Assembly (NCBI RefSeq): GCF_001263395.1 | Contig: NZ_CP011786.1 | Coordinates: forward strand, 1,550,001 to 1,614,000 | Source of the DNA: Bifidobacterium actinocoloniiforme DSM 22766 | GTDB taxonomy: Bacteria > Actinomycetota > Actinomycetes > Actinomycetales > Bifidobacteriaceae | DNA: 64,000 nucleotides | Reading direction: 5' to 3' | Shown: one piece after another, positions 1-64,000 of the stretch | Position numbering within the stretch: position 1 is the stretch's first letter | Layout: every line of letters starts with the position of its first letter | Program-made: the position numbers and the translations under genes | The notes under the pieces: generated by a model | Told to the model about the DNA's origin: nothing | Databases searched by the model: none | Seen by the model: only the letters and a program-made list of their open reading frames with translations

Positions 1-1
1 G

Positions 2-700
2 AACTACTTAGGGACGACCGGGCAGGGTTTCCATATCCGCACCGAATCCGACTTTCCCGCTGGGCGGGGACTGGGGTCGTCGGCCGCCGCGTCCGGGGCT
101 GTGGTGCGCGCCCTGTTGGACGCATACGACGCTGCGGTGAGCGATGAGGACATACTGCGGCTGACCAACCAGGCCGAGCAGGTGACACACGGGCACCCGT
201 CCGGGCTGGACGCCGCCACTACCTCCGGTCAGGGGCCTGTACGGCTGGAGCAAGGCGCTATGCGGACCGTCCGCCCCCGGGGCGCGGCCTACCTGGTGAT
301 TGCCGACACCGGCGTGGCCGGCTCGACCAAGGAGGCCGTGGAGGGCGTACGCGGGCGGCTGGAGGCTGACCCGGACGGCGTGGGCCGGCTGATGGACGAG
401 CTAGGCAACCAGGCGGCCGCCGCGATTGCCGACCTGGAAGCCGGACGGATGGAGCCGCTGGGCGACCACATGAACCAGGCCCAAGAGCTGCTGGATGCCC
501 TGCAAGTGGGGCATCCCACACTCGACAAGCTGGTCCAGGAGGCGCGCTCCAACGGTGCGCTGGGCGCCAAACTGACCGGAGGCGGGCTGGGCGGCTGCAT
601 GTTGGCCCTGGCTGCGGACGGGGATGACGCCGACCGGATTGGGCAGGCGCTCAAGGCGCAGGGCGCGCAGCAGGTGTGGGTGCACCGGCTCGTGGCGTGA
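2..700 (+). CDS. mvk: Mevalonate kinase, 5' end missing
   Basis: This is the C-terminal 232 residues of a GHMP-family kinase; the start lies outside the window. The family phosphorylates mevalonate with ATP, the first kinase step of the mevalonate route to isopentenyl diphosphate. Visible near the left edge is the GHMP ATP-binding motif PAGRGLGSSAA. A C-terminal glycine-rich motif GAKLTGGGLGGC matches GHMP motif 3. The next three genes encode the remaining pathway enzymes, which supports mevalonate rather than another GHMP substrate. The family call is secure; the substrate is inferred from motif wording and neighbours. Confidence 0.93.
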   Translation, partial: NYLGTTGQGFHIRTESDFPAGRGLGSSAAASGAVVRALLDAYDAAVSDEDILRLTNQAEQVTHGHPSGLDAATTSGQGPVRLEQGAMRTVRPRGAAYLVIADTGVAGSTKEAVEGVRGRLEADPDGVGRLMDELGNQAAAAIADLEAGRMEPLGDHMNQAQELLDALQVGHPTLDKLVQEARSNGALGAKLTGGGLGGCMLALAADGDDADRIGQALKAQGAQQVWVHRLVA

Positions 701-926
701 TAGCCATCTGGTAACGGCCCGTGACGGCCGAAAACGATTGGGATCGGGAACTGGACTACGCTGTGGTGCGGCACCGGTCGAAGGTAAAGCGAAAACGGCT
801 GGTATACCAGCTTCGCGACGTTGGAGATACGCCGCAGACTGGAGCCCGCTTGGATGCGCTCCCTGCGGATAGTGGGGATACTGTCAGATTTCCGGCGCAA
901 ACGTGCGGACGGGCGGCGGAACTGGC

Positions 927-932
927 TACCCT
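927..932 (+). promoter_or_regulatory. -10 element TACCCT for leaderless mvaD
   Basis: TACCCT lies exactly 7 bases before the ATG at 940, and no Shine-Dalgarno sequence precedes that ATG. The geometry matches eight other genes in this window and the TAnnnT signal known for leaderless actinobacterial genes. It supports 940 as the true start, although TACCCT is a weak match by itself. Confidence 0.45.
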
Positions 933-939
933 ATTGGAT

Positions 940-2037
940 ATGAACCTGAGAAGAGTAGGGGGCCGGCCGCTCCCTGGCGCCGCAGCGACGGCCACGCTGG
1001 CGCAGGGCGAGCGGGCGGACGGAGCGCCGTTAGGCCGCGGCCAGGCGCGGGCCAACGCCAATATCGCTTTGATTAAATACTGGGGCAAGGCCGACGAGGA
1101 CCTCATCATCCCGCGTACTTCCAGCCTGTCGCTCACTCTGGACGGATTGAGCACGAGGACCGATGTGGAGTTTCTGCGGTCCGGCGCTGCGGACGGGCCA
1201 GCGGCGGACTCCCTCACCATTGATGACGAACCGAAGTCCGGCAAACCCCTGGAACGAGTCAGCCGGTTCCTGGATGTAGTGCGCGCCCAAGCAGGAATCG
1301 ATGCCCCGGCGCGCGTGTGTTCCTATAACACCGTGCCTTATGGGGCGGGGCTGGCCTCCTCGTCGTCCGCCTTTGCGGCTCTGGCTGGGGCGGCTTGTGC
1401 GGCGGCCGGGTTGGAATTGTCGAACCGGGAGCTGTCGCGCTTGGCCCGGCGCGGCTCGGGGTCGGCCTGTCGCTCGATTTACGGAGGGCTGGTCAAGTGG
1501 GAGGCCGGGCATGATGATGCCAGCTCCTATGCCGTGCCTGTGGAATCGGACCTGGATCTGGCGTTGATAGTGGTGTTGGTCTCCGGGCAGGAAAAAACGG
1601 TTTCCAGTCGGCTGGCCATGCGCCGCACCGTTGAGACATCACCCTTATACCAGGCTTGGGCGGAGCAATCGGCCGTCGACCTGGATGAGGCGCTGGCGGC
1701 CATCCGGGCGCGCGACCTGGAGCGCCTGGGCGAGCTGGTGGAGGCCAACGCGCTCGGTATGCACGCGGCAATGCTGGCGGCCCGACCTGCCATCTGCTAC
1801 TGGCGGCCGGAGACCCTGCGGGTTTTTGAAGCCGTGCGTGCCGTCCGAGCTGACGGGTTGGGAGCCTGGTCCACTCTGGACGCCGGGCCTAATTTGAAGG
1901 TGCTGACCGGGGGAGGGCAGGCGGCGGCGGTGGCCGATCAGCTGCGTGCCAGGCTGCCGGGTGTGAACATCCAAGTGCACCGGGCTGGCCCGGGCTTGCG
2001 GATTATGGGTATGAATACAGACGAGGGTCGCTGCTAG
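940..2037 (+). CDS. mvaD: Diphosphomevalonate decarboxylase
   Basis: The 365-residue protein catalyses the ATP-dependent decarboxylation of mevalonate diphosphate to isopentenyl diphosphate. Family landmarks are ANIALIKYWGK near residue 40, the ATP loop GAGLASSSSAFAAL near 135, RRGSGSACRSIYGG, and STLDAGPN with the catalytic Asp near residue 314. The frame is open back to a GTG at 721, but the extra 73 codons have mixed third positions unlike the rest of the gene. Known family members are about 320-350 residues and start shortly before the ANIALIKYWGK motif. The ATG at 940 also has a leaderless -10 element 7 bases upstream. The start is therefore set at 940; the function is very well supported. 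Confidence 0.93.
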   Translation: MNLRRVGGRPLPGAAATATLAQGERADGAPLGRGQARANANIALIKYWGKADEDLIIPRTSSLSLTLDGLSTRTDVEFLRSGAADGPAADSLTIDDEPKSGKPLERVSRFLDVVRAQAGIDAPARVCSYNTVPYGAGLASSSSAFAALAGAACAAAGLELSNRELSRLARRGSGSACRSIYGGLVKWEAGHDDASSYAVPVESDLDLALIVVLVSGQEKTVSSRLAMRRTVETSPLYQAWAEQSAVDLDEALAAIRARDLERLGELVEANALGMHAAMLAARPAICYWRPETLRVFEAVRAVRADGLGAWSTLDAGPNLKVLTGGGQAAAVADQLRARLPGVNIQVHRAGPGLRIMGMNTDEGRC

Positions 2038-2125
2038 CGAAGAGGAAAGGGCCAGCTGGGGCTGGCATGATGATGGATAAACTCCATTAAAAACGGGCTC
2101 GGCCTGCAAAGGAAGCGTGGTGACG

Positions 2126-3349
2126 ATGAGCGGAACTGTCGACAAGCGAGCGGACGCCGCCGGCAAGCTTTACTTGGCTGGTGAATACGCTGTGGTGGAA
2201 CCCGGGCATCCGGCCATCCTGCTGGCGGTGGACCGCACCCTGACCGCACGGGTGACGGGACCGGCGGCGTCCGATCCGGGCCAGGAAGCGGACGGTCAGA
2301 CCGGGCGCATCGAGTCCGCCGGCCACCCTGAGGCCAGCACCAACTGGCATCGGGAGCGCGGCATCCTGACGCCGGACGTCCGGCCGGACCAGCCTTCCTA
2401 CCTGCTGGCCGCGGCGCGCACCGTGGAGGAGTTGCTGGCCCAGCGCGGCATAGCCCCGCGCCCCTTCGATCTGGAGATCAGCAGTCGGCTGGACGACAGT
2501 TCAGGCAAGAAATACGGCCTGGGTTCCTCCGCCGCTGTGGCGGTGGCAACAGTGCGCGTCCTGTTGGACTTTTATGGGCTGCGACTGAGCCCGCTTGAAA
2601 CCTACAAACTGGCCTATCTAGCCACCGGGCGCGCTCAGAGCCTGGGTTCAGGCGGAGACCTGGCGGCCTCCCTGTTCGGTGGCTGCATCCGTTTCTGTTC
2701 GCCTGACCGGGCCTGGGTGCGCCAACGGTTGGTCAGCAGCCCAATCTCCCAATTGATTGAGGAGCCTTGGCCTCGGCTGAGCATCTCCCGCCTGCGGGCG
2801 TTCGGCCCCGACTCGCCCCTGCGTATCCTGGTGGGATGGACCGGCAGCCCCGCCTCCACGCCCTCGCTGGTCGCCTCCGTGCAGCAGGGCTCGGCGGATG
2901 GTAAGCGGGCTGATTATGAGCGTTTCCTAGCTGGTTCCGACGCCTGTGTGGACGCCCTGGCGCGGGCCTTGGACCGCGCCGATATGGCCGGTGTGCGGGA
3001 GGGCTTGGCCCAGGCCCGGAGCCTGTTGCAGGGGCTGTCCGCCCTGACCGACACTGACATCGAGACCCCGGCCCTGCGCACGCTGGTGGAGGCCGCGCTG
3101 TTGCGGGGAGCGGCGGCAAAATCGTCCGGTGCCGGCGGAGGGGATTGTGGCATCGCCGTCATAGATGGGCGCGGGCCTAGGCCTTCTGCTTCCGCCGGGT
3201 CCTCTCGCGCCGGGTGGCTCGGCCTGTCCGCGGCCATTAGCGCGGCCTGGAGCCGGGTTGGCATCGAGCCTTTGGGGCTTTCGGTAAGCCAGCCTTTGGC
3301 GCCTCTGGCTGATTGGGAATCGGCAGCGGCTCCAGGGGAGCGCGCATGA
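2126..3349 (+). CDS. mvaK2: Phosphomevalonate kinase
   Basis: The 407-residue GHMP kinase converts phosphomevalonate to diphosphomevalonate. The N-terminal GKLYLAGEYAVVEPGHPA and the ATP loop KKYGLGSSAAVAVATV are typical of the bacterial enzyme, and SSGAGGGDCGIAV near the C-terminus is GHMP motif 3. In-frame GTG codons occur at 2117 and 2120, but AAAGGAAG at 2108-2115 sits at a normal distance only from the ATG at 2126, so that start is used. The stop overlaps the next gene by an ATGA junction, indicating translational coupling with the isomerase. Confidence 0.95.
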   Translation: MSGTVDKRADAAGKLYLAGEYAVVEPGHPAILLAVDRTLTARVTGPAASDPGQEADGQTGRIESAGHPEASTNWHRERGILTPDVRPDQPSYLLAAARTVEELLAQRGIAPRPFDLEISSRLDDSSGKKYGLGSSAAVAVATVRVLLDFYGLRLSPLETYKLAYLATGRAQSLGSGGDLAASLFGGCIRFCSPDRAWVRQRLVSSPISQLIEEPWPRLSISRLRAFGPDSPLRILVGWTGSPASTPSLVASVQQGSADGKRADYERFLAGSDACVDALARALDRADMAGVREGLAQARSLLQGLSALTDTDIETPALRTLVEAALLRGAAAKSSGAGGGDCGIAVIDGRGPRPSASAGSSRAGWLGLSAAISAAWSRVGIEPLGLSVSQPLAPLADWESAAAPGERA

Positions 3350-4485
3350 GCGGGTCGGCAAGCGCCAGTGGGCAGACCGGGGTTTCCGACGGTTTTGACC
3401 CGTCTGCGGACGCTAATCCGGATTCCCGGCGCAAAAACGACCACATCCGCCTGGCCCTCGCCCAGCAGCAGGTCCCCAAGCGCAACGCTTTTGACGACCT
3501 GCGCTTTGTCCACCACTCCCTGCGGGCCGTGGACCAATCACAAGTCAGCCTGGCTACCCGCGTCTGCGGCTCCGACTGGCCACTGCCCTTCTATATCAAC
3601 GCGATGACCGGCGGTTCGGCCGAGGCTGGCCGGATCAACGCCCAGCTAGCCCAGGCCGCCGCTGCCACCGGGCTGGCCATGGCCACCGGCTCCCAGCACG
3701 CGGCCCTGCGCCGCCCCGAGCTGGAGCCCACCTTCACCACCGTGCGTAAGCAGAACCCTAGCGGCTTCGTGTTCGCGAACGTGGGCCCCACCGTCAGCCC
3801 CGGACAGGCCGTCCGAGCGGTCGAGATGCTCGCCGCCTCCGCCCTCCAGGTCCACATCAACCCGGTCCAAGAGGCCGTGATGACCGAGGGCGATCGCGAT
3901 TTCGGTTCCTGGCCCGCCCGCATCCAGGCCATCGTGGCTGCCAGCCCGGTGCCGGTGGTGGTTAAAGAGGTTGGATTCGGTCTCAGCCGCCCCACTATCG
4001 AGCGCCTGGCCTCGCTGGGCGTGCGCACCGTGGACGTCTCCGGCCGCGGCGGCACTGATTTCGCCGTGATCGAGAACGAGCGCCGTGCCGACCGCGCCTA
4101 CTGGTACATGGATTCCTGGGGCCTGTCCACCGTGCTGTCCCTGCTGACCGCGGGGTGGCCCGAGCCGGTCGCCGGCGTAGAGCTCCTGGCCTCGGGCGGG
4201 GTCCGCAGCCCGCTCGACGTGGTCAAGGCCCTGGCCCTGGGCGCCCGCGCGGTCGGTGTCTCCGGCCACTTCCTGGCCACGCTGAACGAGCGCGGCACCA
4301 ACGGATTGATTGACGAAATTCGTGAATGGTCGGTCCAGGTTCGTGCCCTCATGTCCCTCCTAGGTGCCCGCACTGTCGCCGACCTGACCGCCAGCGACCT
4401 CCTGCTCACCGGCCCCACCGCCGAGGAGGCCCGCCTGCTAGGCGTCCCCCTGGAGTCCCTGGCCCGCCGGTCCGCTCGTGCGTAG
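3346..4485 (+). CDS. fni: Isopentenyl-diphosphate delta-isomerase, type 2 (FMN)
   Basis: The 379-residue enzyme interconverts isopentenyl and dimethylallyl diphosphate using reduced FMN. Recognisable features are RKNDHIRLAL near the N-terminus, INAMTGGS, MATGSQHAAL, KEVGFGLSRPTIERL and DVSGRGGTDFAVIENERR, a TIM-barrel flavin site. Its ATG overlaps the phosphomevalonate kinase stop as ATGA, and AGGGGAG at 3334-3340 is the ribosome-binding site. An in-frame upstream start at 3313 would overlap the kinase further and lacks such a site. It is the last pathway gene of the mevalonate cluster. Confidence 0.96.
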   Translation: MSGSASASGQTGVSDGFDPSADANPDSRRKNDHIRLALAQQQVPKRNAFDDLRFVHHSLRAVDQSQVSLATRVCGSDWPLPFYINAMTGGSAEAGRINAQLAQAAAATGLAMATGSQHAALRRPELEPTFTTVRKQNPSGFVFANVGPTVSPGQAVRAVEMLAASALQVHINPVQEAVMTEGDRDFGSWPARIQAIVAASPVPVVVKEVGFGLSRPTIERLASLGVRTVDVSGRGGTDFAVIENERRADRAYWYMDSWGLSTVLSLLTAGWPEPVAGVELLASGGVRSPLDVVKALALGARAVGVSGHFLATLNERGTNGLIDEIREWSVQVRALMSLLGARTVADLTASDLLLTGPTAEEARLLGVPLESLARRSARA

Positions 4486-4805
4486 CTCCGCTGCCACTTT
4501 GCGGTAAGAGGGCTTCTTCCGCCAGCTGGATAGGCGCCCTGTGCTAGAGTGAAGTTCGTTGGCTCTCCTGCCTCTGTTGAGGTGGGCTGAATCGGGCCAA
4601 TCGTCGCCTGAATGCTTTGATTGCCGGGAATCTTCCGCGAAATTCTTTGCTTTGCTCGCGGCCAGGCGGGCTGCCGACCGGTAGCGCCGCTCAATGGGTT
4701 CCTTGGTGGAAGGCAAAATTTGCTCACACTCGCTATGCCCGCCCTGGGCGAAGCGTGCTGTGACGCCTGCCTGTCAGCAGCGAACCTCACAATGCACATG
4801 CAGAT
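4486..4805. other. Intergenic leader region before the DEAD-box helicase gene
   Basis: This 320-base stretch shows no credible gene. It contains TAGAGT near 4549, preceded by C/T-rich sequence, a possible -10 element. If used, it would give the helicase mRNA a leader of roughly 250 bases. Long leaders are common for cold-responsive helicases in other bacteria, but no specific RNA family is recognised here. Confidence 0.3.
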
Positions 4806-6590
4806 ATGGAACAGATGAGTACACTAGCTGTGAACGAAATGACAGCCGCCGACCAGACCGAGGTCGCCGACAGCACCGAGGCCCACGAGATGGCCGCAAG
4901 CAGTATGAACGCCGAAACCGTTGACCCCTCCGCCGGAGCGGCCGATGAAGCTCCCAAGACTTTCGCGGAGCTGGGTGTGCCCGAGCCTCTGGTGCGAGTG
5001 CTCAAGGCCGACGGCAAGACCACCGCTTTCCCCATCCAGGAGGACACCCTGCCTGACTCGCTCGCCGGGCGGGACATCCTGGGTCGCGGCCGCACGGGCT
5101 CAGGGAAGACCCTGGCTTTTGTGCTGCCTCTGGTGGCCCGTCTCGCCGCCAGCCAACCCGACCGTCGTCGGGTGCGCGACATCCGCTCCAAGCCGGCTCC
5201 CCGTGGCCTGATCCTGTCTCCCACCCGTGAGCTGGCCAACCAGACCGATGAGGTGCTGGCGCCCCTGGCCCGCGTCTACGGGCTCGACACCTGCACCGTT
5301 TACGGCGGCGTGCGCCAGAACAAGCAGGTTAACGCCTTGCGCTCCGGCGCCGAAATCGTCGTCGCCTGCCCCGGCCGCTTGGAGGATCTGCTCCGCCAAG
5401 GCATGCTGACCCTGGATGACGTGGAGATCACCATCCTGGACGAGGCCGACGAGATGAGCGACATGGGCTTCCTGCCTGCTGTGGAGCGAATCCTGGACCA
5501 GGTGCGCGACGACGGGCAGCGCATGCTCTTCTCCGCCACGCTGGACCACGGCGTGGATAAGGTGGTCAAGCGCTACCTGCACAACGCCAAGGTGCACGAG
5601 GTTGATTCCGCCACCCAGCAGGTGGAGCAGATGACCCAGCACGTGTTCGAGACCACCCAGGGCGACAAGCACGAGCTGGTGCGCAAACTGGCCTCCGGCA
5701 AGGGCAAGCGCATACTCTTCACCCGTACCAAGTTCCAAGCCAAGAAACTGGCCGCAAACCTGACCAAGGCCGGGATCCCGGCGGCCGAGCTGCATGGCAA
5801 CCTGTCGCAGAACCAGCGCGACCGCAACCTGGACGCCTTCTCCGACGGGCAGGTGCGTGTGCTGGTGGCGACGGACGTGGCCGCGCGCGGCGTGGACGTG
5901 TCCGACGTGAAGCTGGTGGTGCAGGTCGACCCGCCGGCGGACCCCAAGTCCTTCCTCCACCGTTCCGGGCGTACGGCCCGCGCAGGCAAGGCTGGCGACG
6001 TGGTGACGATTGTGCTGCCCAACCAGAGGCGGGACGCCAGGCGGATGCTGAAGATCGCGCACATCGACGCCAAGCCGGTGACGCATGTGACCGCCGAGTC
6101 CGACGTCGTGGACGAGCTGGTGGGCGAGACGGCCCCGCGCGTGGACGGTTGGGTCTTGAAGGCACCGGCTCCGGCGCGAGGCAAGGGTTCCGGGCGCGGC
6201 GGGCGGGGTGACGGCGGCCGTCGCGATGGCCGCCGTGGCGGCGCCCGTGACGGTGGTCGCAAGCGCGACTTCCGCAAAGAAGGCAAGCGCTCGCACAGGA
6301 CGCGTGATTCTTATGATTCGCATGGCTCCCGCGGTTCCCAAGGCGCGCGTGGATTCGGTGACGAGGGTCCTTTCGACGGCCGCAGGAGCCAAGGGGGCGA
6401 CCACGGTTACAGGGGGCGCTCGGAGGACGGCGGCCAGGCCCAAGGCCGTTCCCGCAACCCCCGCTACGGAAGCCGGAATGAATCACGCCGTGGCCGTGAC
6501 GGCGGCAATGGCGGCCAGCGTTCAGCCCGGGGCTTCCAACACCGCAGCAACCGCTCCAAGCGAGCCAACAGCCCCTTCCGCGGGCGCTGA
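4806..6590 (+). CDS. DEAD-box ATP-dependent RNA helicase with RG-rich tail
   Basis: The 594-residue protein unwinds or remodels RNA in the cytoplasm. Core motifs appear in order: Q-motif region FAELGVPEPLVRVLK, GRGRTGSGKT (Walker A), PTRELANQ, CPGRLEDL, DEADEMSDMGF, FSATL, ARGVDVSDV and HRSGRTARAGK. After about residue 455 the protein becomes basic and glycine/arginine rich, with many RGG, GRGG and RRG units to the C-terminus. Such tails bind RNA nonspecifically in the CsdA/DbpA/RhlE-type group. The first ATG is at 4806; a second in-frame ATG at 4815 with GGAAC just upstream is an equally possible start. A strong terminator follows. Confidence 0.95.
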   Translation: MEQMSTLAVNEMTAADQTEVADSTEAHEMAASSMNAETVDPSAGAADEAPKTFAELGVPEPLVRVLKADGKTTAFPIQEDTLPDSLAGRDILGRGRTGSGKTLAFVLPLVARLAASQPDRRRVRDIRSKPAPRGLILSPTRELANQTDEVLAPLARVYGLDTCTVYGGVRQNKQVNALRSGAEIVVACPGRLEDLLRQGMLTLDDVEITILDEADEMSDMGFLPAVERILDQVRDDGQRMLFSATLDHGVDKVVKRYLHNAKVHEVDSATQQVEQMTQHVFETTQGDKHELVRKLASGKGKRILFTRTKFQAKKLAANLTKAGIPAAELHGNLSQNQRDRNLDAFSDGQVRVLVATDVAARGVDVSDVKLVVQVDPPADPKSFLHRSGRTARAGKAGDVVTIVLPNQRRDARRMLKIAHIDAKPVTHVTAESDVVDELVGETAPRVDGWVLKAPAPARGKGSGRGGRGDGGRRDGRRGGARDGGRKRDFRKEGKRSHRTRDSYDSHGSRGSQGARGFGDEGPFDGRRSQGGDHGYRGRSEDGGQAQGRSRNPRYGSRNESRRGRDGGNGGQRSARGFQHRSNRSKRANSPFRGR

Positions 6591-6707
6591 TTTCCCTTAT
6601 CGGTCCTCTGCGCTGTTGGTCCGATGCCTTTGATTGGACTGCTGGCGTGTCTTCCGATATCACTAAGGAAGTGATTAGGGTTCGTACGATACGGACGGCG
6701 TACCCCC

Positions 6708-6741
6708 AAAACCGCCAAGGCTTTTCAGTCTTGGCGGTTTT
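6708..6741 (+). terminator. Rho-independent terminator after the helicase gene
   Basis: A perfect 12-base stem (6708-6719 with 6730-6741) closes a 10-base loop and ends in TTTT-CG-TTT. It ends the helicase transcript. The Shine-Dalgarno of the next gene begins 5 bases later, so any transcript for that gene must start inside or upstream of the hairpin. Confidence 0.85.
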
Positions 6742-6757
6742 CGTTTAGGAGGCCGAC

Positions 6758-7708
6758 TTGGATAAACCATTCACCGGTATCACGGATCAAGTGCGCATAC
6801 TCCAAGGGCGGGGGCTCGGAGTGGATGACGAGCCATCACACGTACTGGCTAGGGAAGGCTACTACCAGGTGGTCAACGGGTATAATCAGCCTTTTCTGAA
6901 AACGAATAGGAACCAGCCGGACAAATATAGGGATGGCGTGGAGTTTCGTCAGATTTACGCGCTCTTCTGCTTTGACCGCGAACTGCGTATGTTGGTGTTT
7001 AAATATTGTGAGCAAGCCGAAGCTAAGCTGCGGACGGTGTGTTCGTATGTTTTCACTGAGCGGCACCCAGACGAGAAGCATCCTTATCTTAACACCGCAA
7101 ACTACCGTAGTACGGGTGATAGCTATCATACCGCCGACTGGTACATGGAGAGGGTCGGTGACTTAATTGGCACGTTTCGGCATGTGATTGGTCTGCAGCC
7201 TTATGACAGGCCTCTTTTTGAGAAGGACTACATCCGGTTTTATTTGCGGGAACATGGTCATGTTCCCCTATGGGTCTTGGCGAACAGCCTCAGCTTGGGT
7301 TCCATGTTCAAATTTTTCTGCTATCAAACCGATAGCACAAGAAATGCCATTGCCCACGAGTACTCCCGGCAGTACGGTTTTGACCACAGCGGCCAGGCGC
7401 GTTTCTACTTCCATGATTTGCGGCGGTGCTACAACCATATCAAGGACTTCCGCAATATATGCGCACATGATGAGCGTCTCTATTGCGCTCGGGTAGATCC
7501 GAGCAAAGGGACTTCGGTCGCGGTTTTGCTGAAGGACCTTGACGCTGTACTCACCGCAGAGAGTTCGCGCGAGCTGCGGACCTCATTGATCAATCTGGTG
7601 CAGTCCTTGTTCGGCCGGGTACCTGATTATGTGTTTGAGCATATTACTTCTGGCATGGGGTTCCCGGATAAGGCTTTCGCGTCCATCACCTCGGATGTGG
7701 TGAACTAA
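6758..7708 (+). CDS. Abi-family (AbiD/AbiF-like, Abi_2) protein
   Basis: The 316-residue protein matches the Abi_2 family, first known from lactococcal phage abortive-infection systems. Landmarks are ITDQVRILQGRGL at the N-terminus, a YYQVVNGYNQPF block in the position of the family's YR-x-GY motif, FRQIYALFCFDRELR, and the C-terminal FRNICAHDERLYC, which corresponds to the family's RNxxxHxxR HEPN-type ribonuclease signature. Translation starts at TTG 6758 with TAGGAGG at 6746-6752, spacing 5. Base composition is visibly AT-richer than both neighbours, suggesting acquisition. Phage defence is the family expectation and is not shown by the sequence. Confidence 0.85.
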   Translation: MDKPFTGITDQVRILQGRGLGVDDEPSHVLAREGYYQVVNGYNQPFLKTNRNQPDKYRDGVEFRQIYALFCFDRELRMLVFKYCEQAEAKLRTVCSYVFTERHPDEKHPYLNTANYRSTGDSYHTADWYMERVGDLIGTFRHVIGLQPYDRPLFEKDYIRFYLREHGHVPLWVLANSLSLGSMFKFFCYQTDSTRNAIAHEYSRQYGFDHSGQARFYFHDLRRCYNHIKDFRNICAHDERLYCARVDPSKGTSVAVLLKDLDAVLTAESSRELRTSLINLVQSLFGRVPDYVFEHITSGMGFPDKAFASITSDVVN

Positions 7709-7740
7709 GGCCTTGCCGCCCTGGCAACAGCGGGCGCACT

Positions 7741-9039
7741 TTAGGATCGTTGGGAATCCGGGGAGGTTTCGTCCGCTTGCCCCGCCGCGCTCGCCGCGCC
7801 CGGCTCGTCTGAGCCGGGCTTATCCCCGGCGGGTAAGCGATGCCGCAAGTTTCGTATGGCTTGCTCGCTGACGGTCACGGCTCCGCCGATGGCAGCCGTG
7901 CCCCATTGCTTGGCCTCGTTCAATCCCTGTGTGCTGGTCTGGATGAGCTTGCCGCCAGCTTCCTGGGCGGCGTCCTTCCATGGGCGCGCCTCAATGGCCT
8001 CTACCTGCCTGTCGAGCTCCACGGTCCGGCTGAATTCGCTGGCACGGGCGCCTATCTCGTTTGCCAGCTCCACGCTCGCGGGAGCATTGGAAGGATGAAG
8101 GAGAATCTGCCGGTTGGCGGCGTCGCCGGCTCCTTTAGCGCTTGCCGCCAGTCGGTCCACAATGCTTGCGATGCGGTCGAGCCGGTGCCCCCTGGCTGAT
8201 TTGAGCGAGAGCCGGTGCTGGTCGAGTTCGTCCGGCGCGGTCGTCTGCACCCGGTCGAGCTCAAGCATGGCGCTCGCGTCTTGCAGCTGTACGCTGCGCG
8301 CTAGTACCGCAAGCCATTCCTGGGTGGAGACCCGCCCTTTCTTGAGGGACTGCAGGAGGTCCCTGGAGGACTGTTTGGCGCTCACGGATTCGGCGGTCGC
8401 CTCAAGCTGGCGTAAGGCGTAAGCCTGGGTTTGCGCGATGATCAGGGCCGAGGACTGTATCTTCTCCCAAGTGACCTGGTAGATGTGGCCGGTCAGCCGG
8501 TATTCATCCATGGCATCGTCCACGAGTATCTCGACGCCGATCATGTTGGAGAGGACGGCGTCTTTCTGGGCGCGCAGGACGTCATCCACCTTGGCGTCGA
8601 TCGTCGCGAGATAATCCTGAATCTCCTGCATGGCCAGCTCCATCTCCATCTGGAGCATGGCGGTTCCCAAACCTGCCAGCGTACCGGGGTTGATCCTCTT
8701 GAATGAGCCTTTTTCGAACTCCACCAGACCCTTGATGCCGGACCGCTCCTTGACTTGCACCGCGCCCAGTTGCAGTCCGCTCCGCTTGCTGGTCATGAGG
8801 CCGAATTCCTTGATTTTCTGGGCGGAATCCGCGGTGATCTTGGCCCATCTTCCGCATTCTTGCGCCATGGTGCTTCCGGCCTGGAGCGTCACTCCCGCAG
8901 CGGCCAGCGCCTCGCTGTGCCTGGCGTTGAACTCCTCGGCCTTGAGCCCTAGGGAGGCGAGGAACCGCTTCGCTGCTTGGGCGTCCCCGATTGCGCTGAT
9001 GCTGTCACCGTCACTGACGATTTGAATCTCCTGGCTCAT
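7741..9039 (-). CDS. Hypothetical protein, helical, possibly envelope- or DNA-associated
   Basis: The 432-residue protein is not recognised. It lacks a signal peptide and clear membrane segments. Much of it reads as amphipathic helix, for example MLQMEMELAMQEIQDYLATI and later Gln/Glu/Lys-rich stretches, ending in a Ser/Gly/Asp-rich disordered tail after about residue 400. The start is the ATG at 9039, with AAGGAGGGGCGG directly upstream; an upstream in-frame ATG at 9066 lacks a site. It converges on the Abi gene with only 32 bases between stops. Whether the two genes form one accessory unit is inference. Confidence 0.7.
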   Translation of the reverse strand: MSQEIQIVSDGDSISAIGDAQAAKRFLASLGLKAEEFNARHSEALAAAGVTLQAGSTMAQECGRWAKITADSAQKIKEFGLMTSKRSGLQLGAVQVKERSGIKGLVEFEKGSFKRINPGTLAGLGTAMLQMEMELAMQEIQDYLATIDAKVDDVLRAQKDAVLSNMIGVEILVDDAMDEYRLTGHIYQVTWEKIQSSALIIAQTQAYALRQLEATAESVSAKQSSRDLLQSLKKGRVSTQEWLAVLARSVQLQDASAMLELDRVQTTAPDELDQHRLSLKSARGHRLDRIASIVDRLAASAKGAGDAANRQILLHPSNAPASVELANEIGARASEFSRTVELDRQVEAIEARPWKDAAQEAGGKLIQTSTQGLNEAKQWGTAAIGGAVTVSEQAIRNLRHRLPAGDKPGSDEPGAASAAGQADETSPDSQRS

Positions 9040-9324
9040 CCGCCCCTCCTTGCGAGTCGGCATCATCCCCGATGCACAGTACCTCTTATGAATCTAACAC
9101 CGAACTCATCGCTGTGCCGTCGACGGAGCCGTAAACGGCCTTGTGGCCTTTCCGCACGGTTTTCTCGAGCGATTCGAATGCCGTCTGGCGCGGATATGGC
9201 CCAGGGCCGCCGCGGTGTCGCTTTCGACCGCTGGGCAAGGCCGGAGGCGCGGCGAGGGTCCCGCTGCCCAACCGGATGGCATGATGCCAGGCGAATCCTG
9301 AACCACGGTCTCCGTATTTGAGCG

Positions 9325-10212
9325 CTACCTGCCGAACAGGGTTCTGAATAAGTCCATGTTCAAATTCAGGTCGTCATGGGCGTCTATGCGGACTTGCCGG
9401 TATTCGGCCGGTGTGGACGAGGTCTTTTCCTTGAACTTCCTGGCGAACTGCTCGGTGCTGCTGTAGCCGCACTCCTTGGCGACCTCCTGGACCGGCAGGG
9501 AGGTCATGCCCAGCAGGTCGCAGGCTTTGTCCAACCGTATGCCGTCGATGTAATCTCGCAAGGTCAGATCCGTGACCTCGTGGAAACGTCGCGACAGATA
9601 GCTCCTGTCCAAGTGCAGGGCTTTGGCGACGTCGCCGGGCCCTATGCCCTCCGCGTGGTGCTCGGCTATGTAGTCTATCGCCTTGCGGGCCGTCTCGTCG
9701 CTGGTCGCCCTGCTTCTGGACAGGGTGGAACCGGTCGCGTGCTCGGTCAGCAAATGCAGGAATTCGTATGCCAGCGAGTTCAGTTTCAGGCCGTCGCTGA
9801 CCGAGCCTCCCGTGTAGGAGAAGCACTCGGTGATCACACGGAGGAAGGCTTGGTTCTGGTCCACGTGGAAGATTGAATGGGAAGGCCCCAGTCCGATGCT
9901 CGACAGACACGATGAAACGGCTGACCCGCTGAACCCTATCCACAGGTAAAGCCAGGGGGTAGTGGTGGACGCTTGGTATTGGACCGGCGTCTCGGGCCCG
10001 ACGATGAACCCGTCGTTGCGGCGCAGGTTATACTTGGTGCCTTCGCGGCGGACGGTGCCGGTGCCCCCCAAGACGATGTGGACGATGTACGTGGAGCGCA
10101 GGGCCGGACCGAACGAGTGGTCCGGATGCGTTTCGGATATGCCGCATACGGCGAAGGAGAGGCCGTCCACGTCTGTGGAAGGCTGGCGGAGGTACCAAAT
10201 CGAATTTTCCAT
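9325..10212 (-). CDS. AraC-family transcriptional regulator (cupin sensor + HTH)
   Basis: The 295-residue protein has an N-terminal AraC-type sugar-binding cupin half and a C-terminal double helix-turn-helix: IGPGDVAKALHLDRSYLSRR and then LLGMTSLPVQEVAKECGYSS with TEQFARKFKEKT. It resembles RafR/MsmR-type activators of alpha-galactoside use. It is downstream of the alpha-galactosidase and MFS genes on the same strand, so it probably controls them. An ATG at 10224 is in frame, but AAGG precedes the ATG at 10212 at a better distance, so that start is preferred. Confidence 0.88.
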   Translation of the reverse strand: MENSIWYLRQPSTDVDGLSFAVCGISETHPDHSFGPALRSTYIVHIVLGGTGTVRREGTKYNLRRNDGFIVGPETPVQYQASTTTPWLYLWIGFSGSAVSSCLSSIGLGPSHSIFHVDQNQAFLRVITECFSYTGGSVSDGLKLNSLAYEFLHLLTEHATGSTLSRSRATSDETARKAIDYIAEHHAEGIGPGDVAKALHLDRSYLSRRFHEVTDLTLRDYIDGIRLDKACDLLGMTSLPVQEVAKECGYSSTEQFARKFKEKTSSTPAEYRQVRIDAHDDLNLNMDLFRTLFGR

Positions 10213-10294
10213 GAGTGCCTTCATCGATTACGGCATTATCTGCCCCCGCGCATAGGCTTTGGCCGTAATTGCGCATCAGTGGGGCCATGCGAAA

Positions 10295-10332
10295 CGGTGT
10301 GGGTCCCGACCGGTTTAGCTGGACCCACACCG
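10295..10332 (-). terminator. Hairpin between the MFS and AraC genes
   Basis: A perfect 12-base inverted repeat (10295-10306 with 10321-10332) encloses a 14-base loop. On the minus strand it follows the MFS stop and is trailed only by TTTC. It may act as a partial terminator that lowers AraC expression relative to the two upstream genes. Confidence 0.55.
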
Positions 10333-10366
10333 TAGGTGATTCCTGGAGTTTACTGGAATCCGGGGC

Positions 10367-11581
10367 CTAGCGCCGGGCGGTGACCTTGCGGCGCAAATCC
10401 CAGATGAACAATCCCAGCAGGATAACCGCGAAGACCACGGCCAAGACCGTGAACGGCGCAGTTAGGGAGTCTGTGCCGAAACCTGTTTCGACGGCCTGCA
10501 TGAACAGCGGGGAGATGAAATTACCCACGTTGCAGCCGATGAGAATCAGGGATGTGGCGAACGTGCTTGTCTTGGGTCCGGTGATGTCGCCCAAGGTCGT
10601 GTAGATGTAGGGGAAGCACCAGGAGCCGGGGATGCCGATGAGCATCATGCCCACCAAGGCCAGGATGAAATTATTACCGGACATGCTCATCATGATGTTG
10701 CCGACCATGTAGACCGCAACACCCATGTAGAGCACGGACTTGCCGATTGTGCGGTTCAGGAAGCCGAACACGAAACCGGCGAGGATGCCCAGGATGGGCA
10801 TGAGCGAAAGGAAGAAGCTGGCATTGTAGCCCGCCCCCTTAATGGCGACGGCGATGGATGGGAAGCGCAACGTGGAGCACAGCGAATCCAGCACCATGAA
10901 GACCGCGAACAGGACTAAGAGCCAGACGAAGGGGTTGAGCTTCTCTCGAGTTTGCGCACCCTCGCCCGTGTCGGATTGCGAAGCCTCCTTGGCGGCATCC
11001 ACCTGGCTGGACGCATCCGTGGTTGGCGTGGGATCGGGGACCACGAAGTGGAAGATGAGCGCGATGGGGAAGGTGAACAGGTAAATCGCGTAGCTCCAGT
11101 GCCATCCCAGGGTCAGAAGGAAGCCGGCGAAGACCGTCAGGACCGACTGTCCCAGGCTCTCAGTGGAGCTGCGGAAGCCCAGCATGGTGGCTCTGGTGTC
11201 ACCTGTGTACAGCTCATTGATGATGCTGACGGCCAAGGAGTTGTACAAGCCGAGCCCGCAGCCCAGGACCAGGCGGCTGGCGAAGATCAGCGGGTAGGTC
11301 GAGATGACCATAGGGGCTGCGCCGCCGATGCCGGCCAGGACCAGGGCCAGGCAGATGGTGTGCTTGGTGCCTAGGTGCTTTTCCACCCAGCTGGACAGGA
11401 GGATGAACACAATGACCGCCAGGCTGGGGATGGTGGACAGCAGCTCGTTCTGCGCGGTGCTGATATGCAGCGAATCGCGCATGGCGGGCAGGGCGCCGTT
11501 AATGGCTGGCGCGCTGGTCAGCATCAGGGAAATGCAGAGCACCGCTGCCTTGGTGGCGAAACTTTGCTTGGATGATGGCAT
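10367..11581 (-). CDS. MFS transporter, probably for galactosides
   Basis: The 404-residue membrane protein has the 12-helix layout of the major facilitator superfamily, with a hydrophilic central loop near residues 190-215. An N-terminal block with LSTIPSLAVIVFILLSSWVEK, the loop LGTKHTICLA and LVLGCGLGLYNSLAVSIINE fit the MFS-1 fold. AAGGATC is 8 bases before the ATG. The gene follows the alpha-galactosidase gene by 69 bases on the same strand. Import of an alpha-galactoside, or export of a released sugar, is inferred from that context only; the substrate cannot be read from the sequence. Confidence 0.85.
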   Translation of the reverse strand: MPSSKQSFATKAAVLCISLMLTSAPAINGALPAMRDSLHISTAQNELLSTIPSLAVIVFILLSSWVEKHLGTKHTICLALVLAGIGGAAPMVISTYPLIFASRLVLGCGLGLYNSLAVSIINELYTGDTRATMLGFRSSTESLGQSVLTVFAGFLLTLGWHWSYAIYLFTFPIALIFHFVVPDPTPTTDASSQVDAAKEASQSDTGEGAQTREKLNPFVWLLVLFAVFMVLDSLCSTLRFPSIAVAIKGAGYNASFFLSLMPILGILAGFVFGFLNRTIGKSVLYMGVAVYMVGNIMMSMSGNNFILALVGMMLIGIPGSWCFPYIYTTLGDITGPKTSTFATSLILIGCNVGNFISPLFMQAVETGFGTDSLTAPFTVLAVVFAVILLGLFIWDLRRKVTARR

Positions 11582-11650
11582 GGGAATGATCCTTGGGTTG
11601 ATTGGTGGTTGTGGTGTAAATCTTGGAATGATGCCGGATCTGGCGGCCTC

Positions 11651-13930
11651 TCACTGCGCTTGGAGGACGAAGAGACGGGAGTCGAAGTCGTGCGTCTTGC
11701 CCAGCGGGTTGACCCCTCCGAGTTCGCCGCTGGCGGCGTCGGAGTCGATCATGCCGACGCGCATCAGCTCGTCGCCACGGAATTCCTTGCCGTCTATGCT
11801 GGAAGGCCCGGTGCAGGAGACCAGGTACTCGTAGTTCGGGTCCAGCCCTTCCAGCTTGAGGCGCGTGAATGGGCCATTGGGCTCAAGAAGGATCAGGTAG
11901 TCGCCGATAATGGCGGTTTTGCGATCCTGGGAGACCACCATCCAGGCGCACCGGCTATCAGTGTAGGGGGAGCGCAGGCGGTAAAAATCGCCAGTGCGCA
12001 GGATGCCGCGGTACTTCTTATAGAAGGCCACCTGCCGGTTCACGGCTTCCATCTCGTCATCGCTGAGCTTGGCCAGGTCCAGCTCATAGCCGAAAGCCCC
12101 GAAGAGCGCTACATTGCCGCGCGTGTGGATAGGCGTGATTCGCTCGGTCTGGTGGTTAGGCACGACCGAGACGTGGGCACCCATCGAAATCGGCGGATAG
12201 AAGTAGCTAGTGCCATACTGGGTCTTCATTCGTTCCACGGCATCGGTGTCGTCGCTGCACCAAATCTGCGGGGTGTAGTAGAGCATGCCCATGTCGAAAC
12301 GGCCGCCGCCCGAGGCGCATCCCTCGATGAGCAGCTCCGGGAACGCGTCAAGCAGGCGCTGCATGAGCTCGTAGACGCCGAGGATGTAACGGTGGCGGAA
12401 CTCGCCTTGCGCGTCGGGGCCGCGGGTCGCGTCGAAGGCCTCTGAGACATAGCGGTTCATGTCCCATTTGACATAAGAGATGTTCGCGCTGCTGAGTATG
12501 CGGTACATCTGCTCGTAGATGTTGTCGACCACTTCCGCATTGGCGAAGTTGAGCAGGAACTCGTTGCGACCGTGGTTCATATGCCGTCCCGGTGTGTGGA
12601 TGGCCCAGTCGGGGTGCGCCCTGTACAGGTCGGAGTCCTTGTTGATGGTTTCGGGCTCGAACCACAAGCCGAACTGCATGCCCAGGCCGTTGATGCGCTT
12701 GGCCAAACCCGGCAGGCCTTCAGGCAGACGCTCACGGTTGGGGGTCCAGTCCCCCAGGCCCGCGGTGTCGTCGTTGCGGGCGCCGAACCATCCGTCGTCC
12801 AGGACGAAGAGCTCCACGCCGGCCTCCTTGGCCTTCGAGGCGATGGCGACCAGTTTGTCTTCGTCGAAGTCGAAATAGGTGGCTTCCCAATTGTTGATCA
12901 GCACGGGGCGATCGCGGTCCTTCCAGGGGGCGCGCATGATGTGTTCCCTGGCCATCCTGTGGGAGTCGCGGCTCAGGAGGTTGAGGCCCTGGTCCGTCCA
13001 GCCGAGCAAGGCTTCGGGGGTTTGGAAGCTTTGTCCGGGCTTGAGCCGCCAGGAGAAGTCCGCGTCGTTGATGCCCAGCTGAAGCCGGGCCACGCCATAG
13101 GAGTCCACTTCGGCATGCAGGTCGAAGTCGCCCGAGTAGACGAAGGCGAGCCCCAGCGCTTCGCCTTGGCTCTCGCCGCAATCCGGGCGGGAGAAGAGCG
13201 CGGTGGGGTTGGTGTAGTGGCTGCTGGCGTTGCGCAGGGACTCCAGTTGCTGGATGCCGTGGTGGAGGCGCTGGGTCTGCGGGTGGCGCTCGCGGGCCCA
13301 GGCCCCTGTGAATTCGGTCATCTCGTAGTCGCTGTCGGGCATGTCGATGCTCAAACTCATCATCCGCTCGATCAGCAGGTCTTCCTGGCCGGCGTTGTTG
13401 GCTTGCGCGGAGCGGGCGATGATGGAACTGTCGCTGAAGATGGTGTAGCTGAGGGTCACCACGAGGCCGGTTTGGGCGTCTTTCAGCCTCAGCAGCAAGG
13501 TGGTGGCTTCGTTCTCCTGGGCGTAGCTGGCAGGCAGCCCTTGGAGGGAAGGCTTGCCGTCGGTGATTTCGTAGCCGTCGTACTGCAGGTCGATCAAGGT
13601 GGAGCCGTTGGGCTGGAGGACGCTGATGGCGGGCCGGCGGTAGTCGCCATTGCCGTATTCGGGGTACTCCTGGCGCAGGTGGTCGAGCGAATAGGTCAGG
13701 TCACCTTCAATCCGGCAGGTGGCGGTGGACCGGTGCTGGAGCTCCACCAGATGGCCGAAGTCCTCGCGGTCGCTTACCGCGGCCCCGAAGTAGAGGTTCA
13801 GGAGCTTGCCTTCCTTGTCGACCTTCATGATGTAGCTGATCAGGCCATTGGTCAGGTGGAATTGGCGTTGGGATTCGTGAACGATGATCCGCGGTTCATG
13901 GGCTTGGGGGTCTGACTGTGTTGCCGTCAT
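11651..13930 (-). CDS. aga: Alpha-galactosidase, GH36
   Basis: The 759-residue enzyme hydrolyses terminal alpha-1,6-galactose from melibiose, raffinose and stachyose. It has the full GH36 length of about 730 residues. Conserved elements are FVLDDGWFGARNDDTAGLGD near residue 380, LWFEPETIN, YVKWDMNRY with the nucleophile Asp near 490, EGCASGGGRFDMGMLYYTPQ, and WCSDDTDAVER with the acid/base Asp near 560. There is no signal peptide, so it acts in the cytoplasm on imported sugars. The start ATG has GAAGGAGAG 9 bases upstream. It is the first gene of an operon with an MFS transporter and an AraC regulator. Confidence 0.97.
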   Translation of the reverse strand: MTATQSDPQAHEPRIIVHESQRQFHLTNGLISYIMKVDKEGKLLNLYFGAAVSDREDFGHLVELQHRSTATCRIEGDLTYSLDHLRQEYPEYGNGDYRRPAISVLQPNGSTLIDLQYDGYEITDGKPSLQGLPASYAQENEATTLLLRLKDAQTGLVVTLSYTIFSDSSIIARSAQANNAGQEDLLIERMMSLSIDMPDSDYEMTEFTGAWARERHPQTQRLHHGIQQLESLRNASSHYTNPTALFSRPDCGESQGEALGLAFVYSGDFDLHAEVDSYGVARLQLGINDADFSWRLKPGQSFQTPEALLGWTDQGLNLLSRDSHRMAREHIMRAPWKDRDRPVLINNWEATYFDFDEDKLVAIASKAKEAGVELFVLDDGWFGARNDDTAGLGDWTPNRERLPEGLPGLAKRINGLGMQFGLWFEPETINKDSDLYRAHPDWAIHTPGRHMNHGRNEFLLNFANAEVVDNIYEQMYRILSSANISYVKWDMNRYVSEAFDATRGPDAQGEFRHRYILGVYELMQRLLDAFPELLIEGCASGGGRFDMGMLYYTPQIWCSDDTDAVERMKTQYGTSYFYPPISMGAHVSVVPNHQTERITPIHTRGNVALFGAFGYELDLAKLSDDEMEAVNRQVAFYKKYRGILRTGDFYRLRSPYTDSRCAWMVVSQDRKTAIIGDYLILLEPNGPFTRLKLEGLDPNYEYLVSCTGPSSIDGKEFRGDELMRVGMIDSDAASGELGGVNPLGKTHDFDSRLFVLQAQ

Positions 13931-15116
13931 GCTCGCTCTCTCCTTCGAGTGGTGATGAGTGGTCTCCTTAGACGGAGTGCGACTGTGCCGTTCAGGACCC
14001 CGTCCCAGTCCTTAATCGTAAAAAGCCTCCAAGGCTGTAAACCGCGGAATATCAGGTGTTTTGTGGCCTGCTGTAGTTATTTTTGTGACCTTCCAGCAGG
14101 AAGGGGCCAGGTGGGGTTCCTCGCTTCTTGGGGGCCTGCATTCGCGATTTGAAACGGTTTTCGCGGGAGTCCGTCGGGTCCCGTTTGAGGGCGTCGGCCG
14201 GGTTTCCGGTGACTGGCTATGTCAAAACTTGACGGAGCGCGGTCTACAAAATTCCTGTGCTTTCGCCGGTGCGCTGGCGGGCGCCAGTGAGCATGGGCTG
14301 GCTCTGGTCGGCTCTGGAGCCTGGTTGGAGTAGTTCGAACTGGGGGCCGTATTCGATGAGGGCGACGAGTCAATGTTTTGTGAGGCGGGGGAGGTGATTC
14401 ACTGTGTGGCCCAGGTGTCTTCACAAGCTTGCTGGGAGGTGTTCGCCGTCAACTCGATAGCGTTTTCGGTTCAGCGGCTCCGAGTCCATGCCACCGCCGT
14501 GGTCGTTGCATGAAATATCCAAGATGAGCGTGGCTCGCCGCCAATGGGCCAAGCCAGGAATGGGAATGGCCACGTCTCCGACCGGGGTATCGGCGTTTGC
14601 GCGTCTCCACGTACCTATGGAACGCGCGGCTTCCGGCGGGTTGGACAGCGCCGTGTCTGAACGCTGGAGCGACTATACGGCCCCTCGGTTTCGACGCACG
14701 GGCGCTGAGGGGTGCCTAATCGGTGCGGCTAAGGGGACAGGATTTCAGTGGCGGTTTGGCGGTCTACCACCAAGTGAGTGACGAAGCCAGATTTGAGCGT
14801 TACGCGCAGGGCCCGGACCTTATGAGGTCGGCTGGCCCAGGGTTGCTTTCCCGGTTGTGGCCTGACGTGGACGGGCTGTTTTTGGGGCGGTTCGTCCACG
14901 ATTCCGCGGCGTTCGTCTCCGTGGCGCGTGAGGCTGTGGCGCTGTCCTAACGGTTGCCGTGGGGCACAGTCAGGGGCTGGACGCGGATTGGGTGTGAGGA
15001 AGATGACTGTGAGAATCGTCATGGTTTAGGGGTGCGGAATGGCGGAATTCCGCGGCTTTTGGATGATACGGTGGGCTCGTCGTAAAGATTCAATTATCAA
15101 TGAGGTTGATAACGCC
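13931..15116. other. 1.2-kb gene-poor region
   Basis: No frame in this stretch looks like a conserved protein. The left end holds the upstream region of the alpha-galactosidase operon, including a small AGCCT/AGGCT hairpin at 14024-14036 followed on the minus strand by five T residues. The open frames at 14061-14333, 14488-14781 and 14723-14950 have mixed codon use and no recognisable motif. The region may be a decayed gene, but no parent is identified. Confidence 0.4.
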
Positions 15117-16844
15117 ATGTCGAAAATCAATGCTGCGGACAAGATGGTCCAGGTCATGCAGGCCTGGGGTGTCGACAACGTGTACGGTCTGCCGGGCGAT
15201 TCGGTGGACACCACCGTCGAGGCCCTCTACAGGGTGCGCGACAGAGTCAAGTTCACCCAGGTGCGCCACGAGGAGGTCGCCGCGCTCGCCGCAGCGGCCC
15301 AGGCCAAGCTGACCGGCAAGGTGGGAGTCTGCCTCTCGATCGGCGGTCCTGGCGCCATCCACATGCTCAACGGCTTGTACGACGCGAAGATGGACCATGT
15401 GCCTGTTGTGGCCATTCTGGGCCAGATTCAGTCCCACCTGCTCAACACCGGCTACTTTCAAGAAGTAGACCTGCCCAAGCTGTGCGACGACGTGGCCGTC
15501 TACAATAAGCTGGTCACCGGTCCCGAGACCTTGCCAGCCGTGATGGATGAGGCCATCCGCATGGCTTACCTGCACCAGGGTGTGGCTGTGCTGACCATCC
15601 CCGACGACGTGCCCAACCACAAGATCGAGGACACCTTCCGCCCCACCGCTGACCTCTTCCGCCAGCAGCACCCGGCAATCGACCCTGCCGATATCGACAA
15701 GTCGCTCGACATGATCCGCCGGGCCAAGAAGCCGGTCGCCTTCTTCGGCGTAGGCGCCAAGGGCGCGCAGGCCGAGGCTAAGGAGTTCGTGGAGCGCTAC
15801 TCCCTGCCTTTCATTCAGACCATGCCGGCCAAGGGGGTCATCGACGACGACCACCCGAACGCCCTGGGCCAGGTGGGCAAGCTGGGCACCAAGCCTGCTT
15901 ACGAGGCCATGTTCGACGCTGACCTGCTGATTCTGGTGGGCACGGACTATCCCTACGCCCCTTACTTGAATGGCAAAATCCCGGCCATCCAGATTGAGCT
16001 GGAGCCCACCCGCATCGGCAAACGCCACCAGGTGGAGGTCGGCATGGTGGCTGACGCCAAAGACGCGCTGACCCAGCTGAACGCCCGGGGTGAGAAGATC
16101 CCGGAGACAGACTGGCTCAAGGCCTGCCGCAAGAACATGGGCACCTGGCGCAAGTGGATGAAGGACGTGACCGGCAAGGCTCATAAGGGCGTGCTGCCCT
16201 CACGCACTTTCACTAAGATGAGCGAAATCGCGCCGGACAATGCCGTGTGGTCCGTGGATGTCGGCACGTCCACCTCCTTCGGCGCGCGTTTCATCGATGT
16301 CAAGTCCACGCAGAAGTACGTCATCTCCGCTTGGCTGGGCACTATGGGCTGCGCCCTGCCCGCTGCTATCGCCGCCAAGCGTGACATGCCCGACCGTCCG
16401 GTCTACGCGGTATGCGGCGACGGCGCCTTCGCCATGGTCATGCAGGACTTCGTGACGGCTGTCAAGTACCAGCTGCCGATAGTGGTGGTGGTCCTGAACA
16501 ACCACCTCCTGGCTTTCATCGAGTACGAGCAGCAGTCGGTTGGACAGCAGAACTACGGCATCGACCTGGCGGACATCGACTTCGCCAAGTTCGCCGAGGC
16601 CTGCGGTGGTATCGGCGTGAACGTGACCACCGACGAGGAGTTCGACGCGGCGATCGAGAAGTACAAGAACCCCACCAAGCCGGTGATCATCAACTGCGCC
16701 TCCGCCGATGAGGCCCCGCTGCCCGGTAAGATCGTCTGGGACGAAGCGGAGGGCTACATGAAGTTCGGCCTAGGCTACATGAAGGAGCAGTTCCGCATCC
16801 CCGAGCTGCCGCCCCTGCGCGAGCTGATGCGCCAGTTCCTCTAA
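15117..16844 (+). CDS. Pyruvate oxidase (thiamine-diphosphate flavoenzyme)
   Basis: The 575-residue protein belongs to the POX/acetolactate-synthase superfamily and reads closest to lactobacillal pyruvate oxidase, which turns pyruvate, phosphate and O2 into acetyl phosphate, CO2 and H2O2. Features are AWGVDNVYGLPGDSV, VRHEEVAALAAAAQAKLTG with the cofactor-activating Glu near residue 51, GPGAIHMLNGLYDAKMDHVP, and the thiamine-diphosphate motif GDGAF...LNN from residue 435. Start ATG 15117 has GAGG about 11 bases upstream; a longer frame from 15039 lacks such a site. There are no pathway neighbours. A ubiquinone- or menaquinone-linked PoxB role is an alternative. Confidence 0.88.
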   Translation: MSKINAADKMVQVMQAWGVDNVYGLPGDSVDTTVEALYRVRDRVKFTQVRHEEVAALAAAAQAKLTGKVGVCLSIGGPGAIHMLNGLYDAKMDHVPVVAILGQIQSHLLNTGYFQEVDLPKLCDDVAVYNKLVTGPETLPAVMDEAIRMAYLHQGVAVLTIPDDVPNHKIEDTFRPTADLFRQQHPAIDPADIDKSLDMIRRAKKPVAFFGVGAKGAQAEAKEFVERYSLPFIQTMPAKGVIDDDHPNALGQVGKLGTKPAYEAMFDADLLILVGTDYPYAPYLNGKIPAIQIELEPTRIGKRHQVEVGMVADAKDALTQLNARGEKIPETDWLKACRKNMGTWRKWMKDVTGKAHKGVLPSRTFTKMSEIAPDNAVWSVDVGTSTSFGARFIDVKSTQKYVISAWLGTMGCALPAAIAAKRDMPDRPVYAVCGDGAFAMVMQDFVTAVKYQLPIVVVVLNNHLLAFIEYEQQSVGQQNYGIDLADIDFAKFAEACGGIGVNVTTDEEFDAAIEKYKNPTKPVIINCASADEAPLPGKIVWDEAEGYMKFGLGYMKEQFRIPELPPLRELMRQFL

Positions 16845-16874
16845 ACTCCGGCACCCTCCCGCCACTGACGACTT

Positions 16875-16913
16875 CAGGGCCGCAAATCCGTTGAACGCGG
16901 GTTCGCGGCCCTG
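16875..16913 (+). terminator. Hairpin after pyruvate oxidase
   Basis: The 9-base stem CAGGGCCGC / GCGGCCCTG begins 31 bases past the stop codon. There is no T-run, so its terminator role is plausible but not certain. Confidence 0.45.
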
Positions 16914-16955
16914 GCCATACCCCGCAAGCCCGCGCTCCCGCCGCAAGCAGCCCGA

Positions 16956-16975
16956 ATAGGAAACTATAGGAAACT
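16956..16975. repeat. 10-base tandem repeat, two copies
   Basis: ATAGGAAACT occurs twice head to tail in an otherwise GC-rich gap. No function is evident. Confidence 0.7.
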
Positions 16976-17000
16976 ATATGTGGCTGTGGGGCGGTGCGGG

Positions 17001-17231
17001 TTAGAGGTGGAGGACTATGTGGGCCCAGCTGGTGATCAGGGCCTCGTTGTTCACGCCGGTGACTAGCTGTATCGCGGTTGGGCGGTTGGAACCGACGGGG
17101 AGAGCGGGGGCTTGGCTGAGGTGGAGTTTGCCGTTCGAGGCCAGGCTGACCTGGGCATCCTCCACGCTGACCAGGCTTGGCTGATTCAGGGCGGCGACGG
17201 CTATCAGGTCGTGGAGCCTGTCCTGTTCCCG
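17001..17231 (-). pseudogene. C-terminal remnant of an inosine-uridine nucleoside hydrolase
   Basis: On the minus strand a 76-codon frame runs from an in-frame TAG at 17232-17234 to a stop at 17001. Near its start it reads DRLHDLIAVAALNQPSL, the hallmark HD-(P/L)-x-AVAAL motif of IUNH-type nucleoside hydrolases, whose His is an active-site residue. The remaining 60 residues fit the end of that fold. The N-terminal three quarters of the enzyme, including the DTDxGxDD metal site, are not found upstream in any frame. This is a truncated, non-functional relic; decay after deletion is the likely history. Confidence 0.65.
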
Positions 17232-17507
17232 CTAGAACCGCCAGGGCTAGCCGCTATAGCGGCGTCGGCGGCGCAAAACGTTCGCATTGCACCTCCAGAC
17301 CGGCCCCAGAAAGCGAGTAAGAACGGCCAGGTGTGCGATTGCTCGCGCACCTTTTTGCGTAAGTGGCGGGCGGCGAATTGCTGCCCTCACCGGTTAAGGT
17401 GAAGCAGGGCCCGTAACTTTCGCATAGTCCACCGTCGTGTTAAAATTCCACGCCGTCCGACCGCGCCTATGAGAAGAAGGGGCAGGAGGCATCAGGAAAA
17501 CCGCATG

Positions 17508-17539
17508 AAAAAAGGGCTTTGGCGGTGAAGCCAAAACCC
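17508..17539 (-). terminator. Rho-independent terminator of tRNA-Ala
   Basis: On the minus strand a 10-base stem (17530-17539 with 17514-17523, one G-T pair) and a 6-base loop are followed by six T residues. It starts 6 bases after the tRNA 3' end. Confidence 0.85.
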
Positions 17540-17545
17540 TGCTTG

Positions 17546-17618
17546 TGGAGCTGATGGTAATCGAAACCACGACCTCTTCGATGCGAACGAAGCGCTCTAC
17601 CAACTGAGCTACAGCCCC
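17546..17618 (-). tRNA. tRNA-Ala, anticodon CGC
   Basis: The minus strand gives a 73-base cloverleaf. The acceptor GGGGCTG pairs with CAGCTCC (one G-T). The D arm is GCTCAGTTGGTAGAGC. The anticodon stem CTTCG/CGAAG carries the loop TTCGCAT with anticodon CGC, and the T arm is GTGGT-TTCGATT-ACCAT. The discriminator base is A and CCA is not encoded. It reads the alanine codon GCG. A terminator follows directly. Confidence 0.95.
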
Positions 17619-17647
17619 AAGCATTGCCCGACCGTAGCCGGGCAACT

Positions 17648-17675
17648 CAGCTACTTTAACGCGAAGGAGGGTCAA
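17648..17675 (-). promoter_or_regulatory. Likely tRNA-Ala promoter
   Basis: On the minus strand TTGACC (17675-17670) and TAGCTG (17653-17648) are separated by 16 bases. They lie 30 bases upstream of the mature tRNA 5' end. Confidence 0.45.
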
Positions 17676-17754
17676 ACGCAAAACTTAAAAGGCGGATGGC
17701 GCGCCTGGGCCATAAGACGGACTCGGGAGGCGGCTTGCAGGTGCTGGCTGTACG

Positions 17755-17778
17755 GCGGTCTGCGCGGCGGTCTGCGCG
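17755..17778. repeat. 12-base tandem repeat, two copies
   Basis: GCGGTCTGCGCG occurs twice head to tail between the tRNA and the dedA stop codon. No function is evident. Confidence 0.7.
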
Positions 17779-17797
17779 GCCGAGTGCCGGCTTTCGC

Positions 17798-18487
17798 TTA
17801 TTCGCCTGGCTGGGCGGCTTCCTCCAGGGCGGGGGAGGACTTTTTCCTGCCGAACTTGGCCTTGAATAGGCCGATGACCGTGGGCAGGACCGAAATCATC
17901 AGAATCAGGACGATGACCAGCTCGAAGTGCTCCTGGACGGCGGGGATGCCGCCGAAGAAGAAGCCCAGAAGGGTGAAGAGCGTGGACCAGACCAGACCGC
18001 CCAGGATCGAGAAGGGCGTGAACCGGGACCACTTCATGCCCGAAATCCCCGAGATGAAGGGCATGAACGTGCGGATGAAGGGGAAGAAACGGCCCAGGAA
18101 GACCGCCAGCGGGCCCCACTTGTCAATCATGGACTCCGTTTTGGCGATACGCTCCGGGGTCATTGACTTCACCTTGCCCGAGCGCAGGATGGCCTGGCCG
18201 AAGAAATGGCCGATGAAGTAGTTGCTCTGGTCGCCCAGGATGGGGGCGAGCATGACCACCGGCAGGAGGACGTCGAGCCCCATGCCGGACTTGGGGTCGT
18301 GGGCGAAGACCCCGGCGGCGAACAGGAGGGAGTCGCCGGGTAGGAAAGGCATGAAGACCACGCCGGTCTCGATGAAGATGATCAGGAAAATGAAGGCATA
18401 AGTGGGCACCAGGCCCATTGCGATCCAAGAGGCGATAGCGGAGCGAGGGTCCTTAAGAAGACCGATGATCCAATTGATAAAGCCCAT
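17798..18487 (-). CDS. DedA-family membrane protein (VTT domain)
   Basis: The 229-residue polytopic inner-membrane protein belongs to the DedA/SNARE-associated family, implicated in lipid scrambling of carriers such as undecaprenyl phosphate and in membrane homeostasis. Diagnostic blocks are PFLPGDSLLFAAG near residue 47, GDQSNYFIGHFFG and FLGRFFPFIRTFMPFISG near residue 130, which has the conserved Arg and Pro residues. The C-terminus is a short basic then acidic tail. No strong Shine-Dalgarno is visible before the ATG. A TAGAGT (18575-18570, minus strand) could be its -10 element. Confidence 0.93.
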   Translation of the reverse strand: MGFINWIIGLLKDPRSAIASWIAMGLVPTYAFIFLIIFIETGVVFMPFLPGDSLLFAAGVFAHDPKSGMGLDVLLPVVMLAPILGDQSNYFIGHFFGQAILRSGKVKSMTPERIAKTESMIDKWGPLAVFLGRFFPFIRTFMPFISGISGMKWSRFTPFSILGGLVWSTLFTLLGFFFGGIPAVQEHFELVIVLILMISVLPTVIGLFKAKFGRKKSSPALEEAAQPGE

Positions 18488-18659
18488 TGCGGTGCAATCC
18501 CATCATTTTGCGGCTCGCTCGCGCTGATTCGCGTGGCGTCAGCACGCCGACCATTGACAAACCGTACTCACTCTAGCAACCGTTGCCGTCAGGACGAGCG
18601 GCGGGATGCGAGCCTACGCGAGGGGATTACAAGTGAACGGAGCGCGGGGCGACCCTGCA

Positions 18660-20411
18660 TCAAATCCAAGAGGGCAGCCACATGTGGATGGCCCAGAACC
18701 AGTAGGGCACCGGTATGGCCGTCCATATCGGATAGAAGAAGAGCGAAACCAGTCCCAGCGTCCACAGGACGATTGAGCAGGTGCGCTTGTAGGCGGGGGC
18801 GGACAGGTTGGTGCGCAGCCAGTCCGCCAGGTAGCAGATGGACAGGATCATCCACGGAAGGATGACGACCGCATAGAAGGTGAAGGTGGTGCGGTTCAAG
18901 TACTGGACCCAGGGCAACCAGCCGGCCAGAAGACCAGAGATGACCGCCAAGTAGCGCCAATCACCCCGCCTGAAGAGGAGGGTGGTCAGCAGGCCCAGGA
19001 GCAGGCAGACGCAAGCCAGCCACCACAGGAGCGGGTTGCCTAGGGACGTGACCGAGGCCACGCACTCGGAGCCTGGGGCCAGGCCGCACAGGCCCGGGCG
19101 GTCGCTCAACTCATGCCAGTAGAAGGATGTGGGGCGGATTTGCAGGGGCCATGTCAGCGGATTCGCCATATAGGGATGGGGGGCGTCCAGGCTGGTGTGG
19201 AAGCGCCACATCTGCCGGTGGTACTCGACCAGTGAGCGCAAGGCTGGCGGCAGGAAGGTGAGGCCCTGGACGGGATGGGAGATGGCCCAGTTCCGCATGT
19301 AGGCATCCGGGTGGAGGAGCCAGCCGCTCCAGGAGGCTAGGTAGGTGCCGGCCCAGAGGGGGACCATATAGGCGGCGGTGGGCAGACCGTCTTTGAACAG
19401 GCCGGCGGTCAGCCAGCCGCGATAGCCCGCTTGCCGGCGCGCGTAGGCGTCCCACAAGACCGAGATTACCGCGAATACCGCGAAAAAGTAGGCGCCGGAC
19501 CACTTGGTTCCAGTGGCCAATCCCAGCAGGATCGCGGCCGCCAGGCGCCACCAGGAACACGCGATGAAGGGGCCTGAGGAGTCCAGCACCAGGCGGGAAC
19601 GGGAGTCGGCCCGGCGGCGGCCCCCGTTCTGCCTCCTGCTCTCGCCCCATTTCCAGCGCGGCAGGGCGGCGGATTCGATGAAGTTGGACGAACGGTTCGC
19701 CAGGTCGCGCTCGTAGGCTTCATCCAGGCGGGCGCGCGCCCAGTCCCGGTGTGCGAGCAGACAGGCGAAAGCGGCCAGGGCGAAGAGCATGATGAAGCTG
19801 TCCAGTAGGCCAGTGCGGCTCATGGTCAGGCCGAGGCCGTCGATGGAGAGCAGGAAGCCAGCCATTAGCGCGATTGGCAGGTTATGGAAGAGCCTCAGCG
19901 CCACCCGGCACAGGATGAGGACCGCCAGCGTGCCGACCAGGGCCGTGGCCGCCCGCCAGGCGAACGGGTTGCCTGCGCCGCCGAAGAGTTTCAATCCCAC
20001 GGCGATGCACCACTTACCGATCGGCGGGTGAACCACATATTCGGCGCTGGACAGCCACAGGTTCGTGTCGCCCGAGGCGAAGAGCTGGTCGATTGGCAGG
20101 TCCTTGGCGCCCGCCCGGTCCGGCCAGTCGCGGGCTTCGCCGGTCATCAGCATGGTCCAGGCGTCCTTGACGTAGTAGGTCTCGTCGAAGACGACCGCGT
20201 GCGGCGAGCCAAGGCGCACGAAACGCAGGATGCCAGCGAACAAGGCCATCAGCGCAGGGCCCAGCCAGCCCAGCGTCCGTTGACTGAGGCGGCGGGGTCC
20301 AGCCAGGTGCAGGGCCCAGGCCATCCGGTCGCGCAGCATGGCCCACCGGGCGCGCGCCAGCAGACGGCCGCCGGAGTGATGCTGCGAAGAAAGAAGGTCT
20401 GAGCTGCTCAT
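18660..20411 (-). CDS. Protein O-mannosyltransferase, PMT family
   Basis: The 583-residue membrane enzyme should transfer mannose from polyprenyl-phosphomannose to Ser/Thr of proteins as they cross the membrane, as Rv1002c does in mycobacteria. Key features are GILRFVRLGSPHAVVFDETY with the catalytic Asp-Glu after the first helix, EYVVHPPIGKW, multiple membrane helices, and the sequence SRTGLLDSFIMLFALAA. The C-terminal block has aromatic PMT-C features. The frame is open far upstream into antisense of rsmI. The ATG at 20411 is chosen because TAGGCT lies exactly 7 bases before it. It is divergent from rsmI, as in mycobacteria. Confidence 0.93.
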   Translation of the reverse strand: MSSSDLLSSQHHSGGRLLARARWAMLRDRMAWALHLAGPRRLSQRTLGWLGPALMALFAGILRFVRLGSPHAVVFDETYYVKDAWTMLMTGEARDWPDRAGAKDLPIDQLFASGDTNLWLSSAEYVVHPPIGKWCIAVGLKLFGGAGNPFAWRAATALVGTLAVLILCRVALRLFHNLPIALMAGFLLSIDGLGLTMSRTGLLDSFIMLFALAAFACLLAHRDWARARLDEAYERDLANRSSNFIESAALPRWKWGESRRQNGGRRRADSRSRLVLDSSGPFIACSWWRLAAAILLGLATGTKWSGAYFFAVFAVISVLWDAYARRQAGYRGWLTAGLFKDGLPTAAYMVPLWAGTYLASWSGWLLHPDAYMRNWAISHPVQGLTFLPPALRSLVEYHRQMWRFHTSLDAPHPYMANPLTWPLQIRPTSFYWHELSDRPGLCGLAPGSECVASVTSLGNPLLWWLACVCLLLGLLTTLLFRRGDWRYLAVISGLLAGWLPWVQYLNRTTFTFYAVVILPWMILSICYLADWLRTNLSAPAYKRTCSIVLWTLGLVSLFFYPIWTAIPVPYWFWAIHMWLPSWI

Positions 20412-20418
20412 CATCTCC

Positions 20419-20424
20419 AGCCTA
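20419..20424 (-). promoter_or_regulatory. -10 element TAGGCT for leaderless PMT gene
   Basis: On the minus strand TAGGCT is followed by 7 bases and then the ATG at 20411. The -35 region would lie inside the rsmI start region. Confidence 0.6.
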
Positions 20425-20427
20425 GGC

Positions 20428-20433
20428 GATACT
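20428..20433 (+). promoter_or_regulatory. -10 element GATACT for leaderless rsmI
   Basis: GATACT is followed by 6 bases and the ATG at 20440. It lies 3 bases from the divergent -10 element of the PMT gene, so the two promoters must compete for polymerase. Confidence 0.55.
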
Positions 20434-20439
20434 GGAAGC

Positions 20440-21441
20440 ATGAACGAGGTGCAGCGCGAATCGACACAAGACATGACAGGGCGGAAGCAGGATGGGCCGG
20501 AGCCTGGTGGCGGTCGGATGCCGGGCGAGGTCTCGACCGCGGGTTCGGACGTGCCCGCAGGAACCGTGGTGCTGGCGGCCACTCCGATCGGGAATACGGC
20601 CGATGCTTCCCAGAGGCTCAAGGACCTCTTGGCCCAGGCCGACGTGGTGGCGGCGGAAGACACGCGCCGCCTTTACGACCTGGCCAACCGCCTGGGGGTG
20701 CGTGTGGGCGGCAGGGTGATTGCCTACCACGACCACAACGAGCGTCGCCAAGCCGACCCGCTCCTGGATCAGGTGGAATCCGGGGCCTGCGTGCTGGTCG
20801 TTTCGGACGCGGGCATGCCCACGATTAACGACCCTGGCCTGGCCATTGTGCGCCGGGCCATCGAGCGCGGCCTGCCAGTGACTTGCGCGCCTGGCCCATC
20901 GGCCGCCATGGACGCCCTAGCCCTGTCCGGTCTGCCCACCGACCGCTTCTGCTACGAGGGCTTCCTGCCGCGCAAGGCCACCGAGCGTCGCCAGTACCTG
21001 CGCACTTTGCAGGGCGAGCGGCGCACGATGGTCTTTTACGAGTCGCCCCGCCGCCTGGTTGATTCCGTGGATAGCCTGCTGGAGGCTTTCGGGCCGGATC
21101 GCGCGATGGCCCTGTGCCGGGAGCTGACCAAGACCTATGAGCAGGTGGAGCGGGGCAGCATTGGAGAAATACGTGATTATATCCAGCAAAATCCGCCCCG
21201 GGGCGAGATAGTGCTGGTCCTGGCCGGCGCCTCCCGTGAGGAAGCCGCCGCAGCCGCTCCTGAGGTCCTCTCCGAACAGGATTTGGCGAGGTTGGCGTTG
21301 GAGCGCTCCCGGAAGGCGGGGGTGCGGGTCAAGGACGCCATCGCCCAAGTGGCGGCCGAACACCCCCTGCCGGACGGAACGAGCCCCAGGCGCAAGGCGG
21401 TTTACGCGGCGGTCCTGGCCCTGAGGGACGAAGGGGAGTGA
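20440..21441 (+). CDS. rsmI: 16S rRNA (cytidine1402-2'-O)-methyltransferase
   Basis: The 333-residue tetrapyrrole-methylase-fold enzyme 2'-O-methylates C1402 in the ribosomal P site. Motifs are VVLAATPIGNTADAS, AEDTRRLYDLANRLG, YHDHNERRQADPLL, VVSDAGMPTINDPG, and FLPRKATERRQYL with FYESPRRLVD. The core starts near residue 43, so the first 42 residues are a nonconserved Ser/Gly-rich extension. ATG codons at 20473 and 20518 are possible starts. The leaderless -10 element supports 20440. The gene sits back to back with PMT, the same order as Rv1002c-Rv1003. Confidence 0.93.
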   Translation: MNEVQRESTQDMTGRKQDGPEPGGGRMPGEVSTAGSDVPAGTVVLAATPIGNTADASQRLKDLLAQADVVAAEDTRRLYDLANRLGVRVGGRVIAYHDHNERRQADPLLDQVESGACVLVVSDAGMPTINDPGLAIVRRAIERGLPVTCAPGPSAAMDALALSGLPTDRFCYEGFLPRKATERRQYLRTLQGERRTMVFYESPRRLVDSVDSLLEAFGPDRAMALCRELTKTYEQVERGSIGEIRDYIQQNPPRGEIVLVLAGASREEAAAAAPEVLSEQDLARLALERSRKAGVRVKDAIAQVAAEHPLPDGTSPRRKAVYAAVLALRDEGE

Positions 21442-21516
21442 GGCTCGGCCGGTTGCCGTTCATGCCCTCGTGGGGGTTTCTGGGGGCCGTTGCTGGTCTT
21501 CGGCGATTAGTGCCGG

Positions 21517-21936
21517 TCAGTCAGCCTCGTTCCTCCGCTTGTCCAGGTAGTCCATCAGGAGGCCCAGGGCCTGCTTGACGCCTGGCCCGCCCAGTTGGGA
21601 GATGGCCTCCAGGAGTTCGGGCGAGGCTCGGGGGTTGGCGGCCAACCACCGGCGCAGTTCCGGCAGCTCACGGGCTATGTACCACAGGACTGCCGGATCG
21701 GTCTCCGGGTCGCAAGCCACGGCCGGGGTCAGGACCAGGGGTGGCTGTGGCGGAGCGGGCCCATCGCTGGGGCGAGGTCCAAGGCTCGCGGCCCCTGCCT
21801 GCCTGCTGGAGGGGACCATTCCTTCTTGTAAATACTTGAGTTTGTCAATCGGATTACCGGTCTTCGCTCGCCCGAATGACTTGGGCATCCCACCCCGGCG
21901 CTTGCGGGAGGGCGCGTGGCCCAGCCAGCCCCTCAC
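21517..21936 (-). CDS. Small protein with a leucine-rich-variant (LRV-like) domain
   Basis: The 139-residue protein has a disordered Pro/Ala-rich N-terminal half. Its C-terminal domain, around residues 75-135, has two helical repeats (DPAVLWYIARELPELRRWLA and PRASPELLEAISQLGGPG) that resemble the LRV domain seen in several bifidobacterial proteins. The GTG start at 21936 overlaps the TGA of the upstream gene (GTGA junction), suggesting translational coupling. An ATG at 21888 is an alternative. Function is unknown; LRV-like folds usually mediate protein contacts. Confidence 0.6.
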   Translation of the reverse strand: MRGWLGHAPSRKRRGGMPKSFGRAKTGNPIDKLKYLQEGMVPSSRQAGAASLGPRPSDGPAPPQPPLVLTPAVACDPETDPAVLWYIARELPELRRWLAANPRASPELLEAISQLGGPGVKQALGLLMDYLDKRRNEAD

Positions 21937-22883
21937 AAGATGTCCCGTAAGAGATGGAAGGTCCGGACGCCGACCGCATGTCCTGGCCAGCGGGGATTGG
22001 CCTCCAGCAGGTTCAGGCAGGCGCCGCAGGTGACATGGTAACGCTCCATCAGGGTGTGGAGGTAGGCCAACTTGCGGTCGTCGCCATCGCTGCCTCGTGG
22101 CGCGTCTTCACAGGCCAGGTCGCATGCGGTGCGCAAGGGGGATGTGGCCCACAGATCACCCAGCTGCATCAGATGCTCGGTCGGCAGACGGCGGTTGTGA
22201 ACGCGCAGGTTGTGGCCATAGACCGGGGCGCGGAAGTGCGAGTTGGAGACGATGTCGAGGTGGGGAGGGAAGACGCCACCCGTCCAAATCCAGCCGGCCA
22301 GGGCATTGCAGGCGGCCGCTCCATAGGGCAGCAGCGGTGTCACTATGGATGCGCGGCCGAAGATGCCCGTCGCGCGCTCGTGCAGGTAGGAGCACGAAGC
22401 GTCCAACGGCTCTACCAAACGGCGTTGCGTCAGCAGGCGCATGCTGTTGGGGCCGGGCAGCTGGCTCAAGTGGACCAGGTTGGGCAGGGGTTGTTCGGCT
22501 GGTTGACCACCCATCCGGCTCGCGGGTCGCAGGCGGGCGGGCGCGGACTTCGGCGTGGTCGGCCTCGCCTGCTTTGGCCCGGTCCGATTTGGCCGGATTG
22601 GTTTGACAGGCTCCAAGCCCAGGCGGTCGTCAAGGGTGGGCTGGCTCCAGGAGCGTCTGCTCGCGGGCGCTGGTGAAGGTTGCGCGGACGGTGGGCGCGC
22701 AAGTTCTGGCCGCGCGGACGCCGGACGCGCAAAGGCCGGTCGCACGGGCGCTGCAAGCCGGGCTTCTCTCCTGCGGGTCGGTGGTCCACCGTCGCGGGGG
22801 GTCGCAGCTTGAGCGGGAGCAGGGGCGGGTCGTTCCATTGTCGCGGTCCCGTGTCCGGATTCCGCTTGTCTTGTCAGTGTCAT
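21933..22883 (-). CDS. AbiEi/DUF559-N-like domain protein with Pro/Ala/Arg-rich N-terminus
   Basis: The 316-residue protein starts with about 130 residues of low-complexity Pro/Ala/Arg/Ser sequence in short repeats. The C-terminal part has LRVHNRRLPTEHLMQLGDLW followed by TSPLRTACDLACED. That arrangement (RVHR...LP...V/I..G..VTSPLRTA.DLA) is the core seen in actinobacterial proteins annotated as type IV AbiEi antitoxins or DUF559 relatives. No partner AbiEii nucleotidyltransferase is adjacent. A leaderless -10 element precedes the ATG. It is probably a regulator-like or nuclease-associated protein; a toxin-antitoxin role is not supported by the context. Confidence 0.6.
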   Translation of the reverse strand: MTLTRQAESGHGTATMERPAPAPAQAATPRDGGPPTRRREARLAAPVRPAFARPASARPELARPPSAQPSPAPASRRSWSQPTLDDRLGLEPVKPIRPNRTGPKQARPTTPKSAPARLRPASRMGGQPAEQPLPNLVHLSQLPGPNSMRLLTQRRLVEPLDASCSYLHERATGIFGRASIVTPLLPYGAAACNALAGWIWTGGVFPPHLDIVSNSHFRAPVYGHNLRVHNRRLPTEHLMQLGDLWATSPLRTACDLACEDAPRGSDGDDRKLAYLHTLMERYHVTCGACLNLLEANPRWPGHAVGVRTFHLLRDIL

Positions 22884-22889
22884 GCGAAG

Positions 22890-22895
22890 ACACTA
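22890..22895 (-). promoter_or_regulatory. -10 element TAGTGT for the leaderless AbiEi-like gene
   Basis: On the minus strand TAGTGT, 6 bases and the ATG at 22883 follow the leaderless pattern. No Shine-Dalgarno is present. Confidence 0.55.
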
Positions 22896-22942
22896 TGCGG
22901 GCTTTCGGCGTGGCTGCCAGTTTGATCCCGTGGCTGGGGAGC

Positions 22943-22970
22943 AAGTGGATGATACGGGAGGCATCCACTT
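22943..22970. repeat. 9-base inverted repeat with T-run, upstream of metG
   Basis: AAGTGGATG (22943-22951) and CATCCACTT (22962-22970) form a perfect hairpin with a 10-base loop, followed by TTT. AAGTGGAT recurs at 23051-23058. The two arms CCACTGGCCCCAG (23010-23022) and CTGGGGGCAAGTGG (23043-23056) could form a second, imperfect stem. The role is unknown; it lies between the divergent AbiEi-like and metG promoters. Confidence 0.5.
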
Positions 22971-23128
22971 TTTCAGGGGGCAAAAATGTGCATGGATGCC
23001 CATTTCCGTCCACTGGCCCCAGTTCCGCTTATGAATCCACCGCTGGGGGCAAGTGGATAAGTGGCGGGTCACCGATGCTTCCGGGCGCTCGCAGGCGCGA
23101 GTTTCCGCCATTTGTACCCCGAGGCCGA

Positions 23129-23134
23129 TAATCT
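23129..23134 (+). promoter_or_regulatory. -10 element for leaderless metG
   Basis: TAATCT is 7 bases before the ATG at 23142. The overlapping GATAAT at 23127-23132 is closer to the sigma-70 consensus and would be 9 bases away. Neither position leaves room for a Shine-Dalgarno. Confidence 0.55.
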
Positions 23135-23141
23135 GGCAGGC

Positions 23142-25004
23142 ATGAGCAAGATTCTTGTATCCGTCGCCTGGCCCTACGCGAATGGGCCCCGCCATATCGG
23201 TCATGTCGCCGGATTCGGCGTTCCCTCGGACGTGTTCGCCCGCTACCAGCGCATGAAAGGCAACGACGTGCTCATGGTCTCGGGCACCGACGAGCACGGC
23301 ACCCCAATCCTGGTGGAGGCCGAGGCTGAGGGTGTGAGCGCCCAGGAGATCGCCGACCGCTACAACCGGGTCATCGTCAATGACTTATGCAAGCTGGGCC
23401 TGTCCTACGACCTCTTCACCCGCACCACCACCGGCAACCACGAGCAAGTGGTGCAAGAGCTCTTCAAGCAGTGCCTGGATAACGGCTACATTTACAAGGG
23501 CACGCAGAAGGTGGCGATTTCGCCCTCCACCGGCCGCACCCTGCCCGACCGATACATTGAAGGCACCTGCCCCATATGCGGCTACGAGGGCGCTCGCGGC
23601 GACCAGTGCGACAACTGCGGCCACGAGCTGGACCCGGACGAGCTGCTCAACCCGCGCTCCAAAATCAATGGCGAAACCCCGCGCTTCGAGGAGAGCGAGC
23701 ACTTCTTCCTGGACCTGCCAGCCTTGGCGGAGGCCAATGAAGCCTGGCTCAAGACCCGCCAGGGTTGGCGGACCAACGTGTTGAACTTCTCGCTGGGCCT
23801 CTTCCGCGAGGTCAAGCCCAGGGCCATCACCCGCGACATCGACTGGGGCATCCCGGTCCCGGTGGACGGCTGGATCGACAACCCCAGCAAGAAGCTCTAC
23901 GTGTGGTTCGACGCGGTCATCGGCTACCTGTCGGCCTCCATCGAGTGGGCCCGGAGGCAGGGACGGCCGGAGGCCTGGAGGGACTGGTGGAACGACCCGC
24001 AGTCCCTGGGCTACTACTTTATGGGCAAGGACAACATCACCTTCCATTCGCAGATTTGGCCCTCCGAGCTCCTGGCTTACAACGGGCAGGGCTCCAAGGG
24101 CGGCCAGCCTGGCGAGTTCGGCGAGCTCAACCTGCCAGAGCAAGTGGTGGCCAGCGAGTTCATGACTATGGAGGGCAAGAAGTTCTCCTCCTCGCGCGGC
24201 ATCGTCATCTACGTCAAGGACATCCTTGAGCGCTACCAGGTGGACGCGGTCCGCTATTACATCTCGGTCGCCGGCCCGGAATCCTCCGACTCCGACTTCA
24301 CTTGGGCCGAGTTCGTGCGCCATAACAATGAGGAGTTGGCGGCGTCCTGGGGCAACCTGGTCAACCGGGTGGCCAACCTGCTCAACAAGAATTTCGGCAG
24401 CATTCCGCCGGTTAACGAGGCCAAGTTGGACGAGCGCGACCGTGCCTTGCTTGACCAGTCCCGAGCTGCGTTCGACACGGTGGGCGGTCTGATTGACCGC
24501 CAGCGGCAGAAGGCCGCCCTGGGCGAGGCTATGGCCCTGGTGGGCGACATCAACAAGTACATCTCCGCCACCGAGCCTTGGAAGATCAAGGACGATCCGG
24601 AGCGCCTGGCGGCGGTCTTGGTCACTGGGGCTCAGGCCGTGTCCGATGCCAACCACCTGCTCGCGCCCTTCCTGCCCCACTCGGCCCAGCGGGTCTTCGA
24701 GGCTTTGGGCGGCCAGGGCGTCTTCTCCCCCTTGCCCCGGGTGGAGGAGGTCGAGGATTTGGATAAGCCTGGCTTCCAGTATCCCATCATCACCGGCGAT
24801 TACCGGCTGGGCGAGACTGTGCACCCTTGGAAGAGCGAGCCGCTGACCACCGGCGCCCCGGTGCCCAAGCCCTCTCCCATCTTCGCCAAGATCCCCAAGG
24901 AGGCCGTGCAGGAGGAGCTGGACCGATTCCAGGCCGAATTGGACGAGCGGCAAGCCAAGGCCCAGGCCCGTTACGAAGCCGAACAAGCCAAGCTTCAGTC
25001 TTGA
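23142..25004 (+). CDS. metG: Methionyl-tRNA synthetase
   Basis: The 620-residue class I synthetase charges tRNA-Met and initiator tRNA. The HIGH-type motif is [14 protein letters not shown] at the N-terminus. The zinc knuckle [18 protein letters not shown] is near residue 145. The KMSKS-type loop appears as GKKFSSSRG near residue 345. A C-terminal helical anticodon domain and a charged tail follow. The start fits the family N-terminus ([14 protein letters not shown]); an in-frame ATG at 23061 would add unrelated residues. The gene's place between rsmI and tatD matches the mycobacterial order. Confidence 0.97.
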
Positions 25005-25010
25005 CCAACT

Positions 25011-25047
25011 AGCGCCGTCCCAGCAGCGGGTGCGCGCGGACGGCGCT
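25011..25047 (+). terminator. Probable metG terminator hairpin
   Basis: AGCGCCGTCC (25011-25020) pairs perfectly with GGACGGCGCT (25038-25047) right after the metG stop. Only TT follows, so it is a weak intrinsic terminator. Confidence 0.55.
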
Positions 25048-25059
25048 TCCGGCGCAGAT

Positions 25060-25070
25060 GGGGGGGGGGG
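25060..25070. repeat. Homopolymer of 11 G
   Basis: Eleven consecutive G residues lie in the metG 3' gap. Such tracts are prone to slippage or sequencing error. No gene start is close enough for phase variation to be likely. Confidence 0.8.
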
Positions 25071-25276
25071 CGAGGTGATGCGGCTTGCATGCAAGGCGAT
25101 GACTCGCGGTTCAGCGAAATACTGGCTTGCGGGGATGACTGGCTTGTTGGTCCTGCTAGCCGCTACCTGCTAAGTCTTCGGTGGGGTCGCAGGTTGCCTT
25201 CACGCATTCAATACTAAATTCTTAGGGGATTTTGAGGTTTTGCCCCCGTGGCATGCAGGCAGGCCTGCTTATATAT

Positions 25277-25384
25277 GAATTACCGGCGGAGCACACAGCC
25301 GGTGAGGTTCCACTTGAACCCCATAATTGAATCTCCTTCTTCTCTCTCTTCTCAAAGCCCGGCGGCTCCCCCCGCCGGGCTTTT
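25277..25384 (+). ncRNA. Candidate structured small RNA with its own terminator
   Basis: A three-way junction can be drawn. The closing stem is AATTA (25278-25282) with TAATT (25324-25328). Hairpin CCGGC/GCCGG spans 25283-25302 and hairpin GGTTC/GAACC spans 25306-25320. A pyrimidine-rich linker then leads to a strong terminator at 25355-25384. The terminator has an 11-base stem, a loop in a run of six C, and TTTT. The 5' sequence CCGGCGG is repeated exactly in the terminator's ascending arm, so an alternative pairing with the descending arm is possible. The next gene starts 340 bases on, so this looks like a free-standing RNA rather than a leader. The family is not identified. Confidence 0.4.
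25355..25384 (+). terminator. Strong intrinsic terminator in the metG-GH65 gap
   Basis: The 11-base stem AAGCCCGGCGG / CCGCCGGGCTT has a 6-base C-rich loop and ends in TTTT. No open reading frame ends just upstream, which is why a non-coding transcript is proposed. Confidence 0.8.
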
Positions 25385-25714
25385 CTTCATTGGCGCGCGG
25401 ACGCGCCGCGACGGGCTCAAACTTCGTTTAAGCGTGAACCCCCTGGTCCTTGGCGCACTTGTCCAGCACGTCCCGCCCCTCGCTTAGCCCTTGGCCCGGC
25501 TGGCTTGCGCATCTTGCGGCGAAATCGGGTCGATCGAGCTGGGGCCTGGAATGTCCGCATCCTCCAAGAGTCACCCCACAGCTGATTACTGGGCTCTCGC
25601 GCGCCCGCACCATGCTGGCGGTTTTGGTCCCTTGCCTTGCGGCTACAGGGTTTTGAATTCCGGGCAGCACGGCGCGCCTGAGGTTGGCGGTTAGGGGCGG
25701 TGGGGGCTGGCGCA
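25385..25714. other. Non-coding remainder of the metG-GH65 gap
   Basis: No gene, repeat or structured element is recognised between the terminator and the -10 element of the GH65 gene. Short open frames here have no motif. Confidence 0.4.
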
Positions 25715-25720
25715 TAGAAT
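25715..25720 (+). promoter_or_regulatory. -10 element TAGAAT for leaderless GH65 gene
   Basis: TAGAAT is near the sigma-70 consensus and stands exactly 7 bases before the ATG at 25728. It is the clearest member of the leaderless set. Confidence 0.7.
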
Positions 25721-25727
25721 CGAGCGT

Positions 25728-28700
25728 ATGGAGATTTCTCAAGCTGAGGCCGTGCTTTTTGATTTGGATGGCGTGCTCGTGCCGACCGTGAAATTGCATC
25801 GGCGGGCCTGGAAAGAATTGTTCGACCAAGTGCTGCCGGAGGGGGCAGCGCCTTACACCGAGCAGGATTACTTCGCGTATGTGGACGGCAAGCCGCGCTA
25901 TGACGGGGTGGCCGGCCTGCTCAAGAGCCGCGACATCCACCTGCCCTGGGGCTCGCGCGACGATAGCCCGGACAAGGAGACCATCTGCGGCCTGGGCAAC
26001 CGCAAGAACCTGGTTTTCGAGCGCATGCTGGAGCGGGAGGGCATTGAGCCCTACCCCGATACGGTGGACGTTCTTCAGCACCTGCTCGGGGCAGGCAAGC
26101 GTCTGGCTGTGGTCTCCAGCTCCCGCAACGCGAACACCGTGCTGAGGGTGGCTGGCATCCGTAACTTCTTCGACCGGGTCGTAGACGGCAATGTGCGCGC
26201 CGAGAAAGGGATCAAGGGCAAGCCCGCCCCCGATACCTACGCATTCGCCGCCCAGCTCCTGGAGGAGCGGGTTGAGGATTGCGTCGTGGTCGAGGACGCA
26301 CTGTCTGGCGTGGCGGCGGGCCGTTCGGGCGGCTTCGGCTTGGTCGTAGGCGTGGACCGGGGGGCTGGCCGGGCGAGGCTTTTGGAGGCGGGCGCCGACC
26401 GGGTGGTCAGCGACCTTATCGAGCTGATTGAAAGCGGCGGCCGGCGCTCCGGTTTCCAGGACCGGGAGCGGCTTGACCCCAAGGACTATCCGAACGACCC
26501 GTGGGGGTTCGAGGAGCGTCGCCCGCCCCGCCCGGAGAGCGCCACCCTCTTCTCCGTGGCGAACGGCAACATCGGCATTCGTGGGGATAGCGGTGGTTCG
26601 CGAGGCTTGGGCAATGGCACATTCCTGAGCGGTTTCCACGACACATACGACATCAAGCACCCGGAGAGCGCTTACGGTTACGCCCGTGTGGGCCAGGTCA
26701 TCCAAGGCGTGCCAGACGCGGCCGGCTTCGTTCTGCGCGCCGACGGAGCCCCCCTGGTCGAGGCTGAGTCCTACAGCCAGCGGGTGGATTTCCATACGGG
26801 CGTGGCCACAATGACCAGGCTTTACCGGCTGGCCGACGGGGCGCGGCTGCGGGTAGCGATGGACCGCATGGCCTGCCTGTTCGACCCGAACCTCGTTGTG
26901 ACCCGCCTGCGGGTTGAGTCGCCGGACAGGGAGGTCAAGGTCTGCGTTGATGGGCGGATTAATGTGGAGGCGCCCGGCCTGGTGGCCAGCGACGACCCAC
27001 GCAAGTCCACCCTTATAGGCGGCTGCGGCATTCACGAGGTGGTTGACACCGCCCCCGCCATCTCGCTATCCCCGAACCAACCGGCCGCCACGGATGCTGA
27101 GAGCCTGGTCCGCGCAGGCCTGATGCAGGATTCGGGCGCGCCCACGGAGTCCTCCACCTCGGGTTGGGAGAGCCATGTCTTCCGCGCCAACAACTCCCGC
27201 CTGACCATGGCCATGGCAATCAGCCAGTGGGTCGATGAGAACGAAGGGGACAAGAACGGTTTCGACGGTGCTTGGCGGCGGCTGCCGGGCCGCATCTGGG
27301 AGCTCACGGCTCGTCCTGGCTCGCCAATCTGCCTGGTCCGTTACGTCGCTTACCACTCTTACCCCCTGCACCCCTTGGGCGTGCGCCGGGGTCTGGCGGT
27401 CAGCTCGGCGGGCGATGACGCCCACCGGCTCTTGGAGGGGTGCGCGGAAACCCTGTCCCAGGCCGAGCAGTCCGGGCCGGCGGCGCTTTTCGCCCGTCAG
27501 AGGGACTGGTTGGATGACTTCTGGGAGCGCGCCGACATCGAGATCGAGGACGGCCATGACCCCGAGAGCGACCGTACGCAGCAGGTGACCCGCTGGGAGC
27601 TCTTCCAACTGGCCCAGTCCACGGCGCAAATCACGAACGGTGTGGGCGCCAAGGGCTTAAGCGGCACTGGCTATGACGGCCACTACTTCTGGGATACGGA
27701 GATTTACATTCTCCCCTTCCTGATTTACACGGATCCCCAGCGGGCTCGGCTCCTGCTTCACTTCCGCTATCGGATGCTTCCTTCAGCCCGTCGCCGGGCT
27801 GCCACGATGGGCTTGAACGGGGCGCTCTTCCCCTGGCGCACCATCAACGGCGAGGAGGGGTCCGCTTACTTCCCAACCGGCACCGCCCAATACCATATAG
27901 ACGCGGACATCGCCTACGCGGTCACCCAGTACTGCCTGGTTTGCGGTGATGACGACTACTTGGCGGACGAGGGGCTGGACCTCCTGGTGGAGACGGCGCG
28001 CATGTGGCTTTCGCTCGGCGGCTTCCAGCCTGACGGACGCTTCCACCTTTACAGCGTGACCGGGCCCGATGAGTACACGGCGATGGTGGACGATGACTTC
28101 TACACCAACCAAATGGCCCGGTTCAACCTGCGCTCAGCGTGCATGGCCATCCAAGACCTGGCCCAACGAGACCCGAAGGGCCTGAACCGGGCTAAGGAGC
28201 GTCTGGGCTTGGATAAGAACGAATTGGAGCGGTTCGGTGAGGCCGCCGAAGCCATGTTCCTGCCTTACGCGCAAGAGGAGGGGGTCCATGCCCAGGACGC
28301 TCAGTTCATGAGCCGTCCCAAGTGGGACTTCGAGCATTGCCCGGCCCGTCCCCTCCTGCTTTACTACCACCCGCTGGCCATCTACGGCCACAAGGTATTG
28401 AAGCAGACCGATGTGGTCCTGGCCCTCTACCTGCTTTCCTCCTGGTTCGACCCCGAAGGCAAGCGCGCCGACTTCGACTACTACGACCCGCTCACCACCG
28501 GTGATTCCACGCTTTCGGCGGCCTCCCAAGCGATTATCGCTTCGGAGGTGGGGCACCAGGATTTGGCCTTGCGCTACTTCCAGGAGTCCCTGTTCGCCGA
28601 CGTGATGAACCTGCACGACAACACGATCGACGGCGTCCACCTGGCTGCGGCGGGCGGCGTCTGGTCCACCCTGGTCTGCGGCTTCGGCGGCCTACGGGAC

Positions 28701-28883
28701 ACTGGCGGCACCCACATCGAGATCGACCCGCGCCTGCCCAAGGGTTGGAAGTCCCTGACCTACCGGCTCACGATTGGCAACTCCCGCGTCAAGTTCAAGG
28801 TCACCTCCCATGGTGTCGAGACCGAGCGCCTGGACGGCCCGTCCCTGACCCTGCGCATATCCGGTCAGGACCGCCAGGTTTGA
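25728..28883 (+). CDS. HAD beta-phosphoglucomutase-like / GH65 phosphorylase fusion
   Basis: The 1051-residue protein joins two enzymes. Residues 1 to about 240 form a HAD phosphatase/mutase domain of the beta-phosphoglucomutase type: FDLDGVLVPT, SSSRNANTVL, KGKPAPDTYAFA and VVEDALSGVAAG. Residues from about 255 form a full GH65 domain, with the family catalytic Glu near residue 782 in SVTGPDEYTA and the substrate block GYDGHYFWDTEIY. GH65 enzymes phosphorolyse alpha-linked glucose disaccharides (maltose, trehalose, kojibiose, nigerose) to beta-glucose-1-phosphate, and the mutase would convert that to glucose-6-phosphate. The disaccharide cannot be read from the sequence. It lies between metG and tatD. 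Confidence 0.92.
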   Translation: MEISQAEAVLFDLDGVLVPTVKLHRRAWKELFDQVLPEGAAPYTEQDYFAYVDGKPRYDGVAGLLKSRDIHLPWGSRDDSPDKETICGLGNRKNLVFERMLEREGIEPYPDTVDVLQHLLGAGKRLAVVSSSRNANTVLRVAGIRNFFDRVVDGNVRAEKGIKGKPAPDTYAFAAQLLEERVEDCVVVEDALSGVAAGRSGGFGLVVGVDRGAGRARLLEAGADRVVSDLIELIESGGRRSGFQDRERLDPKDYPNDPWGFEERRPPRPESATLFSVANGNIGIRGDSGGSRGLGNGTFLSGFHDTYDIKHPESAYGYARVGQVIQGVPDAAGFVLRADGAPLVEAESYSQRVDFHTGVATMTRLYRLADGARLRVAMDRMACLFDPNLVVTRLRVESPDREVKVCVDGRINVEAPGLVASDDPRKSTLIGGCGIHEVVDTAPAISLSPNQPAATDAESLVRAGLMQDSGAPTESSTSGWESHVFRANNSRLTMAMAISQWVDENEGDKNGFDGAWRRLPGRIWELTARPGSPICLVRYVAYHSYPLHPLGVRRGLAVSSAGDDAHRLLEGCAETLSQAEQSGPAALFARQRDWLDDFWERADIEIEDGHDPESDRTQQVTRWELFQLAQSTAQITNGVGAKGLSGTGYDGHYFWDTEIYILPFLIYTDPQRARLLLHFRYRMLPSARRRAATMGLNGALFPWRTINGEEGSAYFPTGTAQYHIDADIAYAVTQYCLVCGDDDYLADEGLDLLVETARMWLSLGGFQPDGRFHLYSVTGPDEYTAMVDDDFYTNQMARFNLRSACMAIQDLAQRDPKGLNRAKERLGLDKNELERFGEAAEAMFLPYAQEEGVHAQDAQFMSRPKWDFEHCPARPLLLYYHPLAIYGHKVLKQTDVVLALYLLSSWFDPEGKRADFDYYDPLTTGDSTLSAASQAIIASEVGHQDLALRYFQESLFADVMNLHDNTIDGVHLAAAGGVWSTLVCGFGGLRDTGGTHIEIDPRLPKGWKSLTYRLTIGNSRVKFKVTSHGVETERLDGPSLTLRISGQDRQV

Positions 28884-28912
28884 GGGTTTCCGGCAAGGGC
28901 CGCACCCGCTCC

Positions 28913-28918
28913 TAGACT
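28913..28918 (+). promoter_or_regulatory. -10 element TAGACT for leaderless tatD
   Basis: TAGACT, 7 bases, then the ATG at 28926; no Shine-Dalgarno is present. Confidence 0.65.
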
Positions 28919-28925
28919 GGTCGGC

Positions 28926-29882
28926 ATGAGCAAACACCATCGGAAGCGTCAGTGGGCGCCGGCCCCGCAGGAGTTGCCGGACGGGGTGCGGGTGGCGGAT
29001 GACCACACGCACTTGGCCTCAGTGCCGCCGTTCGCGGCCGAGCTGGACCGGCAGGCGCGGGAGCGTGGGCAGGATCCGGTCCCGGTCTACAGCGTCGATC
29101 AGATGATTGACCAGGCTCAAGCGGTGGGCGTCGAAGCCTTTTTGGATGTGGGCTGCGAACTGCTCAATCTGGAACGGGCCGTGCAGCTGTCCGCCGAGCA
29201 TCCAGGGGTGGTGTACGCTGGTCTGGCCATCCACCCTAACGAGGCCGTATTGCATGGGCACCGGGGTGTCCCCGGGCCTGACGGACTGCCGGTGCACTAC
29301 CAGACCTGGCATGACATCCCCTACCAGGAGGCGTTCTCCCGAGTTGCTGAGCTGGCCCAAGCCCACCCGCGCGAAGTGGTGGCCATAGGCGAGACCGGCA
29401 TGGACCTGTACCGTACGGGAGCGGCGGCCGAAGGCATCCAGCGCCAGGCCTTCCGCGACCACATCGCTTTGGCTAAGGAGCTGGGCCTGCCCCTGCAGAT
29501 TCACGACCGTGACGCCCATTCCCAGGTGATTGAGACCCTGCTGGCCGACGGGGCGCCCGAGCGCACGGTCTTCCACTCTTACTCAGGAGACGCGGCCATG
29601 GCCCAGGTGGCCGCAGAGCATGGCTGGTACTTATCGTGTTCAGGCAGCGTCTCATACAAGGGCAATGAGGGCATCCGTCAGTCCCTGTCGGTCGTGGGCC
29701 TGGACCACATCATGGTGGAGACGGACGCCCCCTATCTGGCGCCCATGCCCTACCGGGGTCGGGCCAATGCCCCTTACATGATTCCCTATACCTTGAGCGC
29801 GATGGCCGATGCACTGGACCTGCCCTTGGAGCAAGTGGCCCAGGCCACGAGGGAGACCACCCGGCGGGTCTACGGCTTCTAA
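28926..29882 (+). CDS. TatD-family metal-dependent deoxyribonuclease
   Basis: The 318-residue TIM-barrel hydrolase carries the TatD metal ligands: VADDHTHLA with the two His near residues 27-29, AIGETGMDLYRTG with the bridging Glu, LPLQIHDRDAHSQV, VFHSYSGDAA and MVETDAPYLAPMPYRGRAN with the final Asp. Family members are 3'-5' DNA exonucleases linked to repair. The N-terminus has about 15 extra basic residues before the first ligand. The product keeps the metG-tatD order of other actinobacteria, although here the GH65 gene separates them. Confidence 0.93.
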   Translation: MSKHHRKRQWAPAPQELPDGVRVADDHTHLASVPPFAAELDRQARERGQDPVPVYSVDQMIDQAQAVGVEAFLDVGCELLNLERAVQLSAEHPGVVYAGLAIHPNEAVLHGHRGVPGPDGLPVHYQTWHDIPYQEAFSRVAELAQAHPREVVAIGETGMDLYRTGAAAEGIQRQAFRDHIALAKELGLPLQIHDRDAHSQVIETLLADGAPERTVFHSYSGDAAMAQVAAEHGWYLSCSGSVSYKGNEGIRQSLSVVGLDHIMVETDAPYLAPMPYRGRANAPYMIPYTLSAMADALDLPLEQVAQATRETTRRVYGF

Positions 29883-30056
29883 GGGGACGGTTGGCCGGGC
29901 TGTGCGCCGTCGAATCTTGGCCGCCGATTGCGTATCTGGGGATAAAAGGTGCTACGGTAGTCGTCGCGTGCGTATGGAGCCATATGGGCCCTATGTGCGC
30001 TATAAGCGTTAACATAGAGCATTAAGCAGGCCGTGGGCCGGCCGATGGAGGGCTGC

Positions 30057-32633
30057 ATGTCCAATGATCAGCGCCGCGCGTCCCGAGAAGAGGGCGTCGA
30101 GGAAGCGGATGATCCGCCCCGCTTATCCCAGCAGTCTGCTCAGGCGGACGCTCACAGGACGGGCAAAACGGCCCGGGAGCGGCAGCCCCAGCCCGCGCAG
30201 CTGACTCAGCAAACTCAGTCGCCGCGGCAAATCCAACAGGATTCCATCCTACTCTCCGAGTCGATTACCAAGGCACCCAAGCTTTCGAAGAAGTCCCGCA
30301 CCCGCGAGGAGGAGGCCGAGCTCAAGCGTGTCCGGCGCGAGGCCCAGCGCAGAGCCAGGCGCAAGCAGCGCCCCGCCCGTGGCCCCCTAGGCCGCTGGTG
30401 GCGCAAGGTGCAGTCCTCGCCCGACAGGGTGACCATAGGCATGGCGGTCGTCGCCCTCGGCGTGGTTTACGGTGATATCGGAACCTCGCCGCTGTACACC
30501 CTGCAAACCTTCATCGCCGGCCAGGGCGGCATCCAGAACGTGGACCGGTCCGCGGTGCTGGGCATGCTTTCCTTGGTCTTTTGGTCGCTCACGCTAGTCA
30601 CCACCGTCAAGTATGTGCTGGTGGCCATGCATGTCGACAACAAGGGCGAGGGCGGCATCTTCGCCCTCTACACCCTGGTGCGCAAGTACGGACGCTGGCT
30701 GGCCATTCCGGCCATGCTGGGCGGCGCCGCCTTCCTGGCCGATTCGGTGCTTACCCCGGCCGTGTCGATCTCCTCCGCCGTGGAGGGTTTGAGGACCATA
30801 CCAGCCCTGACCTCCGTTTTCAAGAGCGCTCCTAACCTGACGATGATAATCACGATGATTATCGTCCTGGTCCTGTTCGCGGTCCAGTCGCGCGGCACTG
30901 AGCGCATCGGCCACGTCTTCGGCACCGTGGTCATGGTCTGGTTCGCCTTCCTGGCCCTGATGGGCCTGTACCGCATTCAAGGCGACTGGTCTATTTTCGC
31001 GGCCCTGAACCCGGTCTATGGCATTGAATTCATGTTCAGCCCGCACAATCCTGTCGGTCTGGCCATCATGGGCACGGTCTTCCTGTCCACCACCGGCGCC
31101 GAGGCCCTCTATTCCGACATGGGTCACGTGGGGCGCGGCAACATTTACGCCACTTGGCCCTTCATCAACATCGCCCTGGTCTTCAACTACTTCGGCCAAG
31201 GCGCTTGGATCCTGCGCAATACCGACAACCCGGCCCTGCGCGGGGTCACCGACATGAACCCCTTCTACCAGATGATGCCCACCACGGTGCGTTATCCTGC
31301 GGTCATCCTGTCGGTCACGGCCGGCATCATCGCTTCCCAGGCCCTGATCACCGGCGCCTTCACGATGGTCTCCGAGGCCACCGGTCTGAACTGGATGCCC
31401 CACCTGCAGGTGCGCTACCCGTCCAGGACCCGCGGTCAGCTCTACATCCCCACGATTAACTGGGTCTTGTGCGCGGCCACGTCGGCTGTGTTGCTGATTT
31501 TCAAGGATTCCGAGCACATCTCCGCCGCCTACGGTCTGGCGCTGACGATTACGATGATTTCGACCACCATCCTCTTGATGGTCCACCTGTGGTGCCACGG
31601 TCGCAAGGTCTTCGCGGTGGTCTTCGCGGTGGTCTTCCTGACCATTGACCCCCTCTTCTTCCTGGCGTCCATGACCAAGTTCATGCACGGCGGCTGGTTC
31701 ACCATGCTCCTGACCGCTGCGATTCTATTCGTCATGTACACCTGGATGGAAGGCACCAAGGTCGAGCGTTCCCAGCGGCGGCATATGACGCCCAAGGAGT
31801 GCCTGCCGGCCATGGAGATGCTCCACAACGACTTCCGCATCCCCTACTTCGCCGACAACCTGGTCTACCTGACCTCAGACAACGAGATGCGCCGCCTGGA
31901 CACGGACATCTTCTTCTCGATTTTCGCCGACCACCCCAAGCGGGCGCGCGCCTGGTGGGCCGTCTCGGTGCAGACCACCGACGCCCCCTTCACCCGCGAA
32001 TACTCGGTCGAGAACTTCGGCACCAACTATCTCTTCCGGGTACGGATGCGCCTGGGCTTCAAGGTGGACCAGAACGTGGCCACCTACCTGCACCAGATCA
32101 TGCACGAGCTGATCGACTGCGGGGAGCTGCCCCGGCAGACCTCCACCTATCCGAAAGTGGACGAAGACCCGCAGATCGGCACAATCACCTACGTCCTGAT
32201 TCACAAGGCTTTGATGCCTGAATCCAAAATCACCACTAGGGGAGCGGTTTCGCTCACAGTCAAGTATGCGATCCGTCATATGGCCGGCAACCCCGTCAAG
32301 TGGTTCGGTTTGGCCCCCTACAATCCGTTGGTCGAAGTGCAGCCCCTCTTCGTCACCACTCGTTCGGTTCCGCGTCTGAACCGGGTGTCCTTGCCCAAGT
32401 CTCATAAAAAAAAGTGGGCCAAGGGGGCGAAGAAGCCAGGGGCCCAGCAGGCCAAGACCGGCGCCGGGCAGGAGGCCACGCAGGCTAAGGCTGGGGCCTC
32501 TGCAGCCGCTGCTACGACCGATGCGGTGGATGAGTCCGCGGAAAAGGTGGAGGGCAAAGCCAAGGGCAGGGAGCGTACGTCTGAGCGCAAGGGTAAGGGG
32601 GCGAAGCCTTCGACCGCCGACCAAGGCAACTGA
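30057..32633 (+). CDS. kup: KUP-family potassium uptake transporter
   Basis: The 858-residue membrane protein imports K+, probably with protons. The KUP signature VALGVVYGDIGTSPLYT begins near residue 137, followed by about 12 membrane helices and a C-terminal cytoplasmic half. The core is preceded by 120 charged residues (RRxAxRRARRKQRPARG near the membrane) and followed by about 90 Lys/Ala/Gly-rich residues; both are longer than usual. The ATG at 30057 is chosen for GGAGG at 30048-30052; GTG 30033 and ATG 30045 are in frame upstream without a comparable site. A terminator follows. Confidence 0.95.
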   Translation: MSNDQRRASREEGVEEADDPPRLSQQSAQADAHRTGKTARERQPQPAQLTQQTQSPRQIQQDSILLSESITKAPKLSKKSRTREEEAELKRVRREAQRRARRKQRPARGPLGRWWRKVQSSPDRVTIGMAVVALGVVYGDIGTSPLYTLQTFIAGQGGIQNVDRSAVLGMLSLVFWSLTLVTTVKYVLVAMHVDNKGEGGIFALYTLVRKYGRWLAIPAMLGGAAFLADSVLTPAVSISSAVEGLRTIPALTSVFKSAPNLTMIITMIIVLVLFAVQSRGTERIGHVFGTVVMVWFAFLALMGLYRIQGDWSIFAALNPVYGIEFMFSPHNPVGLAIMGTVFLSTTGAEALYSDMGHVGRGNIYATWPFINIALVFNYFGQGAWILRNTDNPALRGVTDMNPFYQMMPTTVRYPAVILSVTAGIIASQALITGAFTMVSEATGLNWMPHLQVRYPSRTRGQLYIPTINWVLCAATSAVLLIFKDSEHISAAYGLALTITMISTTILLMVHLWCHGRKVFAVVFAVVFLTIDPLFFLASMTKFMHGGWFTMLLTAAILFVMYTWMEGTKVERSQRRHMTPKECLPAMEMLHNDFRIPYFADNLVYLTSDNEMRRLDTDIFFSIFADHPKRARAWWAVSVQTTDAPFTREYSVENFGTNYLFRVRMRLGFKVDQNVATYLHQIMHELIDCGELPRQTSTYPKVDEDPQIGTITYVLIHKALMPESKITTRGAVSLTVKYAIRHMAGNPVKWFGLAPYNPLVEVQPLFVTTRSVPRLNRVSLPKSHKKKWAKGAKKPGAQQAKTGAGQEATQAKAGASAAAATTDAVDESAEKVEGKAKGRERTSERKGKGAKPSTADQGN

Positions 32634-32670
32634 GGCGGAACTGCCTGGTCTCTCCTGCTCACAGCTGATC

Positions 32671-32704
32671 AAGTCCCGGGGACAGCCTTTGCGCCCCGGG
32701 ACTT
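32671..32704 (+). terminator. Terminator after kup
   Basis: The perfect 11-base stem AAGTCCCGGGG / CCCCGGGACTT has a 12-base loop, followed by GTCGTTT. Confidence 0.7.
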
Positions 32705-32795
32705 GTCGTTTGGATTGGGATAGACTCGGAAGCGATTCGCAAGTGATGAACCGGGTCCGCCCTTGCAGGCGTGCCCCTGGGAAAGGTGTCTTCAT

Positions 32796-34259
32796 ATGAC
32801 TGAAGCTGTAGCGAACATCGGTGTAGTGGGTCTGGCGGCCATGGGGGCCAGCCTGTCCCGTAACCTGGCCCGGCATGGCAACACGGTGGCCGTTTTCAAC
32901 CGCCACTACTCGCGCGCGCAGACCCTGATGACCGAGCATGGCTCCGAAGGTAAGTTCGTCCCCGCTCAGACCCTGGAGGAGTTCGTGGGTTCCCTGACCC
33001 GCCCGCGCACGGCCATCATCATGGTCAAGGCCGGTGAGCCCACCGACGACATGATCAATGCCTTAGCCGATTTGATGGAGCCCGGCGACATCATCGTCGA
33101 CGCCGGCAACGCTTACTTCAAGGACACCATCCGCCGCGAGCAGGCCATCCGCGCCCGGGGCCTGCACTTCGTGGGCTGCGGGGTCTCCGGTGGCGAGGAG
33201 GGGGCCCTGCTGGGTCCCTCGATGATGCCTGGGGGCACCGAGGAATCCTGGAGGACCCTGGGACCGATTTTGAAGTCGATCGCGGCGGTGGCCGAGGGCG
33301 AGCCATGCGTGACTCACATCGGCACCGACGGTGCCGGACACTTCGTCAAAATGGTCCACAACGGCATCGAGTACGCCGACATGCAGCTTATCGCCGAGTC
33401 CTACGACCTGATGCGTCGGGGGCTGGGCCTGGAGCCCGAGGCCATCGCCCAGGTCTTCGAGGAGTGGAATAAGGGTGATTTGAACTCCTACCTGGTGCAA
33501 ATCACCGCCGAGGTGCTCCACCATATGGACGCCAAGACCGGTAAGCCCTTCATCGACATCGTCACCGACCAGGCCGGTATGAAGGGCACGGGCACTTGGA
33601 CGGTGCAGACGGCCCTGGAGCTGGGCGTGCCGGTCACGGGCATTGGCGAGGCTGTCTTCGCTCGCGGGCTTTCCTCTACTCCCGCCTTGCGTCAGGAGGC
33701 CGAGGCCAAGGGCCTAGGCGGTCCCCAGGCCGAGGGTGCCTTCGCGGCTTTGGCCGCGGACCCAGAGGAGCGCAGCGCCTTCATCGAGGATATTCGCCAG
33801 GCCCTGTACGCCTCGAAGATCGTAGCCTACGCCCAGGGCTTTAACGAGATGGAGGAAGGCGCCAAAGTTTACGGATGGACGCTCGACCTGGGTGCCATCG
33901 CCCGCATCTGGCGGGGCGGCTGCATCATCCGCGCCAAGTTCTTGAACCGCATCTCCGACGCTTACGGCTCGGGCGAGCAGTTCGGCTCCCTCCTCTTCGA
34001 TCCCTTCTTCAAGAAGGCCGTGGAGGGCGCGCAGGACTCCTGGCGGCGCGTGGTGGCTCGGGCGGCCCAGGCTGGTTTGCCTGCCCCGGTATTCTCCAGC
34101 TCCCTGGCCTATTATGACGCTTTGCGCTCCCGCCGTCTGCCCGCAGCCCTGATCCAAGGCCAGCGTGACCTCTTCGGCGCCCACACCTACGGGCGCGTGG
34201 ACGAGCCCGGTGCCTTCCACACCCTGTGGGCTGGCGACAAGTCCGAAATCAAGGCCTGA
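32796..34259 (+). CDS. gndA: 6-phosphogluconate dehydrogenase (decarboxylating), long form
   Basis: The 487-residue enzyme oxidises 6-phosphogluconate to ribulose-5-phosphate and CO2 with NADP+. The Rossmann start is IGVVGLAAMGASLSRN, where an Ala replaces the usual third Gly. GVSGGEEGALLGPSMMPGG, KMVHNGIEYADMQ and the C-terminal IIRAKFLNRI block are standard for the dimeric enzyme. The start ATG has GAAAGG about 9 bases upstream. A second, shorter 6PGDH is encoded at 40970-41848. The gene converges on a LacI regulator. Confidence 0.96.
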   Translation: MTEAVANIGVVGLAAMGASLSRNLARHGNTVAVFNRHYSRAQTLMTEHGSEGKFVPAQTLEEFVGSLTRPRTAIIMVKAGEPTDDMINALADLMEPGDIIVDAGNAYFKDTIRREQAIRARGLHFVGCGVSGGEEGALLGPSMMPGGTEESWRTLGPILKSIAAVAEGEPCVTHIGTDGAGHFVKMVHNGIEYADMQLIAESYDLMRRGLGLEPEAIAQVFEEWNKGDLNSYLVQITAEVLHHMDAKTGKPFIDIVTDQAGMKGTGTWTVQTALELGVPVTGIGEAVFARGLSSTPALRQEAEAKGLGGPQAEGAFAALAADPEERSAFIEDIRQALYASKIVAYAQGFNEMEEGAKVYGWTLDLGAIARIWRGGCIIRAKFLNRISDAYGSGEQFGSLLFDPFFKKAVEGAQDSWRRVVARAAQAGLPAPVFSSSLAYYDALRSRRLPAALIQGQRDLFGAHTYGRVDEPGAFHTLWAGDKSEIKA

Positions 34260-34336
34260 GCGCCTATCTCAGTTCTAGCTGGGTCGGAGCGATGGTGGGT
34301 CAAATCGTTAAGCCCACCAGTCGCGCCGGCTGTGGC

Positions 34337-35362
34337 TTAGCGCCTGGAGGACTCCCTGACGACGAGTTTGTAATTGGCTGTCATTTGCTGTGGTTCCAGA
34401 TGGGCCTGTGGCTGGTTTATGCGTTCCATAAGCATGCCGACGCTTTTGGCAGCCAAGTCATCCAAGTCGGTTTGCACGGTGGTGAGTGACGGCAGGGAGA
34501 GGCCGCCCTCTTTGATGCCGTCGAATCCTACTAATGCCGCGTCTTGTGGCACGTACACCTGTCGGTCGGCAAGTCCGCGCATGAATCCTAAGGCCAGGGA
34601 ATCCGTCATGCAGAAGGCCCCATCGAACTGACGCCCGGAGTCTATGAGCTGGTGGGCGATGTTTCGGGCTGTGTCGGGGTCCCAGTGGTCGGCATTGATG
34701 AAGGTAGTGTCGTCAAACGCCAGTTCCGCCTCCTGAAAAGCTTGCAGGCAGCCACGCAAGCGTAAGGTCTTTGTAGTATTCGCGTTTGCCGGGTCATTCA
34801 TGGTCGATAAGCTGGCGCCTATCACTATGATGCGTCTGCATCCGATTGAGATCAGGTGCATTACGGCCGTCCGCGCACCTGCTGTCCCTGCGGTCATCAC
34901 GCTGTCGAAGGCAGGGTGGAGGGAAGGGTCGTCGAGCAGGACCATCGGCTTTCCGTCTGTCAGCGCCCGCATTTCCTCATTGCTGATGGATCCTGGGCTG
35001 AAGATGGTGCCGTCGCATAACTGACTGGTGACTCTTTGCAGGATGGAGATTTCATTTCGTTTTGATATCGAGGTCTGTTGGATGATCGCCTGCATGCCGT
35101 ATGCGTTGATTTTCCGCGAGAGGGTGGCGCTCATCTGGGAAGGGTAAGGTTTGTCGAGCTCAAAGATGGCGACGCCGATGATGCCGCTTTTGCCTGATCT
35201 CAAGCTTCTGGCGGATAGGTTAGCGGTGTAGTTGAGCTTGCGCGCAGCTTCGACGACCTTGTTCCTGGTTGATTCGGCTATTCGGGTGTCGCCGCGCAGG
35301 GCATACGAGGCTGTGGCTCTGGAGACCCTGGCCTCCTTGGCCACATCGCTCATCGTTACCAT
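34337..35362 (-). CDS. LacI-family transcriptional regulator of the sugar ABC operon
   Basis: The 341-residue repressor has an N-terminal LacI helix-turn-helix, MSDVAKEARVSRATASYALR, with a hinge helix near residue 50, and a periplasmic-binding-protein-like sensor ending near TVQTDLDDLAAKSVGMLMER. AAAGG is 8 bases before the ATG at 35362. The gene is divergent from the solute-binding protein gene. Two TGAnnCGnnTCA sites lie in the gap, so it most likely represses that operon until a plant oligosaccharide binds. The effector cannot be read from the sequence. Confidence 0.93.
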   Translation of the reverse strand: MVTMSDVAKEARVSRATASYALRGDTRIAESTRNKVVEAARKLNYTANLSARSLRSGKSGIIGVAIFELDKPYPSQMSATLSRKINAYGMQAIIQQTSISKRNEISILQRVTSQLCDGTIFSPGSISNEEMRALTDGKPMVLLDDPSLHPAFDSVMTAGTAGARTAVMHLISIGCRRIIVIGASLSTMNDPANANTTKTLRLRGCLQAFQEAELAFDDTTFINADHWDPDTARNIAHQLIDSGRQFDGAFCMTDSLALGFMRGLADRQVYVPQDAALVGFDGIKEGGLSLPSLTTVQTDLDDLAAKSVGMLMERINQPQAHLEPQQMTANYKLVVRESSRR

Positions 35363-35495
35363 CTGCCCGGCCTTTCCGTCAATGGATCGCCATGAAACCT
35401 GGCATTGCCTTGACTCCTGAGGTGATTTACGGCGCTCTGGCTTCCATTCTAGGATGAGGCCGAACCTGAAGCGGGAAAGTGGGAGTCGGATTGTT

Positions 35496-35524
35496 TGACA
35501 CGATTCAACTAACGTGGTATATCT
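35496..35524 (+). promoter_or_regulatory. Sigma-70 promoter of the sugar ABC operon
   Basis: TTGACA (35496-35501), a 17-base spacer and TATATC (35519-35524) are close to consensus. The transcript would begin near 35531, giving a leader of about 85 bases. Confidence 0.8.
35497..35508. promoter_or_regulatory. LacI-type operator O1, TGACACGATTCA
   Basis: The site fits TGAnnCG-nnTCA with the central CG usual for LacI operators. It overlaps the -35 element, where a bound repressor blocks polymerase. Confidence 0.7.
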
Positions 35525-35539
35525 TTAGTCAGCAAATTT

Positions 35540-35551
35540 GAATCGTATCAA
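35540..35551. promoter_or_regulatory. LacI-type operator O2, TGAATCGTATCA
   Basis: This is the second TGAnnCGnnTCA site, 43 bases centre to centre from O1, close to four helical turns. It lies just past the expected transcription start. The 13-base segments around the two sites are inverted copies of each other with one mismatch. Confidence 0.7.
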
Positions 35552-35614
35552 TAGTGCTGTGATTCGGTTTGTTGCACAGATGTTGCGGTTCGGATACTGA
35601 TCCAAGGAGGAATC

Positions 35615-36862
35615 ATGAATCTGGCCAAGGTCGTCCGAAGGGTCTTCGCCCTGCTAGGGTCCTGCGTCTTTCTGCTGCCTCTGTCCGCCTGCGGTTCCGC
35701 CAATGCCGGTGGCCGTACGACGCTCAGCTTCCTATCGTGGTATAACGAGCAGACCATGAAACCGTTCATTGACGAATTCGAGCGGCGTAATCCTGATATT
35801 TCAGTGGATTTCAGTTTCTCACCGCCTACGCCCGAGTACATCCAGACCTTGCAGACGAGGCTGGTGGGCAACCAGGCGCCCGACGTGTTCATCATCACGT
35901 CAGAGAACAAGGCCGATTTGATTAAGAACCACTATGTGCGTGACCTGACCGATGAGCCGTTCATGAAGGACATAGACAAGACCAACAAGGACTTCGTCAG
36001 CCAAAGCAGCAGGGTTTATGGCATGTCTCTGTCCTCTTGGGCATCCGGCATCGTCTACAACAAGGACCTGCTGGCCAAGGTGGGCGCAAAGGATGTCCCT
36101 CAGGATTGGGATGGCTTCCTGGACTTGTGCGCCAGGCTCAAGAATGTTGGAGTGACTCCATACTTGGAGACCATATCCGAGGCACCGAGCCGAATCACCG
36201 ACGGTTTCCAAGGCTCCCTATACGAAAGCAGGGGTGTGGATGTCGGGCATTTGGTCGATAAAATGCCCCAGACCCCCGGGCAAGACCAAAAAGAGGCTAC
36301 CGAGGCCTGGCTTAAGCTATACGAGCGAGGCTTGGTCTCCAGAAACGTTGTCGGTATGAGCGCGGATGACATGAAGAGTGAGTTCACCAACGGCAGAGTT
36401 GCCATGATTTGCACTGGCCCTTGGGACTTCCCGGCTTTCTCTGAGTCGGGCATCCATTGGGGCCTGGGGGCTATGCCGGTCCTGCGCAAAGGCATGACCA
36501 ACTACGCGCAGGGCTCGCCGTCTCCTGGTTACGCCATTTACTCCGGTCTGTCCGGCGACAAACTCAAGGCTGCGCAGAAGTTCCTGACATTCTTGTCGAG
36601 CAAATGGTCCTTGGAGCAGTTTTCGCGTAACGGCGACGCGATCACCGTCAAAGGTTTCTCGACCCAGGTGATTCCTCAGTATCGCTGGATATACGAGCAC
36701 AATGTCAGAACAGGCAAGTATTTCCTCGTCACGAATTTCTTCGTCAAGCCAGACGTACTCTCCACCGAACTCAAAGCGGAGACCCAACGTCTGCTCATGG
36801 GTTCGGAAGACGTGGATGGCTGGGCCAGGAACGTTGATGCCAAGATGGCGGCAGTGCAGTGA
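35615..36862 (+). CDS. Sugar ABC transporter substrate-binding lipoprotein
   Basis: The 415-residue extracellular lipoprotein has a basic N-region, a hydrophobic core and lipobox LSAC with Cys26. The mature part is a CUT1 solute-binding protein (family 1): TLSFLSWYNEQTMKPFIDEF, NQAPDVFIITSENKADLI and PWDFPAFSESG. AAGGAGG precedes the ATG at a good spacing. It begins a four-gene operon with two permeases and a GH43 enzyme. No ATPase is encoded, so it probably uses a shared MsiK/MsmK-type ATPase encoded elsewhere, as usual in bifidobacteria. Confidence 0.95.
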   Translation: MNLAKVVRRVFALLGSCVFLLPLSACGSANAGGRTTLSFLSWYNEQTMKPFIDEFERRNPDISVDFSFSPPTPEYIQTLQTRLVGNQAPDVFIITSENKADLIKNHYVRDLTDEPFMKDIDKTNKDFVSQSSRVYGMSLSSWASGIVYNKDLLAKVGAKDVPQDWDGFLDLCARLKNVGVTPYLETISEAPSRITDGFQGSLYESRGVDVGHLVDKMPQTPGQDQKEATEAWLKLYERGLVSRNVVGMSADDMKSEFTNGRVAMICTGPWDFPAFSESGIHWGLGAMPVLRKGMTNYAQGSPSPGYAIYSGLSGDKLKAAQKFLTFLSSKWSLEQFSRNGDAITVKGFSTQVIPQYRWIYEHNVRTGKYFLVTNFFVKPDVLSTELKAETQRLLMGSEDVDGWARNVDAKMAAVQ

Positions 36863-36926
36863 TCGCTGTAAACAATCTCAAGAGCGGCCGCGAGACCGAT
36901 AAGACGAGCGCTAGGGGAGGAAAACG

Positions 36927-37901
36927 ATGAAAGCGGATACTGTCGATTCCCGAAGTCTGGAATCCGCTGTTACGGGTAGGTGGTCTTCGGCGGAGTTGCC
37001 AGCCAAGCGAAGGAAGCGCAAGCAGGGATTGAGGGAAAATGCGACATCCTTCTGGTTCCTGCTTCCGATCCTGGCTGTGTTCGTCATCTTGTTCGCTGTA
37101 CCCATGGTGCAGACGGGCATCTATTCGATGACTGACTTCAATGGTTACAGCGTGGACATGCACTACGTCGGCTGGAGTAACTACCGTAAAGTCTTCTCCG
37201 ATCCATCAACCATGCAGGGGTTGTCCTTCACTATCACCTATGCGATAGCTCAGACCATACTGGTGACTTGCTTCGCCATTCCTCTGGCGGTCACGCTTAA
37301 CAAGAAATTCTGGGGGTGCAACTTCGCCCGTTCGGTGTTCTTCTTCTTCAGCGTGCCGGCCCTGGCAATCATGGGTATGGTCTGGAAGTACATCTTCTCG
37401 CCTATGGATAGCGGCGTCATCAACTCAATCCTGCATGGTTTCGGAATGGGGCCAATCCCATGGTTGGCGAACACAGGCTTGGCTCGCGCCTGCGTGATTT
37501 TCATCTCGGTATGGGCGCAGATTGGTTGGCATGCCACACTCTACCTTGCCTTCCTCCAGTCCATACCAGCCGACATATACGAGCAGGCCACCGTGGATGG
37601 AGCCACGCCGCGGCAGAAGTTCTTCCATATCACCTTGCCTCAGTTGGTGCCCGGCATCGTGACTTCCACCTTCCTGCTCATGTCGGGCGGGCTGAAGGTA
37701 TATGACCTTCCATACACATTGACCAAGGGTGGTCCTGGCTACGCCACCTACACGGTCACCCAGTCAATCATCCAGCAGGGCATCGGGCAATCCCAATACG
37801 GCGTGGGATCGGCCCTGGCTGTTATGTTCACCCTGGCCACGGCCCTGTTGGTGTTCCTGCAAATGGCTGTCGCCGAATTGGTTTCCAGGAGGTTCCAATG
37901 A
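36927..37901 (+). CDS. Sugar ABC transporter permease (MalF-like)
   Basis: The 324-residue integral membrane protein has a basic cytoplasmic start, six predicted helices and the CUT1 EAA loop YEQATVDGATPRQKFFHITL near residue 218, which docks the ATPase. GGGGAGG lies 7-8 bases before the ATG. Its stop codon overlaps the next permease. Confidence 0.95.
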   Translation: MKADTVDSRSLESAVTGRWSSAELPAKRRKRKQGLRENATSFWFLLPILAVFVILFAVPMVQTGIYSMTDFNGYSVDMHYVGWSNYRKVFSDPSTMQGLSFTITYAIAQTILVTCFAIPLAVTLNKKFWGCNFARSVFFFFSVPALAIMGMVWKYIFSPMDSGVINSILHGFGMGPIPWLANTGLARACVIFISVWAQIGWHATLYLAFLQSIPADIYEQATVDGATPRQKFFHITLPQLVPGIVTSTFLLMSGGLKVYDLPYTLTKGGPGYATYTVTQSIIQQGIGQSQYGVGSALAVMFTLATALLVFLQMAVAELVSRRFQ

Positions 37902-38773
37902 GTATGATGACCCGGTCTTCCAATGCTGGCGGTCGTAATCTTACCTTAACGCAACGCGAGCGGCGGCGGTCGGTTGTGCGAAGTGTAGTGGTTCTGGCCA
38001 TCACTCTAGTGTGCGCGGTGCCCTTGTGGTACATCATCATCAATACCTTCAAGACAATCCCGGATATGTCCGCCAACCCGCTCGGCCTGCCAAAGCAATG
38101 GACCTTCGCCAACTATGTGAATGCCTTCGCCACGGTGCCCATCGTGCGCAGCTTGGTTAACACAGCGATCGTCACTGTTGTCGGGGTCTTCTTCCAGGTG
38201 ATGGTCGGCGCGCTGGCGGCCTATGGCATGATTTTGCACAAGTCTGTCTTCACCACTGTGGTGGGAGCGATGTTAATGGTTGCTTTCGTGATCCCCACCC
38301 AATCCACTTTGATTCCTCTGTACCGTATGGAGTCCTCGGTAGGGTTGGTCAACACATTGGCCGGCCTGATCATCATGTATCTAGCGGGTTCCGTGTTCTG
38401 CTATTTCCTGATTGTGGGCTACATGCGATCACTGCCCTTCGAAGTGATCGAGGCGGCGCGCATCGACGGCGCCGGTCCTTTCCGGATTTTCCGTAGTATT
38501 GTCCTTCCGCTCATCCGGCCTATCATGACGACAGTCGTGGTTTTCCAGACTATGAGTACTTGGAATGACTTCATGACGGCCAACGTGTTCATCAGCAGCT
38601 CGGACCTGCGCACCCTTGTCCTTCAGGTGTACAGCGCAGTGGGGCAGTTCTCCACGGATTGGCCCAGCTTCATGACCATCACGGTCCTGGCTTTGATCCC
38701 AGTATTCATCTTCTTCGTCCTCTGCCAGAAGTGGATCGTCTCCGGGTTGGTGGCCGGCGCGGTGAAAGGCTGA
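37898..38773 (+). CDS. Sugar ABC transporter permease (MalG-like)
   Basis: The 291-residue partner permease starts at an ATGA overlap with the first permease, behind CCAGGAGG. Its EAA loop reads VIEAARIDGAGPFRIFRSIV near residue 185, followed by LPLIRPIMTTV. Six helices are predicted. Together the two permeases form the transmembrane channel for the lipoprotein's sugar. Confidence 0.95.
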   Translation: MSMMTRSSNAGGRNLTLTQRERRRSVVRSVVVLAITLVCAVPLWYIIINTFKTIPDMSANPLGLPKQWTFANYVNAFATVPIVRSLVNTAIVTVVGVFFQVMVGALAAYGMILHKSVFTTVVGAMLMVAFVIPTQSTLIPLYRMESSVGLVNTLAGLIIMYLAGSVFCYFLIVGYMRSLPFEVIEAARIDGAGPFRIFRSIVLPLIRPIMTTVVVFQTMSTWNDFMTANVFISSSDLRTLVLQVYSAVGQFSTDWPSFMTITVLALIPVFIFFVLCQKWIVSGLVAGAVKG

Positions 38774-38813
38774 CGTGGGCGCAGGTGCAATGGGCGAAAA
38801 CGACTAAGGAAGG

Positions 38814-39740
38814 ATGAGCGAGCCGGTGGCGCAGGATATGGAGACAGGGCGGGAACCTCTGGTGGGCACGAACCCATTGGGCAGGTACTGTGCCGACCCT
38901 AATCTGGTGGTGTTCGACGGTCGGTGGTTCCTGTACTGCACTGAGGACGGGAACGCCGACTGGTCCTCCACGTCCTTTTACGCGTACAGCTCGCCGGACC
39001 TAGTGCACTGGGATCGCCGGAAAATCCTTGACTTGGAGCAGGTTCCCTGGTGGACTGGCCAGACCGGTGGCTGGGCGCCGAGCGTACTGCGCAGGGGACA
39101 GGGTGACTATCTGTTCTATTTCGTGGCCGACCGGCAGATTGGCGTAGCGCATGGCAGCAGTCCCAATGGTCCTTTCGTTTCGATCGACCGACCTATCATC
39201 GCAGAGGGTGACTATGACTGCTATCCCATAGATCCAGCGGTTTTCATCGATGACGACGGCAGCCGTTACCTGCTCTGGGGGAATTCCCGCGCTTATCTGG
39301 CCCGGCTGGCGGATGATGGCATGAGTGTCGAGGAATCGACGGCTGTGAGCTGGGTGCCGGGCGATTTCCGTGAGGCGATTTATATCAACAAGCGTCAAGG
39401 CAGGTACTACGCTTCATGGTCGGAAAATGATACCAGGGATCCCCGGTACTGTGTGCGGTACGCGGTCTCGGACAGTCTATTTGGGCCATGGAGCGAGCCT
39501 AGGACTCTGCTGGAAAAGTGCGAGAGCCTTGGCATCCTGGCTACCGGTCACCACTCGATCGCCAATATCCCCGGTACTGACGAGTGGGTGATCGCCTACC
39601 ATCGGTTCGCTATGAATGGCCATGGCGACGGCTGCCACAGGGAGACTGTTTTTGCGCCTCTCGGGTTCAGAAGTGACGGAAGCATACGCCAAGTGAACCC
39701 TCAGCCAGGTTCCTACTGGCGGCCCATTGGCCCTGCCTAG
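38814..39740 (+). CDS. GH43-type glycosidase, cytoplasmic
   Basis: The 308-residue five-bladed beta-propeller matches GH43-like enzymes, which release arabinose or xylose from plant oligosaccharides. Candidate catalytic residues are the Asp in YCADPNLVVFDG (base), the Asp in YPIDPAVFIDDDGS (pKa modulator) and the Glu in FREAIYINKRQGRYY (acid). GHHSI is a typical propeller-core His. There is no signal peptide, so it acts on sugar already imported by the upstream transporter. The start follows AAGGAAGG, with the more distal AAGG at usable spacing. The GH43 subfamily and linkage are unknown. Confidence 0.85.
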   Translation: MSEPVAQDMETGREPLVGTNPLGRYCADPNLVVFDGRWFLYCTEDGNADWSSTSFYAYSSPDLVHWDRRKILDLEQVPWWTGQTGGWAPSVLRRGQGDYLFYFVADRQIGVAHGSSPNGPFVSIDRPIIAEGDYDCYPIDPAVFIDDDGSRYLLWGNSRAYLARLADDGMSVEESTAVSWVPGDFREAIYINKRQGRYYASWSENDTRDPRYCVRYAVSDSLFGPWSEPRTLLEKCESLGILATGHHSIANIPGTDEWVIAYHRFAMNGHGDGCHRETVFAPLGFRSDGSIRQVNPQPGSYWRPIGPA

Positions 39741-39796
39741 GCGGGTCGCTGACCTACTGCTTAGGAGGACCCTGTGGCCGGGGTGATGGGGGCTGA

Positions 39797-40843
39797 TTAG
39801 CGCTCGAACGCTTGCTTGACGGCCTTGTACTCACTGTCGGTGATTGGCAGGATTGAGCCGTGGCGTTTTTTCAAGTTCCCCAAGTCGATGCCGTCCGTCA
39901 GTTCCCAATCCTGGGGGTCGCGCGAAGCCAGGTCGGCGCTGCGGAAGGCCAGATAACCCTTGCCTTGCGCGAATTGATCGCACATGAGTCCGAAGGGCAT
40001 GCGCCGCCCTTGGGGGTCGTATATATCGGCTGCGTTGTAGGTGAACAGCTCGGGGCCTTCGAAGTAGTGGCTGGAATAACGGCCGTCGCCCAGAATGTCC
40101 GCAAGGCTCCCTACGTAAGACCAAGCTTGGCTGTCGTCGGTACGCTTTGCCTCGTATGCGCTTGCGTAAGGGTTGCGGGTGCGTTCGATGGTGATCTGCG
40201 CATCTTTGGAAACCCGATACCACCAACCGTCGGGTCCGAGCATCATGCTGGTGTCGATGACGTCGTTCCCGCGGTCAATCCACTTGGTTGGGGTACTGAA
40301 ATCATGCAGATCCGGCGAGGTCGCGTAATACATGTTGACGTCCTGGCCCAGTTCGTTGGACAGCGGGTTGCCAGGCTCCTGCCGACCGGCCCTGGTGGCC
40401 CAGTAGACAATCCATTGTGCGCGTTCATCGTCCCAACTTGCCTCAGGTGCCCAGGCCATGCCGGCCCCGGGGATGGGCGACGCTACGTCCGTCAAACGCG
40501 GATCGGACCAATTCACCAGGTCCGGTGAATCCCAGATGACCAGGCCGGTTGACCCGTTGACGGTGGCCATGCCCTCCTGCCAGCCGCCTCGATAGAAGAT
40601 GGACTGGTCCGTGGCGAGGATGTGGAAGGCACCGTCTGGTCCTCGGACGATGAAGGGGTCGCGTACGCCCTTTTCTCCGCCGTTCCAGGTGAGCACAGGA
40701 TCACCCTGGGAGCGCAAATCCTCCCAGTGGCGGCCGTCGCGGCTGAGGGCGAAGTAAATCTGCTCATCGGTTGGTGCTTGCTCGTCCCCCGTGAAATGGG
40801 CGAACAGGTAGGCGTTCGTCTCTGTGAGCTGGTTGATCGTCAT
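39797..40843 (-). CDS. GH43/GH32-clan glycosidase
   Basis: The 348-residue beta-propeller protein starts with LTETNAYLFAHFTGD and has GEKGVRDPFIVRGPDG with a candidate base Asp, WAPEASWDDERAQWIVYWA, and SHYFEGPELF with a candidate acid Glu. It resembles GH43 arabinosidase-like enzymes. It has no signal peptide. It converges on the other GH43 gene, with 56 bases between stops, and has its own TATAAT element at 40917-40912. No TGAnnCGnnTCA operator is seen upstream, so it is probably controlled separately. Confidence 0.8.
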   Translation of the reverse strand: MTINQLTETNAYLFAHFTGDEQAPTDEQIYFALSRDGRHWEDLRSQGDPVLTWNGGEKGVRDPFIVRGPDGAFHILATDQSIFYRGGWQEGMATVNGSTGLVIWDSPDLVNWSDPRLTDVASPIPGAGMAWAPEASWDDERAQWIVYWATRAGRQEPGNPLSNELGQDVNMYYATSPDLHDFSTPTKWIDRGNDVIDTSMMLGPDGWWYRVSKDAQITIERTRNPYASAYEAKRTDDSQAWSYVGSLADILGDGRYSSHYFEGPELFTYNAADIYDPQGRRMPFGLMCDQFAQGKGYLAFRSADLASRDPQDWELTDGIDLGNLKKRHGSILPITDSEYKAVKQAFER

Positions 40844-40911
40844 CGTCTGCGGCGGCCTTTCGCGTATCTGGGTTTGCCAACCTTCACTGGCTAGGACTTA
40901 CCATCGCTGTT

Positions 40912-40917
40912 ATTATA
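40912..40917 (-). promoter_or_regulatory. -10 element TATAAT upstream of the second GH43 gene
   Basis: On the minus strand a perfect TATAAT lies 69 bases before the ATG. No good -35 is visible at 17 bases. Confidence 0.5.
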
Positions 40918-40969
40918 GCGGGAAGCCACAACCTTATGCCTGCGCGCATGGTTGCCGATTGGCGTGCGT

Positions 40970-42553
40970 CTACTCCTTGGCGATAGGGTGGCCACCGAAC
41001 TGCTCTCGCAGGGCGGAGACCACTTTCATGGTGATCGGATCGGAGATCTTAGAACCCTGGCGGGCGTAGAGGGAGGCGGTGGTGACGGGCACTGGCACGC
41101 CCAGCTTGAGCGCGTCCTGGATCATCCACTTGGCTTCGCCTGATTCGTCCGCCTTGCCGGCGATGTGCTCCAGGCCCGGGTCTTCCTGCAGGGCCTTGAC
41201 CATCAGGTCAAGCAGCCAGGATTTGATGACCGAGCCCTCCCGCCATGAGGCAGCCACCTGATCGGGGTTCTTGACTAGAGGCGAGGCCTGCATGATCGCA
41301 TACCCCTCCGCCAGCGCCTGCATCATGCCGTATTCGATGCCGTTGTGCACCATCTTGGCGTAGTGCCCCGCGCCGATGCCTCCGGCGTGCACCAGTCCGT
41401 TCTCGCCTTCGGGTTTGAGGGCTTCCAGGATGGGCAGGATGCGCTCAAAGTCTTCGTCGGAACCGCCGGCCATCAGAGCGTAACCCCTCTCTTTGCCCCA
41501 GATGCCGTTGGAAGTGCCCACGTCCACCAGGCCGATTCCGCGTTCGGACAGGAGCTTGGCGTGTTCCATGTCCTGGGTGAAGTGGGTGTTGCCTCCGTCA
41601 ATCACCAGGTCGCCGGGCTCTAACAGGTCGTACAGGCAGCCGATGGTCTCTTCGGTGGGCTTGCCGGCGGGCACCATCACCCAAATCGCCCTTGGCGCTT
41701 GCAGCGCGCCGACCAGGGCCTCCAAGGAGTCCACGTCTCGACCGGAGTCCGGGTCCAGGTCGTAGCCCACCACCTGGTGGCCCGCGCCCTTAATCCGTTC
41801 CGCCATGTTGAGGCCCATCCGGCCTAGTCCAATCATTCCGATTTGCATTGTCGTCTTCCTTTCGTGTTGTTCGTTGATTTGCGTTAACGGTGGTCGCTGT
41901 CCGGTCTGCCGTGCCCTTTCCCGTTCGACTTCCTCGGTGTGCGTTGATGCCGCGCACTTGAGCCCCAGCGTGTCGATGACCTCCTCTGCCTCAATCTGAG
42001 GCGAGGGGTTCAGGTTGACATCGATGGTTAGGTGAATTTCATCTGTTCCTAGGGGCTCCAGCGTGTCGAACTGGGACTTGAGCATGGCGGGTTTCATGAA
42101 GTGCCCATGCCGCCTGGATAGCCGATCCATAATCAAGTCGTAGTCGCCGCTCAGGTGGATGAAGATGACCCCAGGCATGCGCAGTTTATCGCGGTACTCG
42201 CGTTTGAGCGCTGAGCAGGTGACAGTGCCAGGTCGGCCCTGGCGGATGTGATCGGCTATCCAGGTGTGGATGCGCTCCAACCAGGGCCAGCGGTCCGTGT
42301 CATCCAGAGGTATGCCGCGCGCCATCTTCTCGATATTGGCGGCGGGGTGGAAGTCGTCGGCTTCGGCCATATCCCAGCCGAGCTTACGGCTCAGCTGCTC
42401 GTTCAGCGTGGTTTTGCCGCAGCCTGAAACCCCCATAATCACCAGGATAGGGTTCTTGCCGTCCAGGTATCCGTTTGGGACAGTGTTCTGCATGGCTTCA
42501 GGGACTGGTGACGATGCTGTGGGCTGCGGTTCGATTTGGCTTGTGTCTGCCAT
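40970..42553 (-). CDS. Gluconokinase / short-form 6-phosphogluconate dehydrogenase fusion
   Basis: One uninterrupted 527-residue frame encodes two enzymes. Residues about 35-200 are a GntK-type gluconokinase with P-loop MGVSGCGKTT, DDFHPAANIEKMARGIPLDD and SALKREYRD. A charged linker leads to residue 236, where a compact 6PGDH of the short GntZ/YqeC type begins: MQIGMIGLGRMGLNMAERI, DGGNTHFTQD, and AKMVHNGIEYGMMQALAEGY. Together they take gluconate to ribulose-5-phosphate. The 6PGDH part has its own ATG at 41848, with GAAAGGAAG at perfect spacing, so a free dehydrogenase of 292 residues may also be made. The gene is downstream of gntP by 57 bases, and AAAGGGA precedes its start. Confidence 0.9.
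   Translation of the reverse strand: MADTSQIEPQPTASSPVPEAMQNTVPNGYLDGKNPILVIMGVSGCGKTTLNEQLSRKLGWDMAEADDFHPAANIEKMARGIPLDDTDRWPWLERIHTWIADHIRQGRPGTVTCSALKREYRDKLRMPGVIFIHLSGDYDLIMDRLSRRHGHFMKPAMLKSQFDTLEPLGTDEIHLTIDVNLNPSPQIEAEEVIDTLGLKCAASTHTEEVERERARQTGQRPPLTQINEQHERKTTMQIGMIGLGRMGLNMAERIKGAGHQVVGYDLDPDSGRDVDSLEALVGALQAPRAIWVMVPAGKPTEETIGCLYDLLEPGDLVIDGGNTHFTQDMEHAKLLSERGIGLVDVGTSNGIWGKERGYALMAGGSDEDFERILPILEALKPEGENGLVHAGGIGAGHYAKMVHNGIEYGMMQALAEGYAIMQASPLVKNPDQVAASWREGSVIKSWLLDLMVKALQEDPGLEHIAGKADESGEAKWMIQDALKLGVPVPVTTASLYARQGSKISDPITMKVVSALREQFGGHPIAKE
41849..41863 (-). promoter_or_regulatory. Internal ribosome-binding site in the GntK-Gnd fusion
   Basis: On the minus strand GAAAGGAAGACGACA immediately precedes an in-frame ATG at 41848. 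Its quality equals that of separate gene starts in this window. It suggests that the fusion arose by loss of a stop codon, or that both forms are translated. Confidence 0.6.
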
Positions 42554-42610
42554 ATGGATTCCCTTTCTGCAAGCTTAGGATGGGTCGCTCTGTGCTGTAT
42601 GATCCCGGCT

Positions 42611-44056
42611 TCATGCAGTTAGTGGCACGAAGATGCTCAGCAGCATGACCAATGCCAGCACCACAACGGAGAGCAGGCACTCCAGCACGGACCAGGATTT
42701 GAGCGTCTCGCCCACGCTTAGGCTGAAGTACTCTTTGATGAGCCAGAAGCCGGCGTCGTTCAGGTGGGAGAGGAAGATGGATCCGGCGCCTATGGCCAGC
42801 ACCAGCAGTGTGACTGCGGAGGGGCTGGCGTTCATCATGGCCATGGCGTTGCTGAGGATTCCCGCCGTGGTCAGGATGGAGACAGTGGCCGAGCCGGTAG
42901 CGATACGTACGAAGGCCGCAATCAGCCAACCGAGCAGGAAGATGGATACATGCGACGATTCCACGAAGTTGCCGATGATCTGGCCGATGCCGGTCGAGAC
43001 CAGCACACCTTTGAATCCTCCGCCGCCTCCCACAATCAGTAGGATGCCTGCTACTGGGGGCAAGGCAGCGCCGAGTGAGTCGTTGACCGTCTTCCAGGGG
43101 ATGCCAGATGCGGCTTTGAGGCTGAGCATGGCAAAGATGAGCGAGATGGCCAGTGCCATAATCGGGTTGCCTACAAAATTGATAACCTGGCCGAAACCGC
43201 TGGTCGAGCTGCTGAAGCCGGGACTGGCAATCTCAAAAATCGAGGTCAGCAGCATGAGGGCCGCGGGCAGGAGAATGCAGCACAGAGAGAGTCCGAAGGG
43301 AGGCAGTTTCGCTTCCTGCTCCACGGCTTTATCGCTGCGCGTTACGAAGTCAGCAGGAGCCTGGACCGGCACCCACTTTGCGGCGATTTTAGAAAACAGC
43401 GGTCCGACAATCAGCAGGGTGACTATGGCGATAGGGATGCCGAACATCATGGTCAGTCCAATGTTGCCGCCTGTTTTGAACTGGCTCAGCGCCGCGAGGG
43501 GGCCGGGGTGGGGAGGCACGCATGCATGCATAATGGACAAACCCGCTAGGGTGGGGATGGCTACGCGCATAAGGGGCAGTTTGGTGCGCCGCGCCACCAG
43601 GATGATGACGGGCACGAGCACGACCAGGCCGACCTCAAAGAACATGGGCAGTCCGATGAGGGCGCCGATCAGGGCCATGATCCAGGGGATGGAAGCATCC
43701 GAGGCTTTAGAAACCAAGGAGTTGACCACTTGGTCAGTGGCTCCGGTATCCATGAGCACGCGCCCAATCATGGCCCCCAGGCCAATAAGGATGCCCACGC
43801 TGCCCATCGTCTTGCCGAATTCGCTGCTGAAACTGGTGATTGTGGCGACCGGTCCGTAGCCGGAACCGATGCCGACCACCAGTGCTGCTGCCAGCAGGGA
43901 GATGAAGGGGTGGAGTTTGGTGACGGTCACCAGCAGGATGAGCACGATGAGGCTCAATACGAGGCTAACTCCCAGTCTGGTTGTGGAAAGTTGGGGCGTT
44001 CCAGCTGCCAGAGTCATGGCTGCGCCCCTACTCGCCGCCGCTGCAAGTCGGTACAT
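42611..44056 (-). CDS. gntP: Gluconate permease, GntP family
   Basis: The 481-residue membrane protein has the 12-14 helices of the GntP family and its motifs GIGSGYGPVATITSF, GLPMFFEVGLVVLVPVI and MHACVPPHPGPLAALSQ. It should import gluconate with protons. The frame is open to 44191, but the ATG at 44056 has GAGGA at 4-5 bases and begins close to the first helix. It is the first gene of a gntP-gntK/gnd operon divergent from gntR. Confidence 0.95.
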   Translation of the reverse strand: MYRLAAAASRGAAMTLAAGTPQLSTTRLGVSLVLSLIVLILLVTVTKLHPFISLLAAALVVGIGSGYGPVATITSFSSEFGKTMGSVGILIGLGAMIGRVLMDTGATDQVVNSLVSKASDASIPWIMALIGALIGLPMFFEVGLVVLVPVIILVARRTKLPLMRVAIPTLAGLSIMHACVPPHPGPLAALSQFKTGGNIGLTMMFGIPIAIVTLLIVGPLFSKIAAKWVPVQAPADFVTRSDKAVEQEAKLPPFGLSLCCILLPAALMLLTSIFEIASPGFSSSTSGFGQVINFVGNPIMALAISLIFAMLSLKAASGIPWKTVNDSLGAALPPVAGILLIVGGGGGFKGVLVSTGIGQIIGNFVESSHVSIFLLGWLIAAFVRIATGSATVSILTTAGILSNAMAMMNASPSAVTLLVLAIGAGSIFLSHLNDAGFWLIKEYFSLSVGETLKSWSVLECLLSVVVLALVMLLSIFVPLTA

Positions 44057-44183
44057 GCGTTCCTCTTCTCTGAGGATTAGGCTGTCGGTCTCGGTCGGGG
44101 GCGAGACGAACTGCTCCGAAAAGAGCGGAACTCTGCCGTTGTCGGGCCGGCAAGCACTAATGTTTACGGACAATATTATTTCT

Positions 44184-44201
44184 GCATACAATAATGTATG
44201 C
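44184..44201. promoter_or_regulatory. GntR operator, GCATACA-N4-TGTATGC
   Basis: A perfect 7-base inverted repeat with a 4-base spacer sits in an AT-rich island between gntP and gntR. It covers the predicted gntP -10 element, so binding would block transcription of the gluconate operon. Confidence 0.7.
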
Positions 44202-44219
44202 CATATTTATTAAATGTAA
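44191..44219 (-). promoter_or_regulatory. Predicted gntP promoter
   Basis: On the minus strand TTACAT (44219-44214), a 17-base spacer and CATTAT (44196-44191). The -10 element lies inside the GntR inverted repeat. Confidence 0.5.
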
Positions 44220-44303
44220 TACTAAATAATGGATTCTGGCAAGTCCGAGTTTGGCCTGCACCGGAATGGCGAAACCGGGAGGGTCGCGGAACAGGACGCT
44301 TGC

Positions 44304-44309
44304 TAGGCT
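44304..44309 (+). promoter_or_regulatory. -10 element TAGGCT for leaderless gntR
   Basis: TAGGCT, 6 bases, then the ATG at 44316. No Shine-Dalgarno is present. Confidence 0.6.
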
Positions 44310-44315
44310 GAATGT

Positions 44316-45056
44316 ATGAATGCAGCATCAGAGATTGTTGACACGCCAAGGCGTACCCTCCATGATCGGCTTTTGAATGAATGGGGGCAGGCAATCGTCA
44401 GTGGTGCTGTGAAGCCCGGAGAGCACTTGCCTGATCCGGAGGGCGGCGAAGGACAGCCTTCGCGCACGGTGACGCGGGAAGTGGTCCGTGTACTGGAGTC
44501 GATGGGATTAGTTGACGTCAGGCGCAAGGCGGGGGTGCGGGTCTGCGCCGAGGAGCACTGGAACATATTCGACCCGCAAGTGATTGACTGGCGGTTGCAA
44601 GGGTCGCGGCGGGTCCAAGCCCTCCACGAGCTCTCCCAACTGAGGGCTGGCGTAGAGCCTCTGGCAGCCCGGTTGGCGGCGGGACAAGAGCGGCCGGATG
44701 ATTGGGCGCAGCTTACCCGGGCGGCCATCGACATGACCGCATACAGCCAGCATGCTGCGGGACCGCAGTACTTGGAAGCCGATGAGCGCTTTCACCGGGC
44801 GCTTCTGAAGGCGTCCGGCAACGCCATGTTTGCAGCCCTGGGAGATGTGATAGCTTCGGTGCTGCATGGGCGGACTAAGTTGGAGCTGATGCCGCAGCGG
44901 GCCGATGCTGTGGCACTGCGTCTGCACACCGATGCCGCGGCTTATATACGCGCGGGCGATGCGGACGCTGCCGAATGGGCTCTGCGGCAGATAGTGGACG
45001 AATCGGATAGCGCCATAGAGCGTTCCTCGCAGTTGTGGAGAGCGGGCAATCAGTAA
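44316..45056 (+). CDS. gntR: GntR/FadR-subfamily regulator of gluconate genes
   Basis: The 246-residue regulator has an N-terminal winged helix (RRTLHDRLLNEWGQAIVSGA, then PSRTVTREVVRVLESMGLV) and an FCD ligand domain with the Asp/His metal pattern around EADERFHRALLKASGN. Similar proteins repress gluconate genes until gluconate or a phosphorylated form binds. It is divergent from gntP, with a perfect inverted repeat in the gap. Confidence 0.92.
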   Translation: MNAASEIVDTPRRTLHDRLLNEWGQAIVSGAVKPGEHLPDPEGGEGQPSRTVTREVVRVLESMGLVDVRRKAGVRVCAEEHWNIFDPQVIDWRLQGSRRVQALHELSQLRAGVEPLAARLAAGQERPDDWAQLTRAAIDMTAYSQHAAGPQYLEADERFHRALLKASGNAMFAALGDVIASVLHGRTKLELMPQRADAVALRLHTDAAAYIRAGDADAAEWALRQIVDESDSAIERSSQLWRAGNQ

Positions 45057-45093
45057 GGTTTGGAGGGTTGGTTCTGGGCGGTGACTTGATTAC

Positions 45094-45906
45094 TCAGGCG
45101 ATTTCGTGGCTTGGCGAATTGAGCTCGGCGGCGGCATCGTGGTCCAGAAGCCACAGGGTCTCCTGGCGGCCCTCACCGTAGGAAGAGGGAACGTGTGGGT
45201 CGTTGCGGCCTGAGAGCGCGCTCTTGACCCCTTGCGCCTTCTCCGCTGTAGAGGCGAAGAACCAGACCTTGCGGCTGCGGCGGATGCAGGGCACGGTCAG
45301 GCTCAGACGCATGGACGGCGGCTTGGGGGAGTGGTTGACCCCCACTACGTTCACGGTCTCGTCGGTGATTTCGGCTTCGCCATGGTCAGGGAAGAGCGAT
45401 GCGAAATGTCCATCCGGCCCCACCCCGAAGACCGCAAGGTCGAAGTGGGGCTCGTCGCCCAGGTCATAGGCCAGCTCGCGCTCATACTCGCTGGCGCCGG
45501 CGCGCAGTGCTTCCTCATTGTCCTCATCGCTGGCGCCGGCCACCTGCTCGGGGGCGCGCCGGTCCACTGGCATCTCGTGCACGTTCGACTTGGGCAGCAG
45601 CCCCTGCTCGATCAGCCGACCGTACCAAGCCCGACGCGCCTGACCGGCGTTGCGGTCCACGTCCCCGAACGGCACGAAACGCTCATCGCTCCACCATAGG
45701 TGTACCCGGGCCCAGTCCACGGTCTCGCTCAAGGGGCTGTCGGACATGGAGGCGTAGATGTCGTTGGCATCCCGGCCTCCTGTCAGGGCCAGGTCCACCC
45801 TGGGCTGGCGGGCCAGGCGGTCGCCGAGTTCCAGCAGTATGCGGGCCGCAGTGGCCTCGATCAGCAGTCGCTCGCTTGGGTAGGTGATTGTTATGCGTTC
45901 CGACAC
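45094..45906 (-). CDS. pgl: 6-phosphogluconolactonase
   Basis: The 270-residue enzyme hydrolyses 6-phosphogluconolactone, the product of Zwf. It shows TGGRDANDIYASM, VHLWWSDERFVP and FGVGPDGHFASLFP, all typical of DevB-type lactonases. Translation begins at GTG 45906 behind AAGGAGAGC. It is the last gene of zwf-opcA-pgl, 65 bases after opcA. An acidic insert near residues 120-140 is slightly longer than usual. Confidence 0.95.
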   Translation of the reverse strand: MSERITITYPSERLLIEATAARILLELGDRLARQPRVDLALTGGRDANDIYASMSDSPLSETVDWARVHLWWSDERFVPFGDVDRNAGQARRAWYGRLIEQGLLPKSNVHEMPVDRRAPEQVAGASDEDNEEALRAGASEYERELAYDLGDEPHFDLAVFGVGPDGHFASLFPDHGEAEITDETVNVVGVNHSPKPPSMRLSLTVPCIRRSRKVWFFASTAEKAQGVKSALSGRNDPHVPSSYGEGRQETLWLLDHDAAAELNSPSHEIA

Positions 45907-45971
45907 GTGCTCTCCTTACATCACTACTTGCATATCCACGGGGGCGGCGCGCTGGTCCCTCCTGGCCGGGC

Positions 45972-46964
45972 TCAGCGGTGGTCCACCAAGCCCCAACCTG
46001 TGCTCACTACCTCAGCGTAGACCTCATCCGGGTCCAAGCGGCCCAGCTCCTCACCCAGGCAGTCCACGGTCGTGCGCAAGGGCAGGGAGACGGTCTGATC
46101 AGCCTGGCCTGGCTGCCTGATGACAGCGTGGTCGCTCTTGAAGCGTTCCATGCTCAGTTGTCCGTCCTCGCGTTCGAAGTAGACGCCGGTGATGGCCTGG
46201 GCGGCGGGGTCGCGATCCACGCTGACCGGTACGCCAAGCTTCAGCGCCAGCCAGGAGGCCAGCAGCTCCAAGGGCAGGTAGTTGGTCTGGCCGCTGACTC
46301 TCACGGATTGGACCGGCAGGTGCGGCGGCTGGTCCAGCATCGAAGCCAGCATGGCCCGCCAGATGGTGATGCGTGTCCAGGAGAGGTCGATGTCGTCCGG
46401 CTGGCAGTGTTCGCGCAGCTGCTCGAAGGCGGCTGGAGGGTCGCTTGCGTTCTGGGCGTCGGTGATCCGGCTGGATGACTTGGAGCCCACGGGGTCATCC
46501 GAGGGGTTGCTTGGCGCCTGGTTGGGCCACCAGGTGACAATCGGCACGTCCGGCACCAGCAGGGGAATCACCAGGGCGTCCAGATGCTTCAGCAATCCGT
46601 CGACCGGGGCGAGCACGATGACTTCGCCTGCGCCGGCATCCGCGCCGAAGCGAATCTGTGCGTCCAGGGTCCGCTCCTGCTGGTCCGCAGGCGGCACGCT
46701 TGTGAAGCAGTCATGGTCGGGTCCGGGGTCGGGCGTCCAGGCGGACCCTTCGCCCTTGCCGTCGGTCACAATCGCGATCACCCGGCAGGGGTGTTCCCGG
46801 CTGGCCGCGTTCACCGCCTCCAAGGCCTGCTCCAGGTCAGCCTGGCAGGTGGAGATGATCAGTGTGAGCACGCGGTCCATGCCCGCCTCGCCACGCTCCA
46901 CATGCATCTCATCAATCTCGTGGGCGATGGCCGCTGTGGTGGTGTTCGGCATTGCTACAATCAT
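45972..46964 (-). CDS. opcA: Glucose-6-phosphate dehydrogenase assembly protein OpcA
   Basis: The 330-residue protein promotes assembly and redox control of Zwf in cyanobacteria and actinobacteria. Family blocks are RVLTLIISTCQADLEQALEA, then CRVIAIVTDGKG, VIPLLVPDVPIVTWWPNQAP and DLSWTRITIWRAMLAS. The ATG at 46964 overlaps the zwf stop (ATGA) and has GGAGG 5 bases upstream. A TTG 12 bases earlier is in frame but would overlap that site. Confidence 0.95.
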   Translation of the reverse strand: MIVAMPNTTTAAIAHEIDEMHVERGEAGMDRVLTLIISTCQADLEQALEAVNAASREHPCRVIAIVTDGKGEGSAWTPDPGPDHDCFTSVPPADQQERTLDAQIRFGADAGAGEVIVLAPVDGLLKHLDALVIPLLVPDVPIVTWWPNQAPSNPSDDPVGSKSSSRITDAQNASDPPAAFEQLREHCQPDDIDLSWTRITIWRAMLASMLDQPPHLPVQSVRVSGQTNYLPLELLASWLALKLGVPVSVDRDPAAQAITGVYFEREDGQLSMERFKSDHAVIRQPGQADQTVSLPLRTTVDCLGEELGRLDPDEVYAEVVSTGWGLVDHR

Positions 46965-48532
46965 GGCATCCTCCAATGGTGTCCGTCGGCGGCCAGCATG
47001 CGGTCCGCCTGGGCTGGCCCCCAGGTGCCCGCGCGGTAAGGTTCAGGTTGGCCCAGCCCCGCCCAGTACTCTTCGATTGGATCCAGGATTTTCCAGGACA
47101 GGTCCACTTCACCGCTGGTGGGGAAGAGGGGAGGGTCGCCTAGGAGCACATCCAGGATCAGGCGCTCGTAGGCCTCGGGCGAGGCTTCGGTGAAGGAACG
47201 CCCATAGGAGAAGTCCATGTTCACATCGCGCACTTCCATGGCCGAGCCTGGCGTCTTGGCGCCGAATCGTAAGGTCACGCCTTCATCGGGCTGCACGCGA
47301 ATCACTACGGCGTTAGCGCCCAGCTCGCGGGTGGCTGTGGCGTCGAAAGGCAGGTGGGGGGCGCGTTTAAAGACCACGGCGATCTCGGAGACGCGCTTGC
47401 CCAGGCGTTTGCCGGTGCGCAGGTAGAAGGGCACGCCCGCCCAACGGCGGGTGTCCACATCCAGGCGGATGGCTGCATAAGTCTCGGTCGTGGACTTGGG
47501 GTCGATGCCCTGCTCCTCCAGGTAGCCCACCACCGGCTGCGAACCCTGCCAGCCGGCGGAGTACTGGCCACGGGCGGTGTGCGCGCCCAGGTCCTTGGGC
47601 AGGCGGACGGCGGAGAGCACCTTGGTCTTCTCAGCAGTCAGGTCGGACGCGGCGAAGGAGACCGGCTCCTCCATGGCGGTCAGGGCCATCAGCTGGAGCA
47701 GGTGGTTCTGAATCACGTCGCGGGCCGCCCCAATTCCGTCGTAGTAGCCGGCGCGGCCGCCGATACCCATGTCTTCCGCCATGGTGATTTGCACGTGCGA
47801 GACGTAGTTGGCGTTCCAGACCGGCTCGAACATCATGTTGGCGAAGCGTAGGGCCAGGATGTTCTGCACGGTCTCCTTACCCAGGTAGTGGTCGATGCGG
47901 AAGACCGAATCCGGTTCGAACACCTCGCCGACCACCCGGTCCAGCTCCTTGGCGGAGGCCAGGTCGTGGCCAAAGGGCTTCTCTATGATGACCCGCTTCC
48001 AGGCGCCCGGGTCTGAGTGCGCCAGACCGGATGACGCCAGCTGCTCGGACACCACCGGGAAGGCCTTGGGCGGGATGGACATGTAGAAGGCGTGATTGCC
48101 GCGCGTGCCCCGGTCCCGGTCCAGTTCGGAGACGGTCTGGGAGAGTTTGCGGAAGGCTTCGGCATCGTCGAAGTTGCCTTTGACGAAACGCATGCCTTCC
48201 TTCAAGTGCCTCCAGGTGGCCTCGTTGAAGGGGGTGCGTGAGTGGGCGCGCACATTCTCCTCGGCGAAGGCGGCGAACTCATCGGTCGTCCAGTCGCGTC
48301 GGCCGAAGCCAATCAGGCCAAAGGATGCGGGCAGCAGGCCGCGGTTGGCCAGGTCGTAGACGGCCGGAAGCAGCTTCTTCTTCGACAAATCGCCGGTCAC
48401 GCCGAAGATGACCAGAGAGCTTGGGCCGGCAATGCGCGGCATGCGAAGGTCGCGTGCGTCCATCAGCGGGTTTTCCCAAGGCTTGTGCCCGCCTGGCTCG
48501 GTTTCACCGGATGCGGCTTGTGAACTTGCCAT
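46961..48532 (-). CDS. zwf: Glucose-6-phosphate 1-dehydrogenase
   Basis: The 523-residue enzyme oxidises glucose-6-phosphate to the lactone, making NADPH. Motifs are VIFGVTGDLSKKKLLPAVYD near residue 41 and the active-site RIDHYLGKETVQNILALRF. The ATG at 48532 follows GTGAGG; TTG 48550 and GTG 48541 are in frame upstream. A -10 TAGAAT lies about 36 bases before the start. It heads the zwf-opcA-pgl operon. Confidence 0.97.
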   Translation of the reverse strand: MASSQAASGETEPGGHKPWENPLMDARDLRMPRIAGPSSLVIFGVTGDLSKKKLLPAVYDLANRGLLPASFGLIGFGRRDWTTDEFAAFAEENVRAHSRTPFNEATWRHLKEGMRFVKGNFDDAEAFRKLSQTVSELDRDRGTRGNHAFYMSIPPKAFPVVSEQLASSGLAHSDPGAWKRVIIEKPFGHDLASAKELDRVVGEVFEPDSVFRIDHYLGKETVQNILALRFANMMFEPVWNANYVSHVQITMAEDMGIGGRAGYYDGIGAARDVIQNHLLQLMALTAMEEPVSFAASDLTAEKTKVLSAVRLPKDLGAHTARGQYSAGWQGSQPVVGYLEEQGIDPKSTTETYAAIRLDVDTRRWAGVPFYLRTGKRLGKRVSEIAVVFKRAPHLPFDATATRELGANAVVIRVQPDEGVTLRFGAKTPGSAMEVRDVNMDFSYGRSFTEASPEAYERLILDVLLGDPPLFPTSGEVDLSWKILDPIEEYWAGLGQPEPYRAGTWGPAQADRMLAADGHHWRMP

Positions 48533-48567
48533 GCACCTCACACTCCTCAAATAGGTGTCACTTCCAA

Positions 48568-48573
48568 ATTCTA
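48568..48573 (-). promoter_or_regulatory. zwf -10 element TAGAAT
   Basis: TAGAAT on the minus strand lies about 36 bases before the zwf ATG. The position expected for a -35 falls inside the first direct repeat and is a poor match. Confidence 0.5.
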
Positions 48574-48580
48574 GGGCAGT

Positions 48581-48608
48581 AACAGTCCATCACGCGCTGG
48601 GCAAACCC
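48581..48608. repeat. 28-base direct repeat, copy 1
   Basis: The repeat begins AACAGTCCATCACGCG and ends GGGCAAACCC. It is identical to copy 2, with a 62-base period, and lies directly upstream of the zwf -10 element. Confidence 0.85.
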
Positions 48609-48642
48609 TGACGGGATCATCATGTACTACACGGATGATCAG

Positions 48643-48670
48643 AACAGTCCATCACGCGCTGGGCAAACCC
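48643..48670. repeat. 28-base direct repeat, copy 2
   Basis: Identical to copy 1 over 28 bases, separated from it by 34 bases of unrelated sequence. It may be a duplicated regulator-binding region for zwf or a duplication scar. Confidence 0.85.
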
Positions 48671-49266
48671 CAACGAGCGATTTCTTGTGTGTTCCCACCC
48701 ACATTCGAACGCATCGCCTTGGCGGAATGTCCCTGCATGCACGGCTCGCACGGCCTGACCATCAATGGTTGGATACCGGTCAACCCGTCCGCCGAAGAGG
48801 GCGTATATGACATGGCCGGAGCGGCGAGTGCGGTTCCGTGGTCCGGTGCCGTACATCTTTGCTCTGAGTCACGACGAGGTGAGTCGCGGGGAGGACAAGG
48901 GCGGCGGCCCGAAGCCTGACCTTGTACCAATCGGTGTGGGACAACGCCTATGCCTTGCCCGAGATGGACGAGAGGTTCCCGCCAAAGCCGGGGCTTGACG
49001 ATTCGCATGGTTGCGATGAGGCGCGAGTTTGGGCTGTGAGACCAGTGGTTCGTGCGACTTGGTGCTGCGAGGTGGCCGGCTTGCGCGCCTTCGCGGTATG
49101 GCTGTGGGTGGTTGAATGCGGCGCCTCAATCCATTTTGAAACGCGCAAGGGCTGACTGCCGCCAACCGGCGCGGCACCTGCGTCGAGCTGACGGCTTCCG
49201 ATTCGGACAGCCGCGCTGAAGGCGTCCCGCCCGACCGCTGGTCGGATGGTGCGTCCCTAGCCGGGC

Positions 49267-49536
49267 TCACTGTTCGACGCGGCAGCCGCACGTGTTGGAG
49301 ATTGTGGCGTTCAGGGAGTAGCTGGTGGAGGTGCGGGCCATCAGGTCGTCGATGGAGGCCAGGAGGGCGAAGACGACCTGGGGCTCGCCGCGCACTATTG
49401 TGGCCATGTCGTTGGTCTCGTAAGCCAGGCCGGAGGTCTTGATGAGCTCCAGGACTTGGCCCACCGGGCTAGTGTAGTCGGCCTGGGCCAGTGGGTACAG
49501 GCTCAGTTGACAGCTGATGCGACGAAGCGAACGCAT
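49267..49536 (-). CDS. YkoF-like thiamine/HMP-binding domain protein
   Basis: The 89-residue single-domain protein resembles YkoF/MTH1187 ligand-binding folds: RISCQLSLYPLAQADYTSPV, then VLELIKTSGLAYETNDMATI and VVFALLASIDDL. Known relatives bind thiamine or its hydroxymethylpyrimidine precursor. The start has AGGAGG 6 bases upstream, and the gene overlaps the 3' end of the methyltransferase gene by 34 bases, so they are co-translated. A CGCRVEQ C-terminus adds two Cys. No thiamine pathway gene is adjacent; ligand assignment is inference. Confidence 0.75.
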   Translation of the reverse strand: MRSLRRISCQLSLYPLAQADYTSPVGQVLELIKTSGLAYETNDMATIVRGEPQVVFALLASIDDLMARTSTSYSLNATISNTCGCRVEQ

Positions 49537-50303
49537 GTGAAACCTCCTGGGGTGGCTGGGTTTGTATGGGATGCCCTGTCCTGACGGCGGGATTCCTCGG
49601 CCAGGGTGTATGCGGCGTCGGGCAGGGACGGGGGGATGAAGAGGCAGTCGCGACGACCGGTGAAATGGGACGGGTCCAGGGAGATCAGCTGGTCGGCGGT
49701 CAGGAAGCGCGCATATTCGTAAGCGGTGCCCTGGCAGACCGGGCTCTCATAGAGGTTGGCCCAGGGGGCGCCGTGCTGGATGGTGCCGATGACGATGCTG
49801 CCGCCGGGCTTGACCAGGCGGCGCATGGCCCGGTAGGCCGCTGCCGGATTGGGCAGGAACTCGAAGCAGGCCATCGAGAAGGCTGAGTCGAAGGAACCGG
49901 CGGACCAGTCGGGCAGTGGTGTGTGCTCCGCGGAAGCGTCGTATAGGTCGGACGGGGTGTCCGGCGCGCTGTTCGCTGGCGCGGCAGTTTCGTTTTCGGG
50001 GCTGGCCAGGCGGGTTATGTCTAGCAGCCGCAGGTCGGCGGACTGCTTGCGCTCAGCCAGTTTGCGGCGGGCTTGGTCGAGCATGTTCAGAGCGATGTCG
50101 ACTCCGCTCACCTTGCAACCGGCCTGGGCCAGCTTGCCGGTGAAGTTGCCGGTGCCGCATCCCACCTCCAGGATGGACTGGCCGGTCTTGGGCTCCAACA
50201 GTTCCAGCAGGGCGCGGGTCTGCACCTGGTCCGCCAGCGCCCCGGGCGCGGTATCCAGCCACTCGTCGTAATCCGCGTAAAAGTGGTTAAACACGTTAAT
50301 CAT
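49503..50303 (-). CDS. Class I SAM-dependent methyltransferase
   Basis: The 266-residue protein has a standard methyltransferase fold: SILEVGCGTGNFTGKLAQAG (motif I), VSGVDIALNMLDQARRKL and a post-motif III region LVKPGGSIVIGTI. A 40-residue Ala/Pro/Ser-rich insert sits near residue 100. The start ATG has GAAGGAG upstream. The substrate is unknown. Its stop lies inside the following YkoF-like gene, implying a functional pair. Confidence 0.85.
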   Translation of the reverse strand: MINVFNHFYADYDEWLDTAPGALADQVQTRALLELLEPKTGQSILEVGCGTGNFTGKLAQAGCKVSGVDIALNMLDQARRKLAERKQSADLRLLDITRLASPENETAAPANSAPDTPSDLYDASAEHTPLPDWSAGSFDSAFSMACFEFLPNPAAAYRAMRRLVKPGGSIVIGTIQHGAPWANLYESPVCQGTAYEYARFLTADQLISLDPSHFTGRRDCLFIPPSLPDAAYTLAEESRRQDRASHTNPATPGGFTCVRFVASAVN

Positions 50304-50402
50304 GCGCGCTCCTTCCGCCCTCGGCGGCCTGTCCCTTCAAGCCTATGCCCCGCCCTTGTCAGCAGGGCGGCGCGGGTTCGGGTGCGGGTTGGGGGAGAAC
50401 AC

Positions 50403-50408
50403 TAGAGT
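50403..50408 (+). promoter_or_regulatory. -10 element TAGAGT for leaderless HD-domain gene
   Basis: TAGAGT, 7 bases, then the ATG at 50416. Confidence 0.6.
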
Positions 50409-50415
50409 GGGGGGC

Positions 50416-51090
50416 ATGATTCCTTCTGTTGAGTGGGCCGAGGAGCTGCACCGTAGGGTAGCGCCCTCGCCGGCGGCTTATGAGCTGATCCATACGCATT
50501 GCGTGATTATCGCCGGGATTGGGAAAGAGCTGGCCCAGCGCGCCAACGCACGGTACCGGGCAGCGCAGGTGCGCGCGGCGTCCAACGCTTCGATGGACTC
50601 CGCCGTGCCCCAGCGGGAGCTCGACGCGGACCTGGTCTACCTGGGTGGGCTCTTGCACGACATCGGTGCCTACCGAATCCTCGCCTCGGACGGGGCTGAC
50701 GGCCGACCGCTGGCCTTCGATGACCGCTACATCCAGCACGGCATCGCAGGCTACGAGCTCCTGAAAGCCGAAGGCGTGGACGAGTCGATCGCGCAGTTCG
50801 CGCGCAACCATACGGGAGTAGGGCTCACGCGTCAGCAAGTGGAGGCCGAGCACCTGAACCTGCCGGTGGACGACTACGTGCCCCAGAGCCTGGAGCAGGA
50901 GCTGGTCATGTACGCGGACAACTACCACTCCAAGCATCAGCCGCCCATCTTCGTTTCCGAACCGACGGCCGCTAAGCGCACAGCCCGCTACGGCGAGGAG
51001 AACCTGTGCCGATGGAAGACCCTGGTCGCCAAGTACGGGGTGCCCGCCTTGGAGCCTCTGGCCCGCGAATACCGGATGGACATCGTCTAA
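50416..51090 (+). CDS. HD-domain phosphohydrolase-like protein
   Basis: The 224-residue protein has HD-superfamily ligands: YELIHTHCVIIAG (first His), LGGLLHDIGAY (His-Asp), QFARNHTG and LVMYADNYHSK (final Asp). HD proteins usually hydrolyse phosphate esters of nucleotides. The frame is open back to 50302, but the leaderless -10 element and the usual family N-terminus favour the ATG at 50416. It is divergent from the methyltransferase gene; the substrate is unknown. Confidence 0.85.
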   Translation: MIPSVEWAEELHRRVAPSPAAYELIHTHCVIIAGIGKELAQRANARYRAAQVRAASNASMDSAVPQRELDADLVYLGGLLHDIGAYRILASDGADGRPLAFDDRYIQHGIAGYELLKAEGVDESIAQFARNHTGVGLTRQQVEAEHLNLPVDDYVPQSLEQELVMYADNYHSKHQPPIFVSEPTAAKRTARYGEENLCRWKTLVAKYGVPALEPLAREYRMDIV

Positions 51091-51215
51091 TCCGAGCGCG
51101 CGCCGATGGTAGGGGGGGCGGGTCCAAGCCAAGTGGCTCGGACCAAGGCGAATCAGCTGGGTCAAAGCCGCTAGTCGGTGTGGTTGGCTGCATGGCTTTG
51201 GCGGTCAGCGCCACC

Positions 51216-52175
51216 TTATCGATTGAGTTTTTGCCGTGATGAGGCGCCTGGGTGGAAGGCGGCGTAGCGGCGGCTGAAGGAGCGCCGCATCCAGGGGTCC
51301 GGGGCGTAGGGGGGTTCGCGCGGATCGGCCTGGCTGGATTGCAGGGCGTCCAAGTAAGCCGCCATACCCTGGGGGCCGTAGGCGTAGGGGGCGGCGCACC
51401 ACAGTGGGTTGGCCTCCAAGATGATTGGCGGGCCGGACTGGGTGAAGGCCAGGTCGATCGCGCCCGAGGTCAAGCCCCCGGCGCTCGCCGCCGCCTGGGC
51501 TGCTTGGAGCGCAGCGGCCCGGCGGGCGGGGTCGAAGTGGGCGCCGTCGAAGACCGAGACGATGCGCCGTCCGCCTGCGGGGTCGTGCAGGCAGTAGCCC
51601 GAAGCCGCTATTGGGCGACCAGCGTCCAAGAGCACCCGCCACTCCTCGCTGATGTCTGGTATGTGGCTACTCAGCTGAATCAGGGAGTCCGGCGGCGCCG
51701 TGGCCAGGCTGGCTTGGAGTTCAGGCAGGCTGCGCTGGGCGGCGCGGAAGGCCAAGACCCGACCTTGGGCCAGCTGCGACCAGGGGCGATCGCCTAGGCC
51801 AGAGGGCAGGCTCCGCCAGCCCAGTATCCGCTTGGCGGGCGCGGCCACTATCCGCCGGCCCGCGAGTTCGGGGGCGACTTGGGCCAGCTCGGCCAGCCAG
51901 GTGGCTCGGGGGGAGGGCAGGCGCAGGGGCTCGCTCCCCCAGGCGGTCAGCCAAGCGTTACTGGCGATGAGCAGGGCTGGGGCTATCCAGAGCGCGTCGG
52001 CTTGGCTGAGGCCGTCCGGCGGTGCCAGTCCGTTTTGCGCCCGCAGTGACCAGGCGGCTCCACCTGCCTGATCCAGGGTTTGGGAAATAATTTCGGAAAT
52101 CCAATTTTCATTTGCTACTACTTGGCAGACTTTTGCCTTATTCGGTGGAAATTCAGTGGTCATATCGCTTAACAT
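51216..52175 (-). CDS. ATP-grasp domain protein (DUF4343/R2K-like)
   Basis: The 319-residue protein has a degenerate N-terminal half and a C-terminal ATP-grasp catalytic part: IQLSSHIPDISEEWRVLLDA, SGYCLHDPAGGRRIVSVF, and AIDLAFTQSGPPIILEANPL, where the Asp and the Glu-Ala-Asn are the expected metal ligands. Small stand-alone ATP-grasp proteins of this type often modify peptides or polymers. The ATG at 52175 follows AAGGTGAAGA; an ATG at 52163 is also possible. No substrate peptide is seen nearby. Confidence 0.65.
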   Translation of the reverse strand: MLSDMTTEFPPNKAKVCQVVANENWISEIISQTLDQAGGAAWSLRAQNGLAPPDGLSQADALWIAPALLIASNAWLTAWGSEPLRLPSPRATWLAELAQVAPELAGRRIVAAPAKRILGWRSLPSGLGDRPWSQLAQGRVLAFRAAQRSLPELQASLATAPPDSLIQLSSHIPDISEEWRVLLDAGRPIAASGYCLHDPAGGRRIVSVFDGAHFDPARRAAALQAAQAAASAGGLTSGAIDLAFTQSGPPIILEANPLWCAAPYAYGPQGMAAYLDALQSSQADPREPPYAPDPWMRRSFSRRYAAFHPGASSRQKLNR

Positions 52176-52376
52176 TCTTCACCTTATTACCAATCGTCCC
52201 TGGGCCTGGCGCCGGGGGAGAATCCGCTCCCCTGAGGGCTCAAGGGGGCAGACAGCCGGCCCTAGGCTAGCTATGCTGTAGACAACACGCCCCACATGCG
52301 TGGACCCCAGGCATGAAGGGTGGGCGCAGGCCATAGCCGCTTCAGGCGGCTTCCCAAGCTTAAAAGGAGAAAGCCC

Positions 52377-52913
52377 ATGACCACCATAGCCGTATTCGTC
52401 GGATCGCTGCGCAAGGAATCCCTGAACAAGAAGCTGGCCCGCGCCATCGAGCGCCTGCTGCCCGAAGGCGTGAATTTCGAGTACGCTGACCTTGACCTGC
52501 CCCTGTTCAACCAGGATGAGGAGAATGACATGCCCGCCAAGGTGCTGGAGCTCAAGCGCCTGGTCGAGCGGTCAGATGGCGTGCTCTTCGTCACCCCCGA
52601 GTACAACCGCAGCATTCCTGGCGTCTTGAAGAACGCGATCGACTGGGCCTCCAGGCCGTGGAGCCAGAGCTCGTTCGCCGGCAAGCCCACAGCCATCGTG
52701 GGTGCCAGCTCCGGAGCCCTGGGCGCCACCCAAGCCCAGGCCGCCCTTCGCAATGTCCTCCTCTACCTGGACATGAAGGTGATGGGCCAGCCGGAGGTCT
52801 ACTTTAATGGATCGACAGGCTTCGGGCCCGACGGCGAACTGGTGGAAGGGTCGGAGGACTTCATCCGTGGCTTCGCCCAGGCCTTCGCTGACCATGTGAA
52901 GGCCAATAGCTGA
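52377..52913 (+). CDS. NAD(P)H-dependent FMN reductase (flavodoxin-like fold)
   Basis: The 178-residue enzyme matches the NADPH-dependent FMN/quinone/azo reductase family. It has VGSLRKESLNKKLARA for the FMN phosphate, TPEYNRSIPGVLKNAIDWAS for the flavin ring, and VGASSGALGATQAQAALRNV. AAAAGGAGA is 6-7 bases before the ATG. The frame extends to 52320 but without a start site. A TATGCT near 52272 may be its -10. The role is probably quinone or oxidative-stress detoxification. Confidence 0.92.
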   Translation: MTTIAVFVGSLRKESLNKKLARAIERLLPEGVNFEYADLDLPLFNQDEENDMPAKVLELKRLVERSDGVLFVTPEYNRSIPGVLKNAIDWASRPWSQSSFAGKPTAIVGASSGALGATQAQAALRNVLLYLDMKVMGQPEVYFNGSTGFGPDGELVEGSEDFIRGFAQAFADHVKANS

Positions 52914-52954
52914 GCCGGATAGGCTGGGCGCGCGGTCGTTCGCGCGGTAAGTGA

Positions 52955-52995
52955 GAGGGCGGGCGCCTGGTCCAAGGACCTGGGCGCCCGCCCTC
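52955..52995. terminator. Bidirectional hairpin between convergent genes
   Basis: A 13-base perfect stem (52955-52967 with 52983-52995) contains an inner GGTCC/GGACC stem. It is placed between the convergent FMN reductase and ABC genes. It lacks a T-run. Confidence 0.6.
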
Positions 52996-53048
52996 GGTGC
53001 GATGCGTCGGTCGGTTCGCGCGCGGCCGGCGCTTCTGCGCGCTTCTGC

Positions 53049-54026
53049 CTATTCCAGTGTGTAGGTACGGTCATAGGGACCCTCGGAGGGGTGACCCGAG
53101 CAGGCTACGATCACCGCGCAATCATGGCGGCGGGCCGTCTTTCTGAGCAGGGCGAGGATATCGGCAGCCTCGTCTTCGCTCAGGCCGTCCATCAGCTCCT
53201 GGGTCAAGAGCACGTCTGGCTCGCAGGAGATGGCCCGGGCCAGGGCGGCCCGCACATAATCCAGGCGGCTGAGCTCGCGCACCGGACGCTGCTCCAGGCG
53301 CTCGGGGAAGCTCATCTCCTCCAGCAGGTCGCGGGCCTGCGTGTCCTTGGGTTTCAGGAAGGTTCGGCCGGAGGCTTCCATGGCGTACGACAAGTTCTCA
53401 ACCGCGCTCATATCGGTGCGCAGGGCGTCGCGGGCGAAGATGACGCCCAGCTGGTGGCCCCGGTAGTCCCAGGCCTCAATCTGACGCAGGTCGGTGCCGC
53501 GGAAGAGCACCGTGCCCTCGCTGGGGGCCAGCAGACCCGAGATTACGCCCATCAGGGCGCCCAGGCGCTCGGGGCTTCCGGTCTGAACGCAGTGGGTGCG
53601 GCGTATGCGGAAGGACATATCCACGTCGTCCAGCAGGTAGGTGGTCGAGTCCTTGCCCCTGCCGCTCAGGCTGACGTGCCGCAGCTCCAGGACGGGGTAG
53701 CCGGAGGGCACCGGGATGTCGGTGTCATCCATGTCCGTGTCCATGCTGGCAAGCGGGTCCTCATCGTCCGAGGACCAATCCCCCTCCTCAACGGCTTCGC
53801 TTTCGATGACGACCTTGAACTCCGGCTCGGAGCCGTCTTCCTGCCCGTCGTCAGCCTCTTGGGAAGCCTCATCGCCTATGGCCGCGAAATCCTCTATGGG
53901 TTGAGCGGGCTCTGTCCGCCGCGTGTCCTCGGCGCGACGGGCGGTGCCCTCCTGAGGTGCCTCCGGCTTTTCCTGGCCTACGGTCTGGGCGTCCTGGCCC
54001 TCATCCGGTTTCTCGCTGCTGGTCAT
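53049..54026 (-). CDS. ABC-transporter-like ATPase subunit with degenerate motifs
   Basis: The 325-residue protein has an acidic, Glu/Asp-rich N-terminal 110 residues, then an ABC nucleotide-binding fold. VLELRHVSLSG and TVLFRGTDLRQIEAWDYRGH align with MacB/LolD-type ATPases. The catalytic motifs are altered. The Walker A position (residues 149-157) reads TGSPERLGA without the Lys-Ser. The signature reads LSRLDYVRAALARA instead of LSGGQxQR. Walker B reads VLLTQEL with Gln for Asp. The switch His region reads VACSGHPSE. The start ATG 54026 overlaps the permease stop (ATGA) with AAAGGAG upstream. Loss of ATPase activity is inferred. Confidence 0.85.
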   Translation of the reverse strand: MTSSEKPDEGQDAQTVGQEKPEAPQEGTARRAEDTRRTEPAQPIEDFAAIGDEASQEADDGQEDGSEPEFKVVIESEAVEEGDWSSDDEDPLASMDTDMDDTDIPVPSGYPVLELRHVSLSGRGKDSTTYLLDDVDMSFRIRRTHCVQTGSPERLGALMGVISGLLAPSEGTVLFRGTDLRQIEAWDYRGHQLGVIFARDALRTDMSAVENLSYAMEASGRTFLKPKDTQARDLLEEMSFPERLEQRPVRELSRLDYVRAALARAISCEPDVLLTQELMDGLSEDEAADILALLRKTARRHDCAVIVACSGHPSEGPYDRTYTLE

Positions 54027-55318
54027 GCCGTCTCCTTTGCGTCTGCTGCATCGGTCTGGGGCGCGCCTGGGGCCTGGCTTACGGCGATCGGCTGGTAGAG
54101 GCGCGAAGTGCGGAAGGTCCCTGCGTATACCCACGCGAGCAGGGCGATAATGAAGCAGATGGCCAGGCCGCTGCCGCACACCCGCCAGAGGGCGGCAGCG
54201 GGCATCTGCTGGATGCCGGGCAGGGTGATTGCTGAGCGCACCGCCGCTGGGCACAAAGCCGTGCCGGCGCCCAAGCCTATCAGCAGGCCAGGCAGGGTGA
54301 CGATCAGGGTCTCCAAGGCCATTTGCCAGCCTATTCGCGCCTTGGATACGCCGATTGTGATGGCTACGCCCAGTTCGTTGGCCCGGAACATGAGCCCGAA
54401 GATCAGCCAGACCAGGGCGAGGACGGCTCCGAAGACCAGGATGGCGATCAGGAGGGCGCGAATCTTGCCGGACCGGTCGTGCAGGGGCTGGACGCTGCGC
54501 TGGTAGGCCTCCAGGCTGGGCGAGGACACATCGTACTGCTTGGCCGACAAACCGGCCTTATGCAGGGTGTCGGTGAACCGCTTGAGGGCGTCCGGGTTTT
54601 GCAGCCTGAAGCCCACAACGAGATCGCGGCCCTTGTCTCCTGGCTGGCCGGCCTTGTCGAAGCCGTGCTGGGCGAAGGTCGCGTAAGCGGCGTACACCGC
54701 GTTCGCCGCCGGGCCCTTGGCCTGAGCGCCGGTGACCTCGTAGATGCCCGATACGCTCATGTCCACGGTCTTGCCCGCGTTCGCGGGGTCCGCTATCTTA
54801 ATGACGGACCCTGTCTTAAGCCGGTTGGCCTCTGCCAAGGGCTGCGAGACCAGGACGGCATCGCCCGCGGACTCGGAGTAGTCCAGATCCTTGCCCTGCA
54901 CCCGGTTGATCTTGCCATAAGGGCCCTTGGCCGCGACCGTGGAGTCCGACAGTCCGACCAGGTTCATCTCCCCCTGGCCGCCGACCGGCTTAATCCCCTG
55001 GAAACTGGCGGGCGCGGTCTCGTAGTAGTAAGCGCCGAACTGGATGCTGTTGGCCTGGAGGAGCTGGGCGTATTGGGAATACTGCTCCCAGGTCAGGGGT
55101 TTGGCCGTCTTCCCCTTGCCTTGGCCATCCGTCTTAGGCGTGATTACGGCATCCGTGGCTTGGGTGTCATAAATCGTGGTACGGGTGTCCTCGTCCGCCT
55201 GGAGCACGGTCAGGCCGACCACCGCTGAGGCGGTCACCGCAATGCAGACGATGAGGAACGTGGCATTGCGCGCCTTGTTCCGTGTGATTGCTCTCCATGC
55301 GTTCTTCAGGACGAACAT
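54023..55318 (-). CDS. FtsX/MacB-like ABC permease
   Basis: The 431-residue protein starts VLKNAWRAITRNKARNATFL, typical of MacB-type permeases, with one N-terminal helix near residues 20-40. A 250-residue extracytoplasmic domain follows, then three C-terminal helices from about residue 285. The loop ELGVAITIGVSKARIGWQMA is the cytoplasmic coupling loop that meets the ATPase. It precedes and overlaps the degenerate ATPase gene. Mechanotransmission across the envelope, rather than transport, is typical of this fold. Confidence 0.9.
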   Translation of the reverse strand: MFVLKNAWRAITRNKARNATFLIVCIAVTASAVVGLTVLQADEDTRTTIYDTQATDAVITPKTDGQGKGKTAKPLTWEQYSQYAQLLQANSIQFGAYYYETAPASFQGIKPVGGQGEMNLVGLSDSTVAAKGPYGKINRVQGKDLDYSESAGDAVLVSQPLAEANRLKTGSVIKIADPANAGKTVDMSVSGIYEVTGAQAKGPAANAVYAAYATFAQHGFDKAGQPGDKGRDLVVGFRLQNPDALKRFTDTLHKAGLSAKQYDVSSPSLEAYQRSVQPLHDRSGKIRALLIAILVFGAVLALVWLIFGLMFRANELGVAITIGVSKARIGWQMALETLIVTLPGLLIGLGAGTALCPAAVRSAITLPGIQQMPAAALWRVCGSGLAICFIIALLAWVYAGTFRTSRLYQPIAVSQAPGAPQTDAADAKETA

Positions 55319-55530
55319 GGCATCCTTCCCACTTGTCTGGCCGCCCCCCGGGCCGCCGAGTCGGACGGTTCGGGGGTTTCGAGGCGGCTGGTGGCCTCGG
55401 TTCCACGAACTTCAGTCTATCCGCCCAGGCTCCCAAATCTGTTGGACAGCCTATGGCTCCTGACTGAGCTTTTCCTGGGAGCGGGCTGGGAGCCTGGGGA
55501 GGGCGGCCAGGTGGCAGTATGACAGGGCTT

Positions 55531-57066
55531 TCAGGCCTGCGCGGCCCCCTTGGCTTCGTCGTCGCTGTCGGTGCCAGCGTGGGAGAAGCGCTTGACGCGA
55601 AGCGAGATGAGCAGGGCCAGCGCGATGAGCGCCAGGATGAACCAGATGCCCAGGTGCATGCCGTTCGCGAACGCCTGAGGGGCGGAGGCGCCAGCCGAGT
55701 GGGATTCGCCGATGGCCAGCAGGCTGGTGGCCAGGGCGGTTGAGACCGCGCCCACGATCTGCTGCATGGTGTTCATGATCGTGGAGCCGTCGCCGGACTG
55801 GGCCGGCTTGAGTGAGTTGAGCGCGTAGGTTTGGGCCGGCGACATGGCAAGCGGGCAGCCGACCATCAGGACGACGTGGGCCGCGACCACGTATGCGACC
55901 GGGGTGCTGGGGCTGGTGAACAGGAACATGACCGCGCCCACCAGGGCCAGGATGAAGCCGCAACGGACCGGGAGCTTGGCCCCGAAGCCGTCGTAGAGAC
56001 GGCCCGCCAGGCCCGAGACCAGGGCGTTGACAGCGCCTCCGGGCAGCATGAGCACGCCGGTCAGGGCCACCGGGAGCAGCAGGCCCCGCTGGAGGTATTG
56101 AGGAAGCATGTACATGGCGGCCAGGATGATCGCGAAGTCCAGCATGACCAGGGCCGCGCCGGCCCGGAAGGCCGGTATCGAGAAGATGCGCAGGTTCAGG
56201 ACCGGCTGCTTCAGGCCCAGCTGGCGGCGGGCATAGAGGATGAGCGCCACGATGGCGACCAGGAGGATGATCAAGGTGACCGGGGAGAGCCAGCCGTATT
56301 TAGCGGCCAGGCTGACGCCCGCCACCAGGCCGCCGAAGCCTATGATCGATCCCAAGATGGAGGGCAGGTCGATGCGGGGGCGGGTGATGGTTCCCACGTT
56401 GCGCAGGAAACCAACGGCGAAGAAGATCGCCAGGACAAGGAAAGGGATGAAGAACCAGAAGACCCAGCGCCAGCTGAGCTTGCCCAGGATCAGGCCGGTC
56501 AGGGTGGGGCCTATGGCCGGGGCGAACATGATGACCAGGGCGCACATGCCCATCACCGCGCCCAGCCTGGCGGGCGGGAAGATCAGCATGGCCACGGTGA
56601 ACATGAGGGGCAAAATCAGCCCGGTGCCGATGCCCTGGATCAGGCGACCGACCAGGAGCACCCCGAAGGACGGGGCCAGGGCCGAGATGGCCGAGCCCGC
56701 GATGAAGGCCAGCAGACCGAAGATCACGGTTTGGCGGGTGGTGAACCACTTGGAGATGAAGCTGGAGAAGGGCAGGACGATGCCGATGACCAGCATGTAG
56801 CCGGTGACCAGCCACTGGGCGGTGGCGGCCGGGATTTGGAAAGCATCCATCAGGTTGGGCAGGGCGATGTTGAGCGAAGTCTCGCTCAACATGCCAACGA
56901 AAGCGCCGATCATTAGGGCCGCGATCGCCAGCCAGGGGTGGGCTAGGCGCACCGGGGAGGGTGCGGGTTTGGGCCTGGGGCCTGACGCGGCCGCCCCGGT
57001 CGGGGTCTTGGAAGGTTCTGCGGTTTGGGCCGCGTTGGAGGCAGGCAGGGCTGTCTGTTGATTCAC
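55531..57066 (-). CDS. MFS drug-exporter-like transporter (DHA2, EmrB type)
   Basis: The 511-residue membrane protein has the 14-helix DHA2 layout. Visible motifs are PWLAIAALMIGAFVGMLSET, the GYMLVIGIVLPFSSFISKWF loop and LLVGRLIQGIGTGLILPLMF. A 40-residue Ala/Thr/Pro-rich cytoplasmic N-terminus precedes them. GTG 57066 is the start, with AGAGGAG 8 bases upstream; the longer frame to 57219 lies beyond the promoter. A perfect inverted repeat lies between promoter and start, suggesting TetR-type control, but no TetR gene is adjacent. Confidence 0.9.
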   Translation of the reverse strand: MNQQTALPASNAAQTAEPSKTPTGAAASGPRPKPAPSPVRLAHPWLAIAALMIGAFVGMLSETSLNIALPNLMDAFQIPAATAQWLVTGYMLVIGIVLPFSSFISKWFTTRQTVIFGLLAFIAGSAISALAPSFGVLLVGRLIQGIGTGLILPLMFTVAMLIFPPARLGAVMGMCALVIMFAPAIGPTLTGLILGKLSWRWVFWFFIPFLVLAIFFAVGFLRNVGTITRPRIDLPSILGSIIGFGGLVAGVSLAAKYGWLSPVTLIILLVAIVALILYARRQLGLKQPVLNLRIFSIPAFRAGAALVMLDFAIILAAMYMLPQYLQRGLLLPVALTGVLMLPGGAVNALVSGLAGRLYDGFGAKLPVRCGFILALVGAVMFLFTSPSTPVAYVVAAHVVLMVGCPLAMSPAQTYALNSLKPAQSGDGSTIMNTMQQIVGAVSTALATSLLAIGESHSAGASAPQAFANGMHLGIWFILALIALALLISLRVKRFSHAGTDSDDEAKGAAQA

Positions 57067-57078
57067 GATGATTCTCCT

Positions 57079-57096
57079 CTTGTCTGTAGAGACAAG
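57079..57096. promoter_or_regulatory. Putative repressor operator, CTTGTCT-GTAG-AGACAAG
   Basis: A perfect 7-base inverted repeat with a 4-base spacer lies between the predicted -10 element and the MFS start codon. It resembles operators of TetR-family exporters' repressors. A separate 10-base palindrome GAGAATTCTC sits at 57110-57119, inside the promoter spacer. Confidence 0.6.
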
Positions 57097-57101
57097 TTGC
57101 C

Positions 57102-57130
57102 ATGCTAGGGAGAATTCTCGTTTTTCGTAA
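57102..57130 (-). promoter_or_regulatory. Predicted promoter of the MFS exporter
   Basis: On the minus strand TTACGA (57130-57125), a 17-base spacer and TAGCAT (57107-57102). Confidence 0.45.
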
Positions 57131-57269
57131 GCCGACGTGGCTATGTGAGATCGGTCACATGCCTTGGAGCCCACCTGTTCTGGCGCCTGGTACGGGCTGC
57201 GCCGCCAGCCAAGGCACACAAGCGGGCCGGGGCACCCACTGGGGATGACTCCGGCCCGCCAGCTTCTCG

Positions 57270-57288
57270 CCCGGCTGCTAAAGCCGGG
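57270..57288 (-). terminator. Hairpin after the SDR gene
   Basis: On the minus strand CCCGGCT / AGCCGGG with a 5-base loop lies 13 bases past the SDR stop. No T-run follows. Confidence 0.4.
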
Positions 57289-57300
57289 ACCATACCTTAC

Positions 57301-58041
57301 TCACTGGGCGATGAAGCCGCCGTCCACCACGAACTCGCTACCCATGGCGAACTTGGACTCGTCCGAGCCCAAGTAGACGCAAATCTCGCCGATATCATCG
57401 GGGTCGCCGATATGCCCCAAGGGGGTCAGCTCGGCCATCGCCTTTTCCAGATGATCGTTGAGCAATGGGGTCTTGATGAACCCGGGGTGGACCGAGTTGA
57501 CACGCACATTGTAGCCGTTGGCCGCCGAATCCAGCGCCGCCGCCTTGGTCAGGGAGCGGGAGCCGCCCTTACTGGCGTTGTAAGGTCCGCCGAAGCGCAT
57601 GCCCACGAAGCCCTCGATCGAAGAGATGTTGATGATCGAGCCGCCCTTGCCCTTCATGGTCGCCATGCCATGCTTGACACCCAGGAAGGTGCCGTCCAGG
57701 TTGACTCTGATGACCTTCTTCCAGTCGTCATAGGGCTCCTGGTCAATCGGGACGGCTTTGGGGGCGATGCCTGCGTTGTTGACCACGATGTCCAGGCTGC
57801 CGTAAGCCTTGATGGTCTTGTCGATCACATCCTGCCACTGAGCCTCGTCGGTTACGTCAAGCGCCATGAAGCGAGCCTGGTCCCCGCGCTCGTCGAGGAA
57901 ATGCTTGGACTCTTCGGTCTCCTTGATGTCTGTCAGAACAACCTTGGCGCCTTCGCGCACGTAGCACTCGGCGATGCCCAATCCGATGCCACCGGTCCCG
58001 CCGGTGATGATCGCGACTTTGCCTTTGAGTCTATCTGTCAT
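57301..58041 (-). CDS. Short-chain dehydrogenase/reductase
   Basis: The 246-residue classical SDR has the cofactor motif TGGTGGIGLGIAE, NNAG, the catalytic Ser in INISSIEG and the YNASKGG Tyr-Lys pair, and a C-terminal VDGGFIAQ. AAGGAGG is 5 bases before the ATG at 58041. It resembles 3-oxoacyl, acetoin or sugar-alcohol dehydrogenases; the substrate is not determined. An Asp after beta-2 (VLTDIKE) favours NAD(H) over NADP(H). Confidence 0.92.
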   Translation of the reverse strand: MTDRLKGKVAIITGGTGGIGLGIAECYVREGAKVVLTDIKETEESKHFLDERGDQARFMALDVTDEAQWQDVIDKTIKAYGSLDIVVNNAGIAPKAVPIDQEPYDDWKKVIRVNLDGTFLGVKHGMATMKGKGGSIINISSIEGFVGMRFGGPYNASKGGSRSLTKAAALDSAANGYNVRVNSVHPGFIKTPLLNDHLEKAMAELTPLGHIGDPDDIGEICVYLGSDESKFAMGSEFVVDGGFIAQ

Positions 58042-58237
58042 TTTGACCTCCTTGTCTCGATGCGCATGTTCGCAGTGCATGCGTTTTCAACCTACTCCAG
58101 GCAAGAGGGGGTTGGCAAGTCCGCAGGGATGAGGCGGGAGAACGCGGTAGACGGGGAGGCGCCGGCGTGAGCAAGCGCGGCATGCCGGGCTGCCCTGAGT
58201 CCTCTGGGCCGCGTGATCGTGGGGCGGCGGTTTGAGG

Positions 58238-59884
58238 TCAGTCGCTCGACTTGGAGCGTTCGACCGGCCGGGGTCGGGGGTGGGCCAGCCGGGCGAACAG
58301 GGCGACTGTGCCCAAGCCCGCAGCCGCCATCAGCGTCAGCCCCGCCACCCGGTGGATTGGCGTGGCGCCGGCTGCCGGCAGGGGCGTATGTATGCCCCAA
58401 TCGCCATACACCAGGGTGGGTGCGTCTACCGCGTGGGTGACGTCGAAAACGCTGGAATCGGCGCTGTTGCGCCAGTTGATGAAGATGTAATCCTCGCAGG
58501 CGCCGTTTACGCAGTCGCTGTCTCTTTTGGGAGTCTTATAGATTTTATCCGCGTCGGTGGTGTCGGCGACGCTGGCGCCGCGATTTACGCTGACCTGCTT
58601 GCTGTTGCTGCGGGTACCGTCACTCCAGGTGCAGGCAACGCTCGGGTCCTGCGCGCATTGGAAGGTGACGGTGGACGACTGCAGGCGCACCTGATACTCG
58701 CCTTCGTAAATCAGGTTCCCGTTCGTATCCACCAGGTCCCAGCGGAAGATGAACTGTTTGGCGCCGTTGGGGATGATGAACCGGTGCGTTTTCGTGTTGA
58801 ATTCCACCTCGGTCCCGTTTCGCGCGGGTTCGCCGCCCGACATCGTGAACTCCCGGGAATTGCTGATGGTGAAGCGGTTGTGAGCGGGGCTCGCCGGAGG
58901 ATTGGTTTGGTAGAGGTATTGATAGGACGACAGTTGGCTGAAGCTATCGACGGTCTTGAACAAATCCTCGATGGCGATGGTTTGTCTGCCGTCGACCAGC
59001 GTAATGGGCACATCTTTCTGCGGCGTCTGCCAGGGAACCGCGGAATCCGCATTATCGCCGGAATCATCGCCGGGGTGCGGTGGCCCGTGGCTGATAGTAA
59101 AGGCGGACGGTGGCAGTTTGAGATCCGTGATCATGTTCCAACGGAAAGCCCCGGCCCCGATTCTGACCTGGGCATCTGGCAGCTCGTGCAAATCCAATGC
59201 GGTTAAAGAATTGGCCGAGAAAGCGGATTCTCCGATTGCTTGCAGTCTGCTGGGGGACTCAAAGTCCAGCTGCTTCATATGGCAGCCGCCGAAGGCCTCG
59301 TAGCCGATCGTTTGGACGGAGCTGGGGATGGTGATCGCGCCGACGCTGGTGTAGAGAAAAGCCTTATCTGCGATGGACGTCACCGTATCGGGGATGATGA
59401 TTCTGGACAGCTCGGTGCCGTTCCCGCTGTTCTCCGGTTGGTATTGCATCGCTCCATCGCCGATGCTGGTGACGGTGTAGGTGGTGTCATTCTGGGTAAT
59501 CTGGCTCGGAATCTTCACGCAGTCTCCATCGTGGAACCATGTCCGGGTTGCAGCCATTCTGGCGGTCCGAGCAGAGGGGTCAGCCGACCAGAACCAGTCG
59601 CTCTGGGTCCCCACCGTCACCGTGCAGGTGCTGTTCCTCGTCTGCACGCGGGGTGGGTTTGACTGTCCGGAGGGGCTGGGCCCGCGGTTCCCGGAAGAGC
59701 CGGCCGGCGCGCCGTTTGTGGGGAAGCCGTCCGCGTTTTCGGCAGAGCTGCGAAGTTGGCCCAAGCCAAGGGCGACCATGACGGCGATCATGGTTATGAG
59801 GACGGCCGCCGCCACGCCTAGGCGCGCAAGGTGGGAGGATTGACGGAGGACAGCCCGTCCACTTTTGCCTCTCCTGAATTTCAT
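58238..59884 (-). CDS. Cell-surface protein with BspA-type leucine-rich repeats and LPAAG anchor
   Basis: The 548-residue protein has a basic N-terminus and a hydrophobic signal-anchor near residues 22-42. A Ser/Pro-rich linker follows, then about four BspA-type LRR_5 repeats (SIGDGAMQYQ, SIADKAFLYTSV, TIGYEAFGGC, AIGESAFSANSL). A later Ig-like or InlB-like part has four Cys. The C-terminus is LPAAGATP, a hydrophobic segment and an Arg-rich tail, the layout of a sortase signal with Ala instead of Thr. GGGGGAG precedes the ATG at 59884. A role in adhesion is likely; the anchor is inferred. Confidence 0.8.
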   Translation of the reverse strand: MKFRRGKSGRAVLRQSSHLARLGVAAAVLITMIAVMVALGLGQLRSSAENADGFPTNGAPAGSSGNRGPSPSGQSNPPRVQTRNSTCTVTVGTQSDWFWSADPSARTARMAATRTWFHDGDCVKIPSQITQNDTTYTVTSIGDGAMQYQPENSGNGTELSRIIIPDTVTSIADKAFLYTSVGAITIPSSVQTIGYEAFGGCHMKQLDFESPSRLQAIGESAFSANSLTALDLHELPDAQVRIGAGAFRWNMITDLKLPPSAFTISHGPPHPGDDSGDNADSAVPWQTPQKDVPITLVDGRQTIAIEDLFKTVDSFSQLSSYQYLYQTNPPASPAHNRFTISNSREFTMSGGEPARNGTEVEFNTKTHRFIIPNGAKQFIFRWDLVDTNGNLIYEGEYQVRLQSSTVTFQCAQDPSVACTWSDGTRSNSKQVSVNRGASVADTTDADKIYKTPKRDSDCVNGACEDYIFINWRNSADSSVFDVTHAVDAPTLVYGDWGIHTPLPAAGATPIHRVAGLTLMAAAGLGTVALFARLAHPRPRPVERSKSSD

Positions 59885-60058
59885 GCAACTCCCCCATGCC
59901 GGCCGATTACCCAATCGGCCGATATCAAGCTTCAACATCCGCCGTCGCGGGCGGACACCATCCCTGAGGTGCACGCCCTACGCTCCCCCCTAACTAATAG
60001 TATCCACTGGGCAGGGTTACGCTATGAAGGGATGCCGTTCCTTGCGCAAACCTGACAT

Positions 60059-60835
60059 TTACCAACCGCACCCCCAGCGGGCGGATGCGCCGAATCGGCA
60101 GAAGGGGCCGCCGTGGGCGTGGGAGGCGAACCCCGCCTGACTCCGGCGGCGCATGAACTCGGACATGGCGGCTCGGCGCTCCTCCAGGCGCTCGCGGCTA
60201 CCGGGGAACCGCTCCTGCCAAGAGTCCAAAATCAGCCCCAGGGCCCGGTCGAACGCCGCCAGCTCCTCGGGGCTCAGGCCGTCCAGAATCCCGGCGCGAT
60301 TGCGTTCGTTGGGGCGCATCCGCCCGGCCTCCCGCCGCCCGGCCTCGGTCAGCCTGACCACCATGCGCCGACGGTCGTTCGGATTGGGCTCGCGGGTGAT
60401 GAAACCGGAACGTTCCAGCTTGGATAGGAGTTCGCCCAGGGCCTGACGGCTCATGCCCAGCATGTAGGCCAGGTCGCGCTGCTCAATCTCGGGCTTGAGG
60501 GCCAGGATGGTCAGGACGCGACCCTGCCCGCGAAGGGGGTTGGGCCAGGGGCCGTGGCCCCAGCCGGCCAGCCGGCCCTCCCGGCTGTCACCGTCGCCCG
60601 CTGGGCCTGGATTGGGGGCGGCCCCGTCTGGCCCCGGACCGTGGCCGTGGCCGGCATGGGGGCTCGGCTCGGGTCCATGCGCAGGCTCGAGGCCCCAAGG
60701 CCTGTGCATGAGCCACAGGAGTTCGCCCAGGCGTTCCACGGCCTCCTCTTTCATCCGCTCGCCCTGCTGGTCCTGGGCTGCTTCGCCGCCCTCGTGCGGC
60801 AGGTTCTGGTCATCCATTGTGCGGGTGTCGCTCAT
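60059..60835 (-). CDS. MarR-family regulator with Gly/Pro/His-rich insert
   Basis: The 258-residue regulator has a MarR winged helix: LRGQGRVLTILALKPEIEQR, DLAYMLGMSRQALGELLSKL, and NPNDRRRMVVRLTEAG in the wing. An unusual 50-residue insert rich in His, Gly and Pro (HAGHGHGPGPDG) lies before the winged helix. The C-terminus also carries His and Cys. Two ATG codons are adjacent; 60835 has AAAGGAG at the better distance. The promoter carries two matching operators, so it represses itself. Confidence 0.88.
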   Translation of the reverse strand: MSDTRTMDDQNLPHEGGEAAQDQQGERMKEEAVERLGELLWLMHRPWGLEPAHGPEPSPHAGHGHGPGPDGAAPNPGPAGDGDSREGRLAGWGHGPWPNPLRGQGRVLTILALKPEIEQRDLAYMLGMSRQALGELLSKLERSGFITREPNPNDRRRMVVRLTEAGRREAGRMRPNERNRAGILDGLSPEELAAFDRALGLILDSWQERFPGSRERLEERRAAMSEFMRRRSQAGFASHAHGGPFCRFGASARWGCGW

Positions 60836-60976
60836 CATGAACTCCTTTGGGTGTGCTGTATTTGTTGGTTGCTGCGATGTTGTGGCGGTCGCCCACCGGG
60901 GCTGGTCTCGGCTGCGGGGCGAAGGCCTGGCCGGCTTTGGGCGGCGGAAGCGGATGACAAGGGGCGTCCGAAGTTT

Positions 60977-60990
60977 GTAAAGTACCTTAC
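60977..60990. promoter_or_regulatory. MarR operator 1, GTAAAGTACCTTAC
   Basis: The site is a 14-base near-palindrome (GTAARGTACYTTAC type, 12 of 14 symmetric). It lies just downstream of the marR -10 element, where it would block the transcription start. Confidence 0.65.
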
Positions 60991-60997
60991 GGATTTG

Positions 60998-61027
60998 ATT
61001 CTAGGGCTTCCGCGACGGTTGTGTCAA
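60998..61027 (-). promoter_or_regulatory. marR promoter
   Basis: On the minus strand TTGACA (61027-61022) is a perfect -35, followed by an 18-base spacer and TAGAAT (61003-60998). Confidence 0.8.
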
Positions 61028-61036
61028 GTACCTTAC
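61023..61036. promoter_or_regulatory. MarR operator 2, GTCAAGTACCTTAC
   Basis: The 11-base core AAGTACCTTAC is identical to that of operator 1, 46 bases away. It overlaps the -35 element of marR. Confidence 0.6.
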
Positions 61037-61111
61037 ATATGCAGGTGGAGGACGGTCATCCCCGCCCTCGAACGGGAATCGGTCTTCGCTTTCAGCCAGG
61101 AGGACCCCTTG

Positions 61112-64000
61112 GTGAGCGTGGCGCGGGGAAAGGAGGTAAGCTCAAAGTTTGCGGACAAACGAAAGGCGGAGCATTTGGATTGGCATGCGTCGGTGTACGG
61201 GGCCAGGGCCGGGCGAGAGAGCCGGTATGGGTTCGACGAGGATGACGAGGGCTTCGGCTTCGACGGTGGCGACGCGGAAGGCAAGGCCTACGGCCGCCTG
61301 GACGTGGTGTCGGAGGCGGAGCTCAAGCGCCTGGGTCGCGGCTCCTTCTTCCGAGCCTACGAAGTTGTCCAATCCAAGCGCTTGCAAGGCATGGCCTGCC
61401 GGGCCCACGCCAGGGAGCTGGCCCTGTCGGCTTCGGTGGTCAACTCCTACGAGTACGCGGACGACTACCAGGTCAAGGCACGGGTGGACCTGGACAAGGC
61501 CACGGTCGTTGACTCCTCCTGCACCTGCCCGGCCTTCGGGCGCCTGGGGGCCGTCTGCAAGCACGTGATCGCGCTGGTCATGCTCTACAACGACTCACCT
61601 GAGCTCTTCGAGCAGACCGGCCAAGCCCAGCGGCCGGTTCAGCGCCGCACGTCCCGGCGCCTGCTCGACTTCATGGATCAAGCTAGTGAGGAACAGCGCC
61701 AGCGCAAGCGCAAGCGGCAGGTGGAGCTGCTCAAGGTCGTGGGGGCCGAGAGCGAGGCGGACCAGGCCCATTCGGGCGGCGGTCTCGGTTCCGTCCACCT
61801 GCCGATCGGCAGCGTAAGCCTGCGCCCCTCCCTCTCCTGCGAAGGCGGTGACTGGGGGCTGCGTCTGCGGGTCACCGTCCCCTCCCGCCACATCTCCTAC
61901 CTGGCCAAAGACGTCGATGAGCTCCTCCAGGCGGTGGACCACTCCCTCTACTACTGCTACGGGCGCAAACTGGGGTTCGTTCACTCCCGCGACAGCTTCG
62001 ATCAGGCCTCCAAGGGCCTGCTCGACATCCTCCAGCGGGGCGTCCAGATTCGCTCCAGCGGACAGGAGGGCGTGATTGGGTACTACCGGCAGCACAAGGG
62101 GCCCTTGACCGAAATGACCCTGTCCGAAGAAGAGGTCTGCGACATCCTCGACCTCTACGTCGGCAGTGATTCGACCCTGGACTACGCGCCAGGCGGCAGG
62201 CCCAACGCCCAAGCACGCCCGGCCCAGGTCGTGGACGGGGACCCGGACCTCGGCCTGAGCGTGGAGCCCGCCGGCGAGGGCGGCGATCGCGCCGGCCAAG
62301 GGTACCTGATCCGCCGCAAGCTGACGGTCGACCGATTCATCGGCGGCCACCACTCTTCCTTTGTGGTGGCTTGGCCCGTGGGGGGCGACCCCCTCTTCGA
62401 GACCAACCCGACCATCTACCGTTGCTCCCATGCCTTCGCGGCCCACAGCGAGCTGGTCAGCGCCCTGTGCGCCCCTGGCTCCGACAGCGACGAGGGCAAC
62501 GGTCAAGGTCAGGGGCTCTTCCTGGATTCCAGCGACTTGGAGACCTTCAGCCGCACCGTCCTGCCCGCGCTGAGCCCTGCGGCTCCCGCCTCCCAGGAGG
62601 CCGAGGGCGACGGCGGGGGCAGCGCCTCCGATACCGTCGTTCCCGCGGCCCAAGACGGGGCTTCCGGCACGGGGAAGGGAGCCATCCGCGCAACCCTGCC
62701 CCCCGAGCTCCTGGACCTGCGCCGCCTGCCGTGCGTGATCGAGATCTACCTGGACCGTGACGCCGACGGCGTGACCTGCGACCTTCAAGCCCGCTACGGT
62801 GAGAGCCGCTTCCATGTCTTCGCTGGGATCGGCGCCCACGAGCCGGTCGTGCGCGATAAGTCGGCCGAACGCCTGGCCGTGGAGGCCGCCCGCCACTACT
62901 TCCCCGAGCCCCAGGGCGTCCTCGCCCGCATCCCCGAGTCGGACGATAAGGCTATTTACAAGCTGCTGACCGAGGGGTTGCCCGTCTTGCGCAGCCTGGG
63001 CGAGGTCTACTCCACACCGGCCTTCGACGGGCTGAGCGCCGACTCCCACCCCACGATCCGGCTGGGCCTGTCGGTCAAATCAGGCCTAGTGGAGATTTCG
63101 CCGATCGCCGACGAGATCGCTCCGGAGGAAGTGCCGGCCCTGCTGGAGAGCTACCGGAGGAAGCAGCGTTACCACCGGCTCAAGAACGGAGCGTTCGTGA
63201 ACTTGGCCCAGGCCGATATGTCCGCATTGGACGAGGCCGAGGCCGACCTGGGGCTCAAGCCGGGCTCCTTGGAGGCCGGGCCGGTAACGGTGCCCGCCTA
63301 CGAGGCCTACTATTGGGACGCCCAGGTGGAGGAGGACCACAAGGATGAGGAGTTCAAGCGCTACATTCGCGACTTGAAGCAGGTGGACCCCTCCCGTTAC
63401 CGGTTGCCCGCCGAGCTCAAAGGGGTCCTGCGGCCCTACCAGGAGGAGGGATTCCGCTGGCTGAGCTCAGCCTGCGACAAGGGCTTCGGCGGCATCCTGG
63501 CCGATGAAATGGGCCTGGGTAAGACCGTGCAACTCCTGGCCTTCCTGGCCTCTCGCCAGCAGGAGGCTCGCCGGGTAGGGCCCAGCCTGATTGTGTGCCC
63601 GGCCTCGTTGGTCTACAACTGGGCTGCTGAGTGCGCCAAATTCGTCCCCTCCTTGAAGGTGGCGCCGGTGGCCGGCGGCAAGGAGGGGCGTCGGCGGGTG
63701 CTGGCCCAGGCCGGCGACTGCGACCTGCTGATCACCTCCTACGATCTGCTGCGGCGGGACATCGAGGACTATAAGGGCCTGAAGCTCTACTGCGTGGCCT
63801 TGGACGAGGCCCAGTACATCAAGAATCACGCCACCAAGTCCGCTCAGGCCGTGCGCAAGTTGGACGCCCGCCAGCGCTTCGCCCTGACCGGCACCCCAAT
63901 CGAGAATCGCTTGGCCGAGCTCTGGTCCATCTTCGACTTCCTGATGCCCGGCATCCTGGGCTCCTACCGGCGCTTCCGCGAGCGCTTCGAACTGCCGATC
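61112..64000 (+). CDS. SWIM zinc-finger / SNF2 helicase, 3' end missing
   Basis: The first 963 residues of a large Swi2/Snf2 ATPase are present; the frame runs off the window. A SWIM zinc finger CTCPAFGRLGAVCKH lies near residues 137-151. A long central region follows, then the helicase core: ILADEMGLGKTVQLLAFLAS near 795, PASLVYNWAAE, LDEAQYIKN near 898 and LTGTPIENRLAELWSIFDFL. GTG 61112 is chosen because AGGAGG at 61098-61103 sits 8 bases upstream. Such proteins translocate on double-stranded DNA and may remodel nucleoprotein or aid repair. Confidence 0.92.
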   Translation, partial: MSVARGKEVSSKFADKRKAEHLDWHASVYGARAGRESRYGFDEDDEGFGFDGGDAEGKAYGRLDVVSEAELKRLGRGSFFRAYEVVQSKRLQGMACRAHARELALSASVVNSYEYADDYQVKARVDLDKATVVDSSCTCPAFGRLGAVCKHVIALVMLYNDSPELFEQTGQAQRPVQRRTSRRLLDFMDQASEEQRQRKRKRQVELLKVVGAESEADQAHSGGGLGSVHLPIGSVSLRPSLSCEGGDWGLRLRVTVPSRHISYLAKDVDELLQAVDHSLYYCYGRKLGFVHSRDSFDQASKGLLDILQRGVQIRSSGQEGVIGYYRQHKGPLTEMTLSEEEVCDILDLYVGSDSTLDYAPGGRPNAQARPAQVVDGDPDLGLSVEPAGEGGDRAGQGYLIRRKLTVDRFIGGHHSSFVVAWPVGGDPLFETNPTIYRCSHAFAAHSELVSALCAPGSDSDEGNGQGQGLFLDSSDLETFSRTVLPALSPAAPASQEAEGDGGGSASDTVVPAAQDGASGTGKGAIRATLPPELLDLRRLPCVIEIYLDRDADGVTCDLQARYGESRFHVFAGIGAHEPVVRDKSAERLAVEAARHYFPEPQGVLARIPESDDKAIYKLLTEGLPVLRSLGEVYSTPAFDGLSADSHPTIRLGLSVKSGLVEISPIADEIAPEEVPALLESYRRKQRYHRLKNGAFVNLAQADMSALDEAEADLGLKPGSLEAGPVTVPAYEAYYWDAQVEEDHKDEEFKRYIRDLKQVDPSRYRLPAELKGVLRPYQEEGFRWLSSACDKGFGGILADEMGLGKTVQLLAFLASRQQEARRVGPSLIVCPASLVYNWAAECAKFVPSLKVAPVAGGKEGRRRVLAQAGDCDLLITSYDLLRRDIEDYKGLKLYCVALDEAQYIKNHATKSAQAVRKLDARQRFALTGTPIENRLAELWSIFDFLMPGILGSYRRFRERFELPI

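Follow-up and report, generated by a model that had tools for sequence, protein, structure and literature searches.

A maintained, lineage-wide ABC pseudo-ATPase paired with a MacB/FtsX-type permease in Bifidobacteriaceae

What can an FtsX-type permease do when the only ABC protein encoded beside it has lost the residues of its ATP site? The question is raised by two overlapping genes in a 64,000-nucleotide stretch of the genome of Bifidobacterium actinocoloniiforme DSM 22766 (NZ_CP011786.1, positions 1,550,001 to 1,614,000), called the window here. The features of the two genes are as follows, in window coordinates.

54023..55318, minus strand: FtsX/MacB-type permease, 431 aa, with TM1, an extracellular domain and TM2-4 (Pfam, AF2, Foldseek)
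54347..54385, minus strand: conserved cytoplasmic coupling-helix region between TM2 and TM3 of the permease, RANELGVAITIGV
54023..54026, minus strand: ATGA stop/start overlap of the permease and pseudo-ATPase genes (sequence)
53049..54026, minus strand: pseudo-ATPase, 325 aa, an ABC fold without the ATP-site residues
53700..54026, minus strand: acidic N-terminal extension, aa 1-109, predicted to be disordered (32% Asp/Glu; pLDDT about 40-55)
53799..53819, minus strand: FKVVIES, aa 70-76, the local form of the tail motif F-x-[VI]-x-[FYI]-[DE]-x
53052..53699, minus strand: ABC domain, aa 110-325 (pLDDT >90 over most of the domain; Foldseek)
53556..53582, minus strand: degenerate Walker A, TGSPERLGA
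53349..53462, minus strand: most conserved stretch, aa 189-226, at and after the Q-loop, usually the permease-docking face (column entropies)
53250..53273, minus strand: degenerate signature motif, LSRLDYVR
53178..53210, minus strand: degenerate Walker B, LLTQELMDGLS, with Asp replaced by Gln and Glu kept
53097..53099, minus strand: switch position, S310, with Ser replacing His

Both frames are intact, and the ATGA coupling of the permease gene to the ATPase-like gene, noted in an earlier sequence-only reading of this DNA, was confirmed at 54023-54026 with both frames open. The codon use of the pseudo-ATPase gene, which had been called normal, gave a GC3 of 0.83, compared with 0.76-0.87 for the neighboring genes. 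The permease matched Pfam FtsX (E=1.8e-8), and its AF2 model, of moderate confidence (pLDDT 77), placed helices at residues 15-46, 267-310, 327-363, and 375-404. In a Foldseek search, this model was closest to Spr0695 (5xu1), followed by MacB, and LolC/E were also found. Thus, Pfam, AF2, and Foldseek all gave the FtsX fold of type VII systems, with TM1, the extracellular domain, and TM2-4. The pseudo-ATPase, which was modeled as a separate chain, matched Pfam ABC_tran (E=4e-11), with the match beginning only at profile position 27, past Walker A. Its ABC domain retrieved LolD, HrtA, YbbA, and MacB at TM-scores of about 0.82-0.87, normalized by target. The partner expected of a type VII permease, a protein with the ABC nucleotide-binding fold, is therefore present according to Pfam, the predicted structure, and Foldseek.

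The nearest known systems are the Gram-positive MacB-like type VII systems, namely, Spr0694-0695 of S. pneumoniae and YknYZ and YtrEF of B. subtilis. As in the window, the ATPase and a four-TM FtsX permease with an extracellular domain are separate proteins, and a phmmer search with the pseudo-ATPase placed YtrE first. However, the ATPases of these systems have intact motifs (as seen in YtrE), whereas the window pair has lost all ATP-site motifs but one Glu. In MacB proper, which partners with MacA and TolC, the ABC domain and the permease are fused; the window pair is not of this kind, as its ABC protein and permease are encoded by separate genes. FtsEX also combines an FtsX-fold permease with an ABC subunit, and it is described as relaying a signal rather than pumping a substrate (PMC11627006); in contrast to the protein studied here, FtsE uses ATP. 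The window genome encodes a separate FtsE/FtsX-type pair, named from gene pairing and size, at C1:939628-941684, and its ATPase falls elsewhere in the tree, so that the window pair is not orthologous to FtsE/FtsX.

We compared the ATP-site motifs of the window protein with the canonical ones. TGSPERLGA stands in place of the Walker A GPSGTGKTT; the loop is of the same length, but its chemistry is gone, with the Gly, Lys, and Thr all missing. The signature reads LSRLDYVR instead of LSGGEQQR, and Walker B reads LLTQELMDGLS instead of IIADEPTGNLD, in which the Asp has become Q276 while the catalytic Glu position is still Glu (E277). The Q-loop Gln is replaced by Ala. In separate phmmer alignments, made against YtrE and MlaF-type ATPases of solved structure, the alignment at the signature and Walker B was the same. 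Every loss listed in the sequence-only reading (the Walker A Lys-Ser/Thr, LSGGQ, the Walker B Asp, and the switch His) was thus borne out by motif alignment and phmmer, and the window protein has none of these elements, which are needed for ATP hydrolysis. Judged from its sequence, it is close to certain to be unable to work as a normal ABC ATPase, and the sequence likewise argues against an ATP-driven conformational cycle of the pair.

The same losses were examined in 128 orthologous pairs from 128 Bifidobacteriaceae genomes of three genera (27 of the window's genus, 2 of a second, and 99 of a third). The core losses were common to all of them: none of the 128 orthologs had the Walker A Lys, the signature Gly-Gly, or an in-place switch His, all of which were present in nine of nine canonical relatives. 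Orthologs with an intact Walker A, which the earlier reading had named as evidence against it, were looked for, and 0/128 have one. An alignment-free search for G-x4-GK[ST] gave the same division (0/128 against 9/9), and together with the phmmer alignments it rules out motif misalignment. An ATPase working by a non-canonical site, to which the retained fold and Glu position could point, is highly improbable, because no ortholog retains either half of the composite site. The Walker A Lys was most often replaced by Arg or His, which are still basic. The Walker B Asp was kept in 121 of 126 readable orthologs; its loss is confined to the window clade, whose five members all have Gln, and the catalytic Glu was usually kept outside this clade. 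Most orthologs of the second and third genera still have the Q-loop Gln, whereas most of those in the window's genus do not. These differences indicate that the decay was stepwise, and the window clade is its most advanced stage. The Asp and the usual Glu outside the window clade hint at some remaining role of the pocket.

In an ATPase tree built without the motif columns, all 36 degenerate sequences fell in one clade (100/100) on a long stem, and the sister of this clade was an intact paralogous pair, thereby indicating that the loss was ancestral. The intact sister pair (L069, L070, L077, L029, L076, and L030) shares the order of permease then ATPase with the degenerate pair and is nearest to it in the tree. 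However, it has all motifs intact, a permease of about 550 aa, and no acidic tail motif. Some genomes hold both the degenerate and the intact sister pair, and the window genome holds only the degenerate one. A third FtsX/ABC pair with intact motifs (L071 and L073), seen in a few genomes of the window's genus, lies outside both the degenerate clade and its sister.

All genomes of the window's genus (27/27) had the degenerate pair. For the second and third genera, the permease was found in 9/9 and about 100 genomes, and the ATPase partner was read in 2 and 99, respectively. Among the named matches to the ATPase were B. xylocopae, Bombiscardovia coagulans, B. asteroides, B. indicum, B. psychraerophilum, B. 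thermophilum, and B. tissieri; B. longum, B. breve, B. bifidum, and B. adolescentis appear to belong to the third genus. The third-genus genomes listed without a match were of 1.5-1.8 Mb. No member of the family was found outside Bifidobacteriaceae at E <= 1e-25 among 297 genomes sampled evenly across the order.

The permease also differs from its canonical relatives. The coupling-helix pattern was present in 112/128 permeases. A C-terminal R-x-EP tail, which 11/11 canonical permeases have and which the intact sister pair shares, is missing in the window permease and almost all of its orthologs, and the Ser/Gly-rich TM3-TM4 loop of the sister permease was likewise lost. Because the coupling-helix region is kept but the R-x-EP tail is gone, the permease and the pseudo-ATPase appear to have changed together.

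A decaying pseudogene would also lose catalytic motifs, and the window clade has additionally lost both the Q-loop Gln and the Walker B Asp. Two of the 128 copies look truncated or frameshifted (L199 and L229, which could not be read to the C-terminal motifs in one frame). However, the frames of the other 126 were open through all motifs, and the pair was found throughout the window's genus. The ATGA overlap was kept in 28/28 orthologs of the first set and, by a strict test, in 90 of 100 further loci, which makes 118/128 overall. In a set of the B. asteroides type, the ABC domain had a median dN/dS of 0.064, compared with 0.128 in the permease and 0.34 in the tail. The window clade gave 0.22, 0.28, and 0.35 in that order, at a dS of about 1.1, where synonymous changes are close to saturation. 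The purifying selection that the earlier reading had proposed to look for is therefore strong, at least on the ABC domain of that subclade, and its view that the gene is not a pseudogene stands on the intact frames, the shared losses, and a dN/dS far below 1. The last two results rule out a pseudogene or a sequencing error as the source of the losses, and we regard decay as the least credible of the readings considered here, with almost no probability left to it.

The most conserved stretch of the ABC domain lies at and after the Q-loop. By column entropies, most former ATP-contact columns were among the more variable ones, with the second Walker A Thr ranking 204, the signature Gly 193, and the switch position 191 of 214 in variability. 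In contrast, G194, N211, M216, S219, R221, and L224, which follow the Q-loop, were near-invariant. By analogy with other ABC systems, the face formed by aa 189-226 may dock on the permease. The scaffold role suggested in the sequence-only reading fits this conservation pattern. Alternatively, the old pocket could still bind a ligand, either a nucleotide that is not hydrolyzed or some other metabolite, and signal through the permease. The Walker B Asp and Glu kept in most orthologs and the basic residue that mostly replaces the Walker A Lys would suit such a sensor, but in the window protein neither the GxGK[ST] core of the P-loop (its Lys and Thr included) nor the Walker B Asp remains, and most pocket columns are free to vary. 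We therefore consider a sensor rather unlikely.

The acidic extension that had been read ahead of the ABC domain is present at the composition given above, and its length is 109 aa rather than 110. Across the orthologs, the tail varied from 58 to 397 residues. The motif F-x-[VI]-x-[FYI]-[DE]-[DE/Q/S/W] was found in 111/128 orthologs, compared with a mean of 0.5 and a maximum of 4 matches in shuffled tails, a test in which the 128 orthologs are related and not independent. Most of the orthologs without the motif carried near variants (FKVVIEH, FSFTFDD, and FTFEDE). None of nine canonical relatives, whose tails are short, had the motif. This distribution is consistent with a recruiting or sensing role of the tail motif.

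The pairing with a second ATPase that the earlier reading had offered as an alternative was examined in the window genome. In such a heteromer, the pseudo-ATPase would join a canonical ATPase, such as that of the sister pair, and one competent site would drive the permease. Heterodimeric ABC exporters offer an analogy; in these exporters and in RbsA and NupO of B. subtilis (PMC11466899), one ABC domain lacks the Walker A Lys and signature residues. Moreover, the canonical sister pair co-occurs with the degenerate pair in many genomes (L069, L070, and L077 were read). However, those proteins keep one competent site, whereas the locus here has a single ABC gene, with no second, competent subunit. 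Because this only ABC subunit is degenerate, a homodimer would have no working site. Each composite site of a mixed dimer would in turn need the Walker A or the signature of the pseudo subunit, both of which are lost. About half of the other genomes, like the window genome, gave no second match that would fit the sister pair. In addition, the window genome has five FtsX-type loci, and each of the four besides the window pair has a canonical ATPase next to its permease or fused to it; family searches of this genome recognized no orphan FtsX-type ATPase, and hence no spare one for the window permease. Pairing with a second ATPase is thus disfavored in the window genome and unlikely as a general explanation, and on the sequence evidence it could still occur in species that keep the intact sister pair.

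Published accounts of related genes were also considered. They include the FtsX-type iron genes sifBCD (PMC5449479). In B. breve, the orphan ATPases Bbr_1490 and Bbr_1890 are essential and are described as not near ABC transporter genes (PMC5514069), and no link to them is claimed. In the titles, abstracts, and passages searched, subscription journals aside, there was no description of an ABC pseudo-ATPase or a degenerate Walker A paired with FtsX.

The surroundings of the pair were variable. An HD-domain (HDIG-like) gene at window positions 50302-51090 has counterparts near the pair in 18/22 neighborhoods of three genera; its order and orientation differ between them, so a functional linkage is only a lead. 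An R2K-type ATP-grasp protein (51216-52175) is near the pair in only part of the window's genus, and a predicted surface protein with BspA-type leucine-rich repeats (58238-59974) lies upstream. The B. psychraerophilum group (L065, L066, and L079) departs from the other groups in its neighbors, as the pair there adjoins an RlmA-like rRNA methyltransferase, an iron-dependent repressor, and an Nramp metal transporter.

Altogether, an ATP-independent scaffold or relay is the mechanism best supported by the sequence evidence, and the pair probably forms an ATP-independent, ABC-derived complex of type VII in which the pseudo-ATPase is a structural and docking subunit. The ancestor of Bifidobacterium sensu lato would have given up the use of ATP and retained its type VII (MacB/FtsX-like) complex. 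The permease would be the membrane core, displaying the MacB-like extracellular domain, and the pseudo-ATPase would sit on its cytoplasmic side as a fixed structural subunit. The disordered acidic tail may recruit or sense a cytoplasmic partner through the motif F-x-[VI]-x-[FYI]-[DE]-[DE]. The physical complex, which would turn over no ATP, would then act as a scaffold or transmembrane signal relay, with no pumping.

Degenerate sites in ABC proteins are familiar as half of a machine with two sites. In this system, the sole ABC subunit appears dead in every species read, with one origin and under strong purifying selection. The gene pair offers a natural way to learn what an ABC fold can do together with an FtsX permease when no ATP is hydrolyzed, and its apparent presence in familiar gut species would make it testable in genetically tractable strains. 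The finding also calls for caution in annotation, as pipelines count such genes as ABC ATPases and the window protein still passes Pfam ABC_tran. A maintained, lineage-wide pseudo-ATPase thus accompanies a MacB/FtsX-type permease in this family. More tentatively, the envelopes of Bifidobacterium may near-universally carry a lineage of ABC-type complexes that has been without ATP from its origin and serves as a passive or a force- or ligand-driven relay, recruiting its partner by the tail motif.
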